Below, one piece after another: positions 1-56,633 of a stretch of 56,633 bases of DNA. This stretch comes from Lachnospiraceae bacterium (GTDB lineage Bacteria; Bacillota; Clostridia; Lachnospirales; Lachnospiraceae). The notes below the pieces were generated by a model. It had not been told where the DNA came from. It worked only from the letters and a program-made list of their open reading frames with translations, and made no database searches. Numbering within the stretch: the first letter of the stretch is position 1; each line of letters begins with the position of its first letter. Both the position numbers and the translations under genes were made by a program. The stretch is from assembly GCA_022768745.1 (NCBI GenBank), contig JALELK010000005.1:1-56633 (forward strand), written 5' to 3'.

Positions 1-40
1 GTGTAAGTTCAATGTTTTTTCCTGTGATCGTAATTCTCAT
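1..40 (-). CDS. hpf: Ribosome hibernation promoting factor (HPF/RaiA family), 5' end only
   Basis: Only the first 13 codons lie in the window; the gene runs off its left edge. They read MRITITGKNIELT, which matches the N-terminus of long-form HPF proteins of Firmicutes. These bind the 30S subunit and dimerise 70S ribosomes into inactive 100S particles in stationary phase. An in-frame ATG nine bases upstream (position 49) touches the AAAGGGG ribosome binding site, whereas the ATG at 40 has the normal spacing of about 9 nt, so 40 is chosen. A promoter with a TATAAT box sits 50-80 nt upstream. The identification rests on 13 residues only. Confidence 0.6.
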   Translation of the reverse strand, partial: MRITITGKNIELT

Positions 41-92
41 GATGCCCATCCCCTTTATACATTTATTTGATACCTAGGAATATCATAGGTTA

Positions 93-120
93 ATTATAAC
101 ATATTTCCCTATTCAGACAA
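93..120 (-). promoter_or_regulatory. Sigma-A promoter of hpf
   Basis: Read on the minus strand: -35 TTGTCT (115-120), 16-bp spacer, -10 TATAAT (93-98) preceded by TGT (extended -10). It points at the hpf start and gives a leader of about 45 nt containing the near-palindrome CCTATGATATTCCTAGG. Confidence 0.6.
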
Positions 121-173
121 GTAGTTTTCAGAAAATATTTATTATGGTTTCAAATTGTCCATACATTTATTTG

Positions 174-202
174 TTGAGTTTTTGACAGGTGTTTGATATA
201 CT
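174..202 (+). promoter_or_regulatory. Sigma-A promoter of the SDR gene
   Basis: -35 TTGAGT (174-179), 17-bp spacer, -10 TATACT (197-202). It lies 37 nt before the chosen ATG at 239 and diverges from the hpf promoter. Confidence 0.5.
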
Positions 203-238
203 TCTCTCAGATTTTATTATGGTTTGGAGGCACTTTTT

Positions 239-970
239 ATGTATAAAACAGCATTTATATCCGGAGCATCCAGAGGCATCGGTGCTGCCATTGCAAAAAC
301 CTTGGCACAGGAGGGTTATCATCTCAGTCTCACCTGTGAAAAAAACAAAGATATGCTCACGGATCTTGCAACAGAATTGGAAGAAAAATTCCATATCCGG
401 GTGCTGACCTTTGTTGGTGACATGAGCGACTACGACTTTGTATCCCGGGTTGCCTCCCAGACTCTTGCTGATTTTGGACAAATCGATGTTCTCATCAACA
501 ATGCCGGTATCTCCCACATCGGCCTGTTAACCGATATGTCCCCGGAAGAATGGAACCATCTCATTGGCGTTAATCTGTCCTCCTGTTTCTATACAGCCAA
601 AGGATTTGTGCCCGCCATGGTCTCAAACAAACAGGGGCACATCGTTTCCATCTCTTCTATGTGGGGAAGAGTAGGCGCCTCCTGTGAGGTTGCATACTCT
701 GCCAGCAAAGGAGGAATTCACGCTTTCACCAAAGCTCTGGCCAAGGAACTGGCTCCCAGCAACATTGCCGTCAACGCTTTGGCCTGTGGTGTCATTGACA
801 CGGAAATGAACGATTTCTTATCTTTGGAAGAGAGAACTTCTCTGGAAGAAGAAATTCCGGCGGGACATTTTGCCACAACAAAAGAGGTAGCACAGGCTGT
901 CCTCTCAATTTTGAACAGCCCATCCTACCTTACCGGTCAAATTATCGGGTTAGACGGGGGATATATTTAA
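239..970 (+). CDS. Short-chain dehydrogenase/reductase, FabG-like
   Basis: A 243-residue classical SDR, probably a 3-oxoacyl-ACP or other NAD(P)H-dependent carbonyl reductase of the cytoplasm. Visible motifs: the Rossmann glycine motif SGASRGIG (residues 8-15), NNAG (87-90), a catalytic Ser in SISS near 139, and YSASK (153-157) with the Tyr/Lys pair. It ends in the usual LTGQIIGLDGGY. The ATG at 239 has GGAGG 8 nt upstream; an in-frame TTG at 224 overlaps that site and is rejected. It stands alone, away from fatty-acid genes, so its substrate is unknown. The gene is convergent with the ABC importer operon and is followed by a long hairpin and a T-run. Confidence 0.85.
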   Translation: MYKTAFISGASRGIGAAIAKTLAQEGYHLSLTCEKNKDMLTDLATELEEKFHIRVLTFVGDMSDYDFVSRVASQTLADFGQIDVLINNAGISHIGLLTDMSPEEWNHLIGVNLSSCFYTAKGFVPAMVSNKQGHIVSISSMWGRVGASCEVAYSASKGGIHAFTKALAKELAPSNIAVNALACGVIDTEMNDFLSLEERTSLEEEIPAGHFATTKEVAQAVLSILNSPSYLTGQIIGLDGGYI

Positions 971-993
971 TCTTTTCATCATAACGCAAAAGA

Positions 994-1088
994 TTCCCGC
1001 ATAACTTTACATATTCCATTACAGACACGCTCTCGCTCGGAAAGAAACGTAACGGCCTGCAGATGGAATAGTAAAAGTTATGCGGGAA
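994..1088. repeat. Structured palindromic repeat, copy 1 (also acts as terminator)
   Basis: Outer stem TTCCCGCATAACTTT (994-1008) pairs perfectly with 1074-1088; an inner stem pairs ATTCCAT (1013-1019) with ATGGAAT (1063-1069). The left half and core (about 1006-1055) resemble 43095-43146 over some 50 bp at above 80 percent identity by eye, including the shared CAGACACGCT. On the plus strand the hairpin is followed by CCTTTTTATTTTT, so it can terminate the SDR transcript and perhaps the convergent ABC operon. Confidence 0.7.
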
Positions 1089-1099
1089 CCTTTTTATTT

Positions 1100-1861
1100 T
1101 TAAGAAAGGTCATGATACTTTCCTAAGAACTCTCTGGTTCGTTCATTTTCAGACTTGAAGAGTTCTTCCGGTGTGGTTTCTTCCACAATGACACCTTTAT
1201 CCATGAAAATCATACGATTTGACACATCTCTGGCGAAGTTCATCTCATGAGTCACGATTACCATGGTCATTTTTTCTTCCGCAAGTTCCTTAATTACCTT
1301 AAGAATTTCCAGTGTAAGTTCCGGATCAAGGGCACTGGTGGGCTCGTCAAAGAATAAAATCTTTGGACGCATAGCCAAAGCTCTTGCTATGGACACCCTC
1401 TGTTGCTGCCCCCCGGACAACTGATAAGGATAGGCATCTGCCTTATCGCCAAGTCCCATTTTATTTAGCAGAGCCCTGGCCTCTGTTTCCACTTCCTTGG
1501 GGTTTCTTTTTTGTACGGATACCGGAGCATCCATAATATTCTTCAACACAGAATAATGAGGGAAAAGATTAAAGTTTTGAAACACCAATCCAAAATTTCC
1601 CATAGCTTCTTTTTGTTGTTGTTTGGATCCGTAAACCGCTTTTCCATTCTGGGAGGAAATCACTTCCCTGCCTCCGTAAGAAAGGCTTCCATCATCCAGC
1701 GTCTCCAAAAAAGTACAACACCTAAGTAGTGTAGACTTCCCGGAACCGGAAGGCCCGATAATGGACACAACTTCTCCTTCTGCCACATGCATATCAATGT
1801 CCTTTAACACTAAAACTCCGTCAAACGCTTTTTTTGCATGCTTCAATTCTAATACGTTCAT
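1100..1861 (-). CDS. Polar amino-acid ABC transporter, ATP-binding subunit (GlnQ-like)
   Basis: A 253-residue ATPase of the polar amino acid uptake family (PAAT), driving import with the permease and lipoprotein encoded just upstream. Walker [10 protein letters not shown] (36-44), Q-loop FQNFNLFPH, signature LSGGQQQR, Walker [14 protein letters not shown] and the H-loop VTHEM are all intact. AAGGAGG precedes the ATG at good spacing. It is the last gene of a three-gene operon (binding protein, permease, ATPase). The substrate (glutamine, histidine, arginine, cystine or other) cannot be fixed from the sequence. Confidence 0.93.
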
Positions 1862-1873
1862 AAGCCCTCCTTT

Positions 1874-2524
1874 CTACTGATAGTAATTCATTTTCTTTTC
1901 CACAACGTTCATAATTGCCGCTACCACCGCATTAAAGACATAGTAGAACACAGCCGCCGCTATGAATGGTACCATGCTCTTTTGGGATGCCGCCAATGCC
2001 TTTGCCTGGGTAAACATCTCCGCATATGCAATGGAAAATGCCAATGAAGTATCCTTTACCAAAGTAATCACCTCATTGGTAACAGATGGCAAAATCCGCT
2101 TTATCACCTGGGGCAAAATAATCTTAAAAAAGGTTTGGAATTTTGTGTAACCAAGAACTTTGGCCGCCTCATACTGGCCCTTAGGCATGGAGGCAATTCC
2201 GCTTCGATATATCTCTGCAAAATATGCAGCATAGTTCAATGCGAAAGCTATGATGACCGCATACCCGCGATATGCGGAAGAGATACTAATGCCAAACAGA
2301 TAATAGGGGCCAAAGTAAACCACCAACAATTGAAGCATCAGGGGTGTTCCCCGCATAATGGATATGTATACTCTCACAATCCCCTGTATTATTTTATTTT
2401 TGGACATACGACCAAAGGCCACAATCAATCCCAAAGGCAGAGAAAAAAGCAAGGTCAAAAGGAAAATGGAAATTGTGGTCATCATGCCCTGTCCCAACTG
2501 GGCAATAATCATCTGCAAACTCAT
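1874..2524 (-). CDS. Polar amino-acid ABC transporter permease (HisM/GlnP-like)
   Basis: A 216-residue integral membrane protein of the His/Glu/Gln/Arg/opine permease family, with about five hydrophobic segments. The early segment MRGTPLMLQLLVVYF and the EAAKVLGYTKFQTFFKIILPQ stretch form the conserved cytoplasmic EAA loop that docks on the ATPase. It starts at an ATG preceded by AGGAG and ends 12 nt before the ATPase gene. It probably works as a homodimer, as no second permease gene is present. Length is normal for the family. Confidence 0.92.
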   Translation of the reverse strand: MSLQMIIAQLGQGMMTTISIFLLTLLFSLPLGLIVAFGRMSKNKIIQGIVRVYISIMRGTPLMLQLLVVYFGPYYLFGISISSAYRGYAVIIAFALNYAAYFAEIYRSGIASMPKGQYEAAKVLGYTKFQTFFKIILPQVIKRILPSVTNEVITLVKDTSLAFSIAYAEMFTQAKALAASQKSMVPFIAAAVFYYVFNAVVAAIMNVVEKKMNYYQ

Positions 2525-2556
2525 TTTTTGTCTCCTATCTGAATTAAATAAAGAAA

Positions 2557-2580
2557 CAGGCAGACCCTTTGGCCTGCCTG
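2557..2580 (-). terminator. Intra-operon terminator between binding protein and permease
   Basis: On the minus strand CAGGCAG pairs with CTGCCTG around a 10-nt loop and is followed by TTTCTTTATTT. It lies immediately after the binding-protein stop codon and before the permease. Partial read-through here is a known way to make more binding protein than membrane subunits. Confidence 0.65.
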
Positions 2581-2594
2581 CATCATAAATCTTC

Positions 2595-3407
2595 TTAAGG
2601 TTCTAAGATACACACATCCATATCAAACCACTTCTCGGAAATCTTGGCGAAGGTTCCGTCCTTAACCATTTCCTTCAAGGTGTCTTCTACCTTGTCTCGC
2701 AGTTCTTCATTTCCCTTTTTAAATCCAACCGCATATTGTTCTGTGGAAATCTGTTCATCCAGAATCATAAGTTCATCGGTTTTGTCTTTAATCTGATCCT
2801 TTGCCACAAACACATCCATAGCAATGGCATCCACCGCACCGGACTCCAGATCCATAATTGCAGTATTGTATTCACCTACGGTACGAAGTTCTGCAAAAGA
2901 ATTCTTAAGCTCCTCATTGTCTTCGATTGCCGACTGTGCAGAGGACTCTTTCTGTACTTCCACATTTTTACCCTTTAAATCATCCAAGGTCTTGATACCG
3001 GAATCTTTACGAACAACTACCACCTGGGAATTGTCCATATAAACGTCCGTCCATGTGTACTGATTCTCACGGCCATTGATGGTAAATCCATTCCAGATAC
3101 AATCAATGGTTCCTGATTCCAGTTCCATATCCTTGGCATCCCAGTCAATGGGCTGAAGAACAATCTTTTGTCCCATGCGCTTTGCGCATTCCTCTGCCAT
3201 TTCAATATCAAATCCGGTAAATTCGCCGTCATCTCCCACATAACCGAAAGGTGGAAAATCCTGATCAAAACCTACCACAAATGTGTTATCATCATTTGCA
3301 CTCCCGGAGGTGTTTTTATCCTTGGTTTCCTTTCCTCCGCAAGCTACCATTCCAACAGCCATCACTGCAATCAATACAAGGGCTGTCAACTTCTTAAAGT
3401 TCTTCAT
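2595..3407 (-). CDS. Amino-acid ABC transporter substrate-binding lipoprotein
   Basis: A 270-residue exported lipoprotein that captures the amino acid outside the membrane. The N-terminus is a lysine-rich signal peptide with the lipobox MVAC (Cys23), then a low-complexity linker and a bacterial solute-binding family 3 domain (TFVVGFDQDFPPFGYVGD, EFTGFDIEMAEECAKRMG). The ATG at 3407 has AAAGGA about 10 nt upstream; an in-frame ATG at 3428 has no ribosome binding site, so the shorter form is preferred. First gene of the importer operon. Residues that would identify the ligand cannot be assigned by eye. Confidence 0.92.
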   Translation of the reverse strand: MKNFKKLTALVLIAVMAVGMVACGGKETKDKNTSGSANDDNTFVVGFDQDFPPFGYVGDDGEFTGFDIEMAEECAKRMGQKIVLQPIDWDAKDMELESGTIDCIWNGFTINGRENQYTWTDVYMDNSQVVVVRKDSGIKTLDDLKGKNVEVQKESSAQSAIEDNEELKNSFAELRTVGEYNTAIMDLESGAVDAIAMDVFVAKDQIKDKTDELMILDEQISTEQYAVGFKKGNEELRDKVEDTLKEMVKDGTFAKISEKWFDMDVCILEP

Positions 3408-3512
3408 CCTATTTATATCCTTTCTCATGACGCTTTAGCGTGCTAACTGATTAAAAGATTAGCATATAATAGTGAAAAAGTAAAGGACAACTATTCCATA
3501 ACGACTATGGTT

Positions 3513-4340
3513 TTAGACAAAAGGATTATAAAACCGATTTCCATCATGGTAGGTAACCACAAGGGCCACAATCATAAACGCAAAGGTGACTGCCATAACA
3601 ACATAATCTCTTCCGGCAAGCTTTCTTCCCATATACCAGGTACGTTTTTTGTTTTTTCCGAACCCTCGCAACTCCATGGCATTACTTACCGTGTCAATCC
3701 GTTCCATACTTGTAAAAATCAGCGGAAAAATAATGGCAGAAACATTTTTAATGCGCTCTGTCAGTTTTGCCTTTCCCGACATTTCAATACCCCTGGCCTC
3801 CTGTGCGTTTTTGATTTTATGAAAATCATCCTGTACATCAGGAATGTAACGAAGGGCAATGGCAATGGAATAACCTATATTATAACTTACACCCAGCTTG
3901 TTTAAAGACGCCGCCAGTTCCGAAGGGTTGGTTGTGATGATAAACATAAATACCGCAGGGACAATTGTAAAATACTTCAGCACCACATTCAGCTCGTAAA
4001 ACAACTGCTCACCGGTAAGTTTCCAGCGCCCGCCTAAACTATACAAAATGTGTTCTGTGCCGTAAATTTTTGTTCCCTGACCAGGTGCAAAAATAAAGAT
4101 GGCAACCACATTGATAATCATAAATACCAAAATCACCTTGAACACAGAACCCACCTGGCTCCACTGTGTCTTGGACAATTTAAAAAGAAGCAGACTGATG
4201 AAAAGCATCACCGCCAAAATTCGGGTGTCGTACGTAAGCATACAGGTAATAGTCCATGCCAGGAAAAAAATCAGTTTTGTCACACCGCACAGATTTTCCA
4301 TCCAGGTGCCTTTTTCTTTGTATGTCAGCAATTTTGCCAC
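3513..4340 (-). CDS. ecfT: Energy-coupling factor transporter transmembrane protein EcfT
   Basis: A 275-residue membrane protein that couples the ECF ATPases to a substrate-specific S component. It has several hydrophobic segments and the two Ala/Leu-Arg-Gly motifs typical of EcfT: AQEARGIEM and MELRGFGKNKKR, the coupling helices. It starts at a GTG with AAAGGAGG upstream, and that GTG shares one base with the stop of the fused ATPase gene, so the two are translationally coupled. It is the last gene of a three-gene ECF operon. A weak stem lies downstream without a T-run, so no terminator is called. Confidence 0.88.
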   Translation of the reverse strand: MAKLLTYKEKGTWMENLCGVTKLIFFLAWTITCMLTYDTRILAVMLFISLLLFKLSKTQWSQVGSVFKVILVFMIINVVAIFIFAPGQGTKIYGTEHILYSLGGRWKLTGEQLFYELNVVLKYFTIVPAVFMFIITTNPSELAASLNKLGVSYNIGYSIAIALRYIPDVQDDFHKIKNAQEARGIEMSGKAKLTERIKNVSAIIFPLIFTSMERIDTVSNAMELRGFGKNKKRTWYMGRKLAGRDYVVMAVTFAFMIVALVVTYHDGNRFYNPFV

Positions 4341-6040
4341 TAGCGCACCCTCCTTTCATAGTTTATAAAGCATTCCACAAACGCAGAAGGTGACTGGATA
4401 CCACATTGCTTTGCCATCTCGTAAAGCGAGGTCTGTTTTAGATATGCCCGCTCCGCAATTTCGGCACTGGTCAAAACATTCGCCGGTGTATCATCAGAAA
4501 TCAGTTGCCCGTCTGCTATGACAATGGCACGGTCTGTGTATTCCAGCATCAGGTGCATATCATGGGTAATCATAATAATGGTTGTGCCCCGTTCCTCATT
4601 AATTCGCTTTAAGAACTCCATAATCTCGGTATAGTGACGATAATCCTGCCCTGCTGTAGGTTCATCTAAAATCATAATCTCCGGATTCATTACCAGAATG
4701 GAAGCAATGGTCACCCTCTTCTTTTGTCCAAAACTCAGGGCTGAAATGGGCCAGTTTCGGAAAGGATACAGTCCACAGATCTTTAGGGTGTCATATACCC
4801 GCTCCTTGATTTCCTCCTCTGGAACACCGCGAACGGCAAGTCCCAGTGCCACCTCATCATAAATCATAGCCTTGGAGATCATCTGGTTTGGATTTTGCAT
4901 TACAAGCCCAATTTTTTCTCCCCGCTCCTTGATGGAAAGAGGGGCAATGTCTTTTCCATCAAGAAGAATTCTTCCGCTTATGGGTTTCAAAAATCCACAT
5001 ATCAGACTGGAAAGAGTGGTCTTTCCGGCTCCGTTTTTACCAACGATACTCAGCATTTCACCCTGTTTCACAGAAAAATTGATATCCTGAAGTATCTGAC
5101 GGGACTCATCATATGCGAAGTCCAAGTGTTCCACCTCAAGAACTCTATCCGTTTCGTTTTTCTTAACCGGAGATTTTGCCTGTGCAAACCAGTCTTTTAC
5201 CTGATTCCGGTAGGGTGCAAAGTCCATAGTTTCCACATGGGCCGGATGGTCCTCTGAGTGTATATCGCAACCGGCATGTTTTAATGCAGTCACATAGAGA
5301 GGTTCACGGATTCCCTGACTTTTTAAAATATCACAGGAAAGCAGCTCATCCGGTGTCATATCTGCCACAATGACTCCATCTCCTACCACAACAATTCGGT
5401 CCACATCTTTGTAAAGAGCATCCTCTAATCGGTGTTCAATAATGACAATGGTCTTGTTCTGTTCTTTTTGGATGGAATCTATCAGTGCAATGGCACGTTT
5501 TCCCGTGGCCGGATCCAGATTGGCAAGGGGCTCATCAAAAAGCAGAATATCCACATCGTCTATCATAACTCCCGCCATAGACACACGTTGTTTTTGTCCT
5601 CCGGAAAGTTCCCCAGGCGCATGTCCAAGAAGATTTTTGATATCTACCATCTCTGCGATGTCATCCACCCGCCGGTGCATCCGTGCCTCTTCCATACAAT
5701 CATTTTCCAGTACAAAAGCCACATCCTCAGCCACGGTAAGACCGATAAACTGTCCGTCGGTATCCTGTAGAACAGTCCCCACCATTTTGGACAATCCAAA
5801 GATTCCCAAATCCTTTGGCTCCTTACCTCCAATATATAACTCACCGGTACTCTCTCCCCCATAAGAAAAAGGAACCAATCCATTGATACAGTTAGCAAGG
5901 GTTGACTTGCCCGATCCGGATGGTCCAATAATGAGAATTTTTTCTCCGGGATAGATGGCAAGATCAATATCCCGGAGAGTTGGTTCTACCTGTGAATTGT
6001 ATTTAAACGAATAATTTTTGAATTCAATAATAGGTTTCAC
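4340..6040 (-). CDS. Fused double ATPase of an ECF transporter (YkoD-type)
   Basis: A 566-residue protein with two ABC ATPase domains in one chain, replacing separate EcfA1 and EcfA2. Domain 1: Walker [10 protein letters not shown] (39-47), LSGGQKQR (145-152), LLFDEPLANLD. Domain 2: GKNGAGKT (334-341), a divergent signature LSFGQKKR (435-442), MILDEPTAGQD. A linker of about 60 residues joins them. The first GTG (6046) sits only 3 nt from AAAGGA; the in-frame GTG at 6040 has about 9 nt and is chosen. Such fusions usually serve dedicated rather than shared ECF transporters, so the adjacent S component is the likely partner. Confidence 0.9.
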   Translation of the reverse strand: MKPIIEFKNYSFKYNSQVEPTLRDIDLAIYPGEKILIIGPSGSGKSTLANCINGLVPFSYGGESTGELYIGGKEPKDLGIFGLSKMVGTVLQDTDGQFIGLTVAEDVAFVLENDCMEEARMHRRVDDIAEMVDIKNLLGHAPGELSGGQKQRVSMAGVMIDDVDILLFDEPLANLDPATGKRAIALIDSIQKEQNKTIVIIEHRLEDALYKDVDRIVVVGDGVIVADMTPDELLSCDILKSQGIREPLYVTALKHAGCDIHSEDHPAHVETMDFAPYRNQVKDWFAQAKSPVKKNETDRVLEVEHLDFAYDESRQILQDINFSVKQGEMLSIVGKNGAGKTTLSSLICGFLKPISGRILLDGKDIAPLSIKERGEKIGLVMQNPNQMISKAMIYDEVALGLAVRGVPEEEIKERVYDTLKICGLYPFRNWPISALSFGQKKRVTIASILVMNPEIMILDEPTAGQDYRHYTEIMEFLKRINEERGTTIIMITHDMHLMLEYTDRAIVIADGQLISDDTPANVLTSAEIAERAYLKQTSLYEMAKQCGIQSPSAFVECFINYERRVR

Positions 6041-6061
6041 AATCACATTTCCTTTAAAATA

Positions 6062-6613
6062 TTAGTCCTCTTTTGCAAGGCTTGATGACTTAGCTCCAAT
6101 CTTGGTATAACCAACGCCAAGAAGAGTTCCAAGAATTGCAGTAATAATCACATTGCCAAGGCAAGCGAACACGCCCTGAACAAATACCTTGTTTGCCGGC
6201 TCTGAGTAGATGAGAATATCAAGTACCGGAGCAACCACAATCCAGGCAACAATATTTGCTATAATCTGAACAATGTTGAACAAGGCAATGTTCTTACCTG
6301 AGAATCCGCCTTCTTTGATCTGAAACTTCTTTGCGAAAAGTCCCATAGCGATACCAAACACTGCATCCGGGAATACCCAGCTCCACCAGATACTACCATA
6401 AAACATAGCATCTCCCAGGGCATGTCCCAAAAGACCTACAATACCACCAACGATTGGTCCAAACACTGCTGCCAAAAATGCCAACACTGCTGCTCTTGGT
6501 TGTAAAGATGTATTGGGGATAAATCCCAGTGGAATCTGCACCTGTGTAAGTACTACAAACAAGGCAGTGCCAATACCGGTTGCAACAACTTCTTTGATTC
6601 CAAATTTTTTCAT
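6062..6613 (-). CDS. ECF transporter S component, UPF0397 family
   Basis: A 183-residue membrane protein with five or six hydrophobic segments. The family pattern is clear: VVATGIGTALFVVL, then PNTSLQPRAAVLAFLAAVFGPIVG and HALGDAMFYGSIWWSWVFPDAVFGI. S components bind a vitamin or similar small molecule and dock on EcfT. The substrate of this family cannot be inferred from the sequence, and no riboswitch is visible upstream that would give a hint. The start has GGAGGACACAAGTT upstream. First gene of the ECF operon, driven by the promoter at 6646-6674. Confidence 0.88.
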   Translation of the reverse strand: MKKFGIKEVVATGIGTALFVVLTQVQIPLGFIPNTSLQPRAAVLAFLAAVFGPIVGGIVGLLGHALGDAMFYGSIWWSWVFPDAVFGIAMGLFAKKFQIKEGGFSGKNIALFNIVQIIANIVAWIVVAPVLDILIYSEPANKVFVQGVFACLGNVIITAILGTLLGVGYTKIGAKSSSLAKED

Positions 6614-6645
6614 AACTTGTGTCCTCCTTTGTTTTTTACTGCACT

Positions 6646-6674
6646 ATTATATGTTATCCTCTTATATTTCTCAA
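6646..6674 (-). promoter_or_regulatory. Sigma-A promoter of the ECF operon
   Basis: Minus strand: -35 TTGAGA (6669-6674), 17-bp spacer, -10 TATAAT (6646-6651). It lies about 35 nt before the S-component start, leaving no room for a riboswitch. Confidence 0.7.
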
Positions 6675-6749
6675 TGTTCAATTTGACAAATTTCGGGTTT
6701 TTCACTTTTTTGCCTTAATTTTACAACCCTTATCCTCAATTCCAACTGT

Positions 6750-7721
6750 TCAATACTTTTCCATAATCTTCTTCAGATAGTCCTGATACTGCATGCGGAC
6801 TTCCGCCGGTGAATCAATGGTAACATTTCCTCCCAAGCCCGTAATCCAACCAAAAAACTGAGGACTCACTTCCACCGACACCCGCACCAGAATATCATCC
6901 CCATCCGGTCGCATGGCTACCTCCGCACCAAAACGATCCACCATAACCCCGGCCATCCGGGCTGGTGCCCGAAGTCTCACAACATTCGGTTCTCCTGCAA
7001 ACATACTGAACCGTTTCTTTGCATAGTCCCCCTTATTAATCCCGCCGGCTGCCGGATTCCAGTCCTCTTCCGTCTCAAAAGCATTTCTGATTTTATCCAC
7101 CCGGTAGTGTCTGATTTCCCCAGCTTCCTCATCAAAAGCCACCAGATAATAATACTCATTATCCCAAAGCAGAAACTCAGGGCTCACCAGATAGGTCTTT
7201 CCATTATGCCGGAGTACCTGTTCTTTTTTTTCATTCCACTCCATATATTGAAAAGTCATCTTGTGATGATTATCAATGCAGTTGTAGATCTCATCAATAG
7301 CATAATATATACTCTCGTTGGCATTTTTTACACGATCGGAAACCACCACCTGACGATGAAGATGCTTTGCCTGATATTCGCTTGCCAGCCCCTCAATCTT
7401 TGCCACCAACTCTCTGGATTTCTTTTCTGTGATAAATTTGGATGCTGCCACTGCATCCACCAATAGTTTTAACTCCGGAAGTTCAAACTCCCGGTTGACC
7501 AGATAAAATCCATTGTTCTCCGGAGCCTTTTCAATATCCAGTCCATACTCCTGCAACACCTGAATATCCCGGTATATACTTTTTCGCTCAGCGGTGATTC
7601 CATATAGCTCCAACTCGTCAATCATCCTTGCTGCCGTCAGCGGGTGTTCTTCATCAGAATGTTCTTTTAACATATCCATAATATATAAAAGTTTTAGTTT
7701 TTGATTTGATTGATTTGCCAT
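6750..7721 (-). CDS. WYL-domain transcriptional regulator
   Basis: A 323-residue cytoplasmic regulator: an N-terminal winged helix of DeoR/YafY type (residues about 1-65), a linker, and a WYL domain around 130-230 (LLWDNEYYYLVAFDEE ... HYRVDKI), with a C-terminal WCX-like extension. WYL domains are thought to sense nucleotides or other ligands. The start has AGGGGAAAAG upstream and lies 9 nt behind the stop of the transglutaminase-like gene, so the two are probably co-transcribed. The downstream ECF operon has its own promoter, but this protein is a candidate regulator of either neighbour. No terminator is evident after it. Confidence 0.88.
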   Translation of the reverse strand: MANQSNQKLKLLYIMDMLKEHSDEEHPLTAARMIDELELYGITAERKSIYRDIQVLQEYGLDIEKAPENNGFYLVNREFELPELKLLVDAVAASKFITEKKSRELVAKIEGLASEYQAKHLHRQVVVSDRVKNANESIYYAIDEIYNCIDNHHKMTFQYMEWNEKKEQVLRHNGKTYLVSPEFLLWDNEYYYLVAFDEEAGEIRHYRVDKIRNAFETEEDWNPAAGGINKGDYAKKRFSMFAGEPNVVRLRAPARMAGVMVDRFGAEVAMRPDGDDILVRVSVEVSPQFFGWITGLGGNVTIDSPAEVRMQYQDYLKKIMEKY

Positions 7722-7730
7722 TCTTTTCCC

Positions 7731-9194
7731 CTAGTTAAAATCTGCGTTGGTGAAATTCTTCTTGGTCGGCGCTCCCGGAATATTTGCCAAATACAACTTA
7801 TATCGTTTCTTATCTGTAGACAGATATTTTTTCCAGATATCATCAGAAACCGCCAGCCTGATTCCACGGCTGTCACATGGTCCAATTCCGTAATCAAATG
7901 GAATCCACAGGGTTTTCCCCTTGGAATTCTTTACCTTTACCACTGACCATGCATGATTAATATTAAAATTCGAATTGAAATAATTTGTAATATTTAACTG
8001 GTCAAACAAAATACGTTCATAAGCTGCAAATGCCTGACACACGCCCTTTGCTTTGTTCTTATATAAATTTTTCATAGCTTTGCCTGTCTGGGCCGGCGGA
8101 TAATATATATTACTGTCATAAATCATTGAATACGAAATATTACTATGAGAAAACTGGCAACTAAAATAGTCGCTGTAACCTATAGCATATACTTTCATGG
8201 CCGCGCTCAAATCACAAAAGTTTTTGGTTTTATACAAAATCGCTTCCCTGTTTCTTAAAAACAGATGATTTGCCCCCTTAAAGTAGGTGGTACTGCCCTT
8301 GCTCGGTTTATAATACATGCTACACCAAGTGTTTTCGTCTCCGTAAAGCTTTTTTACTTTTTTATTTGAAGCGAACTCTTTATACGACATCACCTGCACA
8401 CGCATTTCACCGTCCACAGTCTTAATTGACTTAATAATCCGATCATAGATTTCGCCATTTTGCATCATACCACTATAGTTCCTCATCAGTATTTCACTGG
8501 CCACTGTGGTTTGGGGACTCATACCACTATATACAATTTTTTTGAGGTTCCATCCTCCTACTGCATCAATGGCATCACCTATTTTTTGATTTGAATAGCA
8601 AACTCCGTCTGATTCGGCATAATTCGTGGCAACAAGATAACGGGTATAAAAATCATAAGCTGTGTGAAGCATACGGCTCTGCTCATTTTTATTTCTGAGA
8701 TAATCCTGATACAACGCCTTATTCAAATCTGTATTCAACTTCGTCTTTATTGTTTTCCAAAGTTTATTCACAAACTTGACACTGTACATATACAATTGGG
8801 CATCGTCGGAAGAAACTGTGTAATAAGAATAGTTCCCTTTGGTATTTATGTAATTGTAATGAAAAATAACCCCATTTTTGTTTGCCTTTTGAACTTTTGG
8901 CATTAATTTTTTCAACAGTTTTTGGGATGAGGACTGTCCCCCTTTTACCTTTAAGGTAACAGCTTTCCCTCTATATAACTGCTTATGTACCTTGGCAGCT
9001 GTAGATTTATCTGCCTTGATAACCTTAACGCTGCCTGCCGCTTCCACAGTGGAAATATATCCGGTGGTCTCCGGCAATTTCGGGTATGCCACACCAAAAA
9101 ACATAGATGTTACAATACCCAGACTTAGGCACAGAGATACCAAAGACTTCCACCCTCTCTTAGTTCTTTTCATATAATTTTTTTGTTTTTTCAT
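7731..9194 (-). CDS. Secreted transglutaminase-like (papain-fold) protein
   Basis: A 487-residue exported protein with a basic N-terminus and one hydrophobic signal segment ending near VEAAG. The first 360 residues are not recognised. Near the C-terminus is a transglutaminase-type catalytic triad: Cys386 in KGVCQAFAAY, His414 in INHAWSVVKV and Asp434 in WIPFDYG. It may be a peptidase or a cross-linker acting on surface proteins. The ATG at 9194 has AAAAGGGA upstream; a longer TTG start at 9209 overlaps that site and is rejected. No anchoring motif is visible, so the signal segment may stay as an anchor. Confidence 0.8.
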   Translation of the reverse strand: MKKQKNYMKRTKRGWKSLVSLCLSLGIVTSMFFGVAYPKLPETTGYISTVEAAGSVKVIKADKSTAAKVHKQLYRGKAVTLKVKGGQSSSQKLLKKLMPKVQKANKNGVIFHYNYINTKGNYSYYTVSSDDAQLYMYSVKFVNKLWKTIKTKLNTDLNKALYQDYLRNKNEQSRMLHTAYDFYTRYLVATNYAESDGVCYSNQKIGDAIDAVGGWNLKKIVYSGMSPQTTVASEILMRNYSGMMQNGEIYDRIIKSIKTVDGEMRVQVMSYKEFASNKKVKKLYGDENTWCSMYYKPSKGSTTYFKGANHLFLRNREAILYKTKNFCDLSAAMKVYAIGYSDYFSCQFSHSNISYSMIYDSNIYYPPAQTGKAMKNLYKNKAKGVCQAFAAYERILFDQLNITNYFNSNFNINHAWSVVKVKNSKGKTLWIPFDYGIGPCDSRGIRLAVSDDIWKKYLSTDKKRYKLYLANIPGAPTKKNFTNADFN

Positions 9195-9242
9195 AAATTC
9201 CCTTTTCAATCAAACAACATATCTTGCAACATATCTAGATTC

Positions 9243-9271
9243 ATTATAAAAAATTTCCCAAGAATGGTCAA
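9243..9271 (-). promoter_or_regulatory. Sigma-A promoter of the transglutaminase-WYL unit
   Basis: Minus strand: -35 TTGACC (9266-9271), 17-bp spacer, -10 TATAAT (9243-9248), followed about 45 nt later by the start at 9194. Confidence 0.7.
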
Positions 9272-9280
9272 AACTATTAT

Positions 9281-9326
9281 GAATTCCGTGATACTATTGG
9301 AATTCTTTTCTATATTATGTTAAGAT
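9281..9326 (+). promoter_or_regulatory. Promoter of the YjdF-like gene with an overlapping inverted repeat
   Basis: -35 TTGGAA (9297-9302), 18-bp spacer, -10 TAAGAT (9321-9326). The inverted repeat GAATTCC (9281-9287) / GGAATTC (9299-9305) overlaps the -35 and could be an operator. Its binding protein is unknown; the nearby WYL regulator is one candidate. Confidence 0.4.
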
Positions 9327-9366
9327 AGGTGCAACTTTTGATAAAGGAAGGACGAATAAAAGACAG

Positions 9367-10209
9367 ATGAGGAAATTTATTAAACGATTAAAAATCAGAA
9401 TATCCTTAAACAAAAAACAATTTCGGGTTTATTCAATTTTAAGACTTATTATAATAGCCATCGGTGTACGATGCATTTTTACCCATAACTATGAAAGTGC
9501 CGCTCTATGTGTTCTGTCGTTGCTTTTATTTTTACTCCCCTCATTTTTTGAAGGAATGCTAAAGGTGTATATTCCACCGTCTTTTCAGATTATCATATAT
9601 GGATTTATCTTTGCCGCTGAAATACTGGGAGAAGTAAACAAATACTACACTGCCATACCCGGTTGGGACACTATGCTTCACACCTTAAACGGATTCCTTT
9701 GTGCCGCAGTGGGACTATCCATGGTTTATGTCCTCAACCGGCGGGATTCCGATCATATGCATCTTTCCCCCTTTTATCTTGCTTTGATGGCCTTTTGCTT
9801 TTCTATGACCATCGGAGTGATTTGGGAATTCATTGAGTTTACTATGGATCATTTCTTTTTCCTGGATATGCAAAAGGATTTTATTGTTTCAGATATCGGT
9901 TCTGTCACATTAGACCCTAGCAACTCCCAGATTCCCATCCACATTTCAAAGATTACAGAGACCATTGTAAAGACTGCCGACGGTCAGGAAATCAGGGTAC
10001 AAGGCGGATATTTGGACATTGGCATTATTGATACCATGAAGGATTTGTTTGTCAATCTTTTGGGCGCAATTACCTTTAGTATCATTGGATATTTTTACGA
10101 GAAAAATCAGGATTCAAAATCTCTGGCGGCCGAACTGATGATTAAACCTATGTCAGAAGATGAAATTGAACAACAAAATAAAATCATCGACGAAAGAATG
10201 AGCCATTAG
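9367..10209 (+). CDS. Integral membrane protein, YjdF/DUF2238-like
   Basis: A 280-residue polytopic protein with about six hydrophobic segments and cytoplasmic basic ends. Features shared with the YjdF/DUF2238 family are WDTMLHTLNGF, the helix GVIWEFIEF with acidic residues in the membrane, an aromatic DMQKD segment and a late DTMKDLFVNLLGA helix. Family function is not established. GGAAGG lies a rather long 15 nt before the ATG. The gene is oddly placed: its last bases (ATG AGC CAT TAG) run into the left end of the 577-bp palindrome, which supplies the stop codon, so the original C-terminus may have been altered. Confidence 0.7.
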   Translation: MRKFIKRLKIRISLNKKQFRVYSILRLIIIAIGVRCIFTHNYESAALCVLSLLLFLLPSFFEGMLKVYIPPSFQIIIYGFIFAAEILGEVNKYYTAIPGWDTMLHTLNGFLCAAVGLSMVYVLNRRDSDHMHLSPFYLALMAFCFSMTIGVIWEFIEFTMDHFFFLDMQKDFIVSDIGSVTLDPSNSQIPIHISKITETIVKTADGQEIRVQGGYLDIGIIDTMKDLFVNLLGAITFSIIGYFYEKNQDSKSLAAELMIKPMSEDEIEQQNKIIDERMSH

Positions 10210-10776
10210 GGACGGATACCAATGGCTCGAGAGATATATCCTGTCGGCTTTTTGGCGGAGTACTGCCACCGGTAGGGGGACCGGCTTTTATTATATCGGA
10301 GAAAATTTGTAGTATCTCTTAATGCTGATTTTGTTTGAAGAAACTGTCTTTTTACGGCTTCGACTTTTCGCGAAGGATATGTACGCCTATGGCAGATATT
10401 TAGGCAACCGCTTCATAAGAGATTCTAGGAGCTTGGAGCATTCTTTCATCTAATTTGTGGTATCGGCATAAACGCACCATCCAGGTGCGGTTATGCCTCT
10501 CGGGCACATCCATGTACCCTCGTACCGAATAAACAATCCAGCTCTTAGAATCTCTAATTTGCTCTGCAATCATATCTGCCATAGGCGAACATTATCCTAG
10601 CGGTTGTCGAACCTTAAAAAGACAGTTTTAATAGTAAAAGAAAAATCAGCATATTAGAGATACACAAAGGATTCGACATAATAAAAGCCGGTCCCCCTAC
10701 CGGTGGCAGTACTCCGCCAAAAAGCCGACTTTCAACAAAAAAAAATCGAGCCATTGGTATCTGTCCCTATTGGCTC
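10200..10776. repeat. 577-bp giant imperfect palindrome (long-hairpin element)
   Basis: The stretch 10200-10776 folds back on itself almost end to end. The outer 30 nt match at both ends with two mismatches; 10243-10294 and 10678-10729 form a perfect 52-bp inverted repeat; inner arms continue (AAACTGTCTTTTTA, CGCCTATGGCAGATAT, AGAGATTCTA) to an apical hairpin GGCATAA..CGCACC/GGTGCG..TTATGCC at 10466-10498. Each tip is also a small hairpin, GAGCCATT/AATGGCTC. No transposase gene or clear target duplication was seen. It could be a MITE-like element or a locus for a long double-stranded RNA. It begins inside the upstream stop region and ends beside the dehydrogenase operon terminator. Confidence 0.85.
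10400..10582 (-). CDS. Possible 60-residue ORF spanning the palindrome apex
   Basis: The open frame begins with ATGGCAGATATG in one arm, crosses the apical hairpin and stops in the other arm. The product would be a soluble, basic, Arg-rich peptide (MADMIAEQIRDSKSW...), not resembling any family I know. The upstream AGGATAATGTTCGCCT is a poor ribosome binding site. Because palindromes of this size often leave chance frames open, this is listed only as a possibility. Confidence 0.2.
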   Translation of the reverse strand: MADMIAEQIRDSKSWIVYSVRGYMDVPERHNRTWMVRLCRYHKLDERMLQAPRISYEAVA

Positions 10777-10822
10777 AAAAAAGGACCACCCTGCCCCCAC
10801 AGGATGGTCCTTTCCCCCTTAT
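10777..10822 (-). terminator. Terminator of the glycerol-3-phosphate dehydrogenase operon
   Basis: Minus strand: AAGGACCATCCTGT, loop GGGG, GCAGGGTGGTCCTT, then TTTTTT. A strong GC-rich stem and T-run placed after the DUF1667 gene; it abuts the right tip of the palindrome. Confidence 0.85.
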
Positions 10823-10854
10823 TTATACTCGTCTTCCTTCCCCAAAAAAGACAA

Positions 10855-11220
10855 CTATTTTACTTCGACATTTTTTGTGGCTACCACATCAACGCCGGTG
10901 CCGCAGACATCTTTCAGTACCACATCTCCAATGGCAACCGGTGCGCTTACAACAACATTCTCCAGTGCCTTTGTGATGTCAAAAATCATACCCTTTGGAA
11001 TATCCTCTTTTGTCTTGCAGGATACCATATTGATTTTTCCACCCTTTACACGAACAGAGGATGTCACAATACGGGTAGGATTTGTGCACTCTTTTCTGGC
11101 ATATCTGTCACCATTTGGACAGGTATTACCTGTCACTTCTGTGACTTCACCATTTTCCAAAGTAACCTTAAGGCTGCATCCAAGAGGACAGCCGATACAA
11201 ATTAAATCTCTTGTTTCCAT
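10855..11220 (-). CDS. DUF1667 protein, partner of the G3P dehydrogenase flavoproteins
   Basis: A 121-residue cytoplasmic protein opening with METRDLICIGCPLGC and carrying Cys8, Cys11 and Cys15 plus later cysteines in NTCPNGDRYARKEC, suggesting a metal or Fe-S site. DUF1667 proteins accompany GlpA-like and pyridine-nucleotide flavoproteins in anaerobic glycerol-3-phosphate oxidation operons; their exact role is not settled, perhaps electron transfer. The ATG at 11220 has GAGGAGG 9 nt upstream, overlapping the end of the preceding gene; the longer start at 11238 is rejected. Last gene of the operon. Confidence 0.88.
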   Translation of the reverse strand: METRDLICIGCPLGCSLKVTLENGEVTEVTGNTCPNGDRYARKECTNPTRIVTSSVRVKGGKINMVSCKTKEDIPKGMIFDITKALENVVVSAPVAIGDVVLKDVCGTGVDVVATKNVEVK

Positions 11221-11224
11221 CTTT

Positions 11225-12484
11225 TTATGCCTCCTCAATCTTTATTGTAATGTTCTTGATATCCGGATACTCAGCCAACTGAGATTTTTTCAGAACAACC
11301 TGTTCCATCTCACCCGGAGCCATAACCGGACGTTTTCTCTTAGAAATTAACTCATCACCAAAGTATGTGGCAATGGCGCATCCCTTGAAGACCTGACCAA
11401 CACGGAAACGAACGGTAAGTGTATCATCCATCACTTCCGGACGAACGTATTTAGGAACAGTGTAACGAACACCATCTACAGGAAGAATTTCAATTTCCTT
11501 AGAGGTCTTCTGTTCACCCTCTTTAATAAACTTAGCTGCATTCTTACCTGCATTGGTAGCTTCCTGAGAAACGAAATCAACCAAATCATGTACGTGAAGC
11601 ACGTTACCACAAGCAAACACACCAGGGATATTTGTCTCCAAGCTATCATTTACAACAGGACCTGAAGTGATTGGGCTAAGCTCTACACCTGCTGTCTTAG
11701 ACAACTCATTTTCAGGAAGAAGTCCGCAGGAAAGCAAAAGTGTATCACAGTCGTAGTGAATTTCTGTACCAGGAATTGGCTTTCTGTCAGGACCAACCTC
11801 AGCGATTGTAATGCCCTCAACTCTTTCCTTACCCTGAATATCAACTACTGTATGAGAAAGGTAAAGCGGAATATCAAAATCATCCAGACACTGTACAATG
11901 TTTCTCTTTAATCCACCTGAGTATGGCATCAACTCTGCCACAGCCAAAACCTTAGCTCCCTCAAGAGTCATACGACGGGCCATAATAAGTCCGATGTCAC
12001 CGGAACCTAAGATAACTACTCTACGACCAGGCATATATCCCTCGATATTTACCAATCTCTGAGCGGTACCTGCTGAGAAAATACCGGCTGGTCTGTAACC
12101 AGGAATGTTCAAAGCTCCACGGGAACGCTCACGGCATCCCATTGCAAGAACCACTGCCTTTGCCTGCACGGTAAACATTCCATCTGTGGAATTCATTGCT
12201 GTGACAGTCTTGTCATTTGCAATATCCATAACCATAGTGTTGAGCTTGTACTCGATTCCACGCTCTTCAACCTGAGCAATAAATCTGGATGCATACTCAG
12301 GACCGGTCAATTCTTCCTTAAAGGTATGTAAACCGAAACCATTGTGAATACACTGATTCAAAATACCACCAAGTTCACGGTCTCTCTCAATAATTAAAAT
12401 GCTGTCAATTCCATTATCCTTTGCTGCAATGGCTGCTGCAAGACCTGCAGGACCACCACCAACGATGACTAAATCATAATTCAT
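11225..12484 (-). CDS. NAD(P)/FAD-dependent oxidoreductase of the G3P dehydrogenase operon
   Basis: A 419-residue flavoprotein with an N-terminal FAD-binding GGGPAGLAAA (9-18), a second dinucleotide fold around VVILGSGDIGLIMARRM, and the FAD/NAD signature GVFACGNVLHVHDLVDFVSQEA. It has two-dinucleotide-fold oxidoreductase architecture. Together with the GlpA-like protein upstream and the DUF1667 protein downstream it probably passes electrons from glycerol-3-phosphate to an acceptor without oxygen. AAGGAGGGGCG lies before the ATG. Its electron acceptor is not evident. Confidence 0.85.
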   Translation of the reverse strand: MNYDLVIVGGGPAGLAAAIAAKDNGIDSILIIERDRELGGILNQCIHNGFGLHTFKEELTGPEYASRFIAQVEERGIEYKLNTMVMDIANDKTVTAMNSTDGMFTVQAKAVVLAMGCRERSRGALNIPGYRPAGIFSAGTAQRLVNIEGYMPGRRVVILGSGDIGLIMARRMTLEGAKVLAVAELMPYSGGLKRNIVQCLDDFDIPLYLSHTVVDIQGKERVEGITIAEVGPDRKPIPGTEIHYDCDTLLLSCGLLPENELSKTAGVELSPITSGPVVNDSLETNIPGVFACGNVLHVHDLVDFVSQEATNAGKNAAKFIKEGEQKTSKEIEILPVDGVRYTVPKYVRPEVMDDTLTVRFRVGQVFKGCAIATYFGDELISKRKRPVMAPGEMEQVVLKKSQLAEYPDIKNITIKIEEA

Positions 12485-12498
12485 TTTCGCGCCCCTCC

Positions 12499-13929
12499 TT
12501 ATATTTTCTTGTTGTAACCAAACACAATCTTGGCATCTTTACCATTCTTGGTTACATCAAACATACTCATTGGAACTTCACGCTCCAGAATTTCCATAGT
12601 CTTTGGTGAACAGAAGCCTGCCTGGCAACGTCCCATTCCAGCTCTGGTTCTACGCTTTACTCCATCTAAGGAACGAGCGCCAAGAGTTCTGTGAATTGCA
12701 TCAAGGATTTCTCCCTCTGTTACCATCTCGCAACGGCAAATGATGTTACCATAAGCCGGCTGCTTTTTGATAAGCTCATTTCTCTCTTCGATGGAAAGTG
12801 TTGCAGGGTTAAGAATGCCCTTTCTCTTTCCGTTAAAGTTTGGATTTTTCTCCAAGCCAAGTTTTTCTGCCACCTGAGAAGCTACCATCTCACCAATGGC
12901 CGGTGCAGAAGAAAGTCCCGGTGATTCGATTCCTGCTGCGTTGAAGAAGCCAGGTGCATCCTCTGCCTCTCCAATAACGAAATCTCCGTTTACTTCGTGT
13001 GCACGAAGACCTGCAAATGAAGTAATAACCTGACGCATCGGAACATTTTTTACTGACTGTGCGCTGGTGGCTGCCAGAGACCCCAGTCCCTCAGCGGTGG
13101 TGTTTACTCCTTCTTTATCATCAATATCCTCGGCAGTAGGACCTACTAAAAGATTTCCGTGAACAGTAGGTGTTACCAAAACACCCTTACCCATCTTACT
13201 TGGCAACTGGAAGATGGTTCTTGAAACATGAGAACCGGCATCCTTATCCAGAAGCATATACTGTCCGCGGCGGGCAATGATTTCCAACTTGTGCTCACTT
13301 ACCATATTGTTAAACTTGTCAGCGTAAACACCGGCTGCATTGACAACTGTCTTTGCCTCGATGGTATCTTTATCTGTGCTGATGACATAACGGTCATCTT
13401 TCTTTTCAATCTTTGTTACTTCTGTATTTAAGAAGAACTCCACGCCGTTGTCCGCAGCATTTTCTGCCAAAGCCATTGTCAAATGGAACGGGCAAACAAT
13501 AGCACCGGTTGGTGCATATAATGCTTTTACAACATCATCTGCTAAGTTTGGCTCCATCTTAATCAGTTCGTCTCTCTCGAGAATCTGAACTTCAACACCA
13601 TTCGCCTTAGCCTTTTCTACCAGTTCATCCAAAAGTGCAGGATCCTGATCCTTTGTACATACAACCAAAGAACCGTTTCTCTTAAATGGGAAATCCAACT
13701 CCTTTGACAACTCATCCATCATTTCGTTTCCGCGAACATTAAGTTTTGCCTTTAATGTCCCTGGTTTTGCATCAAAGCCTGCGTGAACAATGGCACTGTT
13801 TGCCTTAGATGTTCCGTTGCATACGTCCTCATCTTTTTCGATGACACATGCACTGACTTTGAACTTTGCTAATTCTCTTGCGATGGCGCTTCCTACAACA
13901 CCGGCACCAACAATTGCTACATCATACAT
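12499..13929 (-). CDS. FAD-dependent glycerol-3-phosphate dehydrogenase-like protein with BFD-like [2Fe-2S] domain
   Basis: A 476-residue GlpA-type protein. The N-terminal DAO-family FAD domain starts MYDVAIVGAGVVGSAIAREL, followed by ANSAIVHAGFDAKPGT. The C-terminal part holds the BFD-like cysteine set ICRCEMVTEGE and MGRCQAGFCSP, as in anaerobic GlpA. Likely reaction: glycerol-3-phosphate to dihydroxyacetone phosphate, although related enzymes oxidise 2-hydroxyglutarate. Position next to glpP favours glycerol-3-phosphate. The ATG at 13929 has GGGAGAG upstream; an upstream in-frame start at 13977 falls in the leader terminator and is rejected. First gene of the operon, controlled by the leader at 13965-14079. 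Confidence 0.85.
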   Translation of the reverse strand: MYDVAIVGAGVVGSAIARELAKFKVSACVIEKDEDVCNGTSKANSAIVHAGFDAKPGTLKAKLNVRGNEMMDELSKELDFPFKRNGSLVVCTKDQDPALLDELVEKAKANGVEVQILERDELIKMEPNLADDVVKALYAPTGAIVCPFHLTMALAENAADNGVEFFLNTEVTKIEKKDDRYVISTDKDTIEAKTVVNAAGVYADKFNNMVSEHKLEIIARRGQYMLLDKDAGSHVSRTIFQLPSKMGKGVLVTPTVHGNLLVGPTAEDIDDKEGVNTTAEGLGSLAATSAQSVKNVPMRQVITSFAGLRAHEVNGDFVIGEAEDAPGFFNAAGIESPGLSSAPAIGEMVASQVAEKLGLEKNPNFNGKRKGILNPATLSIEERNELIKKQPAYGNIICRCEMVTEGEILDAIHRTLGARSLDGVKRRTRAGMGRCQAGFCSPKTMEILEREVPMSMFDVTKNGKDAKIVFGYNKKI

Positions 13930-13964
13930 ATGTAAGCTCTCCCTTCTTGAATTACATAGTTGAA

Positions 13965-14016
13965 ATAAAAAAAGCAAGGAAAAACAAGCGAACCCTGTTC
14001 GCCTATCTACCTTGCT
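13965..14016 (-). terminator. Leader terminator controlled by antitermination (GlpP target)
   Basis: Minus strand: AGCAAGG ... CCTTGCT outer stem (13973-13979 / 14010-14016) enclosing a second stem GCGAAC/GTTCGC (13988-13993 / 13997-14002), directly followed by TTTTTTT. It lies between a strong promoter and the first structural gene, and the glpP gene is adjacent. In B. subtilis GlpP with glycerol-3-phosphate prevents termination at just such a leader in front of glpD. The same role is inferred here. Confidence 0.8.
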
Positions 14017-14050
14017 CTCATCTCTGGTAATTTATTTACTTTCTGAGGTC

Positions 14051-14079
14051 ATTATAGCACCCAAATATGTGGCTGACAA
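14051..14079 (-). promoter_or_regulatory. Promoter of the G3P dehydrogenase operon
   Basis: Minus strand: -35 TTGTCA (14074-14079), 17-bp spacer, -10 TATAAT (14051-14056) with an upstream TGC (extended -10). It starts a leader of about 115 nt that contains the terminator at 13965-14016. Confidence 0.8.
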
Positions 14080-14101
14080 GCCCCAAAATGTGTTAACTTT
14101 T

Positions 14102-14668
14102 TCACAAAAACCATACATCCTGATTTGTAGTGGAAATCGATGTGGCTCCTGCGTCCAAAATCGCGTATACATCCTCTTTTTCACTGATAAGTCCACTGGA
14201 AATCAACGGACGGTGAAACATCCCGTGCATACGTCGCACTACGGAAGGCATAGGACCCGGAAGTACCTCAATCACATCCGGCTTTACATTTTGCAACTGC
14301 CTTTCAATATTGCCATAAGCCATGGAGTCTATTACAAAGAAGCGCATCACGGTATACAAAGACAACTCTTTTGCTCTCTGAATCAAGGCCCCTTTGGTGG
14401 AGATAATTCCATCAGCCTTGGTATTATTGGCAATGAAGTCCACTGCCACTTCCTTAGAACTAAGTCCCTGTACTAAATCCATATGGACAAAGGCCAACTT
14501 TCCGCCAACCTTGACCCGCTCCACAATGGAAGGGATGGTAAGCACATCTCCATATAATATAAAGATAATCTTGCTATCGCAACCAAGACACTTCTCTAAG
14601 CCCCGGTCATCTTTAATCGCCGCAATGATTGGAGAATCCTCCAACGCCTCTTTAAACTCTTTCTTCAT
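14102..14668 (-). CDS. glpP: Glycerol-3-phosphate-responsive antiterminator GlpP
   Basis: A 188-residue cytoplasmic RNA-binding regulator with a TIM-barrel-like fold. Recognisable family segments: the ALEDSPIIAAIKD start, KLAFVHMDLVQGLSSKEVAVDFI, GIISTKGALIQRAKEL and PDVIEVLPGPMP. It binds glycerol-3-phosphate and stabilises leader mRNA against termination. GTGGAGGCC precedes the ATG; the gene begins 16 nt after the antiporter stop and probably shares its promoter at 15942-15970. The target leader lies immediately downstream. No glpF or glpK is in this window. Confidence 0.9.
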   Translation of the reverse strand: MKKEFKEALEDSPIIAAIKDDRGLEKCLGCDSKIIFILYGDVLTIPSIVERVKVGGKLAFVHMDLVQGLSSKEVAVDFIANNTKADGIISTKGALIQRAKELSLYTVMRFFVIDSMAYGNIERQLQNVKPDVIEVLPGPMPSVVRRMHGMFHRPLISSGLISEKEDVYAILDAGATSISTTNQDVWFL

Positions 14669-14684
14669 AGGCCTCCACTGTTAA

Positions 14685-15884
14685 TTACGCCTGTACCGCC
14701 TGCTTTTCATCACTCTTGAATGCCCACTTTAAGAAGATTGGGGTAACCAAGGTTGTGATAATAACCACAAGAATAATCGGTGCAAACAAATCTTCTGAAA
14801 TCAATCCGCACTGACGACCTTTTTCAGCTACAATCAGTGCAACCTCTCCACGGGAAATCATTCCGATTCCGGTACGGAAAGATTCCTTCCATGTAAATCC
14901 GCAAATTTTGGCTCCGAGACCACATCCAACCATCTTTGTAACGATAGCAACCAGTGTCAACAGAACGGCAAAAATCCAGATTTTTGTATTCATTCCGCCA
15001 AGAGAAACCTTTAATCCCACGCTGGCAAAGAAAATACATGAGAAGAATACTGTAGAAACATCATGAATCTTAATGTCTACATATCCCTTTATCTTGGACT
15101 GGCACAACATAACACCTGCGAAGTATGCACCTGTGATATCTGCGATACCAAATCCAACCTCTGAAATATAAGCTAAAATAAAGCAGAACGCAATGGCAAA
15201 AATTGCCACTCTTCTCTTATGATCGCCCTTTTCCAGTACAAATTCCATACGGCTGCAAATCAGGAACAATACAACAATCAAAACTGCATATAAAGCAATC
15301 TTCATAAGTACTACAGATGGCTTTACGGAAGTATCCTTCATGCTGGATACCACAGCCAGAACCACCATACCTAAAATATCATCAATAATGGCCGCTCCCA
15401 AAATGGTTGTTCCAACCTTGCCTGAAAGCTTACCCATCTCACGCAAAGTCTCCACTGTGATACTTACGGAAGTAGCTGTCAGTACAACACCGACAAAGAT
15501 ACATTTCAAAAATTCATCATAATCTGAAAAATCTGCATGGAAAAACAGACCATAACACAGAGCTCCGCCAATCAACGGAACGATAACACCAATCAAAGCT
15601 GTCACAAAAGATGCGCCAATGTTCGCCTTCAGTTCCTTTAAGTCTGTATCAAGACCGGCTGAGAACATCAGGAAGATAACACCCATCTCCGCCATATACT
15701 CCAGAATTGAGCCTGTCTGTCCATCCATAGTAATCAGATTCAACGCAGACGGTCCTAAAATAACACCGGCTAAAAGGGCTCCTACCACCTCCGGAAGATT
15801 AATAGACTTACAAAGTAGTCCAAGCAATTTTGTGGATATCAGGATTAATGCAATCCAAAGCAAAAATTGATAGTTCATTTCCAT
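14685..15884 (-). CDS. Cation:proton antiporter, CPA2 family (KefB/NapA type)
   Basis: A 399-residue membrane protein with about 12-13 hydrophobic segments, exchanging Na+ or K+ for H+ across the membrane. It has a helix with paired acidic residues, GAAIIDDILGMVVLA, where the Asp-Asp pair is the ion site of electrogenic CPA2 antiporters, plus the early LPEVVGALLAGVILGP. There is no RCK/TrkA-N domain, so it is the short form. The start at 15884 follows AAGGAAAGGTG; an ATG two codons later is equally possible, and the upstream in-frame starts lack a ribosome binding site. Co-transcription with glpP looks positional rather than functional. Confidence 0.88.
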   Translation of the reverse strand: MEMNYQFLLWIALILISTKLLGLLCKSINLPEVVGALLAGVILGPSALNLITMDGQTGSILEYMAEMGVIFLMFSAGLDTDLKELKANIGASFVTALIGVIVPLIGGALCYGLFFHADFSDYDEFLKCIFVGVVLTATSVSITVETLREMGKLSGKVGTTILGAAIIDDILGMVVLAVVSSMKDTSVKPSVVLMKIALYAVLIVVLFLICSRMEFVLEKGDHKRRVAIFAIAFCFILAYISEVGFGIADITGAYFAGVMLCQSKIKGYVDIKIHDVSTVFFSCIFFASVGLKVSLGGMNTKIWIFAVLLTLVAIVTKMVGCGLGAKICGFTWKESFRTGIGMISRGEVALIVAEKGRQCGLISEDLFAPIILVVIITTLVTPIFLKWAFKSDEKQAVQA

Positions 15885-15941
15885 CACCTTTCCTTCTCTA
15901 TATGTCCTTGACATATATGGTCTCTTTTTTCAATTCAACTT

Positions 15942-15970
15942 ATTTTACTCTCGAAAAAAAAGGTTTTCAA
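15942..15970 (-). promoter_or_regulatory. Sigma-A promoter of the antiporter-glpP unit
   Basis: Minus strand: -35 TTGAAA (15965-15970), 17-bp spacer with a T8 tract, -10 TAAAAT (15942-15947). Downstream in the leader is the short palindrome TATGTCAAGGACATA (15901-15915). Confidence 0.65.
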
Positions 15971-15988
15971 TAGCGTTTCCACTTTTTG

Positions 15989-16762
15989 TTAATAATTTAA
16001 TAGTTTCCAGAACAGCGCTTCTTTTTCTTGTGAATTATCACTGTTTTTGTAGATAATTTCACCTTTCCTCTGTGCATTATTTTGAAGCAATCCTGCTACG
16101 CTAAGCCTTCTTTTTATCTCTTTTGCCGTTCCCTCTCCCCCGTCAAAAATCTGTACTTTTTCACCTAATACTTCCTGTATGGTTTTCTGTACGAAGGGGT
16201 AATGGGTACAACCTAAAACTACCGCATCCAGGTTCCCTTTATAGGGGTGCAGAATATCTCTCAAAAATCCGTAAATTTCCGGACTATCGATGTTCCCCGC
16301 CTCAACAAAGTCCATCAGCCCCGGGCAAGCCAGAGGAATCACCTCCGCCTCTCCGGCGAATCGTTCAATCAGTTTGTGAAGTTTTTCCTCCCGTATGGTC
16401 ATAGGAGTGGCCATCACAAGAATCCTTCCATGGGGAAAAGCCTCCACTGCCGGTTTTACCGCCGGCTCAATTCCCACCAAAGGCAGCTGGGGATACATTT
16501 CCCTCAAAGTGCGAACGGCTGCACTGGTGGCTGTATTGCAGGCCACCACCACTCCCTTGGCCCCCATCTCTATAAAATCTCTGGTGTGGGCTATGGTGAG
16601 TTTTCTCACCTCATAAAGAGTCTTTGTCCCATAAGGCGCATTCAGGGAATCTCCGTAATAATAAAAATCCTCCCCGGGCATAATTTTTCGCATCTCTCTC
16701 AAAACACTGACGCCGCCTAAACCGGAATCAAACACTGCGATTGGAGCATCTATCTGACCCAT
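15989..16762 (-). CDS. murI: Glutamate racemase MurI
   Basis: A 257-residue cytoplasmic enzyme interconverting L- and D-glutamate for peptidoglycan. Both catalytic cysteines are present: Cys75 in VVACNTATSAA and Cys185 in LGCTHYPF. The N-terminal IAVFDSGLGGVSVLR and YYGDSLNAPYG are typical. The ATG at 16762 has AGAGGTG at about 9 nt; an in-frame start four codons upstream is not supported. It follows the alanine symporter gene by 20 nt, so D-amino-acid supply and alanine transport may be co-expressed. Confidence 0.95.
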   Translation of the reverse strand: MGQIDAPIAVFDSGLGGVSVLREMRKIMPGEDFYYYGDSLNAPYGTKTLYEVRKLTIAHTRDFIEMGAKGVVVACNTATSAAVRTLREMYPQLPLVGIEPAVKPAVEAFPHGRILVMATPMTIREEKLHKLIERFAGEAEVIPLACPGLMDFVEAGNIDSPEIYGFLRDILHPYKGNLDAVVLGCTHYPFVQKTIQEVLGEKVQIFDGGEGTAKEIKRRLSVAGLLQNNAQRKGEIIYKNSDNSQEKEALFWKLLNY

Positions 16763-16782
16763 AACACACAACACCTCTTATA

Positions 16783-18189
16783 CTAACATCTGTTTTCCTT
16801 TTCTTTTCGGATCACTTCCTGATAGTCATTCATATCTTTTGCGATTTCACCGCTTAGAAGCAACAGACAAATCAGGTTTGGAATCGCCATCAGGGCATTT
16901 GCAATATCGGAAAAATCCCACACAATCTGCAAAGATGTGGTGGCTCCCACAAAAGCAATCAAAGAAAATACTACACGATAAATCATATTATACTTTGGAC
17001 CTTTAAACAAATATTCAAAGGCCTTTTCTCCATGATATTCCCAACCGAGAATTGTGGAGAAGGCAAACAACGCAATGGAGACAGAGACCAAAATGGCTCC
17101 TGCTTCACCTAACACTGTCTGAAACGCGGTAATGGTAAGGGCTGCACCGGTGATATACTCACCACTGGCATCCACAGAACCCAGCACTCCGGAGCTGGCA
17201 ATGCAAAGTCCGGTAATGGTACAAACCACAATGGTATCCCAGAAGGTTCCTGTCATATTTATGTAAGCCTGGCCTACAGGAGAGTTTGTCTTTGCCGCAG
17301 AAGCTGTAATGGCTGCAGAGCCCATGCCCGCTTCATTGGAGAACACACCTCTGGCCACACCGTAACGCATGGCATTCATCATAGAAGCTGTGATGGTTCC
17401 GGCCACACCGCCTGCAACGGACTGAGGAGAAAATGCCATTTTAAAAATCATAGATACTCCTGCCGGCACATTCTGGATATTACCAATAATCACAATCACA
17501 CCTGCAACGATATACAAAATTGCCATAAACGGTACCACAATGCTGGAAACTTTAGAAATGTATTTGATTCCACCTACAATGATAATCAAAGCCACAACAG
17601 TAATCACTACACCGGTGACCCAGGTAGGAATCTGGAATGTCTGATGTAAGGAAGATGATATGGAATTTGCCTGTGTCAGGTTTCCGATACCAAAAGACGC
17701 AATCACGGTAAAGGTAGCAAAAAGACCTCCCATAATCATACCGAAAGTTTTATTCTTAAAGGCCTTTCTCATAACGTACATAGGGCCTCCGGTCATCTCG
17801 CCCTTGTCATTGGTCTCACGGTACTTGATAGACAGAAAACACTCACTGAATTTGCTGGTAAGTCCAAATGCAGCCGAAATCCACATCCATACTAAAGCTC
17901 CCGGGCCTCCGGATACCATAGCTGTTGCCACACCAACAATATTTCCCGTTCCGATGGTGGCAGCCAAGGCTGTGGTCAACGCTGAAAAGGGCGAGATATC
18001 CCCTTCTCCATGCCCTTTCTTCCGGGACTCCTTGCTCAGGGTCCTCCTTATGGCATATCCTAAATTTCTCCAGGAAAGTGCTCCGGTACGGATAGTAAGA
18101 AAAATACCGGTTCCCACCAGAAGAACCAACATCACCGGGCCCCACACAAAATCATCGATTGTCTGCAATACATCCGCTACTGTCTCCAT
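16783..18189 (-). CDS. Sodium:alanine symporter, AGCS family
   Basis: A 468-residue membrane protein with about 11 hydrophobic segments that moves alanine or glycine with Na+. Family signatures are strong: the opening VWGPVMLVLLVGTGIFLTIRTG, then FSALTTALAATIGTGNIVGVA, GPGALVWMWISAAFG and SNEAGMGSAAITASAAKT. GGAGGGACAA lies before the ATG. The tRNA terminator at 18217-18238 lies just upstream, so it may need its own promoter, which I cannot place, or read-through. It is probably in one transcript with murI. Confidence 0.92.
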   Translation of the reverse strand: METVADVLQTIDDFVWGPVMLVLLVGTGIFLTIRTGALSWRNLGYAIRRTLSKESRKKGHGEGDISPFSALTTALAATIGTGNIVGVATAMVSGGPGALVWMWISAAFGLTSKFSECFLSIKYRETNDKGEMTGGPMYVMRKAFKNKTFGMIMGGLFATFTVIASFGIGNLTQANSISSSLHQTFQIPTWVTGVVITVVALIIIVGGIKYISKVSSIVVPFMAILYIVAGVIVIIGNIQNVPAGVSMIFKMAFSPQSVAGGVAGTITASMMNAMRYGVARGVFSNEAGMGSAAITASAAKTNSPVGQAYINMTGTFWDTIVVCTITGLCIASSGVLGSVDASGEYITGAALTITAFQTVLGEAGAILVSVSIALFAFSTILGWEYHGEKAFEYLFKGPKYNMIYRVVFSLIAFVGATTSLQIVWDFSDIANALMAIPNLICLLLLSGEIAKDMNDYQEVIRKEKENRC

Positions 18190-18211
18190 TTGTCCCTCCT
18201 TTAAATAAACG

Positions 18212-18238
18212 AAAAAGGCCAGACCGGATGGTCTGACC
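18212..18238 (-). terminator. Terminator after the tRNA-Phe/tRNA-Gly pair
   Basis: Minus strand: GGTCAGACC, loop ATCC, GGTCTGGCC, then TTTTT. It directly follows the tRNA-Gly 3' end and precedes the alanine symporter gene. Confidence 0.85.
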
Positions 18239-18250
18239 TCTTTGTCGTAG

Positions 18251-18321
18251 AGCGGGTGATGGGAATCGAACCCACGTATTCAGCTTGGAAGGCTGATGTT
18301 CTACCATTGAACTACACCCGC
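18251..18321 (-). tRNA. tRNA-Gly (anticodon TCC)
   Basis: A 71-nt cloverleaf on the minus strand: acceptor GCGGGTG/CACCCGC with discriminator T, D arm AGTTCAATGGTAGAAC, anticodon arm CAGCCTTCCAAGCTG (anticodon TCC), T arm GTGGGTTCGATTCCCAT. The CCA end is not encoded. Second gene of a two-tRNA transcript, 21 nt after tRNA-Phe. Confidence 0.96.
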
Positions 18322-18342
18322 AGGCTTCCTGTTTTCAGGAAG

Positions 18343-18415
<73 letters not shown>

Positions 18416-18439
18416 CCGCCGCAAATCACAACAATAGTT

Positions 18440-18468
18440 ATTTTATAGGAAAGTCACCTAAATGTCAA
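18440..18468 (-). promoter_or_regulatory. Promoter of the Phe/Gly tRNA transcript
   Basis: Minus strand: -35 TTGACA (18463-18468), 17-bp spacer, -10 TAAAAT (18440-18445). The -35 overlaps the last codons of the YhaN-like gene. Confidence 0.75.
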
Positions 18469-21140
18469 GACTTCTTTGGCATTCTGCTTTCATGACAGGT
18501 AAAATATATAATCTGACGTTCTTTTGCAATATCTGTAAGAAGCTTCAATGCTCTCTCCGTCTTCTCTTCATCCAGATTTGTAAAGGGATCATCCAGCACA
18601 ATCATAGGCTTTTCCTTGTGGTACAAAACATCTACCAGTGCGAATCTGGCACACAATCCCACCAGATCCTGATATCCGTGGCTGAGATAATCACTGGAAT
18701 GAGTGGCTCCATTGCGGATGACCTGTACTGCCAAATCCATGGTGATATCAAAATCCATACCTTCCGCATCTCCACGATACTTTTCATCCAGCAGGGTAAG
18801 ATAATGTCCCATACCCCGGCGAAGGGGAGCCATATATCTGGACAAGAACTGTTCCTTTGCCATCTGCAAAAACTCTTCTGTCTTTGCCAGAAGCTCCACA
18901 TTGTTCTCTGCCTCCTGCTTCTTCTCCAGTAATTCTTCCCGACGATTTTCCGCTTCCTCAATGGCATCCAGCTCGTCTCCCAAGGTGATGATGGTTTCCC
19001 TGTCCTGGGTGATTCCCCGATGGAGTTCCTTTATCTCCTCGTCAATGGATTCCTGTCTCTCCTGAAGCTCTTCCACCGGAACAAGTTCCTCATCCACATT
19101 ATTGACATCTGCAAATTGCTTCAACTCATCCTGCATTTTTTCAATGTCCTCGTGGAGCCGAAGATAATTTTCTGCATTCACATGAATTTTTCTCAACGCC
19201 TCGGCATAGGAGAGACCCTCCTCCAAAGGAAAACGTCCCACATAGCGGACCAGCAATTCTTCCTGTTTCTTCCGAGTAATCTCCAGCAATTCCTTCTGCT
19301 TTTTATTTAGAGAATACTCCTCATATGCCACCATATCCTTCTTTAACTTTTCCAACAGAAGACTTTCGCAACTCTCATGATAGAGATCCATCTCATAAAC
19401 TTCTGCGAAATGAGAAAGCAGGGTGTATAACTCCATACGCACATCTGCGTATTCTTCCACAGTACCCGTAGTATTTTCCGTGGCCTGTTCTTCCTCTTCT
19501 TTCAGACGATGATAGTGATCTAAATTTACGCGAATCTCATAGGTCATCTGCTGAAAACTATCGGAAGGCGTCAACATAAAATCTGACAAAAATTCCCTTG
19601 TGCGGTCTGTCAGTTCCTGTTTCTGGGCCTTGCACTGCTCTAGGGCCACCGATGCATCCAAAAGCTGCTGTTCCAACTCATCCTGCTTATTTTTGCTGGC
19701 GGAACGAATGCGGATGCTTTGCATCACCGCTGCCACCGCAGTAGCCACTGCACCGATAAAGCAGATAATCTGAAATGTGATACCACTGCCCGGTGTCACA
19801 ATATGAAAGGCAAACGCCCCGGCAATAAAAGCCGCAGATAAAAATACCAAAAGAAGAACGCTGCTGTATTTTCCGCCTTCTTTTTCGTGTTTAGAGGCCA
19901 TCTCTCGCTTTGCCTTGACATTGCGGTAGTTCTCATCCTGCTCCACAATTCGCCCTTCCAGCCTGGATATCTCTATGGCATCCTTCTCCACCTGAGAAAG
20001 TTCCTCCTCAGAAGGAAGTTTTCTGGAGAAGAAATGATTCAGCTCCTCCAGTTGTTTCTGAGACTCCTCAGAAAGTCTCGCATGTTTACCCTGAAGCTGA
20101 AGTTCCTGCATCTTCACAGAGAGTGCCTTCCAGTCCTCTAAGTCCTGCTGACTTGGAACCTTTTCCGAAAAAAGCTTTTCCCACTTATTTATCTGTTGTT
20201 CCGGCGGAATTTTCACTGCCAACTCCATCTCCGCCCGGGTGCTCACATCGTGCTGACGCTCCAAGTCCTCCATGGCTTCCTGTTCTTCTCCTGTAGGAAC
20301 CCCGGAGGCAAAAAAGTCGTCCAACTTTGTGAGTTCCTCCATTTTTTCGGAAAGAAATTCCTTTTTCTGGCGAAAAGCTCCCATATCCTGCTCTTTTTTG
20401 CTCTGCTGGCGAATCAACTCAGCCACACGATTTTTTTCGGCTTCCAGCCAGTTCAACTTCTTTTTCTTTTCTTCCAGCATTTCGCTCTGCTTGGTATATC
20501 CGTCTGCCACTGCCCCTTTGGTGTCAATCAGCTCACTGCACTTGGAAATTTCGTCCTTCAGAATATTTAACTTGCCGTTGTTTACCGCACTTCGTCTGGT
20601 ATAATTTTTTCTCGCCTCAGCCACACGGTTCACCGCCGCATCAAAGTTGTTGATGTCATCCTTTGCAGAGGCCATATCACCCATCTTTGCATTTAAGCTG
20701 TCGGTCATTGTGGTGGAGACTGCAGATTGGGGGATAAAGATACTTTTTTCAAAGGAATCCCGGTCCACCTCAAAAAGCTCCTCTCCCACATTCTCAGAGT
20801 AATCCTCCGACTCCTTGCCGGTCAAAACATCAATCAAACGAAAAGTGTCGTCTTTGTCCTTTTTCCCAAAGGTACGCTCAATCCGGTATTCCTTCTCTCC
20901 AACAGAAAAGACCAGATTGCCACCGCACTGACTTCCATCCCAGGGCAGATAGTGCTTGCGCTCTGTCAAATCCCTTGACCTGGAGTATTCCATACCGTAA
21001 AACATCGCCTTGAGAAAAACGCTAAAGGTGGTTTTCCCCCATCCGTTTTCCTGACATATGGTGTCTAGCCCACCATTAAAGTCATAGGAGAAATCTTTCA
21101 TTTGTCCAAAACCCGTGATATAACAGGATACTAATTTCAT
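18465..21140 (-). CDS. SbcC/YhaN-like ATPase with long coiled coils and a membrane hairpin
   Basis: An 891-residue SMC/Rad50-type ATPase. The N-terminal half-site has MKLVSCYITGFGQMKDF and P-loop ENGWGKTT (about 32-39); the C-terminal half-site has the DYLSHGYQDLVGLCARFALVD signature region and Walker B PMIVLDDPFTNLD. Between them are extended Glu/Lys-rich coiled coils interrupted by two hydrophobic segments (VLLLVFLSAAFIAGAFAFHIV and ITFQIICFIGAVATAVAAVM), also a feature of B. subtilis YhaN. It probably works with the phosphoesterase encoded upstream, with which it shares a 4-bp ATGA overlap, as an SbcCD/Mre11-Rad50-like nuclease at the membrane. The in vivo role is not known. Confidence 0.85.
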   Translation of the reverse strand: MKLVSCYITGFGQMKDFSYDFNGGLDTICQENGWGKTTFSVFLKAMFYGMEYSRSRDLTERKHYLPWDGSQCGGNLVFSVGEKEYRIERTFGKKDKDDTFRLIDVLTGKESEDYSENVGEELFEVDRDSFEKSIFIPQSAVSTTMTDSLNAKMGDMASAKDDINNFDAAVNRVAEARKNYTRRSAVNNGKLNILKDEISKCSELIDTKGAVADGYTKQSEMLEEKKKKLNWLEAEKNRVAELIRQQSKKEQDMGAFRQKKEFLSEKMEELTKLDDFFASGVPTGEEQEAMEDLERQHDVSTRAEMELAVKIPPEQQINKWEKLFSEKVPSQQDLEDWKALSVKMQELQLQGKHARLSEESQKQLEELNHFFSRKLPSEEELSQVEKDAIEISRLEGRIVEQDENYRNVKAKREMASKHEKEGGKYSSVLLLVFLSAAFIAGAFAFHIVTPGSGITFQIICFIGAVATAVAAVMQSIRIRSASKNKQDELEQQLLDASVALEQCKAQKQELTDRTREFLSDFMLTPSDSFQQMTYEIRVNLDHYHRLKEEEEQATENTTGTVEEYADVRMELYTLLSHFAEVYEMDLYHESCESLLLEKLKKDMVAYEEYSLNKKQKELLEITRKKQEELLVRYVGRFPLEEGLSYAEALRKIHVNAENYLRLHEDIEKMQDELKQFADVNNVDEELVPVEELQERQESIDEEIKELHRGITQDRETIITLGDELDAIEEAENRREELLEKKQEAENNVELLAKTEEFLQMAKEQFLSRYMAPLRRGMGHYLTLLDEKYRGDAEGMDFDITMDLAVQVIRNGATHSSDYLSHGYQDLVGLCARFALVDVLYHKEKPMIVLDDPFTNLDEEKTERALKLLTDIAKERQIIYFTCHESRMPKKS

Positions 21141-22228
21141 ACTTCCAATTCCTCGCCCATAATTGCCTTGATACCCAACTCGATAATGGCAGCCCTCTCA
21201 CTCTCTGACATATGCTGCTGTTCCATCAGCCGCACAAATTCTCCCTTTAGAGATTTGTCATTGCGGAAGCTGTCATAATCCACGGCCACTGTGGTTTTGT
21301 CATAACACTTCACGTAGAAAAAGTCCTTTTCCATCCCCCGCATCAGACGCTTCACATCAATGTCCGTCTCCATATCTGTCTCTCCGGTGAGAATAATCTT
21401 AATCAAATCCTCACCGGAAATATCCTTCACCTTTTCATTTAACTGTTCAATCATCTGGGGCATGCTCATATCCGGTGTAACCTCCACCGTCACCTCATGG
21501 AGTCTTCGTTTTGCCATAGGAACAAAAGTGGACTTAATCTTTCCCTGTTCTGTCTCCAACAAAACAAAGCCCTTGTCGCCACACTCATCAAATCCGCGCC
21601 CCTCCAGACAACCGCAGTAACAATACACCCCTCTGTCGTCCAGACGGTCCAACTTGAAGCTATGGATATGTCCCAAAGCCAGATAATCGATATATTTATT
21701 TCTCAGCAGAGATAAATTCACAACCTCTGTCTTGTCTTTTCCCTGATAGTCAGATTCCTGTCCGTGCAGAACCACAATATTTAAGCGGTTTTGATCCAGC
21801 ACCAGGTTCATTCCAAGTGTCTGGGCATTTTCTTTTACCAGTTCGATTCCGGTAATCACCACATCCTCATAGTCATAGGAAGTCCATGCCTCTGAGTCAA
21901 ACAATTTCAGATTTGGCAAGTCCTGCTGCTCCACCATCTCCTGAATCACATCACTCTGGTCGTGATTGCCTCTGATATAGCAAAAATCAATTTCCGGATG
22001 CATCTGTATCTGCTCCACCACACGATTCTTTACCGTCTTGCGCACATTTTGTTTGTCAAAAAGGTCCCCGGCAATGATAATAACCCGCACCTGTTCCTTG
22101 GCTGCATACTCCACCATCTCCTGAAAAGTATCCAGCAGTTCTTCTCTACGCAATGCTGCCGCGTCACGGTCCAGATTGCTCTCCATTTTTGAATCCAAAT
22201 GTAAATCCGCACAATGAATAATCTTCAT
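21137..22228 (-). CDS. SbcD/YhaO-like metallophosphoesterase (DNA repair exonuclease)
   Basis: A 363-residue calcineurin-fold phosphoesterase. The metal-binding motifs are in order: DLHLDS (8-13), GDLFDKQNV, GNHDQ, HGQE and GHIH. The C-terminal part resembles the capping and coiled-coil-binding region of SbcD/YhaO. Expected to cut DNA ends together with the YhaN-like ATPase. The ATG overlaps nothing upstream; its 3' end overlaps the ATPase start by 4 bp, meaning coupled translation. A 54-nt gap separates it from the GTPase-Rae1 gene. Confidence 0.88.
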   Translation of the reverse strand: MKIIHCADLHLDSKMESNLDRDAAALRREELLDTFQEMVEYAAKEQVRVIIIAGDLFDKQNVRKTVKNRVVEQIQMHPEIDFCYIRGNHDQSDVIQEMVEQQDLPNLKLFDSEAWTSYDYEDVVITGIELVKENAQTLGMNLVLDQNRLNIVVLHGQESDYQGKDKTEVVNLSLLRNKYIDYLALGHIHSFKLDRLDDRGVYCYCGCLEGRGFDECGDKGFVLLETEQGKIKSTFVPMAKRRLHEVTVEVTPDMSMPQMIEQLNEKVKDISGEDLIKIILTGETDMETDIDVKRLMRGMEKDFFYVKCYDKTTVAVDYDSFRNDKSLKGEFVRLMEQQHMSESERAAIIELGIKAIMGEELEV

Positions 22229-22282
22229 GGGTTACTCCTATCAAAACACTGTCAGTTTCTGCCAATATTAACGTCTAGTATA

Positions 22283-24955
22283 TCACACTTCTGTGGTGCT
22301 TGTCATTTTCTTATCCTCATAGCGCTTCAAGGCTTCCTCATTAACCCTTTTAACTTCTGCCTCCAGCTCTCTGGCAGAAATACGACGGGCACCATTTCCG
22401 ATTACAATCATCTGTTCCAACCGGTCTGAGGTGGCAACGGTCACCTGATGCTCCTTTGCCATTTTGTGGCTGATTCTCTCAATATAGGCATCTGCCGTCT
22501 CCGCCTCTTTGGTGTACACCACGTGAATATTATGGTACTCCACCACTTCCCTCGTATGTCCCTTTATGCGATAAGCATCAAAAACCACAATCAGCTCCTG
22601 GTCTATATGTCCCTGAAAATTACACATAATATCCAGAAGCCGACCTCTGGCTCCGTCCAGATTGCTTTTTGCAATCTCATTTAACTCATCCCAGGAAAAA
22701 ATAATGTTGTAGCCATCCACCAGAAAATATTTTTTTATATTTTTCTTTTTCTCAGGGGTAGTATGATTGGAACGATATTCCTCTCTGGCCTCCTGAATCC
22801 GACGCTCTCTGTCAAAATCCGTCACCTGTATCTCCTGAGAGGGAAGTCGCCTTTTTATCTCCCCGAATTCCCTGACAAAAATCTCCTCCAGATCGGATTC
22901 CAGCCCACCATAGCCGTCGTACTTTTTAGGCTCTCCCTGTCGATTTGCAAGGGCTCTCGCCTTTGCCAGAGCTATCATTTCCGCCTCATCCGGCTCCTGC
23001 TCCTTTTCATACAGATATGAAGCAAAGGGCATATGCATCTTATCCTCCACTTCGTACCAGGGAACCGTATAACCGGCACCATGCCCGCAAAATACCGAAT
23101 CGCAGGTGTTTTTCACATCCCTGTCCGGGTCATAACCGATTTCTTCTATCACTTCCTCCGGATTGTGACAGGGGAAATAGCCTGCCAGAGATACACTCAT
23201 CTGTCCCCGGCCACCGGAATAGGATGCCAGGGTTGTACCATACTCCCGCAAAAGGGACACCGGTGCCTTTCCTGTGAGAACGGCAGTCTCCCCCTCTGTT
23301 ACAGGGGCATCAAACTCCCCGTGCATCTGGCTCATATCCGTCATGGCCCGACCGATAAGTTCTGCCGGCACTTCAAGACGCACAAAATAATAAGGTTCCA
23401 GCAAAACATTTTTTGCCTTCCGCAATCCCTGGCGCACCGCCCGATAAGTAGCCTGTCGGAAATCGCCTCCCTCTGTGTGCTTTTTATGAGCCTTTCCTGT
23501 CACCACCGTCAACCGCACATCGGTAAGGGGCGAACCGGTAAGCACCCCCCGGTGGGTTTTCTCTGCCAGATGAGTACAAATCAGTCTCTGCCAATTCAAA
23601 TCCAACACGTCTGTGGGGCAATCCATCCCACATTCCACCCCGCTTCCTCTGGGCAGTTCCTCTATCAAAATATGGGCCTCTGCATAATGGCGCAAGGGTT
23701 CAAAATGTCCCACTCCCTCTACTGCCCCTTCAATTGTCTCTTTGTAGCGCACAGCCCCAGGTCCGAAGGTGACCAGAACACCAAAGCGCTTTTTTATCTG
23801 CTGTTGGATAATCTCCGTCTGCACCGGTCCCATAAGATGCACATGAACCTGACGGCTTCCCTCCTGCCAAATTACCTTGAGGGTAGGGTCCTCTTCCTCC
23901 AACTGACGCATATAGCCCAGTAACACATGGGGCGCACACCCCTCCGGGGGTATCACCTGATAGGAGAGCACCGGTTCTATCACATCCACCGAAAGGTCCG
24001 GGCAACTTCCCAACCCCATTCCCGGGTAGGATTCCTGGATTCCGGTAACCCCGCAAATCTCTCCGGCGCTGACCTGGTCAACAGTCTCATATTTGTCCCC
24101 CAAGTAAAGTCGAATCTGGTTGATTTTATTTCCCCCGATAACATCCTTTACCCTTAAGGTTCCTCCGGTGATTTTCAAATAGGTGAGCCGTTCTCCCCGG
24201 ATGTCTCTTCCCACCTTATAGCATCTGGCTCCGAACTCCTCCGGATATGCTTTGGAGGTCATCCACAAATCCATGCTTTCCAACAGTTCTTCTACACCAT
24301 CCATCTTTAAGGCAGAACCAAAAAGTACAGGAAATACCTTCCTCTTTGCAATAGCCGTCCTCAACGTCTCCTGTTTTATCTCTCCCGTCTCCAGATAATG
24401 GGTTAACATTTTCTCATCACAAAGAGCTACCGCCTCTTTTTCATCCTCAGTAGGATTTGCATTTGCCCCTGAAAAATCAGAAAAGTCCACACAGCTGTCG
24501 GAAAGTTTTCCCCTGAGATCTTCCAAAAGATCCGACTTATCCACGAAGCCGATATCCATCTTGTTTACAAACAAAAAACAAGGTACCCCATATTTTTCCA
24601 ACAATTTCCAGAGAGTCCTGGTGTGTCCCTGTACTCCGTCTGTTCCACTGATTACAATAATCCCATAATCTAAAACTGACAGCACCCTCTCCATCTCTGC
24701 TGTAAAATCTGCATGTCCCGGAGTGTCCAAAAGAATAAATTCTTTTTCTTTATAATTCATCCGGGCAGCCTTGGAAAAAATGGTGATTCCTCTCTGCCTC
24801 TCCATCTCATCATTGTCCAACAGGGTATCCCCGTGGTCCACCCGTCCTCTGGAGCGAATGGCACCTGTCTCATAGAGAAGCGCCTCTGATAGAGTTGTCT
24901 TTCCCGCATCCACATGGGCAAGAATACCCAGGGTTATCTTTTTGTTCTGTATCAT
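22283..24955 (-). CDS. Tet(M)-like translational GTPase fused to a Rae1/YacP NYN ribonuclease domain
   Basis: An 890-residue two-part protein. Residues 1 to about 700 are an EF-G paralogue of the ribosomal protection type: AHVDAGKTTLSEALL (G1), RQRGITI (G2), DTPGHADF (G3), NKMD (G4), then EF-G domains II-V. Residues 741-890 match B. subtilis Rae1 (YacP), a ribosome-associated A-site mRNA endonuclease: LVDGYNII (Asp747), IVVFDAY (Asp793), YTKEAETADAYIE (Asp822), VATSD (Asp844) and GARRISARELEAEV. All acidic PIN/NYN positions I can identify are kept. The ATG overlaps the stop of the M15 gene by 4 bp. It is not a typical tetracycline resistance gene, as Tet(M) ends near 640 residues. Confidence 0.88.
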   Translation of the reverse strand: MIQNKKITLGILAHVDAGKTTLSEALLYETGAIRSRGRVDHGDTLLDNDEMERQRGITIFSKAARMNYKEKEFILLDTPGHADFTAEMERVLSVLDYGIIVISGTDGVQGHTRTLWKLLEKYGVPCFLFVNKMDIGFVDKSDLLEDLRGKLSDSCVDFSDFSGANANPTEDEKEAVALCDEKMLTHYLETGEIKQETLRTAIAKRKVFPVLFGSALKMDGVEELLESMDLWMTSKAYPEEFGARCYKVGRDIRGERLTYLKITGGTLRVKDVIGGNKINQIRLYLGDKYETVDQVSAGEICGVTGIQESYPGMGLGSCPDLSVDVIEPVLSYQVIPPEGCAPHVLLGYMRQLEEEDPTLKVIWQEGSRQVHVHLMGPVQTEIIQQQIKKRFGVLVTFGPGAVRYKETIEGAVEGVGHFEPLRHYAEAHILIEELPRGSGVECGMDCPTDVLDLNWQRLICTHLAEKTHRGVLTGSPLTDVRLTVVTGKAHKKHTEGGDFRQATYRAVRQGLRKAKNVLLEPYYFVRLEVPAELIGRAMTDMSQMHGEFDAPVTEGETAVLTGKAPVSLLREYGTTLASYSGGRGQMSVSLAGYFPCHNPEEVIEEIGYDPDRDVKNTCDSVFCGHGAGYTVPWYEVEDKMHMPFASYLYEKEQEPDEAEMIALAKARALANRQGEPKKYDGYGGLESDLEEIFVREFGEIKRRLPSQEIQVTDFDRERRIQEAREEYRSNHTTPEKKKNIKKYFLVDGYNIIFSWDELNEIAKSNLDGARGRLLDIMCNFQGHIDQELIVVFDAYRIKGHTREVVEYHNIHVVYTKEAETADAYIERISHKMAKEHQVTVATSDRLEQMIVIGNGARRISARELEAEVKRVNEEALKRYEDKKMTSTTEV

Positions 24956-25770
24956 TGTTCTGTTCCTTTTTCAAAATGTTGAAAATCCAAGGGACCATTC
25001 CACTCGCCGCCCCATATAAATCCGTGCTTTGTAAAAATCTCATAGCACACATCCCCTTTTTGTATCATATGGGGACGCTGTACCCTGCGATTGCTGTAGG
25101 TTTCCCACTCAAGGTATTTTCTGGCGGGAATCCCCTGCCCGGCCCCTGCCATAGTGGGATTTTCTGTGGGATTAATATCAATGGCATAACCTAAGGCATG
25201 GCTGGAAAGTACGTTTGTCCCATCCACCAACCGATAGTTAAATCCCGATGTATTGTCATTATTAATAGAGTTACAATCGGCAGACTCACCGTCTCCGTCC
25301 TCACCGTAAAATTCATCAATGCGACGCATAGACTTAATCTCATATTCCCGCTGAAACAGTTCTAAAAAAATCTCCCGACAGTCCTGGGCAATCTCCTGAT
25401 TTACCACCAGTTCTCCCACCTGTATCTCATGGTCAAAATTGTAATGAAGAACCTTTAGATACCGTAAGTCCTCTATGGCGATATCAGGGTTATCCCGATA
25501 GGATTTTCCCTGCATATCCTCCGCCATTTCCTGACTGATTTCCTCCACAGTAAAATACCGGTCTATGTGGTCTAAATCCAGTTTGTTCTTTTCCACAACG
25601 GTTCCCGGCTCACACTGTTCCCAGTCAACGTACTGTGTCTGTATGGGCTGTCTCTGTAACACAAGAAACAATACCGCAACCAGAACTATCCCAACAAGGA
25701 GGATGCTTCCAAAAATTATCCTTATTCTTTTTTGACTTTTTCTTTTTCCAAGGGGTTTCTTCTTTTTCAT
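24952..25770 (-). CDS. Peptidase M15-family D,D-carboxypeptidase (VanY-like), membrane-anchored
   Basis: A 272-residue protein with a Lys/Arg-rich N-terminus, one transmembrane segment (IIFGSILLVGIVLVAVLFLVL) and an extracellular M15 domain. Metal ligands and catalytic residues are visible in SSHALGYAIDINP and PLDFQHFE, suggesting cleavage of terminal D-alanine or peptide crosslinks of peptidoglycan. An open frame extends upstream to 25917, but its first 26 codons are simply translated tRNA-Leu, so the start must be at 25770 or 25779. Neither has a normal ribosome binding site; a TATAAT box ends 7 nt before the ATG at 25770. It overlaps the next gene by 4 bp. Confidence 0.83.
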   Translation of the reverse strand: MKKKKPLGKRKSQKRIRIIFGSILLVGIVLVAVLFLVLQRQPIQTQYVDWEQCEPGTVVEKNKLDLDHIDRYFTVEEISQEMAEDMQGKSYRDNPDIAIEDLRYLKVLHYNFDHEIQVGELVVNQEIAQDCREIFLELFQREYEIKSMRRIDEFYGEDGDGESADCNSINNDNTSGFNYRLVDGTNVLSSHALGYAIDINPTENPTMAGAGQGIPARKYLEWETYSNRRVQRPHMIQKGDVCYEIFTKHGFIWGGEWNGPLDFQHFEKGTEQ

Positions 25771-25839
25771 ACTCACCATTATAACATGTCCAAATAAAAC
25801 AAAAAGGACTTTCCTATTCTGGGAAAATCCTCTTCTCGC

Positions 25840-25923
25840 TGCCGCAGACCGGAATCGAACCGGTACGATGTCGCCACCACAGGATTTTAAGTCCTGCGCG
25901 TCTGCCAGTTCCGCCACTGCGGC
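25840..25923 (-). tRNA. tRNA-Leu (anticodon TAA)
   Basis: An 84-nt class II tRNA on the minus strand: acceptor GCCGCAG/CTGCGGC with discriminator A, D arm GGCGGAACTGGCAGAC, anticodon arm CAGGACTTAAAATCCTG (anticodon TAA), a long variable arm and T arm ACCGGTTCGATTCCGGT. CCA is not encoded. It follows tRNA-Tyr by 25 nt; the gap contains the short stem AGCAC/GTGCT. Confidence 0.95.
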
Positions 25924-25948
25924 ATATTATAAGCACTCAACGTGCTAA

Positions 25949-26030
25949 TGGGTGGTGGTGGATTCGAACCACCGAAGCAAGATGCAGCAGATTTACAGTC
26001 TGTCCCCTTTGGCCACTCGGGAAACCACCC
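25949..26030 (-). tRNA. tRNA-Tyr (anticodon GTA)
   Basis: An 82-nt class II tRNA on the minus strand: acceptor GGGTGGT/ACCACCC with discriminator A, anticodon arm CAGACTGTAAATCTG (anticodon GTA), a variable arm, and T arm GGTGGTTCGAATCCACC. CCA is not encoded. First gene after the promoter at 26043-26071. Confidence 0.95.
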
Positions 26031-26042
26031 TGACAAAAAGAA

Positions 26043-26071
26043 ATTATAGCACACCCCAAATAGGGGTGCAA
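26043..26071 (-). promoter_or_regulatory. Promoter of the Tyr/Leu tRNA transcript with a palindrome in its spacer
   Basis: Minus strand: -35 TTGCAC (26066-26071), 17-bp spacer, -10 TATAAT (26043-26048) with upstream TGC. The spacer holds CACCCC-TATTT-GGGGTG (26052-26068), a 6-bp-arm palindrome that may also serve as the end hairpin of the GH13 transcript. Confidence 0.75.
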
Positions 26072-26079
26072 GATAATTT

Positions 26080-28122
26080 CTACATCTCTTTCTTTAAAAC
26101 AATGCCTGTGTACTTGTGAAGCGTAAGATTTAAAAATCCGCCCTTTACCGTATGCTTCACCGGCATAATGGAATATCCCTTTTCATTGGTGATGATTGCC
26201 TGAATCATCTCCCCATCTGTAACCTCTGCCAGGTATACCGGAATGGACACCTCCATATCTTCACTGCCCACATTCACTGCCACCACATATTTTTCCACCT
26301 CGTTAAACCGGCCGTAACAGGTAACAAATTTATCTCTCTTCAAAAACTTAAAGGAGCCTCTGCGCAGAGCACTGCTACACTTGTGCACCAAAATCATATC
26401 TCTGTAATAGTCTAACAGCGGACGATTTTCTCTGCCCCATGGATAGGTTCTCCGGTTGTCAGGATCTGTAAATCCGCAAACTCCTGCCTCATCACCGTAA
26501 TACAGTGTAGGAGCCCCCGGAAGGGTCATCTGCATCATAATGGCCACCTTATATAAAGGTACATTCACTCCCTCAGATGCTGCCTCCACGCCTAACTGTG
26601 CCGCGCGGCCCACCTTTTGATTTGTCCTTGTCAAAAATCTTGAATGGTCGTGGTTGGAAAGCTGATTCATAGCACAGTACAAAGAAGGTCCGGTAAACCG
26701 GGACATAAAATGCTTCATAGAGTTTTCAAATCTCTCACTGTCCCCCTGGGCCATAGGGTCAAATCCATCGCTGTGCTTTTCCATCCCGGTGACAAAATAA
26801 GACAATGGTTCCATAAACGCATCATAGTTCATAATGGTATCCCATTCTCCCCCGGACAACCATGAAGTGGCATCTCCGTAGTGTTCCGCCAGAACAATGG
26901 CATCTGGGTTTGCCTCCTTTACAGCCTTTCTGAAATCTCTCCAGAACCTATGGTTGCACTCCTGACTGTGTCCCAAATCTGCCGCCACATCCAATCGCCA
27001 TCCATCTGCATTGTATGGCTCAGAAACCCATTTTTTACCAATATCCAGAATATATTGATACAGTTCCTCTGAGCCTTCGTAATTTAATTTTGGCAAAGTG
27101 TCATGTCCCCACCAGCCCTCATAGCTTCCGTTGCCCGGCCACATTTCATCCCTGTCATCAATAAAAGAAAAAAAGTTGTGATATGGACTGTCCTTCTGCT
27201 GATATGCCCCGGGTTCATATCCTTTTTCCGGAAGGTAGATTCCTTCCCGGTTCAGCCATTTGTTAAAGGAGCCGCAATGGTTAAACACACCATCCAAAAT
27301 CACACGAATCCCCTTGGCATGCGCTTCCCGGATAAAATCAGCAAAAAACTGGTTGGAAGCCTCCAGATTTTCTTTGTCTGTCACTCTGCAGATAAAACGG
27401 GTTGCCTTGGTATTGTCATATTCGTTTTCCTGTAGCAACTCCCCCTCATCCTTTACAATCTTGCCATAATGGGGGTCAATATGGTCATAGTCTGCACTGT
27501 CATACTTATGGTTGGAAGGTGATACAAATATAGGATTAAAGTAAATCACTTCCACTCCAAGACTTTTCAGGTAATCCAGTTTTTGCCGAACTCCTTCCAA
27601 ATCCCCGCCATAAAACTCTGCCACGTCAAATTCCGGATTTGGCAGTTCGTACCAATCTTTCATCTTGTGGCTCTTGGTCATAATATAGTGATACTCCCTG
27701 TCCTCCACATCGTTGCTGGGATCACCGTTTGCAAAACGATCCACCAGTATCTGATACATTACTGCTCCCTTAGCCCAATCCGGTGTGGAAAATCCGGGAA
27801 TAATTTTAAATGCATACTGAGGTCTGGCAAAATCAGAGGCCCCCATTTTGTCGTAATAGCAAAAATCTCCGTCGCCTTCCACAGAAAAGATATAAGAAAA
27901 ATTCTTCTCTCTGCCCGGTGCCATAACCTCATAATAATCAAACAGATCCCCCTGTCTTACCAATCTCATTTCATAGGAGATATTTTCCATGGTCACCAAA
28001 TGTACCTTTACATTATCTCCCTTTGCCACCCGCAAGCGGATAGCCACCGGTTGATTCACCTTTGGTTCCATAGGAGACAGGTATTGATTCGTCTCGTCGC
28101 TGTATATCGCTTCTCTGTTCAT
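26080..28122 (-). CDS. Glycoside hydrolase family 13 alpha-glucosidase/neopullulanase-like
   Basis: A 680-residue cytoplasmic enzyme (no signal peptide) that hydrolyses alpha-glucan or maltodextrin links. An N-terminal beta domain like those of neopullulanases (about 1-125) precedes the catalytic barrel starting DWAKGAVMYQILVDRFANGD. Active-site residues: nucleophile Asp in DGWRLDVAADLG, acid/base Glu in IVLAEHYGDA and the third Asp in NQLSNHDHSRFL. A C-terminal beta domain ends the chain. AAGAGGATAAAAG precedes the ATG. The gene stands alone between ftsH and tRNA-Tyr, with no sugar transporter nearby. Upstream hairpins suggest regulation. Confidence 0.92.
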   Translation of the reverse strand: MNREAIYSDETNQYLSPMEPKVNQPVAIRLRVAKGDNVKVHLVTMENISYEMRLVRQGDLFDYYEVMAPGREKNFSYIFSVEGDGDFCYYDKMGASDFARPQYAFKIIPGFSTPDWAKGAVMYQILVDRFANGDPSNDVEDREYHYIMTKSHKMKDWYELPNPEFDVAEFYGGDLEGVRQKLDYLKSLGVEVIYFNPIFVSPSNHKYDSADYDHIDPHYGKIVKDEGELLQENEYDNTKATRFICRVTDKENLEASNQFFADFIREAHAKGIRVILDGVFNHCGSFNKWLNREGIYLPEKGYEPGAYQQKDSPYHNFFSFIDDRDEMWPGNGSYEGWWGHDTLPKLNYEGSEELYQYILDIGKKWVSEPYNADGWRLDVAADLGHSQECNHRFWRDFRKAVKEANPDAIVLAEHYGDATSWLSGGEWDTIMNYDAFMEPLSYFVTGMEKHSDGFDPMAQGDSERFENSMKHFMSRFTGPSLYCAMNQLSNHDHSRFLTRTNQKVGRAAQLGVEAASEGVNVPLYKVAIMMQMTLPGAPTLYYGDEAGVCGFTDPDNRRTYPWGRENRPLLDYYRDMILVHKCSSALRRGSFKFLKRDKFVTCYGRFNEVEKYVVAVNVGSEDMEVSIPVYLAEVTDGEMIQAIITNEKGYSIMPVKHTVKGGFLNLTLHKYTGIVLKKEM

Positions 28123-28160
28123 CTTTTATCCTCTTATTCTCATAAATATTTATATATAGC

Positions 28161-28191
28161 AAAAAAGACAGCTGTCGAACGCTGCCTTTTT
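28161..28191 (-). terminator. Terminator or attenuator between ftsH and the GH13 gene
   Basis: Minus strand: AAAAAGGCAGC, 8-nt loop, GCTGTCTTTTTT, with one mismatch in the stem. It can end the ftsH transcript, or act as an attenuator if the GH13 gene is transcribed from the putative promoter near 28273. Confidence 0.6.
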
Positions 28192-28200
28192 AGGAGAAGG

Positions 28201-28228
28201 TATTTTTACTATGGGGTTAGTAAAAATA
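28201..28228. promoter_or_regulatory. Perfect 11-bp inverted repeat upstream of the GH13 gene
   Basis: TATTTTTACTA (28201-28211) and TAGTAAAAATA (28218-28228) around a 6-nt centre. AT-rich, with no following T-run, so it looks more like an operator than a terminator. A TATAAT box on the minus strand lies upstream near 28268-28273 but its -35 is weak. The rest of 28229-28368 shows nothing else definite. Confidence 0.4.
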
Positions 28229-28368
28229 TTTATATAATGTATTGGGGGGTTTTTACGATACTTATTATATCCGGAGTCCATAGATAAGTGTTCATAAAGT
28301 AAACAAATTCTCGGACTAATTTTTGTGCATATTGCACAGTTTTAATCTCTTCCGTACCTTTTCTCGTC

Positions 28369-30228
28369 TTAAATCCCCTCGACTACAACTCCTTCTTCCT
28401 GAGGCTGAGCTATCGGATCCCCTGTAAATAAAGCTTCAAACTCATCTCTGCTAATTTTTTCCTTTTGTAAAAGAAGTTCCGCACATTTATGCAATACCTC
28501 ATTGTACTCTCCAATAAGTTCTTTTGCCTTGGCATATGCCTCTTCAATAATCCGCTTCACTTCTTCGTCAATGGTTGTAGCCACTTGTTCCCCATAACCT
28601 CTTGTATGGGCTAAGTCTCTGCCGATGAAGACCTCATCCTCATCATTGTTGTAATTAATCGGACCCACAACGCTGGAGAATCCATACTTTGTCACCATAT
28701 CCTTGGCTGTCTGTGTGGCGTGCTTAATGTCCGCAGATGCTCCTGTGGTAATATCATCAAAAATCAACTCTTCCGCCACACGGCCTCCGAGAGAAACCAC
28801 AATATCCTGCATCATCTTGCCCTTGGTATTAAACATCTCATCCTTTTCAGGAAGTGGCATAGTATAACCGGCAGCCCCCTGTCCTGTAGGGATGATAGAA
28901 ACCGAATACACCGGTCCCACATCCGGAAGCACATGGAACAAGATGGCATGTCCTGCCTCGTGATATGCAGTGATTTTTTTCTCCTTTTCGGAGATAATCC
29001 TGCTTCGCTTTTCTGCACCAATTCCCACTTTGACCAGGGATTTCTTGATGTCATCCTGACAAAGGTATACCCGGCCTTCCTTTGCCGCCAGAATTGCAGC
29101 CTCGTTTAATAGATTCTCCAAATCTGCTCCAGTAAATCCGGCTGTGGTCTGGGCAACCTGTTTGATGTCCACATCATCACCTAATGGTTTGTTCTTGGCG
29201 TGAACCCGGAGGATTTCTTCTCTTCCTCCCACATCCGGTCTGCCCACAAATACCTTTCGGTCAAAGCGTCCCGGTCTCATAATGGCCGGATCCAAGATAT
29301 CCACCCGGTTGGTAGCCGCCATAACAATGATACCCTCATTGACGCCAAAACCATCCATCTCAACCAGCATCTGATTTAAGGTCTGCTCTCTCTCATCATG
29401 GCCACCGCCCATACCGGTACCTCTGCGTCTCGCCACCGCATCAATCTCGTCAATAAATACGATACAGGGAGAATTTTTCTTTGCCTCTGCGAACAAATCT
29501 CTCACTCTGGACGCACCGACACCTACAAACATCTCCACAAAATCTGAACCGGAGATACTAAAGAACGGCACTCCCGCCTCACCGGCTACCGCCTTGGCAA
29601 GCAAGGTTTTTCCGGTTCCCGGAGGGCCCACCAGAATCAAACCTTTGGGAATACGGGCTCCCACCTTGGTATATTTCTCAGGGTCTTTTAAGAAATCAAC
29701 AATTTCTTCCAGTTCTTCTTTTTCTTCTTTTAGACCTGCCACCTGATCAAAACGCACCGTCATCTTGTCCTGGGTGGTCATCTTTGCACGGCTTTTGCCA
29801 AAGTTCATCATTTTGGCATTGGTTCCGCCACCGGACTGCATCTGGGCATTTCCCATCATAACAAAGAGAATGAACACTGCTGCCACCACCAGTATCATAG
29901 GCAGAAGATTCTGCATCCATCCGTCCTGCGGGACATCGTTTACCGTATAAGGAACACCTGCCTCCTCCAAGGTCTGCTGTATCTCCTTTACATCCGATAC
30001 GTACATAACAAAATTGCCGCCTGCCTTGGTGGTGATTTTGGCTGAGCCGGTAGGCACCTGCTCATTTTGGTCAATGACCACACTGGTAATGTCCTGGGTC
30101 TTCAGGTCCTTTGTAAACTGATTCATGGTATAGTTTGACTTTGATGGATTGGATACCATATACCAGATTAATATCACCATCAGAATCAAAACCGCATACA
30201 TACCGAATCCGACTCTGTTTCTTCTCAC
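28369..30228 (-). CDS. ftsH: ATP-dependent zinc metalloprotease FtsH
   Basis: A 619-residue membrane AAA+ protease that degrades unneeded or misassembled membrane and cytosolic proteins. Two transmembrane segments (about 8-24 and 107-125) flank the extracytoplasmic domain. The AAA module has Walker A GPPGTGKT (201-208), Walker [12 protein letters not shown] and a second region of homology ending RPGRFDR; the zinc site is HEAGH (423-427). It starts at a GTG with AGGAGG at 6 nt. Downstream of hpt as in many Firmicutes. Confidence 0.97.
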
Positions 30229-30251
30229 TTTATGCCTCCTAAATCTGTCTC

Positions 30252-30773
30252 TTATAATTCCACAACTCCAATGTATGGAAGATTGCGGTATTTCTGGTCA
30301 TAATCCAGACCATACCCAACTACGAACTCATCCGGAATTGTAAATCCAACATAATCCACGTCCACAGCTACCTCACGGCGCTCCGGTTTATCTAACATAG
30401 TACAAAGACGGACGCTCTTTGCATTTCTGTTTTTGAACACATCCAACAGATAATGCAGTGTGTTACCGCTGTCGATAATATCCTCTACGATTAACACATT
30501 TCTTCCCTCAACAGGAATTTCCACGTCGCTTTTGATACGAACCTCTCCGGTGGAAACTGTACCGGCGCCATAGCTGGATGTGGTCATATAATCTATCGTC
30601 ACAGGAACTGTGATACGCTTTGCCAACTCACAGGCAAAAGGTGCTGCTCCTCTCAAAATACAGATAAGATAAACACTTTCTCCCTCATAATCCTTGCTAA
30701 TCTGTGCTCCTAATTCTGCAATTCTGGCATTTAAGTCTGCCTCAGGAATCATCTCTCTAACTGTTTCGCTCAT
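30252..30773 (-). CDS. hpt: Hypoxanthine phosphoribosyltransferase
   Basis: A 173-residue purine salvage enzyme making IMP or GMP from hypoxanthine or guanine and PRPP. The PRPP-binding loop VLIVEDIIDSGNTL and the flexible-loop region TSSYG are present, with the C-terminal FVVGYGLDYDQKYRNLPYIG typical of bacterial HGPRT. The ATG at 30773 has GAGGAG at 7 nt and overlaps the end of tilS by 17 nt; the longer start at 30788 is rejected. The tilS-hpt-ftsH order is the classical one. Confidence 0.95.
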   Translation of the reverse strand: MSETVREMIPEADLNARIAELGAQISKDYEGESVYLICILRGAAPFACELAKRITVPVTIDYMTTSSYGAGTVSTGEVRIKSDVEIPVEGRNVLIVEDIIDSGNTLHYLLDVFKNRNAKSVRLCTMLDKPERREVAVDVDYVGFTIPDEFVVGYGLDYDQKYRNLPYIGVVEL

Positions 30774-32211
30774 TTTCTTTCTCCTCAAAAAATTGTACTT
30801 CTAAAATTTGTTTTGTTTCGGTATTCACCTTGTAATATTCACTGATGCGATATCCCACAGCCCACAAAACATGACTTCCGTCACAGAGCAATGGAACTTC
30901 ATCCCTCAGGGATGCAGGTACTTTTTCATTCACAAAGTAATCCTGGAGTTTCTTTTTCGCCCCCTCCTGTGAGATGGTCAAAAAGTCTCCCGGCTCCCTT
31001 TTCCTGATAAGAATATTATTCTTAATCTTATCATAATCAAACCATTTCGTATATATTTTTCCCGGAATTTTCTGCCCGCTGTCATAAGGTTTTTTACAAA
31101 TTCTCACCCTGTATGTCCCATAACAATACTCATAGGGTTCTTCCCCTTGGAAATCATTAGCCACCTCAACCCTTTGAGGCAGAATTTTTCCCTCAAAATC
31201 TTCTCTACCTATGACAAGCCCTCTGTAACTTCTCCACACCACCATACCCTGAGGCAGATGAATTTTCCGTCCCGGTTGGGCTTTTAAAAGTTCCATCATC
31301 ATTTGCAGATGCACCATTCCCACGTCTTTTGCTCCTGGAATATAGCTCTGTATCCACAAATGTAATACTTCCCTCTGCAAAAAATCCGGTTGCCCCAGCA
31401 AAATATTTCCATCCACTTCCCCCAAGGCTCCTCTCTCCTTTGGAGGTCTCCCAGCTTCCTGTAACACTTTTTTCGCCTGGGCATTGATATAGTCCGCTGC
31501 TTCCCCCGCCAATATAGCCGCCCGGTTCATATTGGAAATACACTGCTCATTTAATTTCTCCATTTCCGGCAAAATCAAATGCCGAATCCGGTTTCGATCA
31601 TAGGCGATATCTTCGTTGGTCCTATCCTGGCAGAAGGGTTGCTGTAACTCCTGTAAATACCCTTCAATTTCTTCCCTGTCCACAGAGAGAAAAGGCCGGA
31701 TAATCCTTCCCCGACGAAGGGGCATTCCCCGGAGACCGTCTAAACCTGTGCCTCTGGAAAGATGAAACAACATAGTCTCCACATTGTCATTTGCATGATG
31801 GGCCACTGCAATATGTACCGGCAGATTTATCTCCTGCTCAAATAAATCCGCTTCCTGTTCAAACTTTTCGTATCGGACACGTCTGGCCTTTTCCTCCAGA
31901 GACATATGGGTATCCTTAATAGCAGAAATCTCCTGTCCCACGGAAATCACTTTACAGGGAACCCCCAGGCTCTCACATAACTCCTGCACAAACCTTGCGT
32001 CCTCCACGCTCTCCTGTCCCCGGATACCGTGCTCTATATGAATACACCTTAGAATCAGGTTCTGTTTTCGGGAAATATTTTGAAAAAAGCGCAAGAGTGC
32101 CACAGAGTCGGCTCCCCCGGACACGCCCAACAGGATTGCATCCCCCGGAGCCACCAGATTATTTTTTTGTATCCAGTTCCAAACTTTTTTCTCAAACTCC
32201 CGTAGTTCCAC
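30757..32211 (-). CDS. tilS: tRNA(Ile)-lysidine synthetase TilS
   Basis: A 484-residue enzyme that modifies C34 of the CAU-anticodon tRNA-Ile to lysidine. The PP-loop motif LLGVSGGADSVALLRFF is near residue 26-42; HIEHGIRGQESVEDA and AHHANDNVETMLFHLSRGTGLDGL are typical. TilS substrate-binding and C-terminal domains follow. It starts at a GTG preceded by AAAGGTAG, four bases after the spoIIE stop, and overlaps hpt. Confidence 0.95.
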   Translation of the reverse strand: MELREFEKKVWNWIQKNNLVAPGDAILLGVSGGADSVALLRFFQNISRKQNLILRCIHIEHGIRGQESVEDARFVQELCESLGVPCKVISVGQEISAIKDTHMSLEEKARRVRYEKFEQEADLFEQEINLPVHIAVAHHANDNVETMLFHLSRGTGLDGLRGMPLRRGRIIRPFLSVDREEIEGYLQELQQPFCQDRTNEDIAYDRNRIRHLILPEMEKLNEQCISNMNRAAILAGEAADYINAQAKKVLQEAGRPPKERGALGEVDGNILLGQPDFLQREVLHLWIQSYIPGAKDVGMVHLQMMMELLKAQPGRKIHLPQGMVVWRSYRGLVIGREDFEGKILPQRVEVANDFQGEEPYEYCYGTYRVRICKKPYDSGQKIPGKIYTKWFDYDKIKNNILIRKREPGDFLTISQEGAKKKLQDYFVNEKVPASLRDEVPLLCDGSHVLWAVGYRISEYYKVNTETKQILEVQFFEEKENERNS

Positions 32212-32215
32212 TTTT

Positions 32216-34045
32216 CTACCTTTCTTCCGTCTTTAGTGTGAGTACTGTCATATCATCCAATACCCTGCCTCCGGTAAATAACATAATCCGCTCCAACAAT
32301 TTTCTGGAAAAAACTGCCGGCTCACAGGTCTCCATTTCCCGAATCATATCCTGCAATACCTCCACCGGTTTTTCCACATGAAGACATTCTAGCACACCAT
32401 CTGTAACCATGACAAGGCAGTCTCCCGGCTCCAGATAACATCGATTTGGCTCCGGCTCGCCCATACCGGCAGCCCCCATAGGCAGACTCTCTGCGTCGAT
32501 AACCTCCACCCTGCTTTTATGCCTGATATAAGATACATGGGCACCAACCTTGTAAAAATCTACAATCCCCGTATCTTCATCCACCTGACATACATCCAAA
32601 GTGGAAAATCTCTCCCGGTCAGCGCCAAAAATCATAGCCGCGTTCATCAGACGAAGTGCCACATCCATAGCAAACCCCGCCTCTGCAAACTGGAAGAGCA
32701 AATCCACCACCGTCTCGCTTTCCATTCTTGCTTCCTGTCCACTGCCCATACCATCAGACAGACACATAATATATTTTCCCGGTGCACACTGTCCGGCACG
32801 AAAACTATCCCCGGAAACCTCCTGTCCTTCCTGCACCATCTTGGCAACTCCGTAATCACAGACAATCTTAGGCTTTGAGACAAACTCATAGGTTGTTCTC
32901 TCCCTTCCGATAATGTTACGGTTCTTTTCTCCGGCAACCATTTCCGTGCTGCAGCATGCGTTAATTTCACCCAAAGCTTCCTTTTGCGTAACGCAGGTTT
33001 TTAATCTGGTGGAAAGTTCCACGCTGATGCGACAGGCTCCGTTTTTCCGGCGGTAAATATGAAGCTGGGAAACCCTAAACCCCGCATCCTTTAAACGATA
33101 CTTTATCTGCATCAACCGCCATCGCTCTTTATTGTCACAGAGTTTTTCTTCCTCTAAACATTCTCCCATCACATAGGCCATAGCATCTATTTGCCCGGCA
33201 ATCATCTCACGATGCTCACAGAGCCTGCGATACCATGCCATATTCAGCTCCAATTTTTCAAACACGCTGACCGCCTCCCGGATAAGCACTTCCGCTCTTT
33301 GGCACTGAGTGTATAGTTTATCCTGAAGTCCCTCATCTATTTCTTCTCCTTCTTCCACCACCCGGACCAGTTCTCCAATCACAGGTGCCATGGCTCCACA
33401 CTGACCAAAACATAACTGATACCTTTCACAGGGCACACAGATGCGATGCCGCAGTTCCTGTTCCATGGTAGCTCTATTTTCACTGTCCGGCATACCAATG
33501 GGCTGCATCATAGACTGAATACTTTTCGCCAGACCTGCCATAGCCATCGAGTAATTCTGCACCTGTGCCGGAAGTTGTTCATTCTCTTTATTGCTTTTTG
33601 AAACATCCCATTGGAGAAACATCGCCACCAGATGATTGACCACAAAACTCGCCCCGGCAATCAACATTCCCTCCAATCCAATCAAAATCATCTCCTGTTG
33701 TTCTAAGTTAGACAACACACACCCACCATAATAGATGCCCACGGAAATCAGTCCAGCAAACACAGACTGGGTAATTCTTTTTACTCCCAGACCCATCCTC
33801 CCAAAGATTGCCATCACCACCATCCAGACCAGAAGTGTGATACCGTATCGACAAAGCCCGACGATGGGTAGCCACAAAAACATAAAGAGCATCATAAAAG
33901 CCACAAAAGCCCTCCTGCCATACTCCTCCATATACACTGCCACAAACCAGATTACAACAAAAGGAAAACATCCAAATATTTTTATCCGGCAGGAAAGTGC
34001 TCCCACAGCAATCAGTAACATTAATTTCCATAGATTATTCTTCAT
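32216..34045 (-). CDS. spoIIE: Stage II sporulation protein E (PP2C-type phosphatase)
   Basis: A 609-residue protein, shorter than the 827-residue B. subtilis SpoIIE. The N-terminal 150 residues contain several hydrophobic segments, though fewer than the ten of B. subtilis. The C-terminal PP2C domain has the metal-binding aspartates in CLSDGMGSG and MVTDGVLEC. SpoIIE dephosphorylates SpoIIAA at the asymmetric septum and so activates sigma-F. The ATG at 34045 follows GTGGAAG; the GTG one codon upstream is an alternative. Its promoter (34075-34108) has the hallmark 21-bp spacer and a Spo0A box. Confidence 0.93.
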   Translation of the reverse strand: MKNNLWKLMLLIAVGALSCRIKIFGCFPFVVIWFVAVYMEEYGRRAFVAFMMLFMFLWLPIVGLCRYGITLLVWMVVMAIFGRMGLGVKRITQSVFAGLISVGIYYGGCVLSNLEQQEMILIGLEGMLIAGASFVVNHLVAMFLQWDVSKSNKENEQLPAQVQNYSMAMAGLAKSIQSMMQPIGMPDSENRATMEQELRHRICVPCERYQLCFGQCGAMAPVIGELVRVVEEGEEIDEGLQDKLYTQCQRAEVLIREAVSVFEKLELNMAWYRRLCEHREMIAGQIDAMAYVMGECLEEEKLCDNKERWRLMQIKYRLKDAGFRVSQLHIYRRKNGACRISVELSTRLKTCVTQKEALGEINACCSTEMVAGEKNRNIIGRERTTYEFVSKPKIVCDYGVAKMVQEGQEVSGDSFRAGQCAPGKYIMCLSDGMGSGQEARMESETVVDLLFQFAEAGFAMDVALRLMNAAMIFGADRERFSTLDVCQVDEDTGIVDFYKVGAHVSYIRHKSRVEVIDAESLPMGAAGMGEPEPNRCYLEPGDCLVMVTDGVLECLHVEKPVEVLQDMIREMETCEPAVFSRKLLERIMLFTGGRVLDDMTVLTLKTEER

Positions 34046-34074
34046 CACACGCTTCCACCATCCTTTGCAGAAAC

Positions 34075-34108
34075 ATTATAGAAAGTCCCTCAAAAAATAT
34101 TTGTCAAA
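34075..34108 (-). promoter_or_regulatory. Spo0A-dependent type spoIIE promoter
   Basis: Minus strand: -35 TTGACA (34102-34107), 21-bp spacer (34081-34101), -10 TATAAT (34075-34080). The B. subtilis spoIIE promoter is known for the same 21-bp spacing and for Spo0A dependence. TTTGTCAAA on the plus strand (34100-34108) fits the 0A-box consensus TTTGTCRAA and overlaps the -35. Confidence 0.75.
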
Positions 34109-34153
34109 GCATGTCCACCATAGTTTTTTTCTATTTTCCTTTTTTCTCAGGAA

Positions 34154-34215
34154 ACAAAAAAAAGACCCAGAAAGTGACATGCCTCCTGTCAAAAGCAATC
34201 ACTTTCCGGATCTTT
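34154..34215 (-). terminator. Terminator after divIC
   Basis: Minus strand: GATCCGGAAAGTGA pairs with TCACTTTCTGGGTC around a loop of about 22 nt, then TTTTTTTT. It separates the HU-rqcP-yabPQ-divIC transcript from the spoIIE promoter. Confidence 0.8.
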
Positions 34216-34225
34216 TTGTTCTCTT

Positions 34226-34522
34226 TTATTTTTCCCGGAAGATAATCTCATTGTCGAAAATCAGCCCTAATTTTTTCTTGGCTGTGTCCTCCACATACTC
34301 ATCCGATTTTATGTACTCCTCGTATTCTGACAAATCTTCCTTTTCCTTTTTCAAATCCTTAACCTGTTCATTTAAGGCTTGTTCCTGTTTTACATACTCC
34401 TGATTCTTTTGATACAGGCGCACCATCTGAATGGAGAATACCATAATCAGAAATATGCCAATGCAAAGGATGGAAATTCTCCCGGTATTACTCTTTCTCT
34501 TTTTTCTTTTCTGCTTCTTCAT
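34226..34522 (-). CDS. divIC: Septum formation initiator, FtsB/DivIC family
   Basis: A 98-residue bitopic protein: a strongly basic cytoplasmic N-terminus (MKKQKRKKRK), one transmembrane segment (ISILCIGIFLIMVFSI) and an extracellular coiled coil, ending with the family motif EEYIKSDEYVEDTAKKKLGLIFDNEIIF. It stabilises the divisome with FtsL and DivIB. The ATG at 34522 has AGAGGA at about 7 nt, inside the 3' end of yabQ (35-nt overlap); longer starts are rejected. Confidence 0.9.
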   Translation of the reverse strand: MKKQKRKKRKSNTGRISILCIGIFLIMVFSIQMVRLYQKNQEYVKQEQALNEQVKDLKKEKEDLSEYEEYIKSDEYVEDTAKKKLGLIFDNEIIFREK

Positions 34523-34922
34523 AAGCCATCCTCTTTTCCGCCTGTGCGCATTTATCAATCACTCTTCCTATAGTATATCGGTACAATCGTCTGAATTGTT
34601 TACCGAAAAAATGTAAGGGGGTGTACACCACCCATAACACCTTTGAACTCAAAATACTATAATACAATATCATTCCAAAGGCAACTGTCAGTAACTGACA
34701 AAATCGAACAACACCCTCCGCCGCCTGGTTCTGGGCATACCAGAGAACCACCGTCACTCCCATCCAATACAACACATCCGTAATATCAGCAACCCATTTC
34801 CCCACTCCAAACAATCGACGTGCCACTCTCACCAAGTCGTAGAAGATTCCCAGTCCCCAACCAATTAAAAACAAAAGTCCCAGAATCCGCCCCTGACTTA
34901 CCACAAACCAATACAATTTCAT
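34488..34922 (-). CDS. yabQ: Spore cortex biosynthesis protein YabQ
   Basis: A 144-residue membrane protein with about four hydrophobic segments and a highly charged Glu/Lys C-terminus. The GLGIFYDLVRVARRLF and ADITDVLYW segments fit YabQ, which in B. subtilis localises to the forespore outer membrane and is needed for cortex formation. The ATG immediately follows the yabP stop (TAAATG) and lacks a ribosome binding site, so translation is probably coupled. Confidence 0.88.
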   Translation of the reverse strand: MKLYWFVVSQGRILGLLFLIGWGLGIFYDLVRVARRLFGVGKWVADITDVLYWMGVTVVLWYAQNQAAEGVVRFCQLLTVAFGMILYYSILSSKVLWVVYTPLHFFGKQFRRLYRYTIGRVIDKCAQAEKRMAYEEAEKKKEKE

Positions 34923-35207
34923 TTATTTAAAAAATCGATTCCAGAGATTTTCCCCGGCAGCTTTCGGAGATGTCACATCGGAATATAGCAGGGCATCTGT
35001 TTTTCCCTCTACTTCCAAATCTCCCTTTTCCACCGACAACCGATTGATGTGTAAGTCTTTCCCTCTGATGGTGAGCATTCCCTCTGTGGTCTCTAAAAGG
35101 ATTTCTTTTACGTCAAAGGAAATCACGTCCAACACCCCGGTAACACTCATGGTGTTTCGATTATTCATAAGGAGCTTATGATTGCCTGTTAATTGTCTCT
35201 CGTCCAT
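34923..35207 (-). CDS. yabP: Sporulation protein YabP
   Basis: A 94-residue YabP/YqfC-family protein: HKLLMNNRNTMSVTGVLDVISFDVKEILLETTEG and the LTIRGKDLHINRLSVEKGDLEVEGK beta-rich core. Expected to act in spore cortex assembly with YabQ, with which its stop/start codons abut. AGGAGGCAGGC precedes the ATG. Length is normal. Confidence 0.92.
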   Translation of the reverse strand: MDERQLTGNHKLLMNNRNTMSVTGVLDVISFDVKEILLETTEGMLTIRGKDLHINRLSVEKGDLEVEGKTDALLYSDVTSPKAAGENLWNRFFK

Positions 35208-35266
35208 GCCTGCCTCCTATTCCATACATTATATGACGGAATGCCAACAGGTATGACAGTAGAATT

Positions 35267-35506
35267 TTACAGATAACGGAACAAGTCCTTGGCCTCTTCT
35301 TTCTTGGTGGTGTCCTGTAAATCCAAAACTTCCACCTTCACCGTTTTATTTCCAAAGGCTATCTCAATAATATCTCCCACCTTCACCTGAACAGATGCCT
35401 TTGCAGGCTTATCGTTTACCATAACTCTCCCTGCATCACAGGCCTCGTTTGCCACGGTACGCCTTTTGATTAATCTGGATACTTTTAAAAATTTGTCCAA
35501 ACGCAT
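35267..35506 (-). CDS. rqcP: S4-domain RNA-binding protein RqcP (YabO)
   Basis: A 79-residue single S4 domain protein: MRLDKFLKVSRLIKRRTVAN, AGRVMVNDKPAKASVQVKVGD. RqcP binds the 50S subunit with RqcH and promotes C-terminal alanine tailing of stalled nascent chains. The ATG at 35506 has GGAGGG upstream; the in-frame GTG at 35521 overlaps that site. It lies between HU and yabP as in many clostridia, 60 nt before yabP. Confidence 0.92.
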   Translation of the reverse strand: MRLDKFLKVSRLIKRRTVANEACDAGRVMVNDKPAKASVQVKVGDIIEIAFGNKTVKVEVLDLQDTTKKEEAKDLFRYL

Positions 35507-35536
35507 TTGTTTTCCCTCCACTATCTATCGCAAAAC

Positions 35537-35566
35537 AAAAGGGCTCAAAACCGAAGTTTTGAGCCC
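35537..35566 (-). terminator. Terminator between HU and rqcP
   Basis: Minus strand: perfect 11-bp stem GGGCTCAAAAC / GTTTTGAGCCC closed by a UUCG tetraloop, then TTTTGTTTT. It probably ends most HU transcripts, with some read-through into rqcP. Confidence 0.9.
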
Positions 35567-35584
35567 AGATAATCATAGAACGAA

Positions 35585-35857
35585 TTAGTTCATCATATCC
35601 TTTAAAGCCTTACCAGCTTTGAACTTAGGTGCCTTAGATGCAGGAATCTTCATCTCAGCGCCTGTCTGAGGATTTCTACCTGTTCTAGCAGCTCTCTCAG
35701 ATACTTCGAAAGTACCGAATCCAACTAACTGAATTTTCTCACCCTTCTTAAGCTCTTCTGCAACAACATCTGTAAATGCCTTTAATGCTGCCTCTGCGTC
35801 CTTCTTTGAAAGATCTGCCTTGCTAGCCATAGCTGCAACTAATTCTGTCTTGTTCAT
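35585..35857 (-). CDS. hup: DNA-binding protein HU
   Basis: A 90-residue nucleoid protein of the HU/IHF family. [28 protein letters not shown] leads to the DNA-binding arm with [21 protein letters not shown] and [31 protein letters not shown] precedes the ATG. It has a strong promoter of its own and a strong terminator after it, as expected for an abundant protein. Confidence 0.97.
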
Positions 35858-35932
35858 ATTAACTTCCTCCTCTGGAATTTGAAAAAAATATTGTTATAAT
35901 AGGGGCTCTTCCCTAAAATAATCACAAAAATA

Positions 35933-35961
35933 TTTATAATTGTTTTTTGGGCTTTTGTCAA
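35933..35961 (-). promoter_or_regulatory. Strong sigma-A promoter of HU
   Basis: Minus strand: -35 TTGACA (35956-35961), 17-bp spacer, -10 TATAAA (35933-35938). The leader contains the inverted repeat GGGAAGAGCCCC. Confidence 0.8.
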
Positions 35962-36049
35962 GGTAAATCGCCCAGTTTCCCTTTGTTTTCGGGCTGTTTT
36001 GACATAATTCACAAAATATAGAATTATCTTTGTTCAACAATACAACGAT

Positions 36050-37396
36050 TTACTGTAATAAATTATTCAGCATGTTAGAAATCGTAGTCAGGTAATCCAC
36101 ATCTGTATTCCCGGTTCCGCTGGAGCTACTGTTCTTATTTGAGGAGTTTCCTTTATAAGAACTGTTATAAGAGCTGCTACCATTATTCGTACTGCTATTC
36201 GAGTTACTACTCTGGGTACTTCTATTATTTGTGCTACTGCTGCTTGCATTTCTACTGCTTGAACTATTGCTATTAGAAGTGTTATTGCCACTTGTACTGC
36301 TGTTATTACTGCTTCCTCCGGTGGTGGCACTATTGCCATCACTACTGCCGCTGTCTGTAGAACTGCTGCCAGAACTATCCTGCTGTGTCAATGACAGTTC
36401 TATGGTGGCACTCTTAGAATTAACCACCAGAGTCTTTTCCCAACTCTCATAGCCCTCTGCAACCACAGAAAGCTTGTGGGAACCATAGGTCACCTTCAAC
36501 TCTTTTCCAACCTCTATCTGTTTTCCGTCAATGTAAACCCTGGCACCTTCCACATCCGTTTGCAGTGTCAGTTTGCAGGTCTTTGGTCCCTTACCCTTCA
36601 ACTGGTCCAAATCCACCACAGTAGTCTCATTTCTGGTAACGGTAAACTCTGCTGTGCCGCCATATCCGTCCTTTGCCACAGTAATGGGATAAGTCCCCTC
36701 CGGAACTTCGATTTTCATATCTCCAGTTATATTGGTGAAAATCTCATTGCCGATACAAATCATACTGTCCTTAAAGGTTCCGGAATTGGTAAGCTGGATA
36801 TAGCCGTGTCCTGTGGTTACCATAACAGAAATAATCTGTTTGTCAGAACCGATAACCTCCAGCACATCATCTGTCCCTATCTCATCCCAATCCGCCTGCC
36901 GGTCTCCGGAAAAGACTAAGGTGTCATCGGTAATCCGGTAAGTGGATTTCCCGATTTCCATAGCTCCTTTTTCGGTGTCAATCTGATAATTTCCCACATC
37001 ATCATAATCCCACACCGTATCCGACATCCAGATACTTTCCAGGACAGAATCCTCATTTTTCTCTCCCAGTTTTACCACCTGTCCGGGGACAAAATGCACC
37101 GTGCTGTAGGAATTTTTGTACTTATCCATAAATTTCGTACTCAGATTGTATTTACAGCGAATGGGACGATTGCTGTCCAAAGACATCAATGTGATGGTTT
37201 CTTCCTCCATATTGATATCACAAATCACATATTCTGTTTCCTGTTTTTTCTCACCAGACTTCTGCTCTTCGGCCTTTGGCGAAGGTGCTCTATAGGTGAA
37301 AGGCTCATTCTTTTTCTCCTGACCGCAGGCCACACAAAGTACTGCCATCACCAACAATCCCACCAGAAGTCCCCGTTTTTTCCATTGTGTATTCAT
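36050..37396 (-). CDS. PEGA-domain surface lipoprotein with a Ser/Asn-rich tail
   Basis: A 448-residue exported protein. A signal peptide ends in CVAC with the likely lipidated Cys24. The middle part is beta-rich; two PEGA-type repeats follow (VPEGTYPITVAKDGY and YGSHKLSVVAEGYESW), a module often found on cell-surface proteins. Residues about 340-430 are almost only Ser, Asn, Thr and Gly, like a flexible spacer. No known enzymatic motif. The ribosome binding site is poor: TATAAT (37403-37408) ends 6 nt before the ATG, with TTGTAT 17 bp upstream of it, suggesting a very short or absent leader. Confidence 0.75.
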   Translation of the reverse strand: MNTQWKKRGLLVGLLVMAVLCVACGQEKKNEPFTYRAPSPKAEEQKSGEKKQETEYVICDINMEEETITLMSLDSNRPIRCKYNLSTKFMDKYKNSYSTVHFVPGQVVKLGEKNEDSVLESIWMSDTVWDYDDVGNYQIDTEKGAMEIGKSTYRITDDTLVFSGDRQADWDEIGTDDVLEVIGSDKQIISVMVTTGHGYIQLTNSGTFKDSMICIGNEIFTNITGDMKIEVPEGTYPITVAKDGYGGTAEFTVTRNETTVVDLDQLKGKGPKTCKLTLQTDVEGARVYIDGKQIEVGKELKVTYGSHKLSVVAEGYESWEKTLVVNSKSATIELSLTQQDSSGSSSTDSGSSDGNSATTGGSSNNSSTSGNNTSNSNSSSSRNASSSSTNNRSTQSSNSNSSTNNGSSSYNSSYKGNSSNKNSSSSGTGNTDVDYLTTISNMLNNLLQ

Positions 37397-37402
37397 GGCT
37401 CA

Positions 37403-37431
37403 ATTATACCTTATTCATTTTGATTATACAA
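37403..37431 (-). promoter_or_regulatory. Candidate promoter of the PEGA lipoprotein, leaderless type
   Basis: Minus strand: -35 TTGTAT (37426-37431), 17-bp spacer, -10 TATAAT (37403-37408). The ATG at 37396 lies where transcription should begin. Confidence 0.45.
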
Positions 37432-38433
37432 TAATTCCAAAAAAGTCTGCCGGTCTCTTTCCTGGGCTATCACCTGTTGTAATTTTTCACCGTCCCGCTT
37501 GGATGCCCATGCTTTTTTGTTGTTATTGTAATGATTTGCAATCTTCCAGAATTTTTCCGGATAAGCCATACGCAGATACAACTCCCGCCTCTTTTCATCT
37601 CCCAGAGGAAGTACTCTCTCATAGGTGGAAATCACATCCAATCCCAAATCCGGATTCCAACGATTTTTTTCCAACAGCTTTCTTAGATACTTTGCCAAAT
37701 CGCTGACCTGACTATCCCATCTCATATTTTCAAAATGCAAAACCCTGGACCTACTGTCACAGTCCACCAGATTATGATAGTGATAATCCCCATGACAAAA
37801 TCCCCACTGTTTTTCTTCCCCGGATATGTTCTCCTGCAAAATTTCTCTCTCTATTTTTTCTGCCTGGGAATAAAACACTCCATATGCATTCTGATAGGCT
37901 TCCTCAAAACTGTTTTTACTTTTCTTCTTGCGAATGTAATTCCGCAAATTCCGCATCTCTCTGTTATGCCGGTACAACTCCTGAGGCAGACTGTGTTCCG
38001 GTGTCTGAAAAAGTTCTGTCTTTGGGTGGACAATCTCATTGAATGCCATATGTAAATCCGCCAGTTTTCTGGCTCCCTCCAACATTTCCAATGGATTTTT
38101 GATGTCACACTCTCTTCCGTTTTTAAAAGACTTTAAAATATATGCCGGTCCTCCTTCTTCCCGCACCAGAAAATCTCCTTCCTTTGTGGGAAGGATTTGT
38201 TCCACTGTCTCATCCCAATCTGCCAGCTGTTTCAAAACCCCCGCCAGTTCCCCGGCCTTATCCTTTGAACCCTGAAACATTTTCAGCATATAGGTCTTTC
38301 CCCCGGCAAAAACCAAAAGACTTCCCCGCCCCTTGGCAACCCCCTCTATCTCAATTTCATATTCTGAAAGAAGCTGTTCCCCTAATCCCAAACGTGGCAT
38401 TACAAATGATTGACCCTCTATCTTTTCTTCCAT
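37411..38433 (-). CDS. CotS-like spore coat protein of the aminoglycoside-phosphotransferase fold
   Basis: A 340-residue kinase-like protein. KTYMLKMF holds the presumed ATP-binding Lys; the catalytic loop is HGDYHYHN (214-221). Where active enzymes have DFD or DWE, this protein has LHFEN (232-236), so the metal-binding Asp is missing and it may not be active. CotS proteins sit in the inner spore coat of Bacillus. The ATG at 38433 has GGAGGG upstream; the GTG at 38448 overlaps that site. It lies between cca and the PEGA lipoprotein gene. Confidence 0.75.
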   Translation of the reverse strand: MEEKIEGQSFVMPRLGLGEQLLSEYEIEIEGVAKGRGSLLVFAGGKTYMLKMFQGSKDKAGELAGVLKQLADWDETVEQILPTKEGDFLVREEGGPAYILKSFKNGRECDIKNPLEMLEGARKLADLHMAFNEIVHPKTELFQTPEHSLPQELYRHNREMRNLRNYIRKKKSKNSFEEAYQNAYGVFYSQAEKIEREILQENISGEEKQWGFCHGDYHYHNLVDCDSRSRVLHFENMRWDSQVSDLAKYLRKLLEKNRWNPDLGLDVISTYERVLPLGDEKRRELYLRMAYPEKFWKIANHYNNNKKAWASKRDGEKLQQVIAQERDRQTFLELLYNQNE

Positions 38434-38495
38434 TAAAAAACCCTCCACAACGAACCAGATTCATATCTGTTCATTTTATGAAGGGTTTCTAACGA

Positions 38496-39860
38496 TTATT
38501 CCTTTGTTTTTCTCTGGGGGATTTCTCCGGTCAAAAGAAGTTTTTCCGCCATAGGAAGCAGTATCTCCTTTTGATTCTTTTCCGGATTTTCCACTACCGT
38601 CTGAAACAGCACTTCCAACAAGTCTCCCACTTGGCTCCCCTGGGGAACGCCCAATGCCAGTATGTCTCTTCCGGTAACTGCCAGATCTTTCTTTTGAACA
38701 CATTGATTCTTGGCCAGAATCTCATAATAAATCTTCTCAAAGCCGTCAATTTTTTCCAACTTTTCCCGGCGCATGTAATCGCTCTGGGCCAGCACATCTG
38801 CCCGTTTTATCTGAAAAATATCCGGAAAACAGCTCACTCCCATACGAACCACTGCCCGCCGTACTGCCCGCTCATTGGTATCCGGTCGCTCATCATGATA
38901 TCTCACAAAGCGCTTCACTGTCGCAATGGTGTCATTGTCATATTTTAATCTCCGCAAAATGGTTGCAGCCATCTCTGCGCCCACTTCCTGATGACGATAG
39001 AAATGGTCCTGTCCCTGTTCATCGGTGGTTTTCGTAGCCGGTTTTCCGATATCGTGAAGAAGCATTGTCAGGCGAAGGATTTTCTCTGGCGCCACGTGAG
39101 ATAAGGTGTGCAAAGTATGCTCTCCCACAGAATAACAATGGTGTTTGTTGTGTTGGGGGGTGTGCATCATCTCGTCAAATTCCGGAAGGAAAACCTTGGT
39201 CAAACCGGTTTCATATACCTGTCGCATCCGTTCCGGGTGGTCGGAAACCAACAGTTTATTCAGCTCCACCATAATCCGTTCTTTGCTGACTTTTTCAATG
39301 GTTGGCGCCAACTGACAAATGGCTTCATAGGTGTTTTCTTCAATCTCAAAATCCAACTGTGCCGAAAAACGAAGAGCCCGCAACATACGAAGGGCATCTT
39401 CAGAAAATCGCTCTCTGGGATCTCCTACGCAGCGGATAATTTTTTCTTCCAGGTCCTTCTGTCCCTGAAACAAATCCACCAAACCTTCTGTATCGTTATA
39501 TGCCATGGCGTTGATGGTGAAATCTCTCCTTCTCAAATCCTCGGAAAGCATAGATGTGAAAACCACCTGTTTGGGATGGCGTCCATCTACATACTCCCCA
39601 TCAATCCGATAGGTGGTAACCTCATATCCGCATCCTTTTAACATCACCGTAACGGTTCCATGTTCGATTCCCGTATCAATGGTGTGGTCAAACAAAGCCT
39701 TCACCTGATTCGGGGATGCTGAAGTGGTAATATCCCAGTCAGCCGGAGTTTTTCCTAAATACAAATCGCGGACACAGCCGCCTACGGCATAGGCTTCGTG
39801 TCCGTTATTTTGCAATGTCTTTATAATGTTTTTTACGTCATCCGGTAACAACATTTTCAT
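38496..39860 (-). CDS. cca: CCA tRNA nucleotidyltransferase (HD-domain type)
   Basis: A 454-residue class II nucleotidyltransferase. YAVGGCVRDLYLGK and DWDITTSA hold the catalytic Asp pair; RRDFTINAMAY and the LRFSAQLDFEIEENT template region follow. An HD phosphohydrolase domain (LLHDIGKP, HHCYSVGEHTL) is inserted, as in many clostridia. It adds or repairs 3' CCA, which is needed because the four tRNA genes in this window do not encode it. It starts 1 nt after the proS stop with AAGG upstream. Confidence 0.93.
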   Translation of the reverse strand: MKMLLPDDVKNIIKTLQNNGHEAYAVGGCVRDLYLGKTPADWDITTSASPNQVKALFDHTIDTGIEHGTVTVMLKGCGYEVTTYRIDGEYVDGRHPKQVVFTSMLSEDLRRRDFTINAMAYNDTEGLVDLFQGQKDLEEKIIRCVGDPRERFSEDALRMLRALRFSAQLDFEIEENTYEAICQLAPTIEKVSKERIMVELNKLLVSDHPERMRQVYETGLTKVFLPEFDEMMHTPQHNKHHCYSVGEHTLHTLSHVAPEKILRLTMLLHDIGKPATKTTDEQGQDHFYRHQEVGAEMAATILRRLKYDNDTIATVKRFVRYHDERPDTNERAVRRAVVRMGVSCFPDIFQIKRADVLAQSDYMRREKLEKIDGFEKIYYEILAKNQCVQKKDLAVTGRDILALGVPQGSQVGDLLEVLFQTVVENPEKNQKEILLPMAEKLLLTGEIPQRKTKE

Positions 39861-39861
39861 C

Positions 39862-41301
39862 TTAATATGCCTTACCCCAATAAACTAACTTCTTTGCAGG
39901 TTTTCCGCAGCAAACACATACATCGGAAATCTTTTCCTGTGCAAATGGCATACATCTGCTAGTTGCTGTAGTCTCTTCTTTGATCTTGTCCTCGCAGGCC
40001 TGATCTCCACACCACATACCACGGACAAATCCCGGTTTTGTAGCAATAATCTCCTTAAACTCCTGATAATTGGTAGCATCATAGGTATGGGAATCTCTGT
40101 GCGCTCTGGCATTTTCCAACATTTCCTTCTGCATAGTAGAAAGAATCTCTGTCAGCTTCTCTGTCAGCTCATCCATAGAAACGGTAATCTTTTCTCTGGT
40201 GTCACGGCGTACCACAACTGCCTGATTGCTCTCGATATCTCTCGGTCCCATTTCCACTCTAACCGGAATACCTCTCATCTCCTGCTCAGAGAACTTCCAG
40301 CCCGGTGTCTTATCAGAATCGTCCACCTTTACACGAAGTCCGGCCTTTGCCAGCACGTCCTTTATCTCGTATGCCTTGTCCAAAACGCCTTCCTTGTTTT
40401 GCATAATCGGAATGATGTCTACCTGGGTAGGTGCAATCATAGGTGGCAACACCAAACCGGAATCATCACCGTGAACCATAATGATGGCTCCAATCAAACG
40501 GGTAGTCATACCCCAGGAAGTCTGGTGAACATATTTTAATTTGTTATCTTTATCGGTGAACTGAATACCAAAGGCCTTGGCAAATCCATCTCCAAAGTTA
40601 TGGCTTGTTCCGGACTGCAATGCCTTTCCGTCGTGCATTAATGCCTCAATGGTATAGGTAGCCTCAGCTCCGGCAAATTTTTCCTTGTCTGTCTTACGAC
40701 CGCGAATCACAGGAATTGCCAACACTTCCTCGCAGAAATCTGCATACAGATTTAACATCTGCTGTGTGCGCTCCTCTGCCTCTTCTGCTGTGGCATGTGC
40801 AGTATGTCCCTCCTGCCACAAGAACTCTCTGGAACGAAGAAAAGGTCTGGTTTCCTTTTCCCAACGAACTACGGAACACCACTGATTGTACAACTTTGGT
40901 AAATCTCTGTATGACTGTACTTCATCTTTGTAGAAATCACAAAACAGTGTCTCGGAAGTAGGACGAACGCAAAGTCTCTCCTGGAGTTCATTTAATCCAC
41001 CATGTGTCACCCATGCCACCTCAGGAGCAAATCCCTCTACATGGTCTTTTTCTCTCTCCAACAGACTTTCCGGAATAAACATTGGCATATATACATTTTC
41101 CACACCGGTTTCTTTAAATCTGCGGTCCAATTCCTTTTGAATGTTTTCCCAGATTGCATATCCTGCCGGCTTGAAAATCATACATCCCTTAACACTGGAA
41201 TAACCCATGAGTTCTGCTTTTTTCACCACATCGGTATACCACTGGGCGAAATCCACATCCATAGAAGTAATCGCTTCAACTAATTTCTTATCTTTTGCCA
41301 T
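39862..41301 (-). CDS. proS: Prolyl-tRNA synthetase, short archaeal/eukaryal type (ProS3)
   Basis: A 479-residue class II synthetase lacking the editing insertion of the long bacterial form. The [29 protein letters not shown] motif 2 region, [19 protein letters not shown] and [14 protein letters not shown] are typical of the archaeal-like form, with a C-terminal Cys-containing segment ([18 protein letters not shown]) that ends in Tyr as in that family. AGGAGGCCATT precedes the ATG. Confidence 0.95.
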
Positions 41302-41373
41302 AATGGCCTCCTTACTACTTATAAATCGTCAATACTCTTAATTTTATGAAAATCCCCCGATATTGTCAAGGTT

Positions 41374-42333
41374 CTAGGTAAAGCGATAGATTTCCCAGAT
41401 TAAAAAAGCCGAAGCTGGTCCTAAAACCACTCCCCAGATTCCAAACACCTGAACCCCCAGATAAATACTGATAAGGACGATAAGAGGATTCGCCCCCACC
41501 CGGTGTCCGATAAGCTTCGGCTCCAGGTACTGACGCAGCAGACTGGTAGCCCCGGCCAAAAATACATAGTAAATTCCCAGCCAGATTTTTTTCTGTAAAA
41601 ACATAAGCACTGCCCAAGGAATAAAAATCAGGGAGGTTCCGATAAAGGGAAGGGCATCACAAAACCCAATAATAACCCCCACAAAAACTGCATAGGGATT
41701 TCTCACCAGAATCAATGCCAGAACACAGATACCTGTAATAATCAGCATAATCCAGGCCTGGGCTTTCAAGTAGTCTCCTCCCACCACAGACAAATCCTTT
41801 CCCAGAGCCAGTATCACACTGCCGAAACTGTTTTCCTGGAGTTTTTCCTGAATAGAGTCGTACTCCCCAATCATAATAATGGTAGCCACCACCGTAACCG
41901 CAATGGTCACAAAGCCTCCCAAGGTATCCTTCATCCCACCCAGAGGAGATGCCATATTTTCTGCAATCTGGTCCAAAAGAGCTTCCCCCTGAAAACGATG
42001 AATCAGTTTTTCATACAGCCTGCCAAAAAGTCCTGACTCCTTGGCTCCCTCCCAATACAGCAATTCATCTTTTCTCTTCCATAAATCCATAAGTTCTCTG
42101 GATAAATACCAAAAAAGTATTCCAATCAGGATAATGACTCCTATGGTAAGAATAATTCTGCAGAAAGACTTTTCTCTTTTTTCCCCACCGGATTTTCTCA
42201 CTCTCCCGGCAATGAAATATGCCACAAAAAAGGGAATTACCACCGGCAGAATCCATTTCATAAAAATAAATACCACCAGGGTAATTCCCAACAATTTTGT
42301 TCCGTTCTTAATAAAATGATATTTCTGCTCCAT
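41374..42333 (-). CDS. AI-2E/YtvI-family integral membrane protein
   Basis: A 319-residue polytopic protein with about seven hydrophobic segments, of the AI-2E exporter-like superfamily; sporulation protein YtvI is the closest clostridial type. The C-terminal pattern GFCDALPFIGTSLIFIPWA, YLEPKLIGHRVGANPLIVLISIYLG and WGVVLGP is diagnostic of the superfamily. The transported substrate and any sporulation role are unproven. The start is uncertain: ATG at 42333 or GTG at 42351, neither with a good ribosome binding site. Confidence 0.8.
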   Translation of the reverse strand: MEQKYHFIKNGTKLLGITLVVFIFMKWILPVVIPFFVAYFIAGRVRKSGGEKREKSFCRIILTIGVIILIGILFWYLSRELMDLWKRKDELLYWEGAKESGLFGRLYEKLIHRFQGEALLDQIAENMASPLGGMKDTLGGFVTIAVTVVATIIMIGEYDSIQEKLQENSFGSVILALGKDLSVVGGDYLKAQAWIMLIITGICVLALILVRNPYAVFVGVIIGFCDALPFIGTSLIFIPWAVLMFLQKKIWLGIYYVFLAGATSLLRQYLEPKLIGHRVGANPLIVLISIYLGVQVFGIWGVVLGPASAFLIWEIYRFT

Positions 42334-42381
42334 AGGAATACTGTGTCCCACTTTTTACCATTTTATACAGGCCACAAAACT

Positions 42382-43050
42382 TTAGCACATATAGTGTTCC
42401 ATAAAAGGCGCAAAATCTTCTCCCTTAGGACGAATCTCAAAGGTCATTCCCTCCTCAGATACCGGATGGGTAAACTGCAAACGATATGCACACAGACAAA
42501 GAGGATGTCCCGTTTTGCTTCCCCCGTATTTCACATCTCCTAGAATCGGAGCCGTACGGCTGGCCAGTTGTACCCGAATCTGATGAAACCGCCCTGTGTC
42601 CAGTTTAATCTGCAACAGACAGTGGTCATCTATCTTTTCCAGCAACTTATAGGAAAGTCTCGCCTTCTTTGCCCGAGGATTACTCTCCTCCACAATTATG
42701 GCTCTTCCCTTTCTGCCATCCTTAACCACATAATCCTCCAGCACTCCCTCCTGAGGAATGTTTTCTCTGGTCACAATGGCAAGGTAATGCTTGGCGAACT
42801 GCCTCTCCTTTAACTCCTTACACAAAATGGCAGATGCCGCAGCATTTTTTCCAAACACCAGAATTCCTTCTACCGGCTGATCCAGGCGATGAATAACCCC
42901 CACATAACTATCCTCACCCTTGGAAAGACGGTAATTTCTCACAAGACTCACCATATCCTGCTCTATGGTTTTACTGGTCTGTGTGGCAACCCCCGCCGGT
43001 TTATAACAAACCAGAATGTCTTCATCTTCGTAAAGAACCTCCAAATACAT
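42382..43050 (-). CDS. RluA-family RNA pseudouridine synthase
   Basis: A 222-residue enzyme isomerising specific uridines in rRNA or tRNA. The catalytic Asp lies in VGVIHRLDQPVEGILVF; YKPAGVATQT and DTGRFHQIRVQLA are family motifs. No S4 domain is present, so it is the short form. The ATG at 43050 has GGAGAGG at 5 nt; the longer frame to 43119 runs into intergenic repeat DNA. The target site cannot be predicted. Confidence 0.88.
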   Translation of the reverse strand: MYLEVLYEDEDILVCYKPAGVATQTSKTIEQDMVSLVRNYRLSKGEDSYVGVIHRLDQPVEGILVFGKNAAASAILCKELKERQFAKHYLAIVTRENIPQEGVLEDYVVKDGRKGRAIIVEESNPRAKKARLSYKLLEKIDDHCLLQIKLDTGRFHQIRVQLASRTAPILGDVKYGGSKTGHPLCLCAYRLQFTHPVSEEGMTFEIRPKGEDFAPFMEHYMC

Positions 43051-43080
43051 ATGACCCTCTCCTTTTCTCTTATCCGCTAC

Positions 43081-43230
43081 TGTGCTTATAAATAAATTTA
43101 CATATCCCATTGCAGACACGCTTTCGCTTGGGACGGAAACGTAGCGGTACTAAATTCGCCCGAAGGCTCATTAAGTACCGACGTTCCTTTACAGTCTGCA
43201 ATCGGGATAGTTAAATTTATTCACAGCACA
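43081..43230. repeat. Structured palindromic repeat, copy 2
   Basis: TGTGCT/AGCACA outer stem, then AATAAATTTA pairing with TTAAATTTATT, ATCCC/GGGAT and TTGCAGAC/GTCTGCAA. An inner hairpin CGGTAC..TTAAGTACCG is added compared with copy 1 at 994-1088. The left half (43095-43146) matches copy 1 closely, with CAGACACGCT identical. It fills the gap between the metK terminator and the rluA-type gene. The remaining bases 43231-43270 show nothing definite. Confidence 0.7.
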
Positions 43231-43270
43231 GCGTTTAAGCGTAAACCCAATAGATTGTCTCTCACAATAT

Positions 43271-43315
43271 AAAAAGTCGTGGAGAAAATCCTACGATTTC
43301 TCCACGACTTTATTG
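43271..43315 (-). terminator. Terminator of metK
   Basis: Minus strand: AAAGTCGTGGAGAAA pairs perfectly with TTTCTCCACGACTTT (15 bp, 9-nt loop), followed by TTATATT. Confidence 0.85.
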
Positions 43316-43347
43316 TATCATATTCTGTTATGACAGAACAGGGCAGA

Positions 43348-44529
43348 TTAAAGATATTTCTTTAATGCATCCACCTTGTCAAGAGCCTCCCAAGGAAGGT
43401 TCAAATCGTTACGTCCAAAGTGTCCGTATGCTGCTGTCTGCTTGTAGATAGGTCTTCTAAGATCTAACATCTTGATGATTCCTGCAGGACGAAGGTCGAA
43501 GTTCTCACGAACAATCTCAACCAACTTCTCCTCAGAAAGCTTTCCTGTACCAAAGGTATCTACCATAATAGATGTAGGCTGTGCTACACCGATGGCATAA
43601 GACAACTGGATTTCACACTTATCAGCCAATCCTGCTGCTACAATGTTCTTTGCAACATAACGAGCTGCATATGCTGCAGAACGGTCAACCTTTGTGCAGT
43701 CCTTACCGGAGAAAGCACCGCCGCCGTGACGAGCCATTCCACCGTATGTATCAACAATAATCTTACGTCCTGTCAAACCTGCATCACCGTGAGGTCCACC
43801 GATAACGAAACGTCCTGTTGGGTTGATAAAGAACTTTGTCTCATCATCAATCATTTCCTGAGGAAGAATTGGGTCAAATACATATTTCTTAATATCCTCA
43901 TGAATCTGCTCCTGAGTAACATCCTCATCATGCTGTGTTGAAAGAACTACGGCCTCTAATCTCTTAGGTGTGTTGTTCTCATCATATTCAACGGATACCT
44001 GTGTCTTTCCGTCTGGTCTTAAGTATGTAAGAGTACCATCCTTACGAACCTTAGTAAGCTGAAAAGCAAGCTTATGTGCAAGAGCGATAGGATAAGGCAT
44101 ATACTCCTCTGTCTCGTTGGTTGCATAACCAAACATCATACCCTGATCGCCGGCACCTGTATCAAGGTCATCTGTCAAATCACCCTTCTTTGCTTCAAGT
44201 GCCTTATCAACACCCATAGCGATATCAGCAGACTGCTGATCCAAAGCAACCATAACTGCACATGAGTTTCCGTCAAGACCTTTCTTTCCATCGTCATAAC
44301 CAATCTCAAGAACGGTATCACGTACGATAGAGGGAATATCCAATTTTGCCTTTGTTGTGATTTCTCCTGTTACCAATACAAATCCTGTACAAGATGCTGT
44401 CTCACAGGCAACACGGCTCATTGGATCCTGTGCCATACATGCATCAAGAATGGCATCAGAAACTGCGTCACATACCTTGTCAGGATGTCCTTCTGTCACT
44501 GATTCTGAAGTGAATAATAATTTTTCCAT
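43348..44529 (-). CDS. metK: S-adenosylmethionine synthetase
   Basis: A 393-residue enzyme making S-adenosylmethionine from methionine and [28 protein letters not shown], the P-loop-like [19 protein letters not shown] and [22 protein letters not shown] are all present. The ATG at 44529 has AAAGGAAG at good spacing; the frame upstream of it lies in the leader. It is controlled by a SAM-I riboswitch and closed by its own terminator, so it is probably monocistronic. Confidence 0.97.
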
Positions 44530-44563
44530 TTTTTCTTCCTTTCTGTTTTGCGTTTTTGCAAAT

Positions 44564-44587
44564 AAAAAAATCCGCCATAGCGGATTC
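44564..44587 (-). terminator. Expression-platform terminator of the metK riboswitch
   Basis: Minus strand: AATCCGC, loop TATG, GCGGATT, then TTTTTT. It lies right behind the SAM-I aptamer and 34 nt before the metK ATG. Confidence 0.88.
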
Positions 44588-44607
44588 AATTGTCAAAGAT
44601 AATCAAA

Positions 44608-44707
44608 TCCCTTATTGTTCGAGTCACTCGCTCAGGTTGGCACCTTCCATTTCGGGGTTGCCGTGGCTTCATCGATCCTTTGTATCTCCACCACTCTGAA
44701 TAAGAGA
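44608..44707 (-). promoter_or_regulatory. SAM-I (S-box) riboswitch aptamer
   Basis: Minus strand: P1 TCTTATTCAGAG ... AATAAGG, then the S-box core GTGGTGGAG, GGATCGATGAAGCC, CGGCAACC, GGTGCCAACCTGAGC. These match the SAM-I consensus. High SAM should favour P1 and the following terminator, switching metK off. Confidence 0.93.
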
Positions 44708-44751
44708 AAGTACAATATGAATTTTTTTTGACTTTGTCTTTGTCAGACAAG

Positions 44752-44780
44752 ACTTTACACCCCCATACATTATTTGTCAA
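44752..44780 (-). promoter_or_regulatory. metK promoter
   Basis: Minus strand: -35 TTGACA (44775-44780), 17-bp spacer, -10 TAAAGT (44752-44757), giving a riboswitch leader of about 215 nt. The -35 ends only 19 bp from that of the divergent HD-GYP promoter. Confidence 0.75.
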
Positions 44781-44799
44781 GTTTTTTACGGAAAAAACA

Positions 44800-44829
44800 T
44801 TGCAAAAATAGGGTTTATACATATATAAT
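44800..44829 (+). promoter_or_regulatory. Promoter of the HD-GYP gene
   Basis: -35 TTGCAA (44800-44805), 18-bp spacer, -10 TATAAT (44824-44829); the ATG at 44879 follows after a leader of about 45 nt. Confidence 0.65.
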
Positions 44830-44878
44830 AAAACTGTGTGTATTATATTTGCTAATCCACACCAAATGGGGGTTTACA

Positions 44879-46045
44879 ATGAAAAAAATATCAACATCGC
44901 AATTAAAGCCTGGTATGGTGGTTGAGAAAGCCATTACCACCAAACGTGGACAAGTGGTAGCCACCGCCGGAACAGAACTTACCGGTCAGCTGATTGCCAG
45001 ACTTTCTTTTTACAAAATTCCATTGGTCTATGTGACTGACGAGTCCGCTAATGTTACGGACACAACCGTGGATACTTCCATCGAGACCGCAGAGGAAAAG
45101 GAGGCTTCTACAGAAGCACCTCAGGAAAATGCTCCTCACCAGCCCTCTCAGATAGATACCACCCATTCCTATTCCCAGCACATAAGGACCACTCCTAAAT
45201 ATCATGAGTTTCAGGCAAATTATTCAAAAAATATTATTGCCCTGCAAAATACATTTCAAGGGATTATCGATGGGGATCCATCCACTGCATGTAACGAGCT
45301 GATTAAAAACGCAGAGACACTGTTTTCTTCCAAAACTTCTCTGGAGATTTTCGACATGATACATACCATGCGCGCTGTGGAGGACAGTACCTATGCCCAC
45401 TGTTTAAATGTGGCACTGATTTCCAGAGCCATCGGCAAATGGCTTCACCTTAACAAGGCGGATTTGGACACTCTGACTATGGCAGGACTTCTCCACGACA
45501 TTGGAAAAGTCAAGATTCCGGAGGAGATTTTAAATAAACAGGGAAAATTAACCGATGAAGAATTTGATTTGATTCGCAGTCATGCCAAGTTAGGCCACAA
45601 GATTTTAAGTCAGACAAATCTGGATACCCGAATTAAGCTGGCCGCACTGCAACACCATGAGCGTTTTGATGGTTCCGGTTATCCCAGAGGTCTGGAATCC
45701 GATGAGATTGATTTCTTTGCCTCAATCGTTGCCATTGCCGATGTATATGACGCTATGACCGCTGCCAGAGCATACCGTGCTCCTAAGTGTGCCTTTCAGG
45801 TGATTGCCGCTTTCGAGCAGGATGGTTTCCAGAAATACAATCCAAACGTTATCTTCACCTTCTTAGAGAGAGTTGCCGGTTGCTATAACAACAGCCGTGT
45901 TCTTCTATCCGATGGCAGAGTGGGACGTGTGGTATTTTTAAATAAGCACAAATTATCCCGGCCAATTATTGAGACGGATAACGGAGTCCTGATGGATTTA
46001 TCCAGAGGAGAAAACAAAGATATCTCCATAAACTCCATCCTTTAA
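44879..46045 (+). CDS. HD-GYP domain protein, probable cyclic-di-GMP phosphodiesterase
   Basis: A 388-residue cytoplasmic protein. Residues 1-55 form the small N-terminal domain often seen in front of HD-GYP (LKPGMVVEKAITTKRGQVVATAGTEL); 60-105 is a polar Thr/Glu linker. The catalytic domain (about 150-330) has HD at 206-207 in GLLHDIGKVKIP, HH at 259-260 and GSGYPRGL containing the GYP motif (267-269). All metal ligands I can locate are present, so hydrolysis of cyclic-di-GMP is expected. A short C-terminal beta domain follows. The ATG at 44879 has GGGGG at 6 nt; the upstream frame to 44774 is leader. One of the few plus-strand genes. Confidence 0.9.
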   Translation: MKKISTSQLKPGMVVEKAITTKRGQVVATAGTELTGQLIARLSFYKIPLVYVTDESANVTDTTVDTSIETAEEKEASTEAPQENAPHQPSQIDTTHSYSQHIRTTPKYHEFQANYSKNIIALQNTFQGIIDGDPSTACNELIKNAETLFSSKTSLEIFDMIHTMRAVEDSTYAHCLNVALISRAIGKWLHLNKADLDTLTMAGLLHDIGKVKIPEEILNKQGKLTDEEFDLIRSHAKLGHKILSQTNLDTRIKLAALQHHERFDGSGYPRGLESDEIDFFASIVAIADVYDAMTAARAYRAPKCAFQVIAAFEQDGFQKYNPNVIFTFLERVAGCYNNSRVLLSDGRVGRVVFLNKHKLSRPIIETDNGVLMDLSRGENKDISINSIL

Positions 46046-46063
46046 ATCAATTTTATGCATAAG

Positions 46064-46103
46064 AAAACCCGCCATTGATTTTTCAATGACGGGTTTATTT
46101 TTT
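46064..46103. terminator. Bidirectional terminator between the HD-GYP gene and murA
   Basis: AAACCCGCCATTGA pairs with TCAATGACGGGTTT (one bulge), followed on the plus strand by ATTTTTTC and on the minus strand by TCTT. It closes both convergent transcripts. Confidence 0.8.
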
Positions 46104-46132
46104 CATAAATTTATCTGACCGATGGATTTATC

Positions 46133-47425
46133 CTATGAAACCTGAAGAATAAACTTCTGGATTTCCTTATCACAACTGGTCTTCTCAATCTGAGCACCCA
46201 GACTTCTCAATTTTTTCTCGAAATCCTCGTAACCTCTCTGGATAAAATGAATATCATCCACAATAGTGATTCCGTCTGCCGCCATTCCTGCGATAACCAA
46301 AGCCGCACCTGCTCGCAAATCAGGAGCACAAACTCTAGCTCCGGTGTATTTCTTTACTCCACGGATAATGGCGATATTACTCTCCACCCGAATGTCCGCT
46401 CCCATACGGGATAACTCATCCACATATTTGAAACGATTTTCAAAAATACTCTCGGTCACTGTGCTGGTACCCTCGGCAATTCCCAAGACCACTGCCATCT
46501 GTGGCTGCATATCTGTAGGATAACCCGGATACGGAAGGGTTGTAATCTGGGTATGGTGCAAGCCCTTGTTTGCCACAATACGCACTGCATCATCAAACTC
46601 CTCAATTTCACAACCGGCCTCAATCAACTTGGCAGAGGTTGCCTCCAAGTGCTTTGGAATCACATTTTTCAGAAGAACATCTCCCCCTGTAGCTGCTGCG
46701 GCACACATAAAAGTTCCCGCCTCAATCTGATCAGGAATCACAGAATACTCTGATTTATGAAGTTTTTCCACCCCTACAATACGAATCACATCGGTTCCGG
46801 CACCTCGGATGTTGGCTCCCATACTGTTTAAGAAATTGGCTACATCCACCACATGGGGCTCCTTTGCCGCATTCTCAATCACGGTCTTGCCATCAGCCAA
46901 AGCGGCAGCCATCATTACATTGATGGTAGCTCCCACGGAAACCTTATCCATATAGATGTGATTTCCAACTAACCTCTCAGCCTTTGCAGAAATCAGACCA
47001 TAACTGATATCCACCTCTGCTCCCAAGGCTCTGAATCCTTTTACATGTAAATCAATAGGGCGACTTCCGATGACACAGCCTCCCGGCAATGCCACTTCCG
47101 CCTTTTTATATTTTCCAAGTAAAGCTCCCAACAAATAGTAGGAAGCGCGAATCTTTTTAATATACTCATAATCCACACTGAGCTGACCAATGGTTGAGCC
47201 GTTAATTCTGGCTGTATGTCTGCCAATGCGTTCTACAATTGCCCCGATGTCACTGAGGGCATCCAACATAATATTGATATCCCTTACATCCGGCAAATTA
47301 TCTATCGTCACAGTTTCATCCGTCATAATTGCCGCTGCAAGAATAGCCAGGGCCGCATTTTTTGCGCCGCCAATTTCAACTTCTCCGGCAATAGGATTTC
47401 CACCTTTTATTACAAACTGCTCCAT
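46133..47425 (-). CDS. murA: UDP-N-acetylglucosamine 1-carboxyvinyltransferase MurA
   Basis: A 430-residue enzyme catalysing the first committed step of peptidoglycan synthesis. GGAKNAALAILAAAIM contains the active-site Lys; the catalytic loop Cys is in LPGGCVIGSRPIDLH, so fosfomycin sensitivity is expected from the Cys. The C-terminal GADIRVESNIAII and DLRAGAALVIAGM are typical. GAGGTGTGTT precedes the ATG. An extended -10 (TGTGGTATACT) about 45 nt upstream is a possible promoter with a weak -35. Confidence 0.96.
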   Translation of the reverse strand: MEQFVIKGGNPIAGEVEIGGAKNAALAILAAAIMTDETVTIDNLPDVRDINIMLDALSDIGAIVERIGRHTARINGSTIGQLSVDYEYIKKIRASYYLLGALLGKYKKAEVALPGGCVIGSRPIDLHVKGFRALGAEVDISYGLISAKAERLVGNHIYMDKVSVGATINVMMAAALADGKTVIENAAKEPHVVDVANFLNSMGANIRGAGTDVIRIVGVEKLHKSEYSVIPDQIEAGTFMCAAAATGGDVLLKNVIPKHLEATSAKLIEAGCEIEEFDDAVRIVANKGLHHTQITTLPYPGYPTDMQPQMAVVLGIAEGTSTVTESIFENRFKYVDELSRMGADIRVESNIAIIRGVKKYTGARVCAPDLRAGAALVIAGMAADGITIVDDIHFIQRGYEDFEKKLRSLGAQIEKTSCDKEIQKFILQVS

Positions 47426-47508
47426 AACACACCTCGAAAAAATGTTTCATGTAGTTACACAAAATCAGTATACCACATATAGTATAATATGCGCTACATA
47501 ATCTTATG

Positions 47509-49263
47509 TTACTCTTCCAAACCAAACTGCTTCCGATACAATTTAGCATAATATCCGCCTTTTGCCAAGAGTTCTTTGTGATTTCCCTGTTCCAAAACTT
47601 TCCCATCCTGCATATAGAGGATGACATCTGCCTCTCGAATGGTAGACAATCTGTGGGCAACCACAAAGGAAGTCCTGCCCTCCATCATAGTCTGGAAGGC
47701 TGACTGTATCTTCATCTCCGTTCGGGTATCAATGGAAGAAGTAGCCTCATCCAAAATCAACATCGGCGGCAACGCCAGCATCACTCTGGTAATACATAAC
47801 AACTGCCGTTCTCCCTGGGATAAACTTCCATCATCACTGGTAATAAAGGTATCGTATCCCTGGGGAAGTCGTTTGATAAATCCGTGGGCATGGGACATTT
47901 TTGCCGCAGCTACCATCTCTTCCTGGGTGGCGTCAGGATTTGCCACCAAAAGGTTGTCCCGGATGGTTCCCTCCATAAGCCATGTCTCCTGCAACACCAT
48001 TCCAAACTGTTCTCTCAGATTTTTTCTGGTGATACTGCGGATATCCACTCCGTCAATGGTAATGCTTCCCCCGGTAATCTCATAGAAACGCATCAGCAGG
48101 TTAATCAAGGTGGTCTTTCCGCTTCCGGTAGGACCAACAATTGCCACACGCCATCCCGGCTTGATGGACAAATTCAAATGTTCTATCAACGGCTTCGCCG
48201 GGTCATAGGAGAAGGAGACATCCGAAAACTCTATAGTTCCCTCTACATTCTGAAGGAAGTTCTCATCACTTTCCTCCACTGGTTTTTCATCCATCATCTC
48301 AAAAATACGGGCACCACAGGCCAAGGCATTCTGGAGTTCCGTCACCACTCCGGAGATTTCGTTGAAAGGCTTCGCATATTGACTGGCATATGCCAAAAAA
48401 CTGGTGAGTCCCCCCACACTGATTCCACCGGAGATAGCCAAAAGTGCTCCTGCCACACCTACACCACTGTAAATCAGACTGTTGACAAATCTGGTTGCAG
48501 GATTGGTAATGGATGAGAAAAAGGTTGCCTTTAAAGAGCTGTCTGCCAGTTTCTGATTCAACACGCTGAATTCCTCTTTGGCATTTTCTCTGTAGGCAAA
48601 AGCTGCAACCACCCGCTGTTGCTCAATCATCTCATTGGCATAGCTGGTCTGCTCTCCTCTGTTCTTTGCCTGAAGCTGAAACATTGCATAGGTTTTCTGG
48701 GCAATAAATTTTGCCACCAGAAGAGACACCGGTGTAAACACAATCACCACCAATGCAATTACTGCATTCACACGGACCATAAAAATAATGGTTCCCAAAA
48801 TCGTTAAAACACCGGTAAACAACTGGCTGAATCCCATAAGCAATCCATCAGAAAATACATCTGCATCTGTGGTAATACGACTCATATAATCCCCATGAGA
48901 GTGTCCGTCAATATGTCGGATAGGCATAATCATCATTTTATCAAAGGCCTTCTGTCTCATATTTTTCGTCACATCATAGGTCACATAATTATTCAACCGG
49001 TTCATAATCCACTGGAAAATAAAAGTTCCGGCAATCGCAAATGCCATCTTCCCTACAATCTTCCACAAACCAGCTGTATCAATATTGTCCACTCCCACCA
49101 TACAGTCCACTGCTTCACCGATATATACCGGAATCATCAATGTAAACACCACGGTAAAAGCCGCACAAATCAGGCTGGCAATCAGGTGAAACCGGTAAGG
49201 TTTCAATTCCTGTAACACTCTTTTTATAATTTGGGTTTGTTTTTTATCTATTTTTTTACTCAT
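47509..49263 (-). CDS. Heterodimeric ABC exporter, half-transporter with the intact ATP site
   Basis: A 584-residue fusion of a six-helix transmembrane domain and an ATPase. Walker A GPTGSGKTT, signature LSQGERQ, Walker B MLILDEATSSID with the catalytic Glu, and H-loop VVAHRLS are all canonical. It pairs with the protein encoded immediately upstream to form a type IV exporter of BmrCD/TM287-288 type, exporting drugs, lipids or peptides. The ATG at 49263 overlaps the stop of its partner (AATGAGTAA); the longer start at 49275 is rejected. Confidence 0.9.
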   Translation of the reverse strand: MSKKIDKKQTQIIKRVLQELKPYRFHLIASLICAAFTVVFTLMIPVYIGEAVDCMVGVDNIDTAGLWKIVGKMAFAIAGTFIFQWIMNRLNNYVTYDVTKNMRQKAFDKMMIMPIRHIDGHSHGDYMSRITTDADVFSDGLLMGFSQLFTGVLTILGTIIFMVRVNAVIALVVIVFTPVSLLVAKFIAQKTYAMFQLQAKNRGEQTSYANEMIEQQRVVAAFAYRENAKEEFSVLNQKLADSSLKATFFSSITNPATRFVNSLIYSGVGVAGALLAISGGISVGGLTSFLAYASQYAKPFNEISGVVTELQNALACGARIFEMMDEKPVEESDENFLQNVEGTIEFSDVSFSYDPAKPLIEHLNLSIKPGWRVAIVGPTGSGKTTLINLLMRFYEITGGSITIDGVDIRSITRKNLREQFGMVLQETWLMEGTIRDNLLVANPDATQEEMVAAAKMSHAHGFIKRLPQGYDTFITSDDGSLSQGERQLLCITRVMLALPPMLILDEATSSIDTRTEMKIQSAFQTMMEGRTSFVVAHRLSTIREADVILYMQDGKVLEQGNHKELLAKGGYYAKLYRKQFGLEE

Positions 49264-50992
49264 TCTGCTCACCATCCTCTTCCGGGAATTGTGAATGATA
49301 TATCTCCCGATAAACCTCGTTGGATTGTAACAGCTCTCGGTGGGTTCCCCAGCCTACACATTCTCCGTTATCCAACACCAAAATCCGGTCCGCATCCATA
49401 ACAGAGGATGCCCTCTGGGATACAATAACCACTGTCGGTTTCCATGGAAGTTCCGCCAAATCCTTTCTCAGTCTGGCATCTGTAGACGCATCCAGCGCTG
49501 AGGAGGCATCATCCAGCAAAATCAAATCCGGTTTTCCCGCCAGCGCTCTTGCAATGGTAAGCCGCTGTCTCTGTCCTCCGGAAAAGTTTCTTGCGCCTTG
49601 CAACACTTCCTCGTCCAGGCCCTTTTCCTTTGCCTGAACCACATCCTTTGCCTGTGCCCACTGTAAAGCATCCTCTACATCTTTCTCGGTAATTCCGTCT
49701 CTGCCAAAAATGATATTTTCCCGAATGGTTCCTGTAAACAGCACTGCCTTCTGGAAGACCATTCCAATCTTTTTTTCCAGTTCTTCATCTGTATAGGATG
49801 CCACATCTTCTCCAAACAGGGTTACCCTGCCGGAAGTGGCATCATAGGCATGTATCATCAACTGCAAAACGGTGGACTTTCCGGAACCTGTTCCTCCAAT
49901 AATACCGATTCGCTCATGTTCTTTTGCCTCGAAGGAAATATTTGCCAAAGATGGCTCCGATGAACCCGGATAACAAAAAGTAACATCCTCAAATTTCAAA
50001 GCAATTTCCTTTTCCTCTGTGGTATCCTTCTGTGCAACTCTTCGCTGATCCGCCTGCATATCCATCACTTCAGCCACACGCCCTACCGATGGCACACATC
50101 GCATAAGGATAACAATCAGGTTTGCCAGTTTTATCAGTTCCACCAATATCTGTGACATATAATTCACCAGGGCAACCACTTCACCCTTTGCCAGGATTCC
50201 TGCGCCTACCCAGTCAGCTCCCACCCAGAGAAGTAAAACAATTCCTAAGTTTACCAGCACATAAGTCACCGGATTTAGAAGTGCTGAAATCTTTCCCGCA
50301 TGAATCTGGTCCGCATAGAGACTTCCGGTTTTTTCCCTGAAATCCTGCAACTGCTCTTCCTGGTTTCCAAAGGCACGGATTACCCTTGCCCCCTCTAAGT
50401 TTTCTCCCACAGAAAGAAATACTTTTTCCAGTTTCTTCTGCACCGTAGCAAAAATAGGAAGGGTGGACTTCATAATTCCGTAGACCACCAAGGACAAGCA
50501 TAGAATAATGATGGCAAAAATAATAGCCGCCTTTGCCCGGATGGTCCAAGCCATAATCATTGCTCCAAACACAATAAAAGGTGAGCGCAAAAACAGTCGC
50601 AAAAACATATTGATTCCGTTTTGCAACTGGTTAATGTCCGAGGTAATTCTGGTAATCAGAGCTGAACTACCCTGAGAGCTATGGCTCTCTGCAGACATAT
50701 CCATAATATGATAAAACAAATCCTCTCTCATTTTTGATGCAGAAAAGATGGCCGCTTTCGCCGCAAAATACTGGGCTGTAATGGCAAATGCCAATCCCAC
50801 AACGGCCAGAAGTACCAGCACCAGACTCATACGAATCACATAGGACACATCACGGTTTGCAATTCCCACATCAATGATAGATGCCATCACCAGTGGCACC
50901 AATAACTCAAAAATGGCTTCCATCATTTTAAAGACGGGAGCCAATATGCTTTCCTTTTTGTACTCTTTCAGATAATTTAATAAAAACTTCAT
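49256..50992 (-). CDS. Heterodimeric ABC exporter, half-transporter with a degenerate ATP site
   Basis: A 578-residue half-transporter with six transmembrane helices and an ATPase domain. Walker A GGTGSGKST and signature NFSGGQRQR are intact, but the catalytic Glu after Walker B is Asp (LILLDDASSALD) and the H-loop His is Gln (VIVSQRAS). Such asymmetry is the rule in heterodimeric exporters. AGAGGTT precedes the ATG. It starts 20 nt after a terminator-like hairpin that closes the foldase gene. Confidence 0.9.
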   Translation of the reverse strand: MKFLLNYLKEYKKESILAPVFKMMEAIFELLVPLVMASIIDVGIANRDVSYVIRMSLVLVLLAVVGLAFAITAQYFAAKAAIFSASKMREDLFYHIMDMSAESHSSQGSSALITRITSDINQLQNGINMFLRLFLRSPFIVFGAMIMAWTIRAKAAIIFAIIILCLSLVVYGIMKSTLPIFATVQKKLEKVFLSVGENLEGARVIRAFGNQEEQLQDFREKTGSLYADQIHAGKISALLNPVTYVLVNLGIVLLLWVGADWVGAGILAKGEVVALVNYMSQILVELIKLANLIVILMRCVPSVGRVAEVMDMQADQRRVAQKDTTEEKEIALKFEDVTFCYPGSSEPSLANISFEAKEHERIGIIGGTGSGKSTVLQLMIHAYDATSGRVTLFGEDVASYTDEELEKKIGMVFQKAVLFTGTIRENIIFGRDGITEKDVEDALQWAQAKDVVQAKEKGLDEEVLQGARNFSGGQRQRLTIARALAGKPDLILLDDASSALDASTDARLRKDLAELPWKPTVVIVSQRASSVMDADRILVLDNGECVGWGTHRELLQSNEVYREIYHSQFPEEDGEQNE

Positions 50993-51013
50993 AACCTCTC
51001 CAAGATAAGTAAA

Positions 51014-51035
51014 AGCAAGGGGAAATCCCCTTGCT
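51014..51035 (-). terminator. Terminator-like hairpin after the PrsA-like gene
   Basis: Minus strand: AGCAAGGGG, loop ATTT, CCCCTTGCT, then TTTACTT. The stem is strong but the T-run weak; read-through may supply the ABC exporter genes, for which no promoter is visible in the short gap. Confidence 0.65.
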
Positions 51036-51042
51036 CTAAGTT

Positions 51043-52053
51043 TTATTTATTTCCTTCGGTAGATTTTGCCTCAAACATGGTATCAAATTTTACTTTTGCC
51101 CACTGTTTTTTGTCCACCTTCCAGGTGATTTTCTTTTTCCAACTCTCCACCTGCTTGTTGTAGGCTTTGCTTCGCTGCTCCTCTTCCAGAGAAGCCTTCT
51201 TCTTTGCAGTGGCCTTTTCATCATACTGGCTGTCAAGACGAACTACATAATATCCGACGTTCTTTACCGCAATAACATCTGAAACCTGTCCCACTTCCAA
51301 TGCATCTGCCGCCTTTGTGACAGCCTCATCTAAGCTGGAGTCGTCCTTACCATAGGTAGTGGTCTTAACCTCTACTCCTGCTGCCTGGGCAGCTTCGTCG
51401 AAGTTTTCTGCTCCTGCCAGACTCTTAGCCTGGGCCTTCATTTCCTTTTTCTGTTCTTTGGTGACTTCCACTGTCTTTCCGCTGGAATCTTTGGTATCAG
51501 CCGTGCTAAACTTTACATAGGAAATTGCTTTTTGAGCCGCATCCTCATCGGAAACGGAAACCTTTGCTTTTGCTTTGATGACAGCCTCCATTTTTTTCAC
51601 GATGGTCTGCTCTGTAAGGTACTGCTCTACATACTCCTGCGTTGCCCCCATCTCTTTGAGGGTGTCTTTCTCATTGTTCTTAATGAATTTTTTTGCAGCC
51701 TTTGTGATGGCCTTCTTTTCCTTATCAGAAAGCTTCACATCATATTCCTCTGCATGCTTCTGAAGCACATATCCCTCTTCCATAGATGTGAGGATGTTTT
51801 CCTTTACCAGTTCCTCCATGGTCTGGTCGCCCTGCTTCTGGCTCCACATCTCGTCCCCAATATATCCGGAATACATTCCGTCATACATGGACTGGGTAAA
51901 GCGGGCATAGAAATTGCCATAACCCATAGAAATGGTATCTTTTCCTTTATCTATATTTACTAACGTGGCATTTTTATTGATTCCACAACCGGTAAAAAGT
52001 ACTGCTCCCGCCATAGCGACTGCTAATACTGTTTTCAAGCACTTGTTTTTCAT
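51043..52053 (-). CDS. PrsA/SurA-like foldase lipoprotein (peptidyl-prolyl isomerase)
   Basis: A 336-residue exported lipoprotein with lipobox FTGC (Cys23). A SurA-like helical N-domain with many Lys/Glu residues (about 60-170) is followed by a region of parvulin type (about 175-290; AGAENFDEAAQAAG, ALEVGQVSDVIAVKNVGYYVVRL). It is expected to help exported proteins fold at the outer face of the membrane. Clostridia usually carry it between mfd and spoVT; here it follows mfd by 14 nt but spoVT is absent from the neighbourhood. Confidence 0.85.
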   Translation of the reverse strand: MKNKCLKTVLAVAMAGAVLFTGCGINKNATLVNIDKGKDTISMGYGNFYARFTQSMYDGMYSGYIGDEMWSQKQGDQTMEELVKENILTSMEEGYVLQKHAEEYDVKLSDKEKKAITKAAKKFIKNNEKDTLKEMGATQEYVEQYLTEQTIVKKMEAVIKAKAKVSVSDEDAAQKAISYVKFSTADTKDSSGKTVEVTKEQKKEMKAQAKSLAGAENFDEAAQAAGVEVKTTTYGKDDSSLDEAVTKAADALEVGQVSDVIAVKNVGYYVVRLDSQYDEKATAKKKASLEEEQRSKAYNKQVESWKKKITWKVDKKQWAKVKFDTMFEAKSTEGNK

Positions 52054-52067
52054 GACACTGTTTCTCC

Positions 52068-55000
52068 TTATCTTTTCTGTGACGTATCCATTATAGTCGT
52101 TTTGCTCAACCCTTGCAATTCCTTTACAAAATTCATAAGAATTTCCGGTATATCCTTCGGACGTATTCTGGAATTCTTTTTGTAATAATACAGAAATGCC
52201 GGTCGTTTTGCATCTGCCTGGAACTTCACATAGGGTTTATATTTTTCCACCAATGCCGGTATCGCCGTTGGGTCAATCGGCGCCCGCTCAAACATAGTAA
52301 AGACAATCATCTCTGCATTTTGTTTGATGTCCACCACAAAAGCCTCATGGGCCTTGGTGCGAAGCATGGCGATATACAAAAGATTCTGCACCGGTTTTCC
52401 CGGCTCTCCGAAACGGTCAATCAGCTCATCCAACATTTCGTCCCTTTCCTCCTGGGAATGAATCTCTGCAATCCGCTTATAGAGATCCAGCCGTTGCATC
52501 TCACTGGACACATAATTTTCCGGCAGGTATGCATCCATCTCCAAATCCACCGTAGTGTCAAAGTGTTCCTCCAACACCTCGCCTTTTTCCCGCTTGACAG
52601 CTTCGTTTAACATTTTACAGTACAAATCATAACCCACAGCCGCCATATGTCCATGCTGTTCCTGACCCAGCATATTACCGGCTCCGCGGATTTCCAAATC
52701 TCTCATGGCAATTTTAAATCCACTTCCAAGGTCTGTGAATTCTTTGATTGCCGCCAAACGTTTTTCTGCTACTTCCTTTAACATTTTGTCCCGTTTATAC
52801 ATCAAAAATGCATAGGCACTCCGGTTGCTTCGTCCCACTCTGCCTCTCAACTGGTAAAGCTGGGACAATCCCAATTGGTCGGAATCGTGAATAATAATGG
52901 TATTTACATTGGATATGTCCAGACCAATCTCTATGATTGTGGTGGACACCAGCACATCAATCTCCTGATTGATAAATCCATACATAATTTTTTCCAACCG
53001 GCTCTCAGACATTTTTCCGTGGGCATAAGCCACATTTGCCTCCGGCACCAAAGATTCCACTTTAGCCGCCACATCTGCTATCTGATTCACCCGGTTAAAC
53101 ACGTAGTACACCTGACCTCCTCTGGCCATCTCCCGGACAATGGCTTCCCGAATCATCTCCTCATTGTACTCAAACACAAAGGTCTGAATGGGCTGACGCT
53201 CCATAGGAGCCTCCTCCAACACGCTCATATCTCTGACACCAATCAGGCTCATATGCAGAGTTCTGGGAATCGGTGTGGCTGATAGAGAGAGGACATCCAC
53301 GTTCTTTTTCATCCGCTTTATCTGCTCCTTGTGATTGACCCCAAAGCGCTGTTCCTCATCGATAATCAAAAGTCCTAAATCCTTATAAGAAACATCTTTA
53401 GAGAGCAGTCGATGGGTTCCAATCACAATGTCCACACTGCCATTTTTCAATCCCTCAATGGTCTTTTTCTGTTCTTTCGGGCTGACAAATCTGCACATCA
53501 GTCCCACATTCACAGGATAATGGGACATCCTCTGCAAAAAGGTATTGTAATGCTGCTGGGCAAGAATGGTAGTAGGCACCAGATACACCACCTGTTTTCC
53601 GTCCTGCACCGCCTTAAAGGCAGCCCTTAAGGCAATCTCTGTCTTGCCGTAGCCCACATCTCCGCAGATTAACCGATCCATAATCTTTGGACTCATCATA
53701 TCTTTCTTTACCGCCTCGATGGCACGGATCTGACCCTCTGTCTCCTCATAGGGAAACGTCTCCTCAAACTCCTTTTGCCAGACGGTATCCTGACCATAGA
53801 CATAACCATTGTCCTGCTGACGAAGAGCATACAAATCCACCAGTTCTTTGGCTACCACGCCTACTGCTGCCCGGACTCTTGCCTTGGTATTCACCCAGTC
53901 CTGGGTTCCCAAAGTGTTTAGCTTCGGCTTTTTCCCCTCGTGGTCCCCATACTTTTGTATAGCATCCAGCTGGGTGGCAGGAATATATAAGTTTCCTCCC
54001 TTGGCATAGGAAATCTTGATATAGTCCTTCATCACCTTGTCCACTTCTATCTTCTCAAATCCCTGATAGATGCCCAGGCCATGATTTTCATGGACCACAT
54101 AATCTCCCACTTCCAAATCGGAGAAGCTGGCTATATGCTCCCCCTCATATTTTTTGGCTTTCTTTTTTCTCTTTGCTCTGCTGCCAAAAATATCCTGTTC
54201 AGAGAGAATTACATATCCAACCTCCGGGAATTCATAACCTCTGGAGAGATTACCGCACATAACCATAATCTCTCCGGGGTGTATCCCATGATCGTAATCC
54301 TCTGTATAAAAAGCATTTAAATCTTCATCCATCAACAGCTCTGCCAAATGCTTTGCCCTGGTTCTGGATGGCGACAGGAGAATCATCCGATATTTTTGTT
54401 TCCGGAATCTTTTTAAATCCTTCACCAAAAGGTCAAACTGGCTATTGTAACTACCTACGGACACTGCACGAATTCCATAATGTCCCGCTATTTTTAACAG
54501 CCCTTCCCTGCTATCCAAAGTGGAGAGCACCACTCCGGAAAACTTTTGAAAGCCCCCGAAAATTGTGGAGACAGGAAGCAACATTTCCAGCTGTCCCGGC
54601 AGACAGTGTCCTCCCTCCAAGCGATGGGTCATACTGTCAGTAAACTCCTGCTCCACCAATTTTCCCTTCTCGTCCAGATGCACCAGCTCATCCAGAAAAA
54701 CAATGGTATCTTCCGGAAAATAGGACAACAAACTCACGGCATTTTCTGTAAAATAATTTAAATGGGTTTCTAAGCCGGTACCCAGTCCCCACTCTCTGGT
54801 TTCCTCCACCAGCTGGGTGACATTGGATTTTATCCTGTGTGCCTCCTCAGTTTTCATCTCCTTGCGGAATTTTTGATACAACCGGTCCGCATCCTGCTCC
54901 ATCTTTTTTAAACCGGTCTCAATCTGGTTTTCGTCCAGCACCAGTTCTATGGCAGGATAAATCACTTCCTCATCAATGGATTCCAAGGATTTCTGTGTAA

Positions 55001-55619
55001 CCACATCAAAAGTTCTCAGGGAGTCCACCTCATCTCCCCACAACTCCATACGGACAGGATTTTCTCTGGTCAGGGGAAAAATATCCACAATTCCTCCCCG
55101 GACAGCGAACTCTCCCGGATGCTCCACCTGGGACACGCTCTCATATCCAAGCATTACCAGATGACGGCGCATTTCCTCCAAATCCACCGTATCCTCCATG
55201 GAAATCTTAAAAATCCCTCTCTCATAGGAAGAAAGCTCCGGCACTTTATTCATCAGGGCGTCAATGGTAGTAACCACGGTAACCGGCTCCTTCTGTAAAA
55301 GTGCCTGCACCACAGAAAGCCGTTCTCTGGTCATGGCATTGCTGTGAATATCCGACTGGTAAAACAACAAATCCCTGGCAGGATAATACAGCACATTTTC
55401 CTGAAAAAACTCATATCCCTCCATCAACTGTTTTGCCCGCAGTTCATCAAAGGTGACAATCAATTTTACCTTTGCCCTGTCTCCAAGTCCATAAATCAAA
55501 TGCGGCTTCAGTGTGTCAATCACTCCTGAAACCTCATAGATTTGGTTGTCCTTATACAATTTTTCTTTTAACTCTTCCATCTGAGGCATGGCCTCAAAAG
55601 GACTCAGAAATGCTTTCAT
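52068..55619 (-). CDS. mfd: Transcription-repair coupling factor Mfd
   Basis: An 1183-residue DNA translocase that releases stalled RNA polymerase and recruits UvrA. Order of parts: UvrB-like N-terminal modules (VRGGIVDIFPLTRENPVRMELWGDEVDSLR), the CarD-like RNA-polymerase interaction domain (VGDYVVHENHGLGIYQGFEKI), the RecG-like motor with Walker A CGDVGYGKTE and helicase box IIDEEQRFGV, and a TRCF C-terminal domain. The ATG directly abuts the pth stop codon, with GGAAG upstream. Length is normal. Confidence 0.97.
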   Translation of the reverse strand: MKAFLSPFEAMPQMEELKEKLYKDNQIYEVSGVIDTLKPHLIYGLGDRAKVKLIVTFDELRAKQLMEGYEFFQENVLYYPARDLLFYQSDIHSNAMTRERLSVVQALLQKEPVTVVTTIDALMNKVPELSSYERGIFKISMEDTVDLEEMRRHLVMLGYESVSQVEHPGEFAVRGGIVDIFPLTRENPVRMELWGDEVDSLRTFDVVTQKSLESIDEEVIYPAIELVLDENQIETGLKKMEQDADRLYQKFRKEMKTEEAHRIKSNVTQLVEETREWGLGTGLETHLNYFTENAVSLLSYFPEDTIVFLDELVHLDEKGKLVEQEFTDSMTHRLEGGHCLPGQLEMLLPVSTIFGGFQKFSGVVLSTLDSREGLLKIAGHYGIRAVSVGSYNSQFDLLVKDLKRFRKQKYRMILLSPSRTRAKHLAELLMDEDLNAFYTEDYDHGIHPGEIMVMCGNLSRGYEFPEVGYVILSEQDIFGSRAKRKKKAKKYEGEHIASFSDLEVGDYVVHENHGLGIYQGFEKIEVDKVMKDYIKISYAKGGNLYIPATQLDAIQKYGDHEGKKPKLNTLGTQDWVNTKARVRAAVGVVAKELVDLYALRQQDNGYVYGQDTVWQKEFEETFPYEETEGQIRAIEAVKKDMMSPKIMDRLICGDVGYGKTEIALRAAFKAVQDGKQVVYLVPTTILAQQHYNTFLQRMSHYPVNVGLMCRFVSPKEQKKTIEGLKNGSVDIVIGTHRLLSKDVSYKDLGLLIIDEEQRFGVNHKEQIKRMKKNVDVLSLSATPIPRTLHMSLIGVRDMSVLEEAPMERQPIQTFVFEYNEEMIREAIVREMARGGQVYYVFNRVNQIADVAAKVESLVPEANVAYAHGKMSESRLEKIMYGFINQEIDVLVSTTIIEIGLDISNVNTIIIHDSDQLGLSQLYQLRGRVGRSNRSAYAFLMYKRDKMLKEVAEKRLAAIKEFTDLGSGFKIAMRDLEIRGAGNMLGQEQHGHMAAVGYDLYCKMLNEAVKREKGEVLEEHFDTTVDLEMDAYLPENYVSSEMQRLDLYKRIAEIHSQEERDEMLDELIDRFGEPGKPVQNLLYIAMLRTKAHEAFVVDIKQNAEMIVFTMFERAPIDPTAIPALVEKYKPYVKFQADAKRPAFLYYYKKNSRIRPKDIPEILMNFVKELQGLSKTTIMDTSQKR

Positions 55620-56195
55620 TTATTCTTCCACTTTTCCGTTATACAAATTCATAGCCTTTTCAATGTCACCATCCACCATGCACTCCACCGCAGCAATGGC
55701 TCTTTGGTAGGATTTTTCCACCAGCTTACGGTCGCTTTCCGTAAACCGTCCCAGCACATGGGCCACCATATCTCCATGAGGAGGCAATTTTCCTACCCCC
55801 ACCTTCACTCTCTTAAAGCCCTCTGTATGTGTATGGGCAATAATATTTTTCAACCCATTGTGTCCTCCGGCACTTCCTTTTCTGCGGACTCTCGTGGTTC
55901 CCGGATCCAAGGTCACATCATCTGAAATAACAATCAAATCCTCCTCCGGGTCAAGCTTGTAAAAATGCAAAATATCTCCCACGCTCTCTCCGCTCAAATT
56001 CATAAAGGTCTGGGGTTTCACCAAAATCACCGGACTCCCACCGATACGCCCCTTCCCAATCAGTGCCTTATGCTTTTTCTCACTGACATCAATCCCGTAC
56101 TTCTCTGCCAATAAGTCTATGACATCAAAGCCCACATTATGTCTGGTTTTTTCATATTTTAAACCGGGATTTCCCAGTCCGACAATCACATACAT
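55620..56195 (-). CDS. pth: Peptidyl-tRNA hydrolase
   Basis: A 191-residue enzyme recycling peptidyl-tRNAs released from ribosomes. MYVIVGLGNPGLKYEKTRHNVGF carries Asn10 and the catalytic His20; the LVKPQTFMNLSGESVG and VRRKGSAGGHNGLKNI motifs follow. The ATG at 56195 has AGGAG at 7 nt; the frame extends to 56216 but without support. First gene of pth-mfd-prsA. The terminator-like stem and palindrome upstream separate it from whatever precedes. Confidence 0.96.
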   Translation of the reverse strand: MYVIVGLGNPGLKYEKTRHNVGFDVIDLLAEKYGIDVSEKKHKALIGKGRIGGSPVILVKPQTFMNLSGESVGDILHFYKLDPEEDLIVISDDVTLDPGTTRVRRKGSAGGHNGLKNIIAHTHTEGFKRVKVGVGKLPPHGDMVAHVLGRFTESDRKLVEKSYQRAIAAVECMVDGDIEKAMNLYNGKVEE

Positions 56196-56220
56196 CTCTT
56201 TTCTCCTCTTTAACAACGAT

Positions 56221-56340
56221 TATTCGCCATTTACCAAGCCGCCGTAGGGAACCACCGGGGTATAGCCGCCTTTCCGCCGGCACTCACTATCCAAAATTGT
56301 AAATTTGTAAGAAAGGGCGCATTCCCTTTTCTTATGATTT
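56221..56340 (-). other. Intergenic stretch with a start-less reading frame and a hairpin
   Basis: Minus strand from about 56338 to 56221 reads ...KGGYTPVVPYGGLVNGE-stop, a protein-like C-terminus with no start codon after the last upstream stop. It may be a fragment of a lost gene. The same stretch carries the stem AAGAAAAGGG / CCCTTTCTT (56309-56334). No promoter for pth is obvious here. Confidence 0.3.
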
Positions 56341-56633
56341 ATGTCCGTTCAAGTTTCGACAGGAACTTATGTTGCATCTCTGGACACAGAACACCCTTTG
56401 AAGGGTTTCGTGTCTGCCTTATGCGGGGTGATGAACAATACCGTGCCCGCGGTTTGTGTTTGCGCCCGTATTACGTAGTGCAGAGATGAAATCTTCTGTG
56501 GGTGACATAACCAAGAGCGGGCACAATAAAATTTGTGAAGCACCCCGCTTAGGCAGACTAGAAAGTCTGATGGGTGTCTGTGACAGAGGTGCAACATAAG
56601 TTTGCAGTCGAAACGATGCCCGGACACAAAAGT
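56341..56633. repeat. Second giant imperfect palindrome, reaching the window edge
   Basis: Arms from 56343 and 56627 inward pair as TGTCCG, GTTTCGAC, AACTTATGTTGCA, CTCTG, CACAG, ACACCC, GTCTGCC, GCGGGGTG and GTGCCCGC, with short mismatches and bulges, to an apex near 56480. Total at least 285 bp. No sequence is obviously shared with the palindrome at 10200-10776, but the architecture is alike. A minus-strand frame across it is treated as chance. Confidence 0.75.

Follow-up and report, generated by a model that had tools for sequence, protein, structure and literature searches.

A translational GTPase fused to a Rae1-type ribonuclease in Clostridia and the apparent replacement of free rae1

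In papers that cite work on it (PMC6613710 among them), the ribonuclease Rae1 is described as entering the ribosomal A site and cutting the mRNA there. YacP-like NYN domains carried on Tet proteins were reported in 2015 by Atkinson et al. from ten clostridial species, with no function given and RNase-based antibiotic resistance suggested (PMC4342817). Full-text literature searches, with subscription papers mostly outside their coverage, returned no further account of this fusion. The preliminary description of the locus studied here knew of no functional description of such a protein, which still holds, although the fusion itself had already been reported in those ten species.

Gene layout and domain architecture

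The analyzed DNA, referred to as the window, is a 56,633-nt stretch of a Lachnospiraceae genome (contig JALELK010000005.1). The gene of interest lies at 22283..24955, as first proposed, and its reading frame runs from an ATG at 24955 to a stop codon ending at 22283, placing it on the minus strand. It encodes a protein of 890 amino acids and overlaps by 4 nt (ATGA) with an upstream D-Ala-D-Ala carboxypeptidase-like gene (Peptidase_M15_4; 24952..25776, minus strand). A GTG-start version of the upstream open reading frame (ORF; 24952-25924) reads through a tRNA-Leu (25838-25924), and the true start must therefore lie inside 24952-25924. Elsewhere, the window contains a structured RNA matching the Rfam family TwoAYGGAY (RF01731; 80.9 bits; 10403-10569, minus strand) and a SAM riboswitch (44609-44706, minus strand) upstream of a SAM synthetase-like gene (43348-44589).

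The front half of the protein (residues 5 to about 642) is a complete EF-G/EF2-type translational GTPase, with the G domain and domains III to V above their Pfam cut-offs (GTP_EFTU, residues 7-231; EFG_III, 327-398; EFG_IV, 401-515; EFG_C, 517-598) and the GTPase motifs intact. Domain II gives a sub-threshold Pfam match (23.4 bits versus a cut-off of 27). The G domain (24263..24937; this and all following features of the gene are on the minus strand) contains the P-loop AHVDAGKT and the switch II motif DTPGH with the catalytic His81. Domain IV (23411..23755) is the best-conserved domain of the protein, and its tip loop, GKAHKKHTEGGDFR, was located at residues 487-500 (23456..23497) by alignment to EF-G and Tet(M). 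Domain V (23162..23407) is followed by a C-terminal segment characteristic of this GTPase family (residues 596-642; 23030..23170; CHN...SVFCxHGAG...VPWxxV...MH). The conserved Cys596, His597, Cys623, and His625 of this segment form a candidate Zn site. The GTPase portion ends near residue 642, where unfused orthologues stop, and not at about 700 as first proposed; the assignment of an EF-G-like front half stands.

A variable linker with poor conservation and low pLDDT (residues 646-740; 22736..23020) separates the GTPase from the nuclease. It contains one conserved motif, DLEEIFVREFGEIK, at about residues 686-702 (22850..22900), which overlaps a predicted helix at 686-697. The back half of the protein is a NYN_YacP/Rae1 domain (residues 741-884; 22304..22735), delimited by Pfam, conservation, and alignment to YacP. 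The Pfam domain search matched NYN_YacP at 745-884 (E value of 2.5e-48; 164.6 bits versus a cut-off of 24.6), in agreement with the full Rae1/YacP domain noted in the preliminary description. The solved protein nearest in sequence to this half, B. subtilis YacP (5mq9), aligns at 744-884. The four aspartates named at the outset, Asp747 (22715-22717), Asp793 (22577-22579), Asp822 (22490-22492), and Asp844 (22424-22426), are exactly placed and invariant in all 81 fusions compared.

Across these 81 fusions, domain IV is the most conserved domain and the linker, roughly 90 to 170 residues long, the least. In all fusions that include this part of the GTPase, Lys19 is retained, as is His81 with the exception of a single Tyr. 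In a comparison between congeners, dN amounts to 0.11 to 0.17 in both functional parts, far below the saturated dS; by this measure, both are under purifying selection. One fusion (locus L206, genome G331; GTPase, 7240-5276; NYN, 4954-4550; minus strand) carries a single in-frame stop codon in domain II within a single-contig genome, representing either an error or decay. The AlphaFold2 model of the fusion (mean pLDDT of 87; pTM of 0.69) consists of two confident bodies joined by a disordered linker, so that the relative placement of the bodies is not fixed by the prediction. In Foldseek searches, the front of the protein matches EF-G structures.

Distribution, origin, and fate of free rae1

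The window's genome contains a single NYN_YacP copy, the fused one, and a genome search of the assembly (88% complete) found no second; the test for a separate yacP proposed in the preliminary description was thus negative. Two of the observations that the preliminary description had named as speaking against its reading, catalytic aspartates lost from orthologues and a separate Rae1, were not seen. NYN_YacP occurs in 124 of 145 related genomes, almost always as one copy, and the ORFs that carry it fall into two size classes of about 170 to 220 and about 850 to 1,040 amino acids. At the level of the class, it is present in 250/393 Clostridia genomes, and a fusion-sized ORF, tallied from the table of GTPase-orthologue ORFs as those of at least 780 amino acids, is found in at least 126 of the 393. 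The fusion was also seen outside Clostridia, within the same phylum. A contig scan yielded 80 loci that proved to be complete fusions on inspection, a set biased by construction to full-length matches. As it is found in dozens of independent genomes, the fusion is not an assembly artefact. No conserved neighbors of the fused genes were found in the 80 loci, and the carboxypeptidase-like gene context of the window is not conserved elsewhere.

In some genomes, the GTPase and Rae1 are encoded as separate, unlinked genes. The unfused GTPase orthologues measure 640 to 655 amino acids and terminate where the window protein has residue 641-642, and free Rae1 sequences set in at VDGYN, which suggests that two whole proteins were joined. 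In the NYN domain tree, the split between fused and free forms needs one change, against a mean of 23 under shuffled labels, although midpoint rooting places three fused sequences next to free ones. The GTPase tree likewise separates fused and unfused members into two clades, with a support of 0.61 for the fused side. Since the two forms separate in both domain trees, a single fusion event would be the simplest reading. The idea that internal translation yields an additional free NYN product was rejected: only GTG codons lie near the junction in the window, and relatives show no convincing pattern.

The two proteins co-occur in 156 of 162 genomes, mostly through the fusion itself. Among the 20 genomes listed with an unfused GTPase, 14 also have Rae1, a count too confounded by kinship to carry weight. 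Six genomes encode an unfused GTPase without any Rae1, so the GTPase must also serve a purpose independent of the nuclease, a point against the delivery mechanism proposed below.

Free rae1 typically resides in the gene order cysS-mrnC-rlmB-rae1-sigH (17 to 18 of 20 loci). In the window's genome, the corresponding operon reads cysS-mrnC-rlmB-sigma factor, with rae1 absent and rlmB separated from the sigma gene by 8 nt. Three further fusion-bearing genomes retain a decayed rae1 in the slot between rlmB and sigH: a copy with frameshifts (L202:4695-5011), one with stop codons and a deletion (L203:4766-5014), and a shortened remnant (L204:4828-4920). At locus L205, an intact free rae1 exists beside the fusion, and G423 is the only genome with both the fusion and an intact free rae1 among the re-examined genomes with more than one match. 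With one slot empty, three decayed, and only G423 carrying both intact, it is simplest to assume that free rae1 became redundant through the fused copy and was replaced by it. This replacement history appears to be undescribed in the literature that the searches covered; the existence of the fusion was already known. In genome G195 (locus L207), whose genus includes fusion carriers, rae1 is present solely as a free gene at its usual place, and a GTPase orthologue is absent.

The fused and free nucleases also differ at their C-terminal ends. The LEKxRR tail is found in 24/25 free Rae1 proteins versus 8/81 fused ones, and in 37 of the 81 fusions, including the window protein, the whole tail is missing. 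By alignment, the second arginine of this motif equals B. subtilis R166, and suppressor genetics indicates that Rae1 R166P behaves like a loss-of-function allele (PMC6613710). From this pattern, we infer that the tail may dock or position the free protein, a role that in the fusions may have passed to the GTPase body. Alternatively, the tail loss may be a sign that the fused domain has changed in function relative to free Rae1.

Proposed mechanism and alternative explanations

In EF-G-like factors, the A site is also where domain IV acts, extending in EF-G as far as the decoding centre. Domain IV and Rae1 would thus compete for the same site, which suggests that the GTPase and the nuclease act in turn. 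On balance, we consider it probable that the protein represents a GTPase-delivered Rae1 for stalled ribosomes, generated by a one-time fusion to a clostridial EF-G/Tet-like GTPase, after which free rae1 was replaced. In such a scheme, the GTP-bound body would dock at the translation-factor site of a stalled or slow ribosome with an accessible A site, where domain IV would probe or clear the decoding centre. GTP hydrolysis would then move the body away, allowing the linker-held NYN domain to enter the vacated A site and cut the mRNA, and the cut ribosome would be rescued by tmRNA. A tmRNA is present in the window's genome. The scheme presumes that the fusion binds ribosomes, cleaves RNA, and acts in an order set by GTP.

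The other explanations differ in what they make of the two halves. The 2015 suggestion, recast as a Tet-type ribosomal protection protein joined to an RNase in a new tetracycline resistance mechanism, starts from the classification of the protein as Tet (PMC4342817). Tet(M) is indeed the closest solved structure by sequence for the front half, and tet_protect (NF012153) is the best NCBIfam model for the fusion. However, the score on this model is 401.7 bits against a cut-off of 775, and family members, fused and unfused alike, range from 402 to 460 bits. At the position of Tet(M) Pro509, a residue of the drug site (PMC8161019), the protein has Lys492, next to the invariant His493. The tip loop GxAHxKHTEGGDFR is common to fused and unfused members, and its His490 aligns with EF-G His573. 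Moreover, ORFs of about 644 amino acids resembling true Tet proteins (about 30% identity) coexist with the fusion in the same genomes (for instance, G009, G019, and G032), and the fusion tree has the look of vertical inheritance, not of mobility. These data make the resistance explanation decidedly improbable. The unfused orthologues make up a separate chromosomal family, and the label "ribosomal-protection-type" initially given to the GTPase is not sustained. The protein also falls short of the EF-G model (TIGR00484; 275.5 bits versus a cut-off of 659.4), and a congener encodes EF-G as a separate gene. EF-G was not found in the whole genome of G000 (assembly 88% complete); given its presence in the congener, this probably reflects missing sequence.

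It is also conceivable, if rather unlikely, that the linker merely tethers two proteins with separate jobs, the fusion serving to raise Rae1 near ribosomes or to co-regulate both. The long disordered linker of the AlphaFold2 model would suit this arrangement, as would the unlinked genes of the split genomes and the occurrence of the GTPase without Rae1. Nonetheless, the mid-linker motif DxELxxIFxRTYGPxK is present in 70/81 fusions versus 0.5 expected by shuffling, a count made on related sequences that are not independent, and together with the loss of the Rae1 tail it suggests adaptation to the fused state. A substrate other than mRNA, namely rRNA or tRNA in maturation or quality control, seems very improbable. 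It is in keeping with an older prediction for YacP domains cited in the 2015 text (PMC4342817), and with the position of free rae1 beside the rRNA maturation genes rlmB and mrnC. Yet the characterised Rae1, as described in papers citing that work, cuts mRNA in a translation-dependent manner, and its GTPase partner in the fusion belongs to the translocase type.

Building on the GTPase-delivered Rae1, one may further propose, tentatively and with some doubt, that A-site mRNA cleavage is GTP-clocked in much of Clostridia, with the factor sensing or preparing stalled ribosomes and licensing the tethered nuclease, making Rae1 GTPase-dependent. If true, Rae1 would have lost its docking tail and with it the ability to act without the GTPase. 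As to how Rae1 selects ribosomes, the fusion appears to tie it physically to a translation GTPase, and the displacement of free rae1 would provide natural evidence that the two work on the same ribosomes. The fusion also offers a protein whose function can be tested, from bacteria abundant in the gut, and one at risk of being annotated automatically as a tetracycline resistance factor.

Comparison with known systems

The fusion shares with Tet(M) and Tet(O) the EF-G-like five-domain architecture at about 30% identity. It differs from them in lacking the Pro509 loop, in scoring below the curated Tet cut-off, and in carrying a fused RNase, and the segment 596-642 replaces the Tet C terminus. With EF-G and its paralogues it has the fold in common, as well as the equivalent of His573 at the tip of domain IV; however, it remains far below the EF-G cut-off, and EF-G is encoded separately in a congener. 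The proteins of the 2015 report are evidently the same fusion, described there with neither a function nor a replacement history and with no mention of the tail loss or the linker motif in the passages concerned (PMC4342817). Compared with B. subtilis Rae1/YacP (PF05991), the nuclease is the same domain with a full catalytic core and four invariant aspartates, and it is likewise present as one copy per genome in the same clade. In contrast to the free protein, the fused form sits behind a GTPase, has lost the free gene and its place in the operon, and in most cases has lost or altered the LEKxRR tail.
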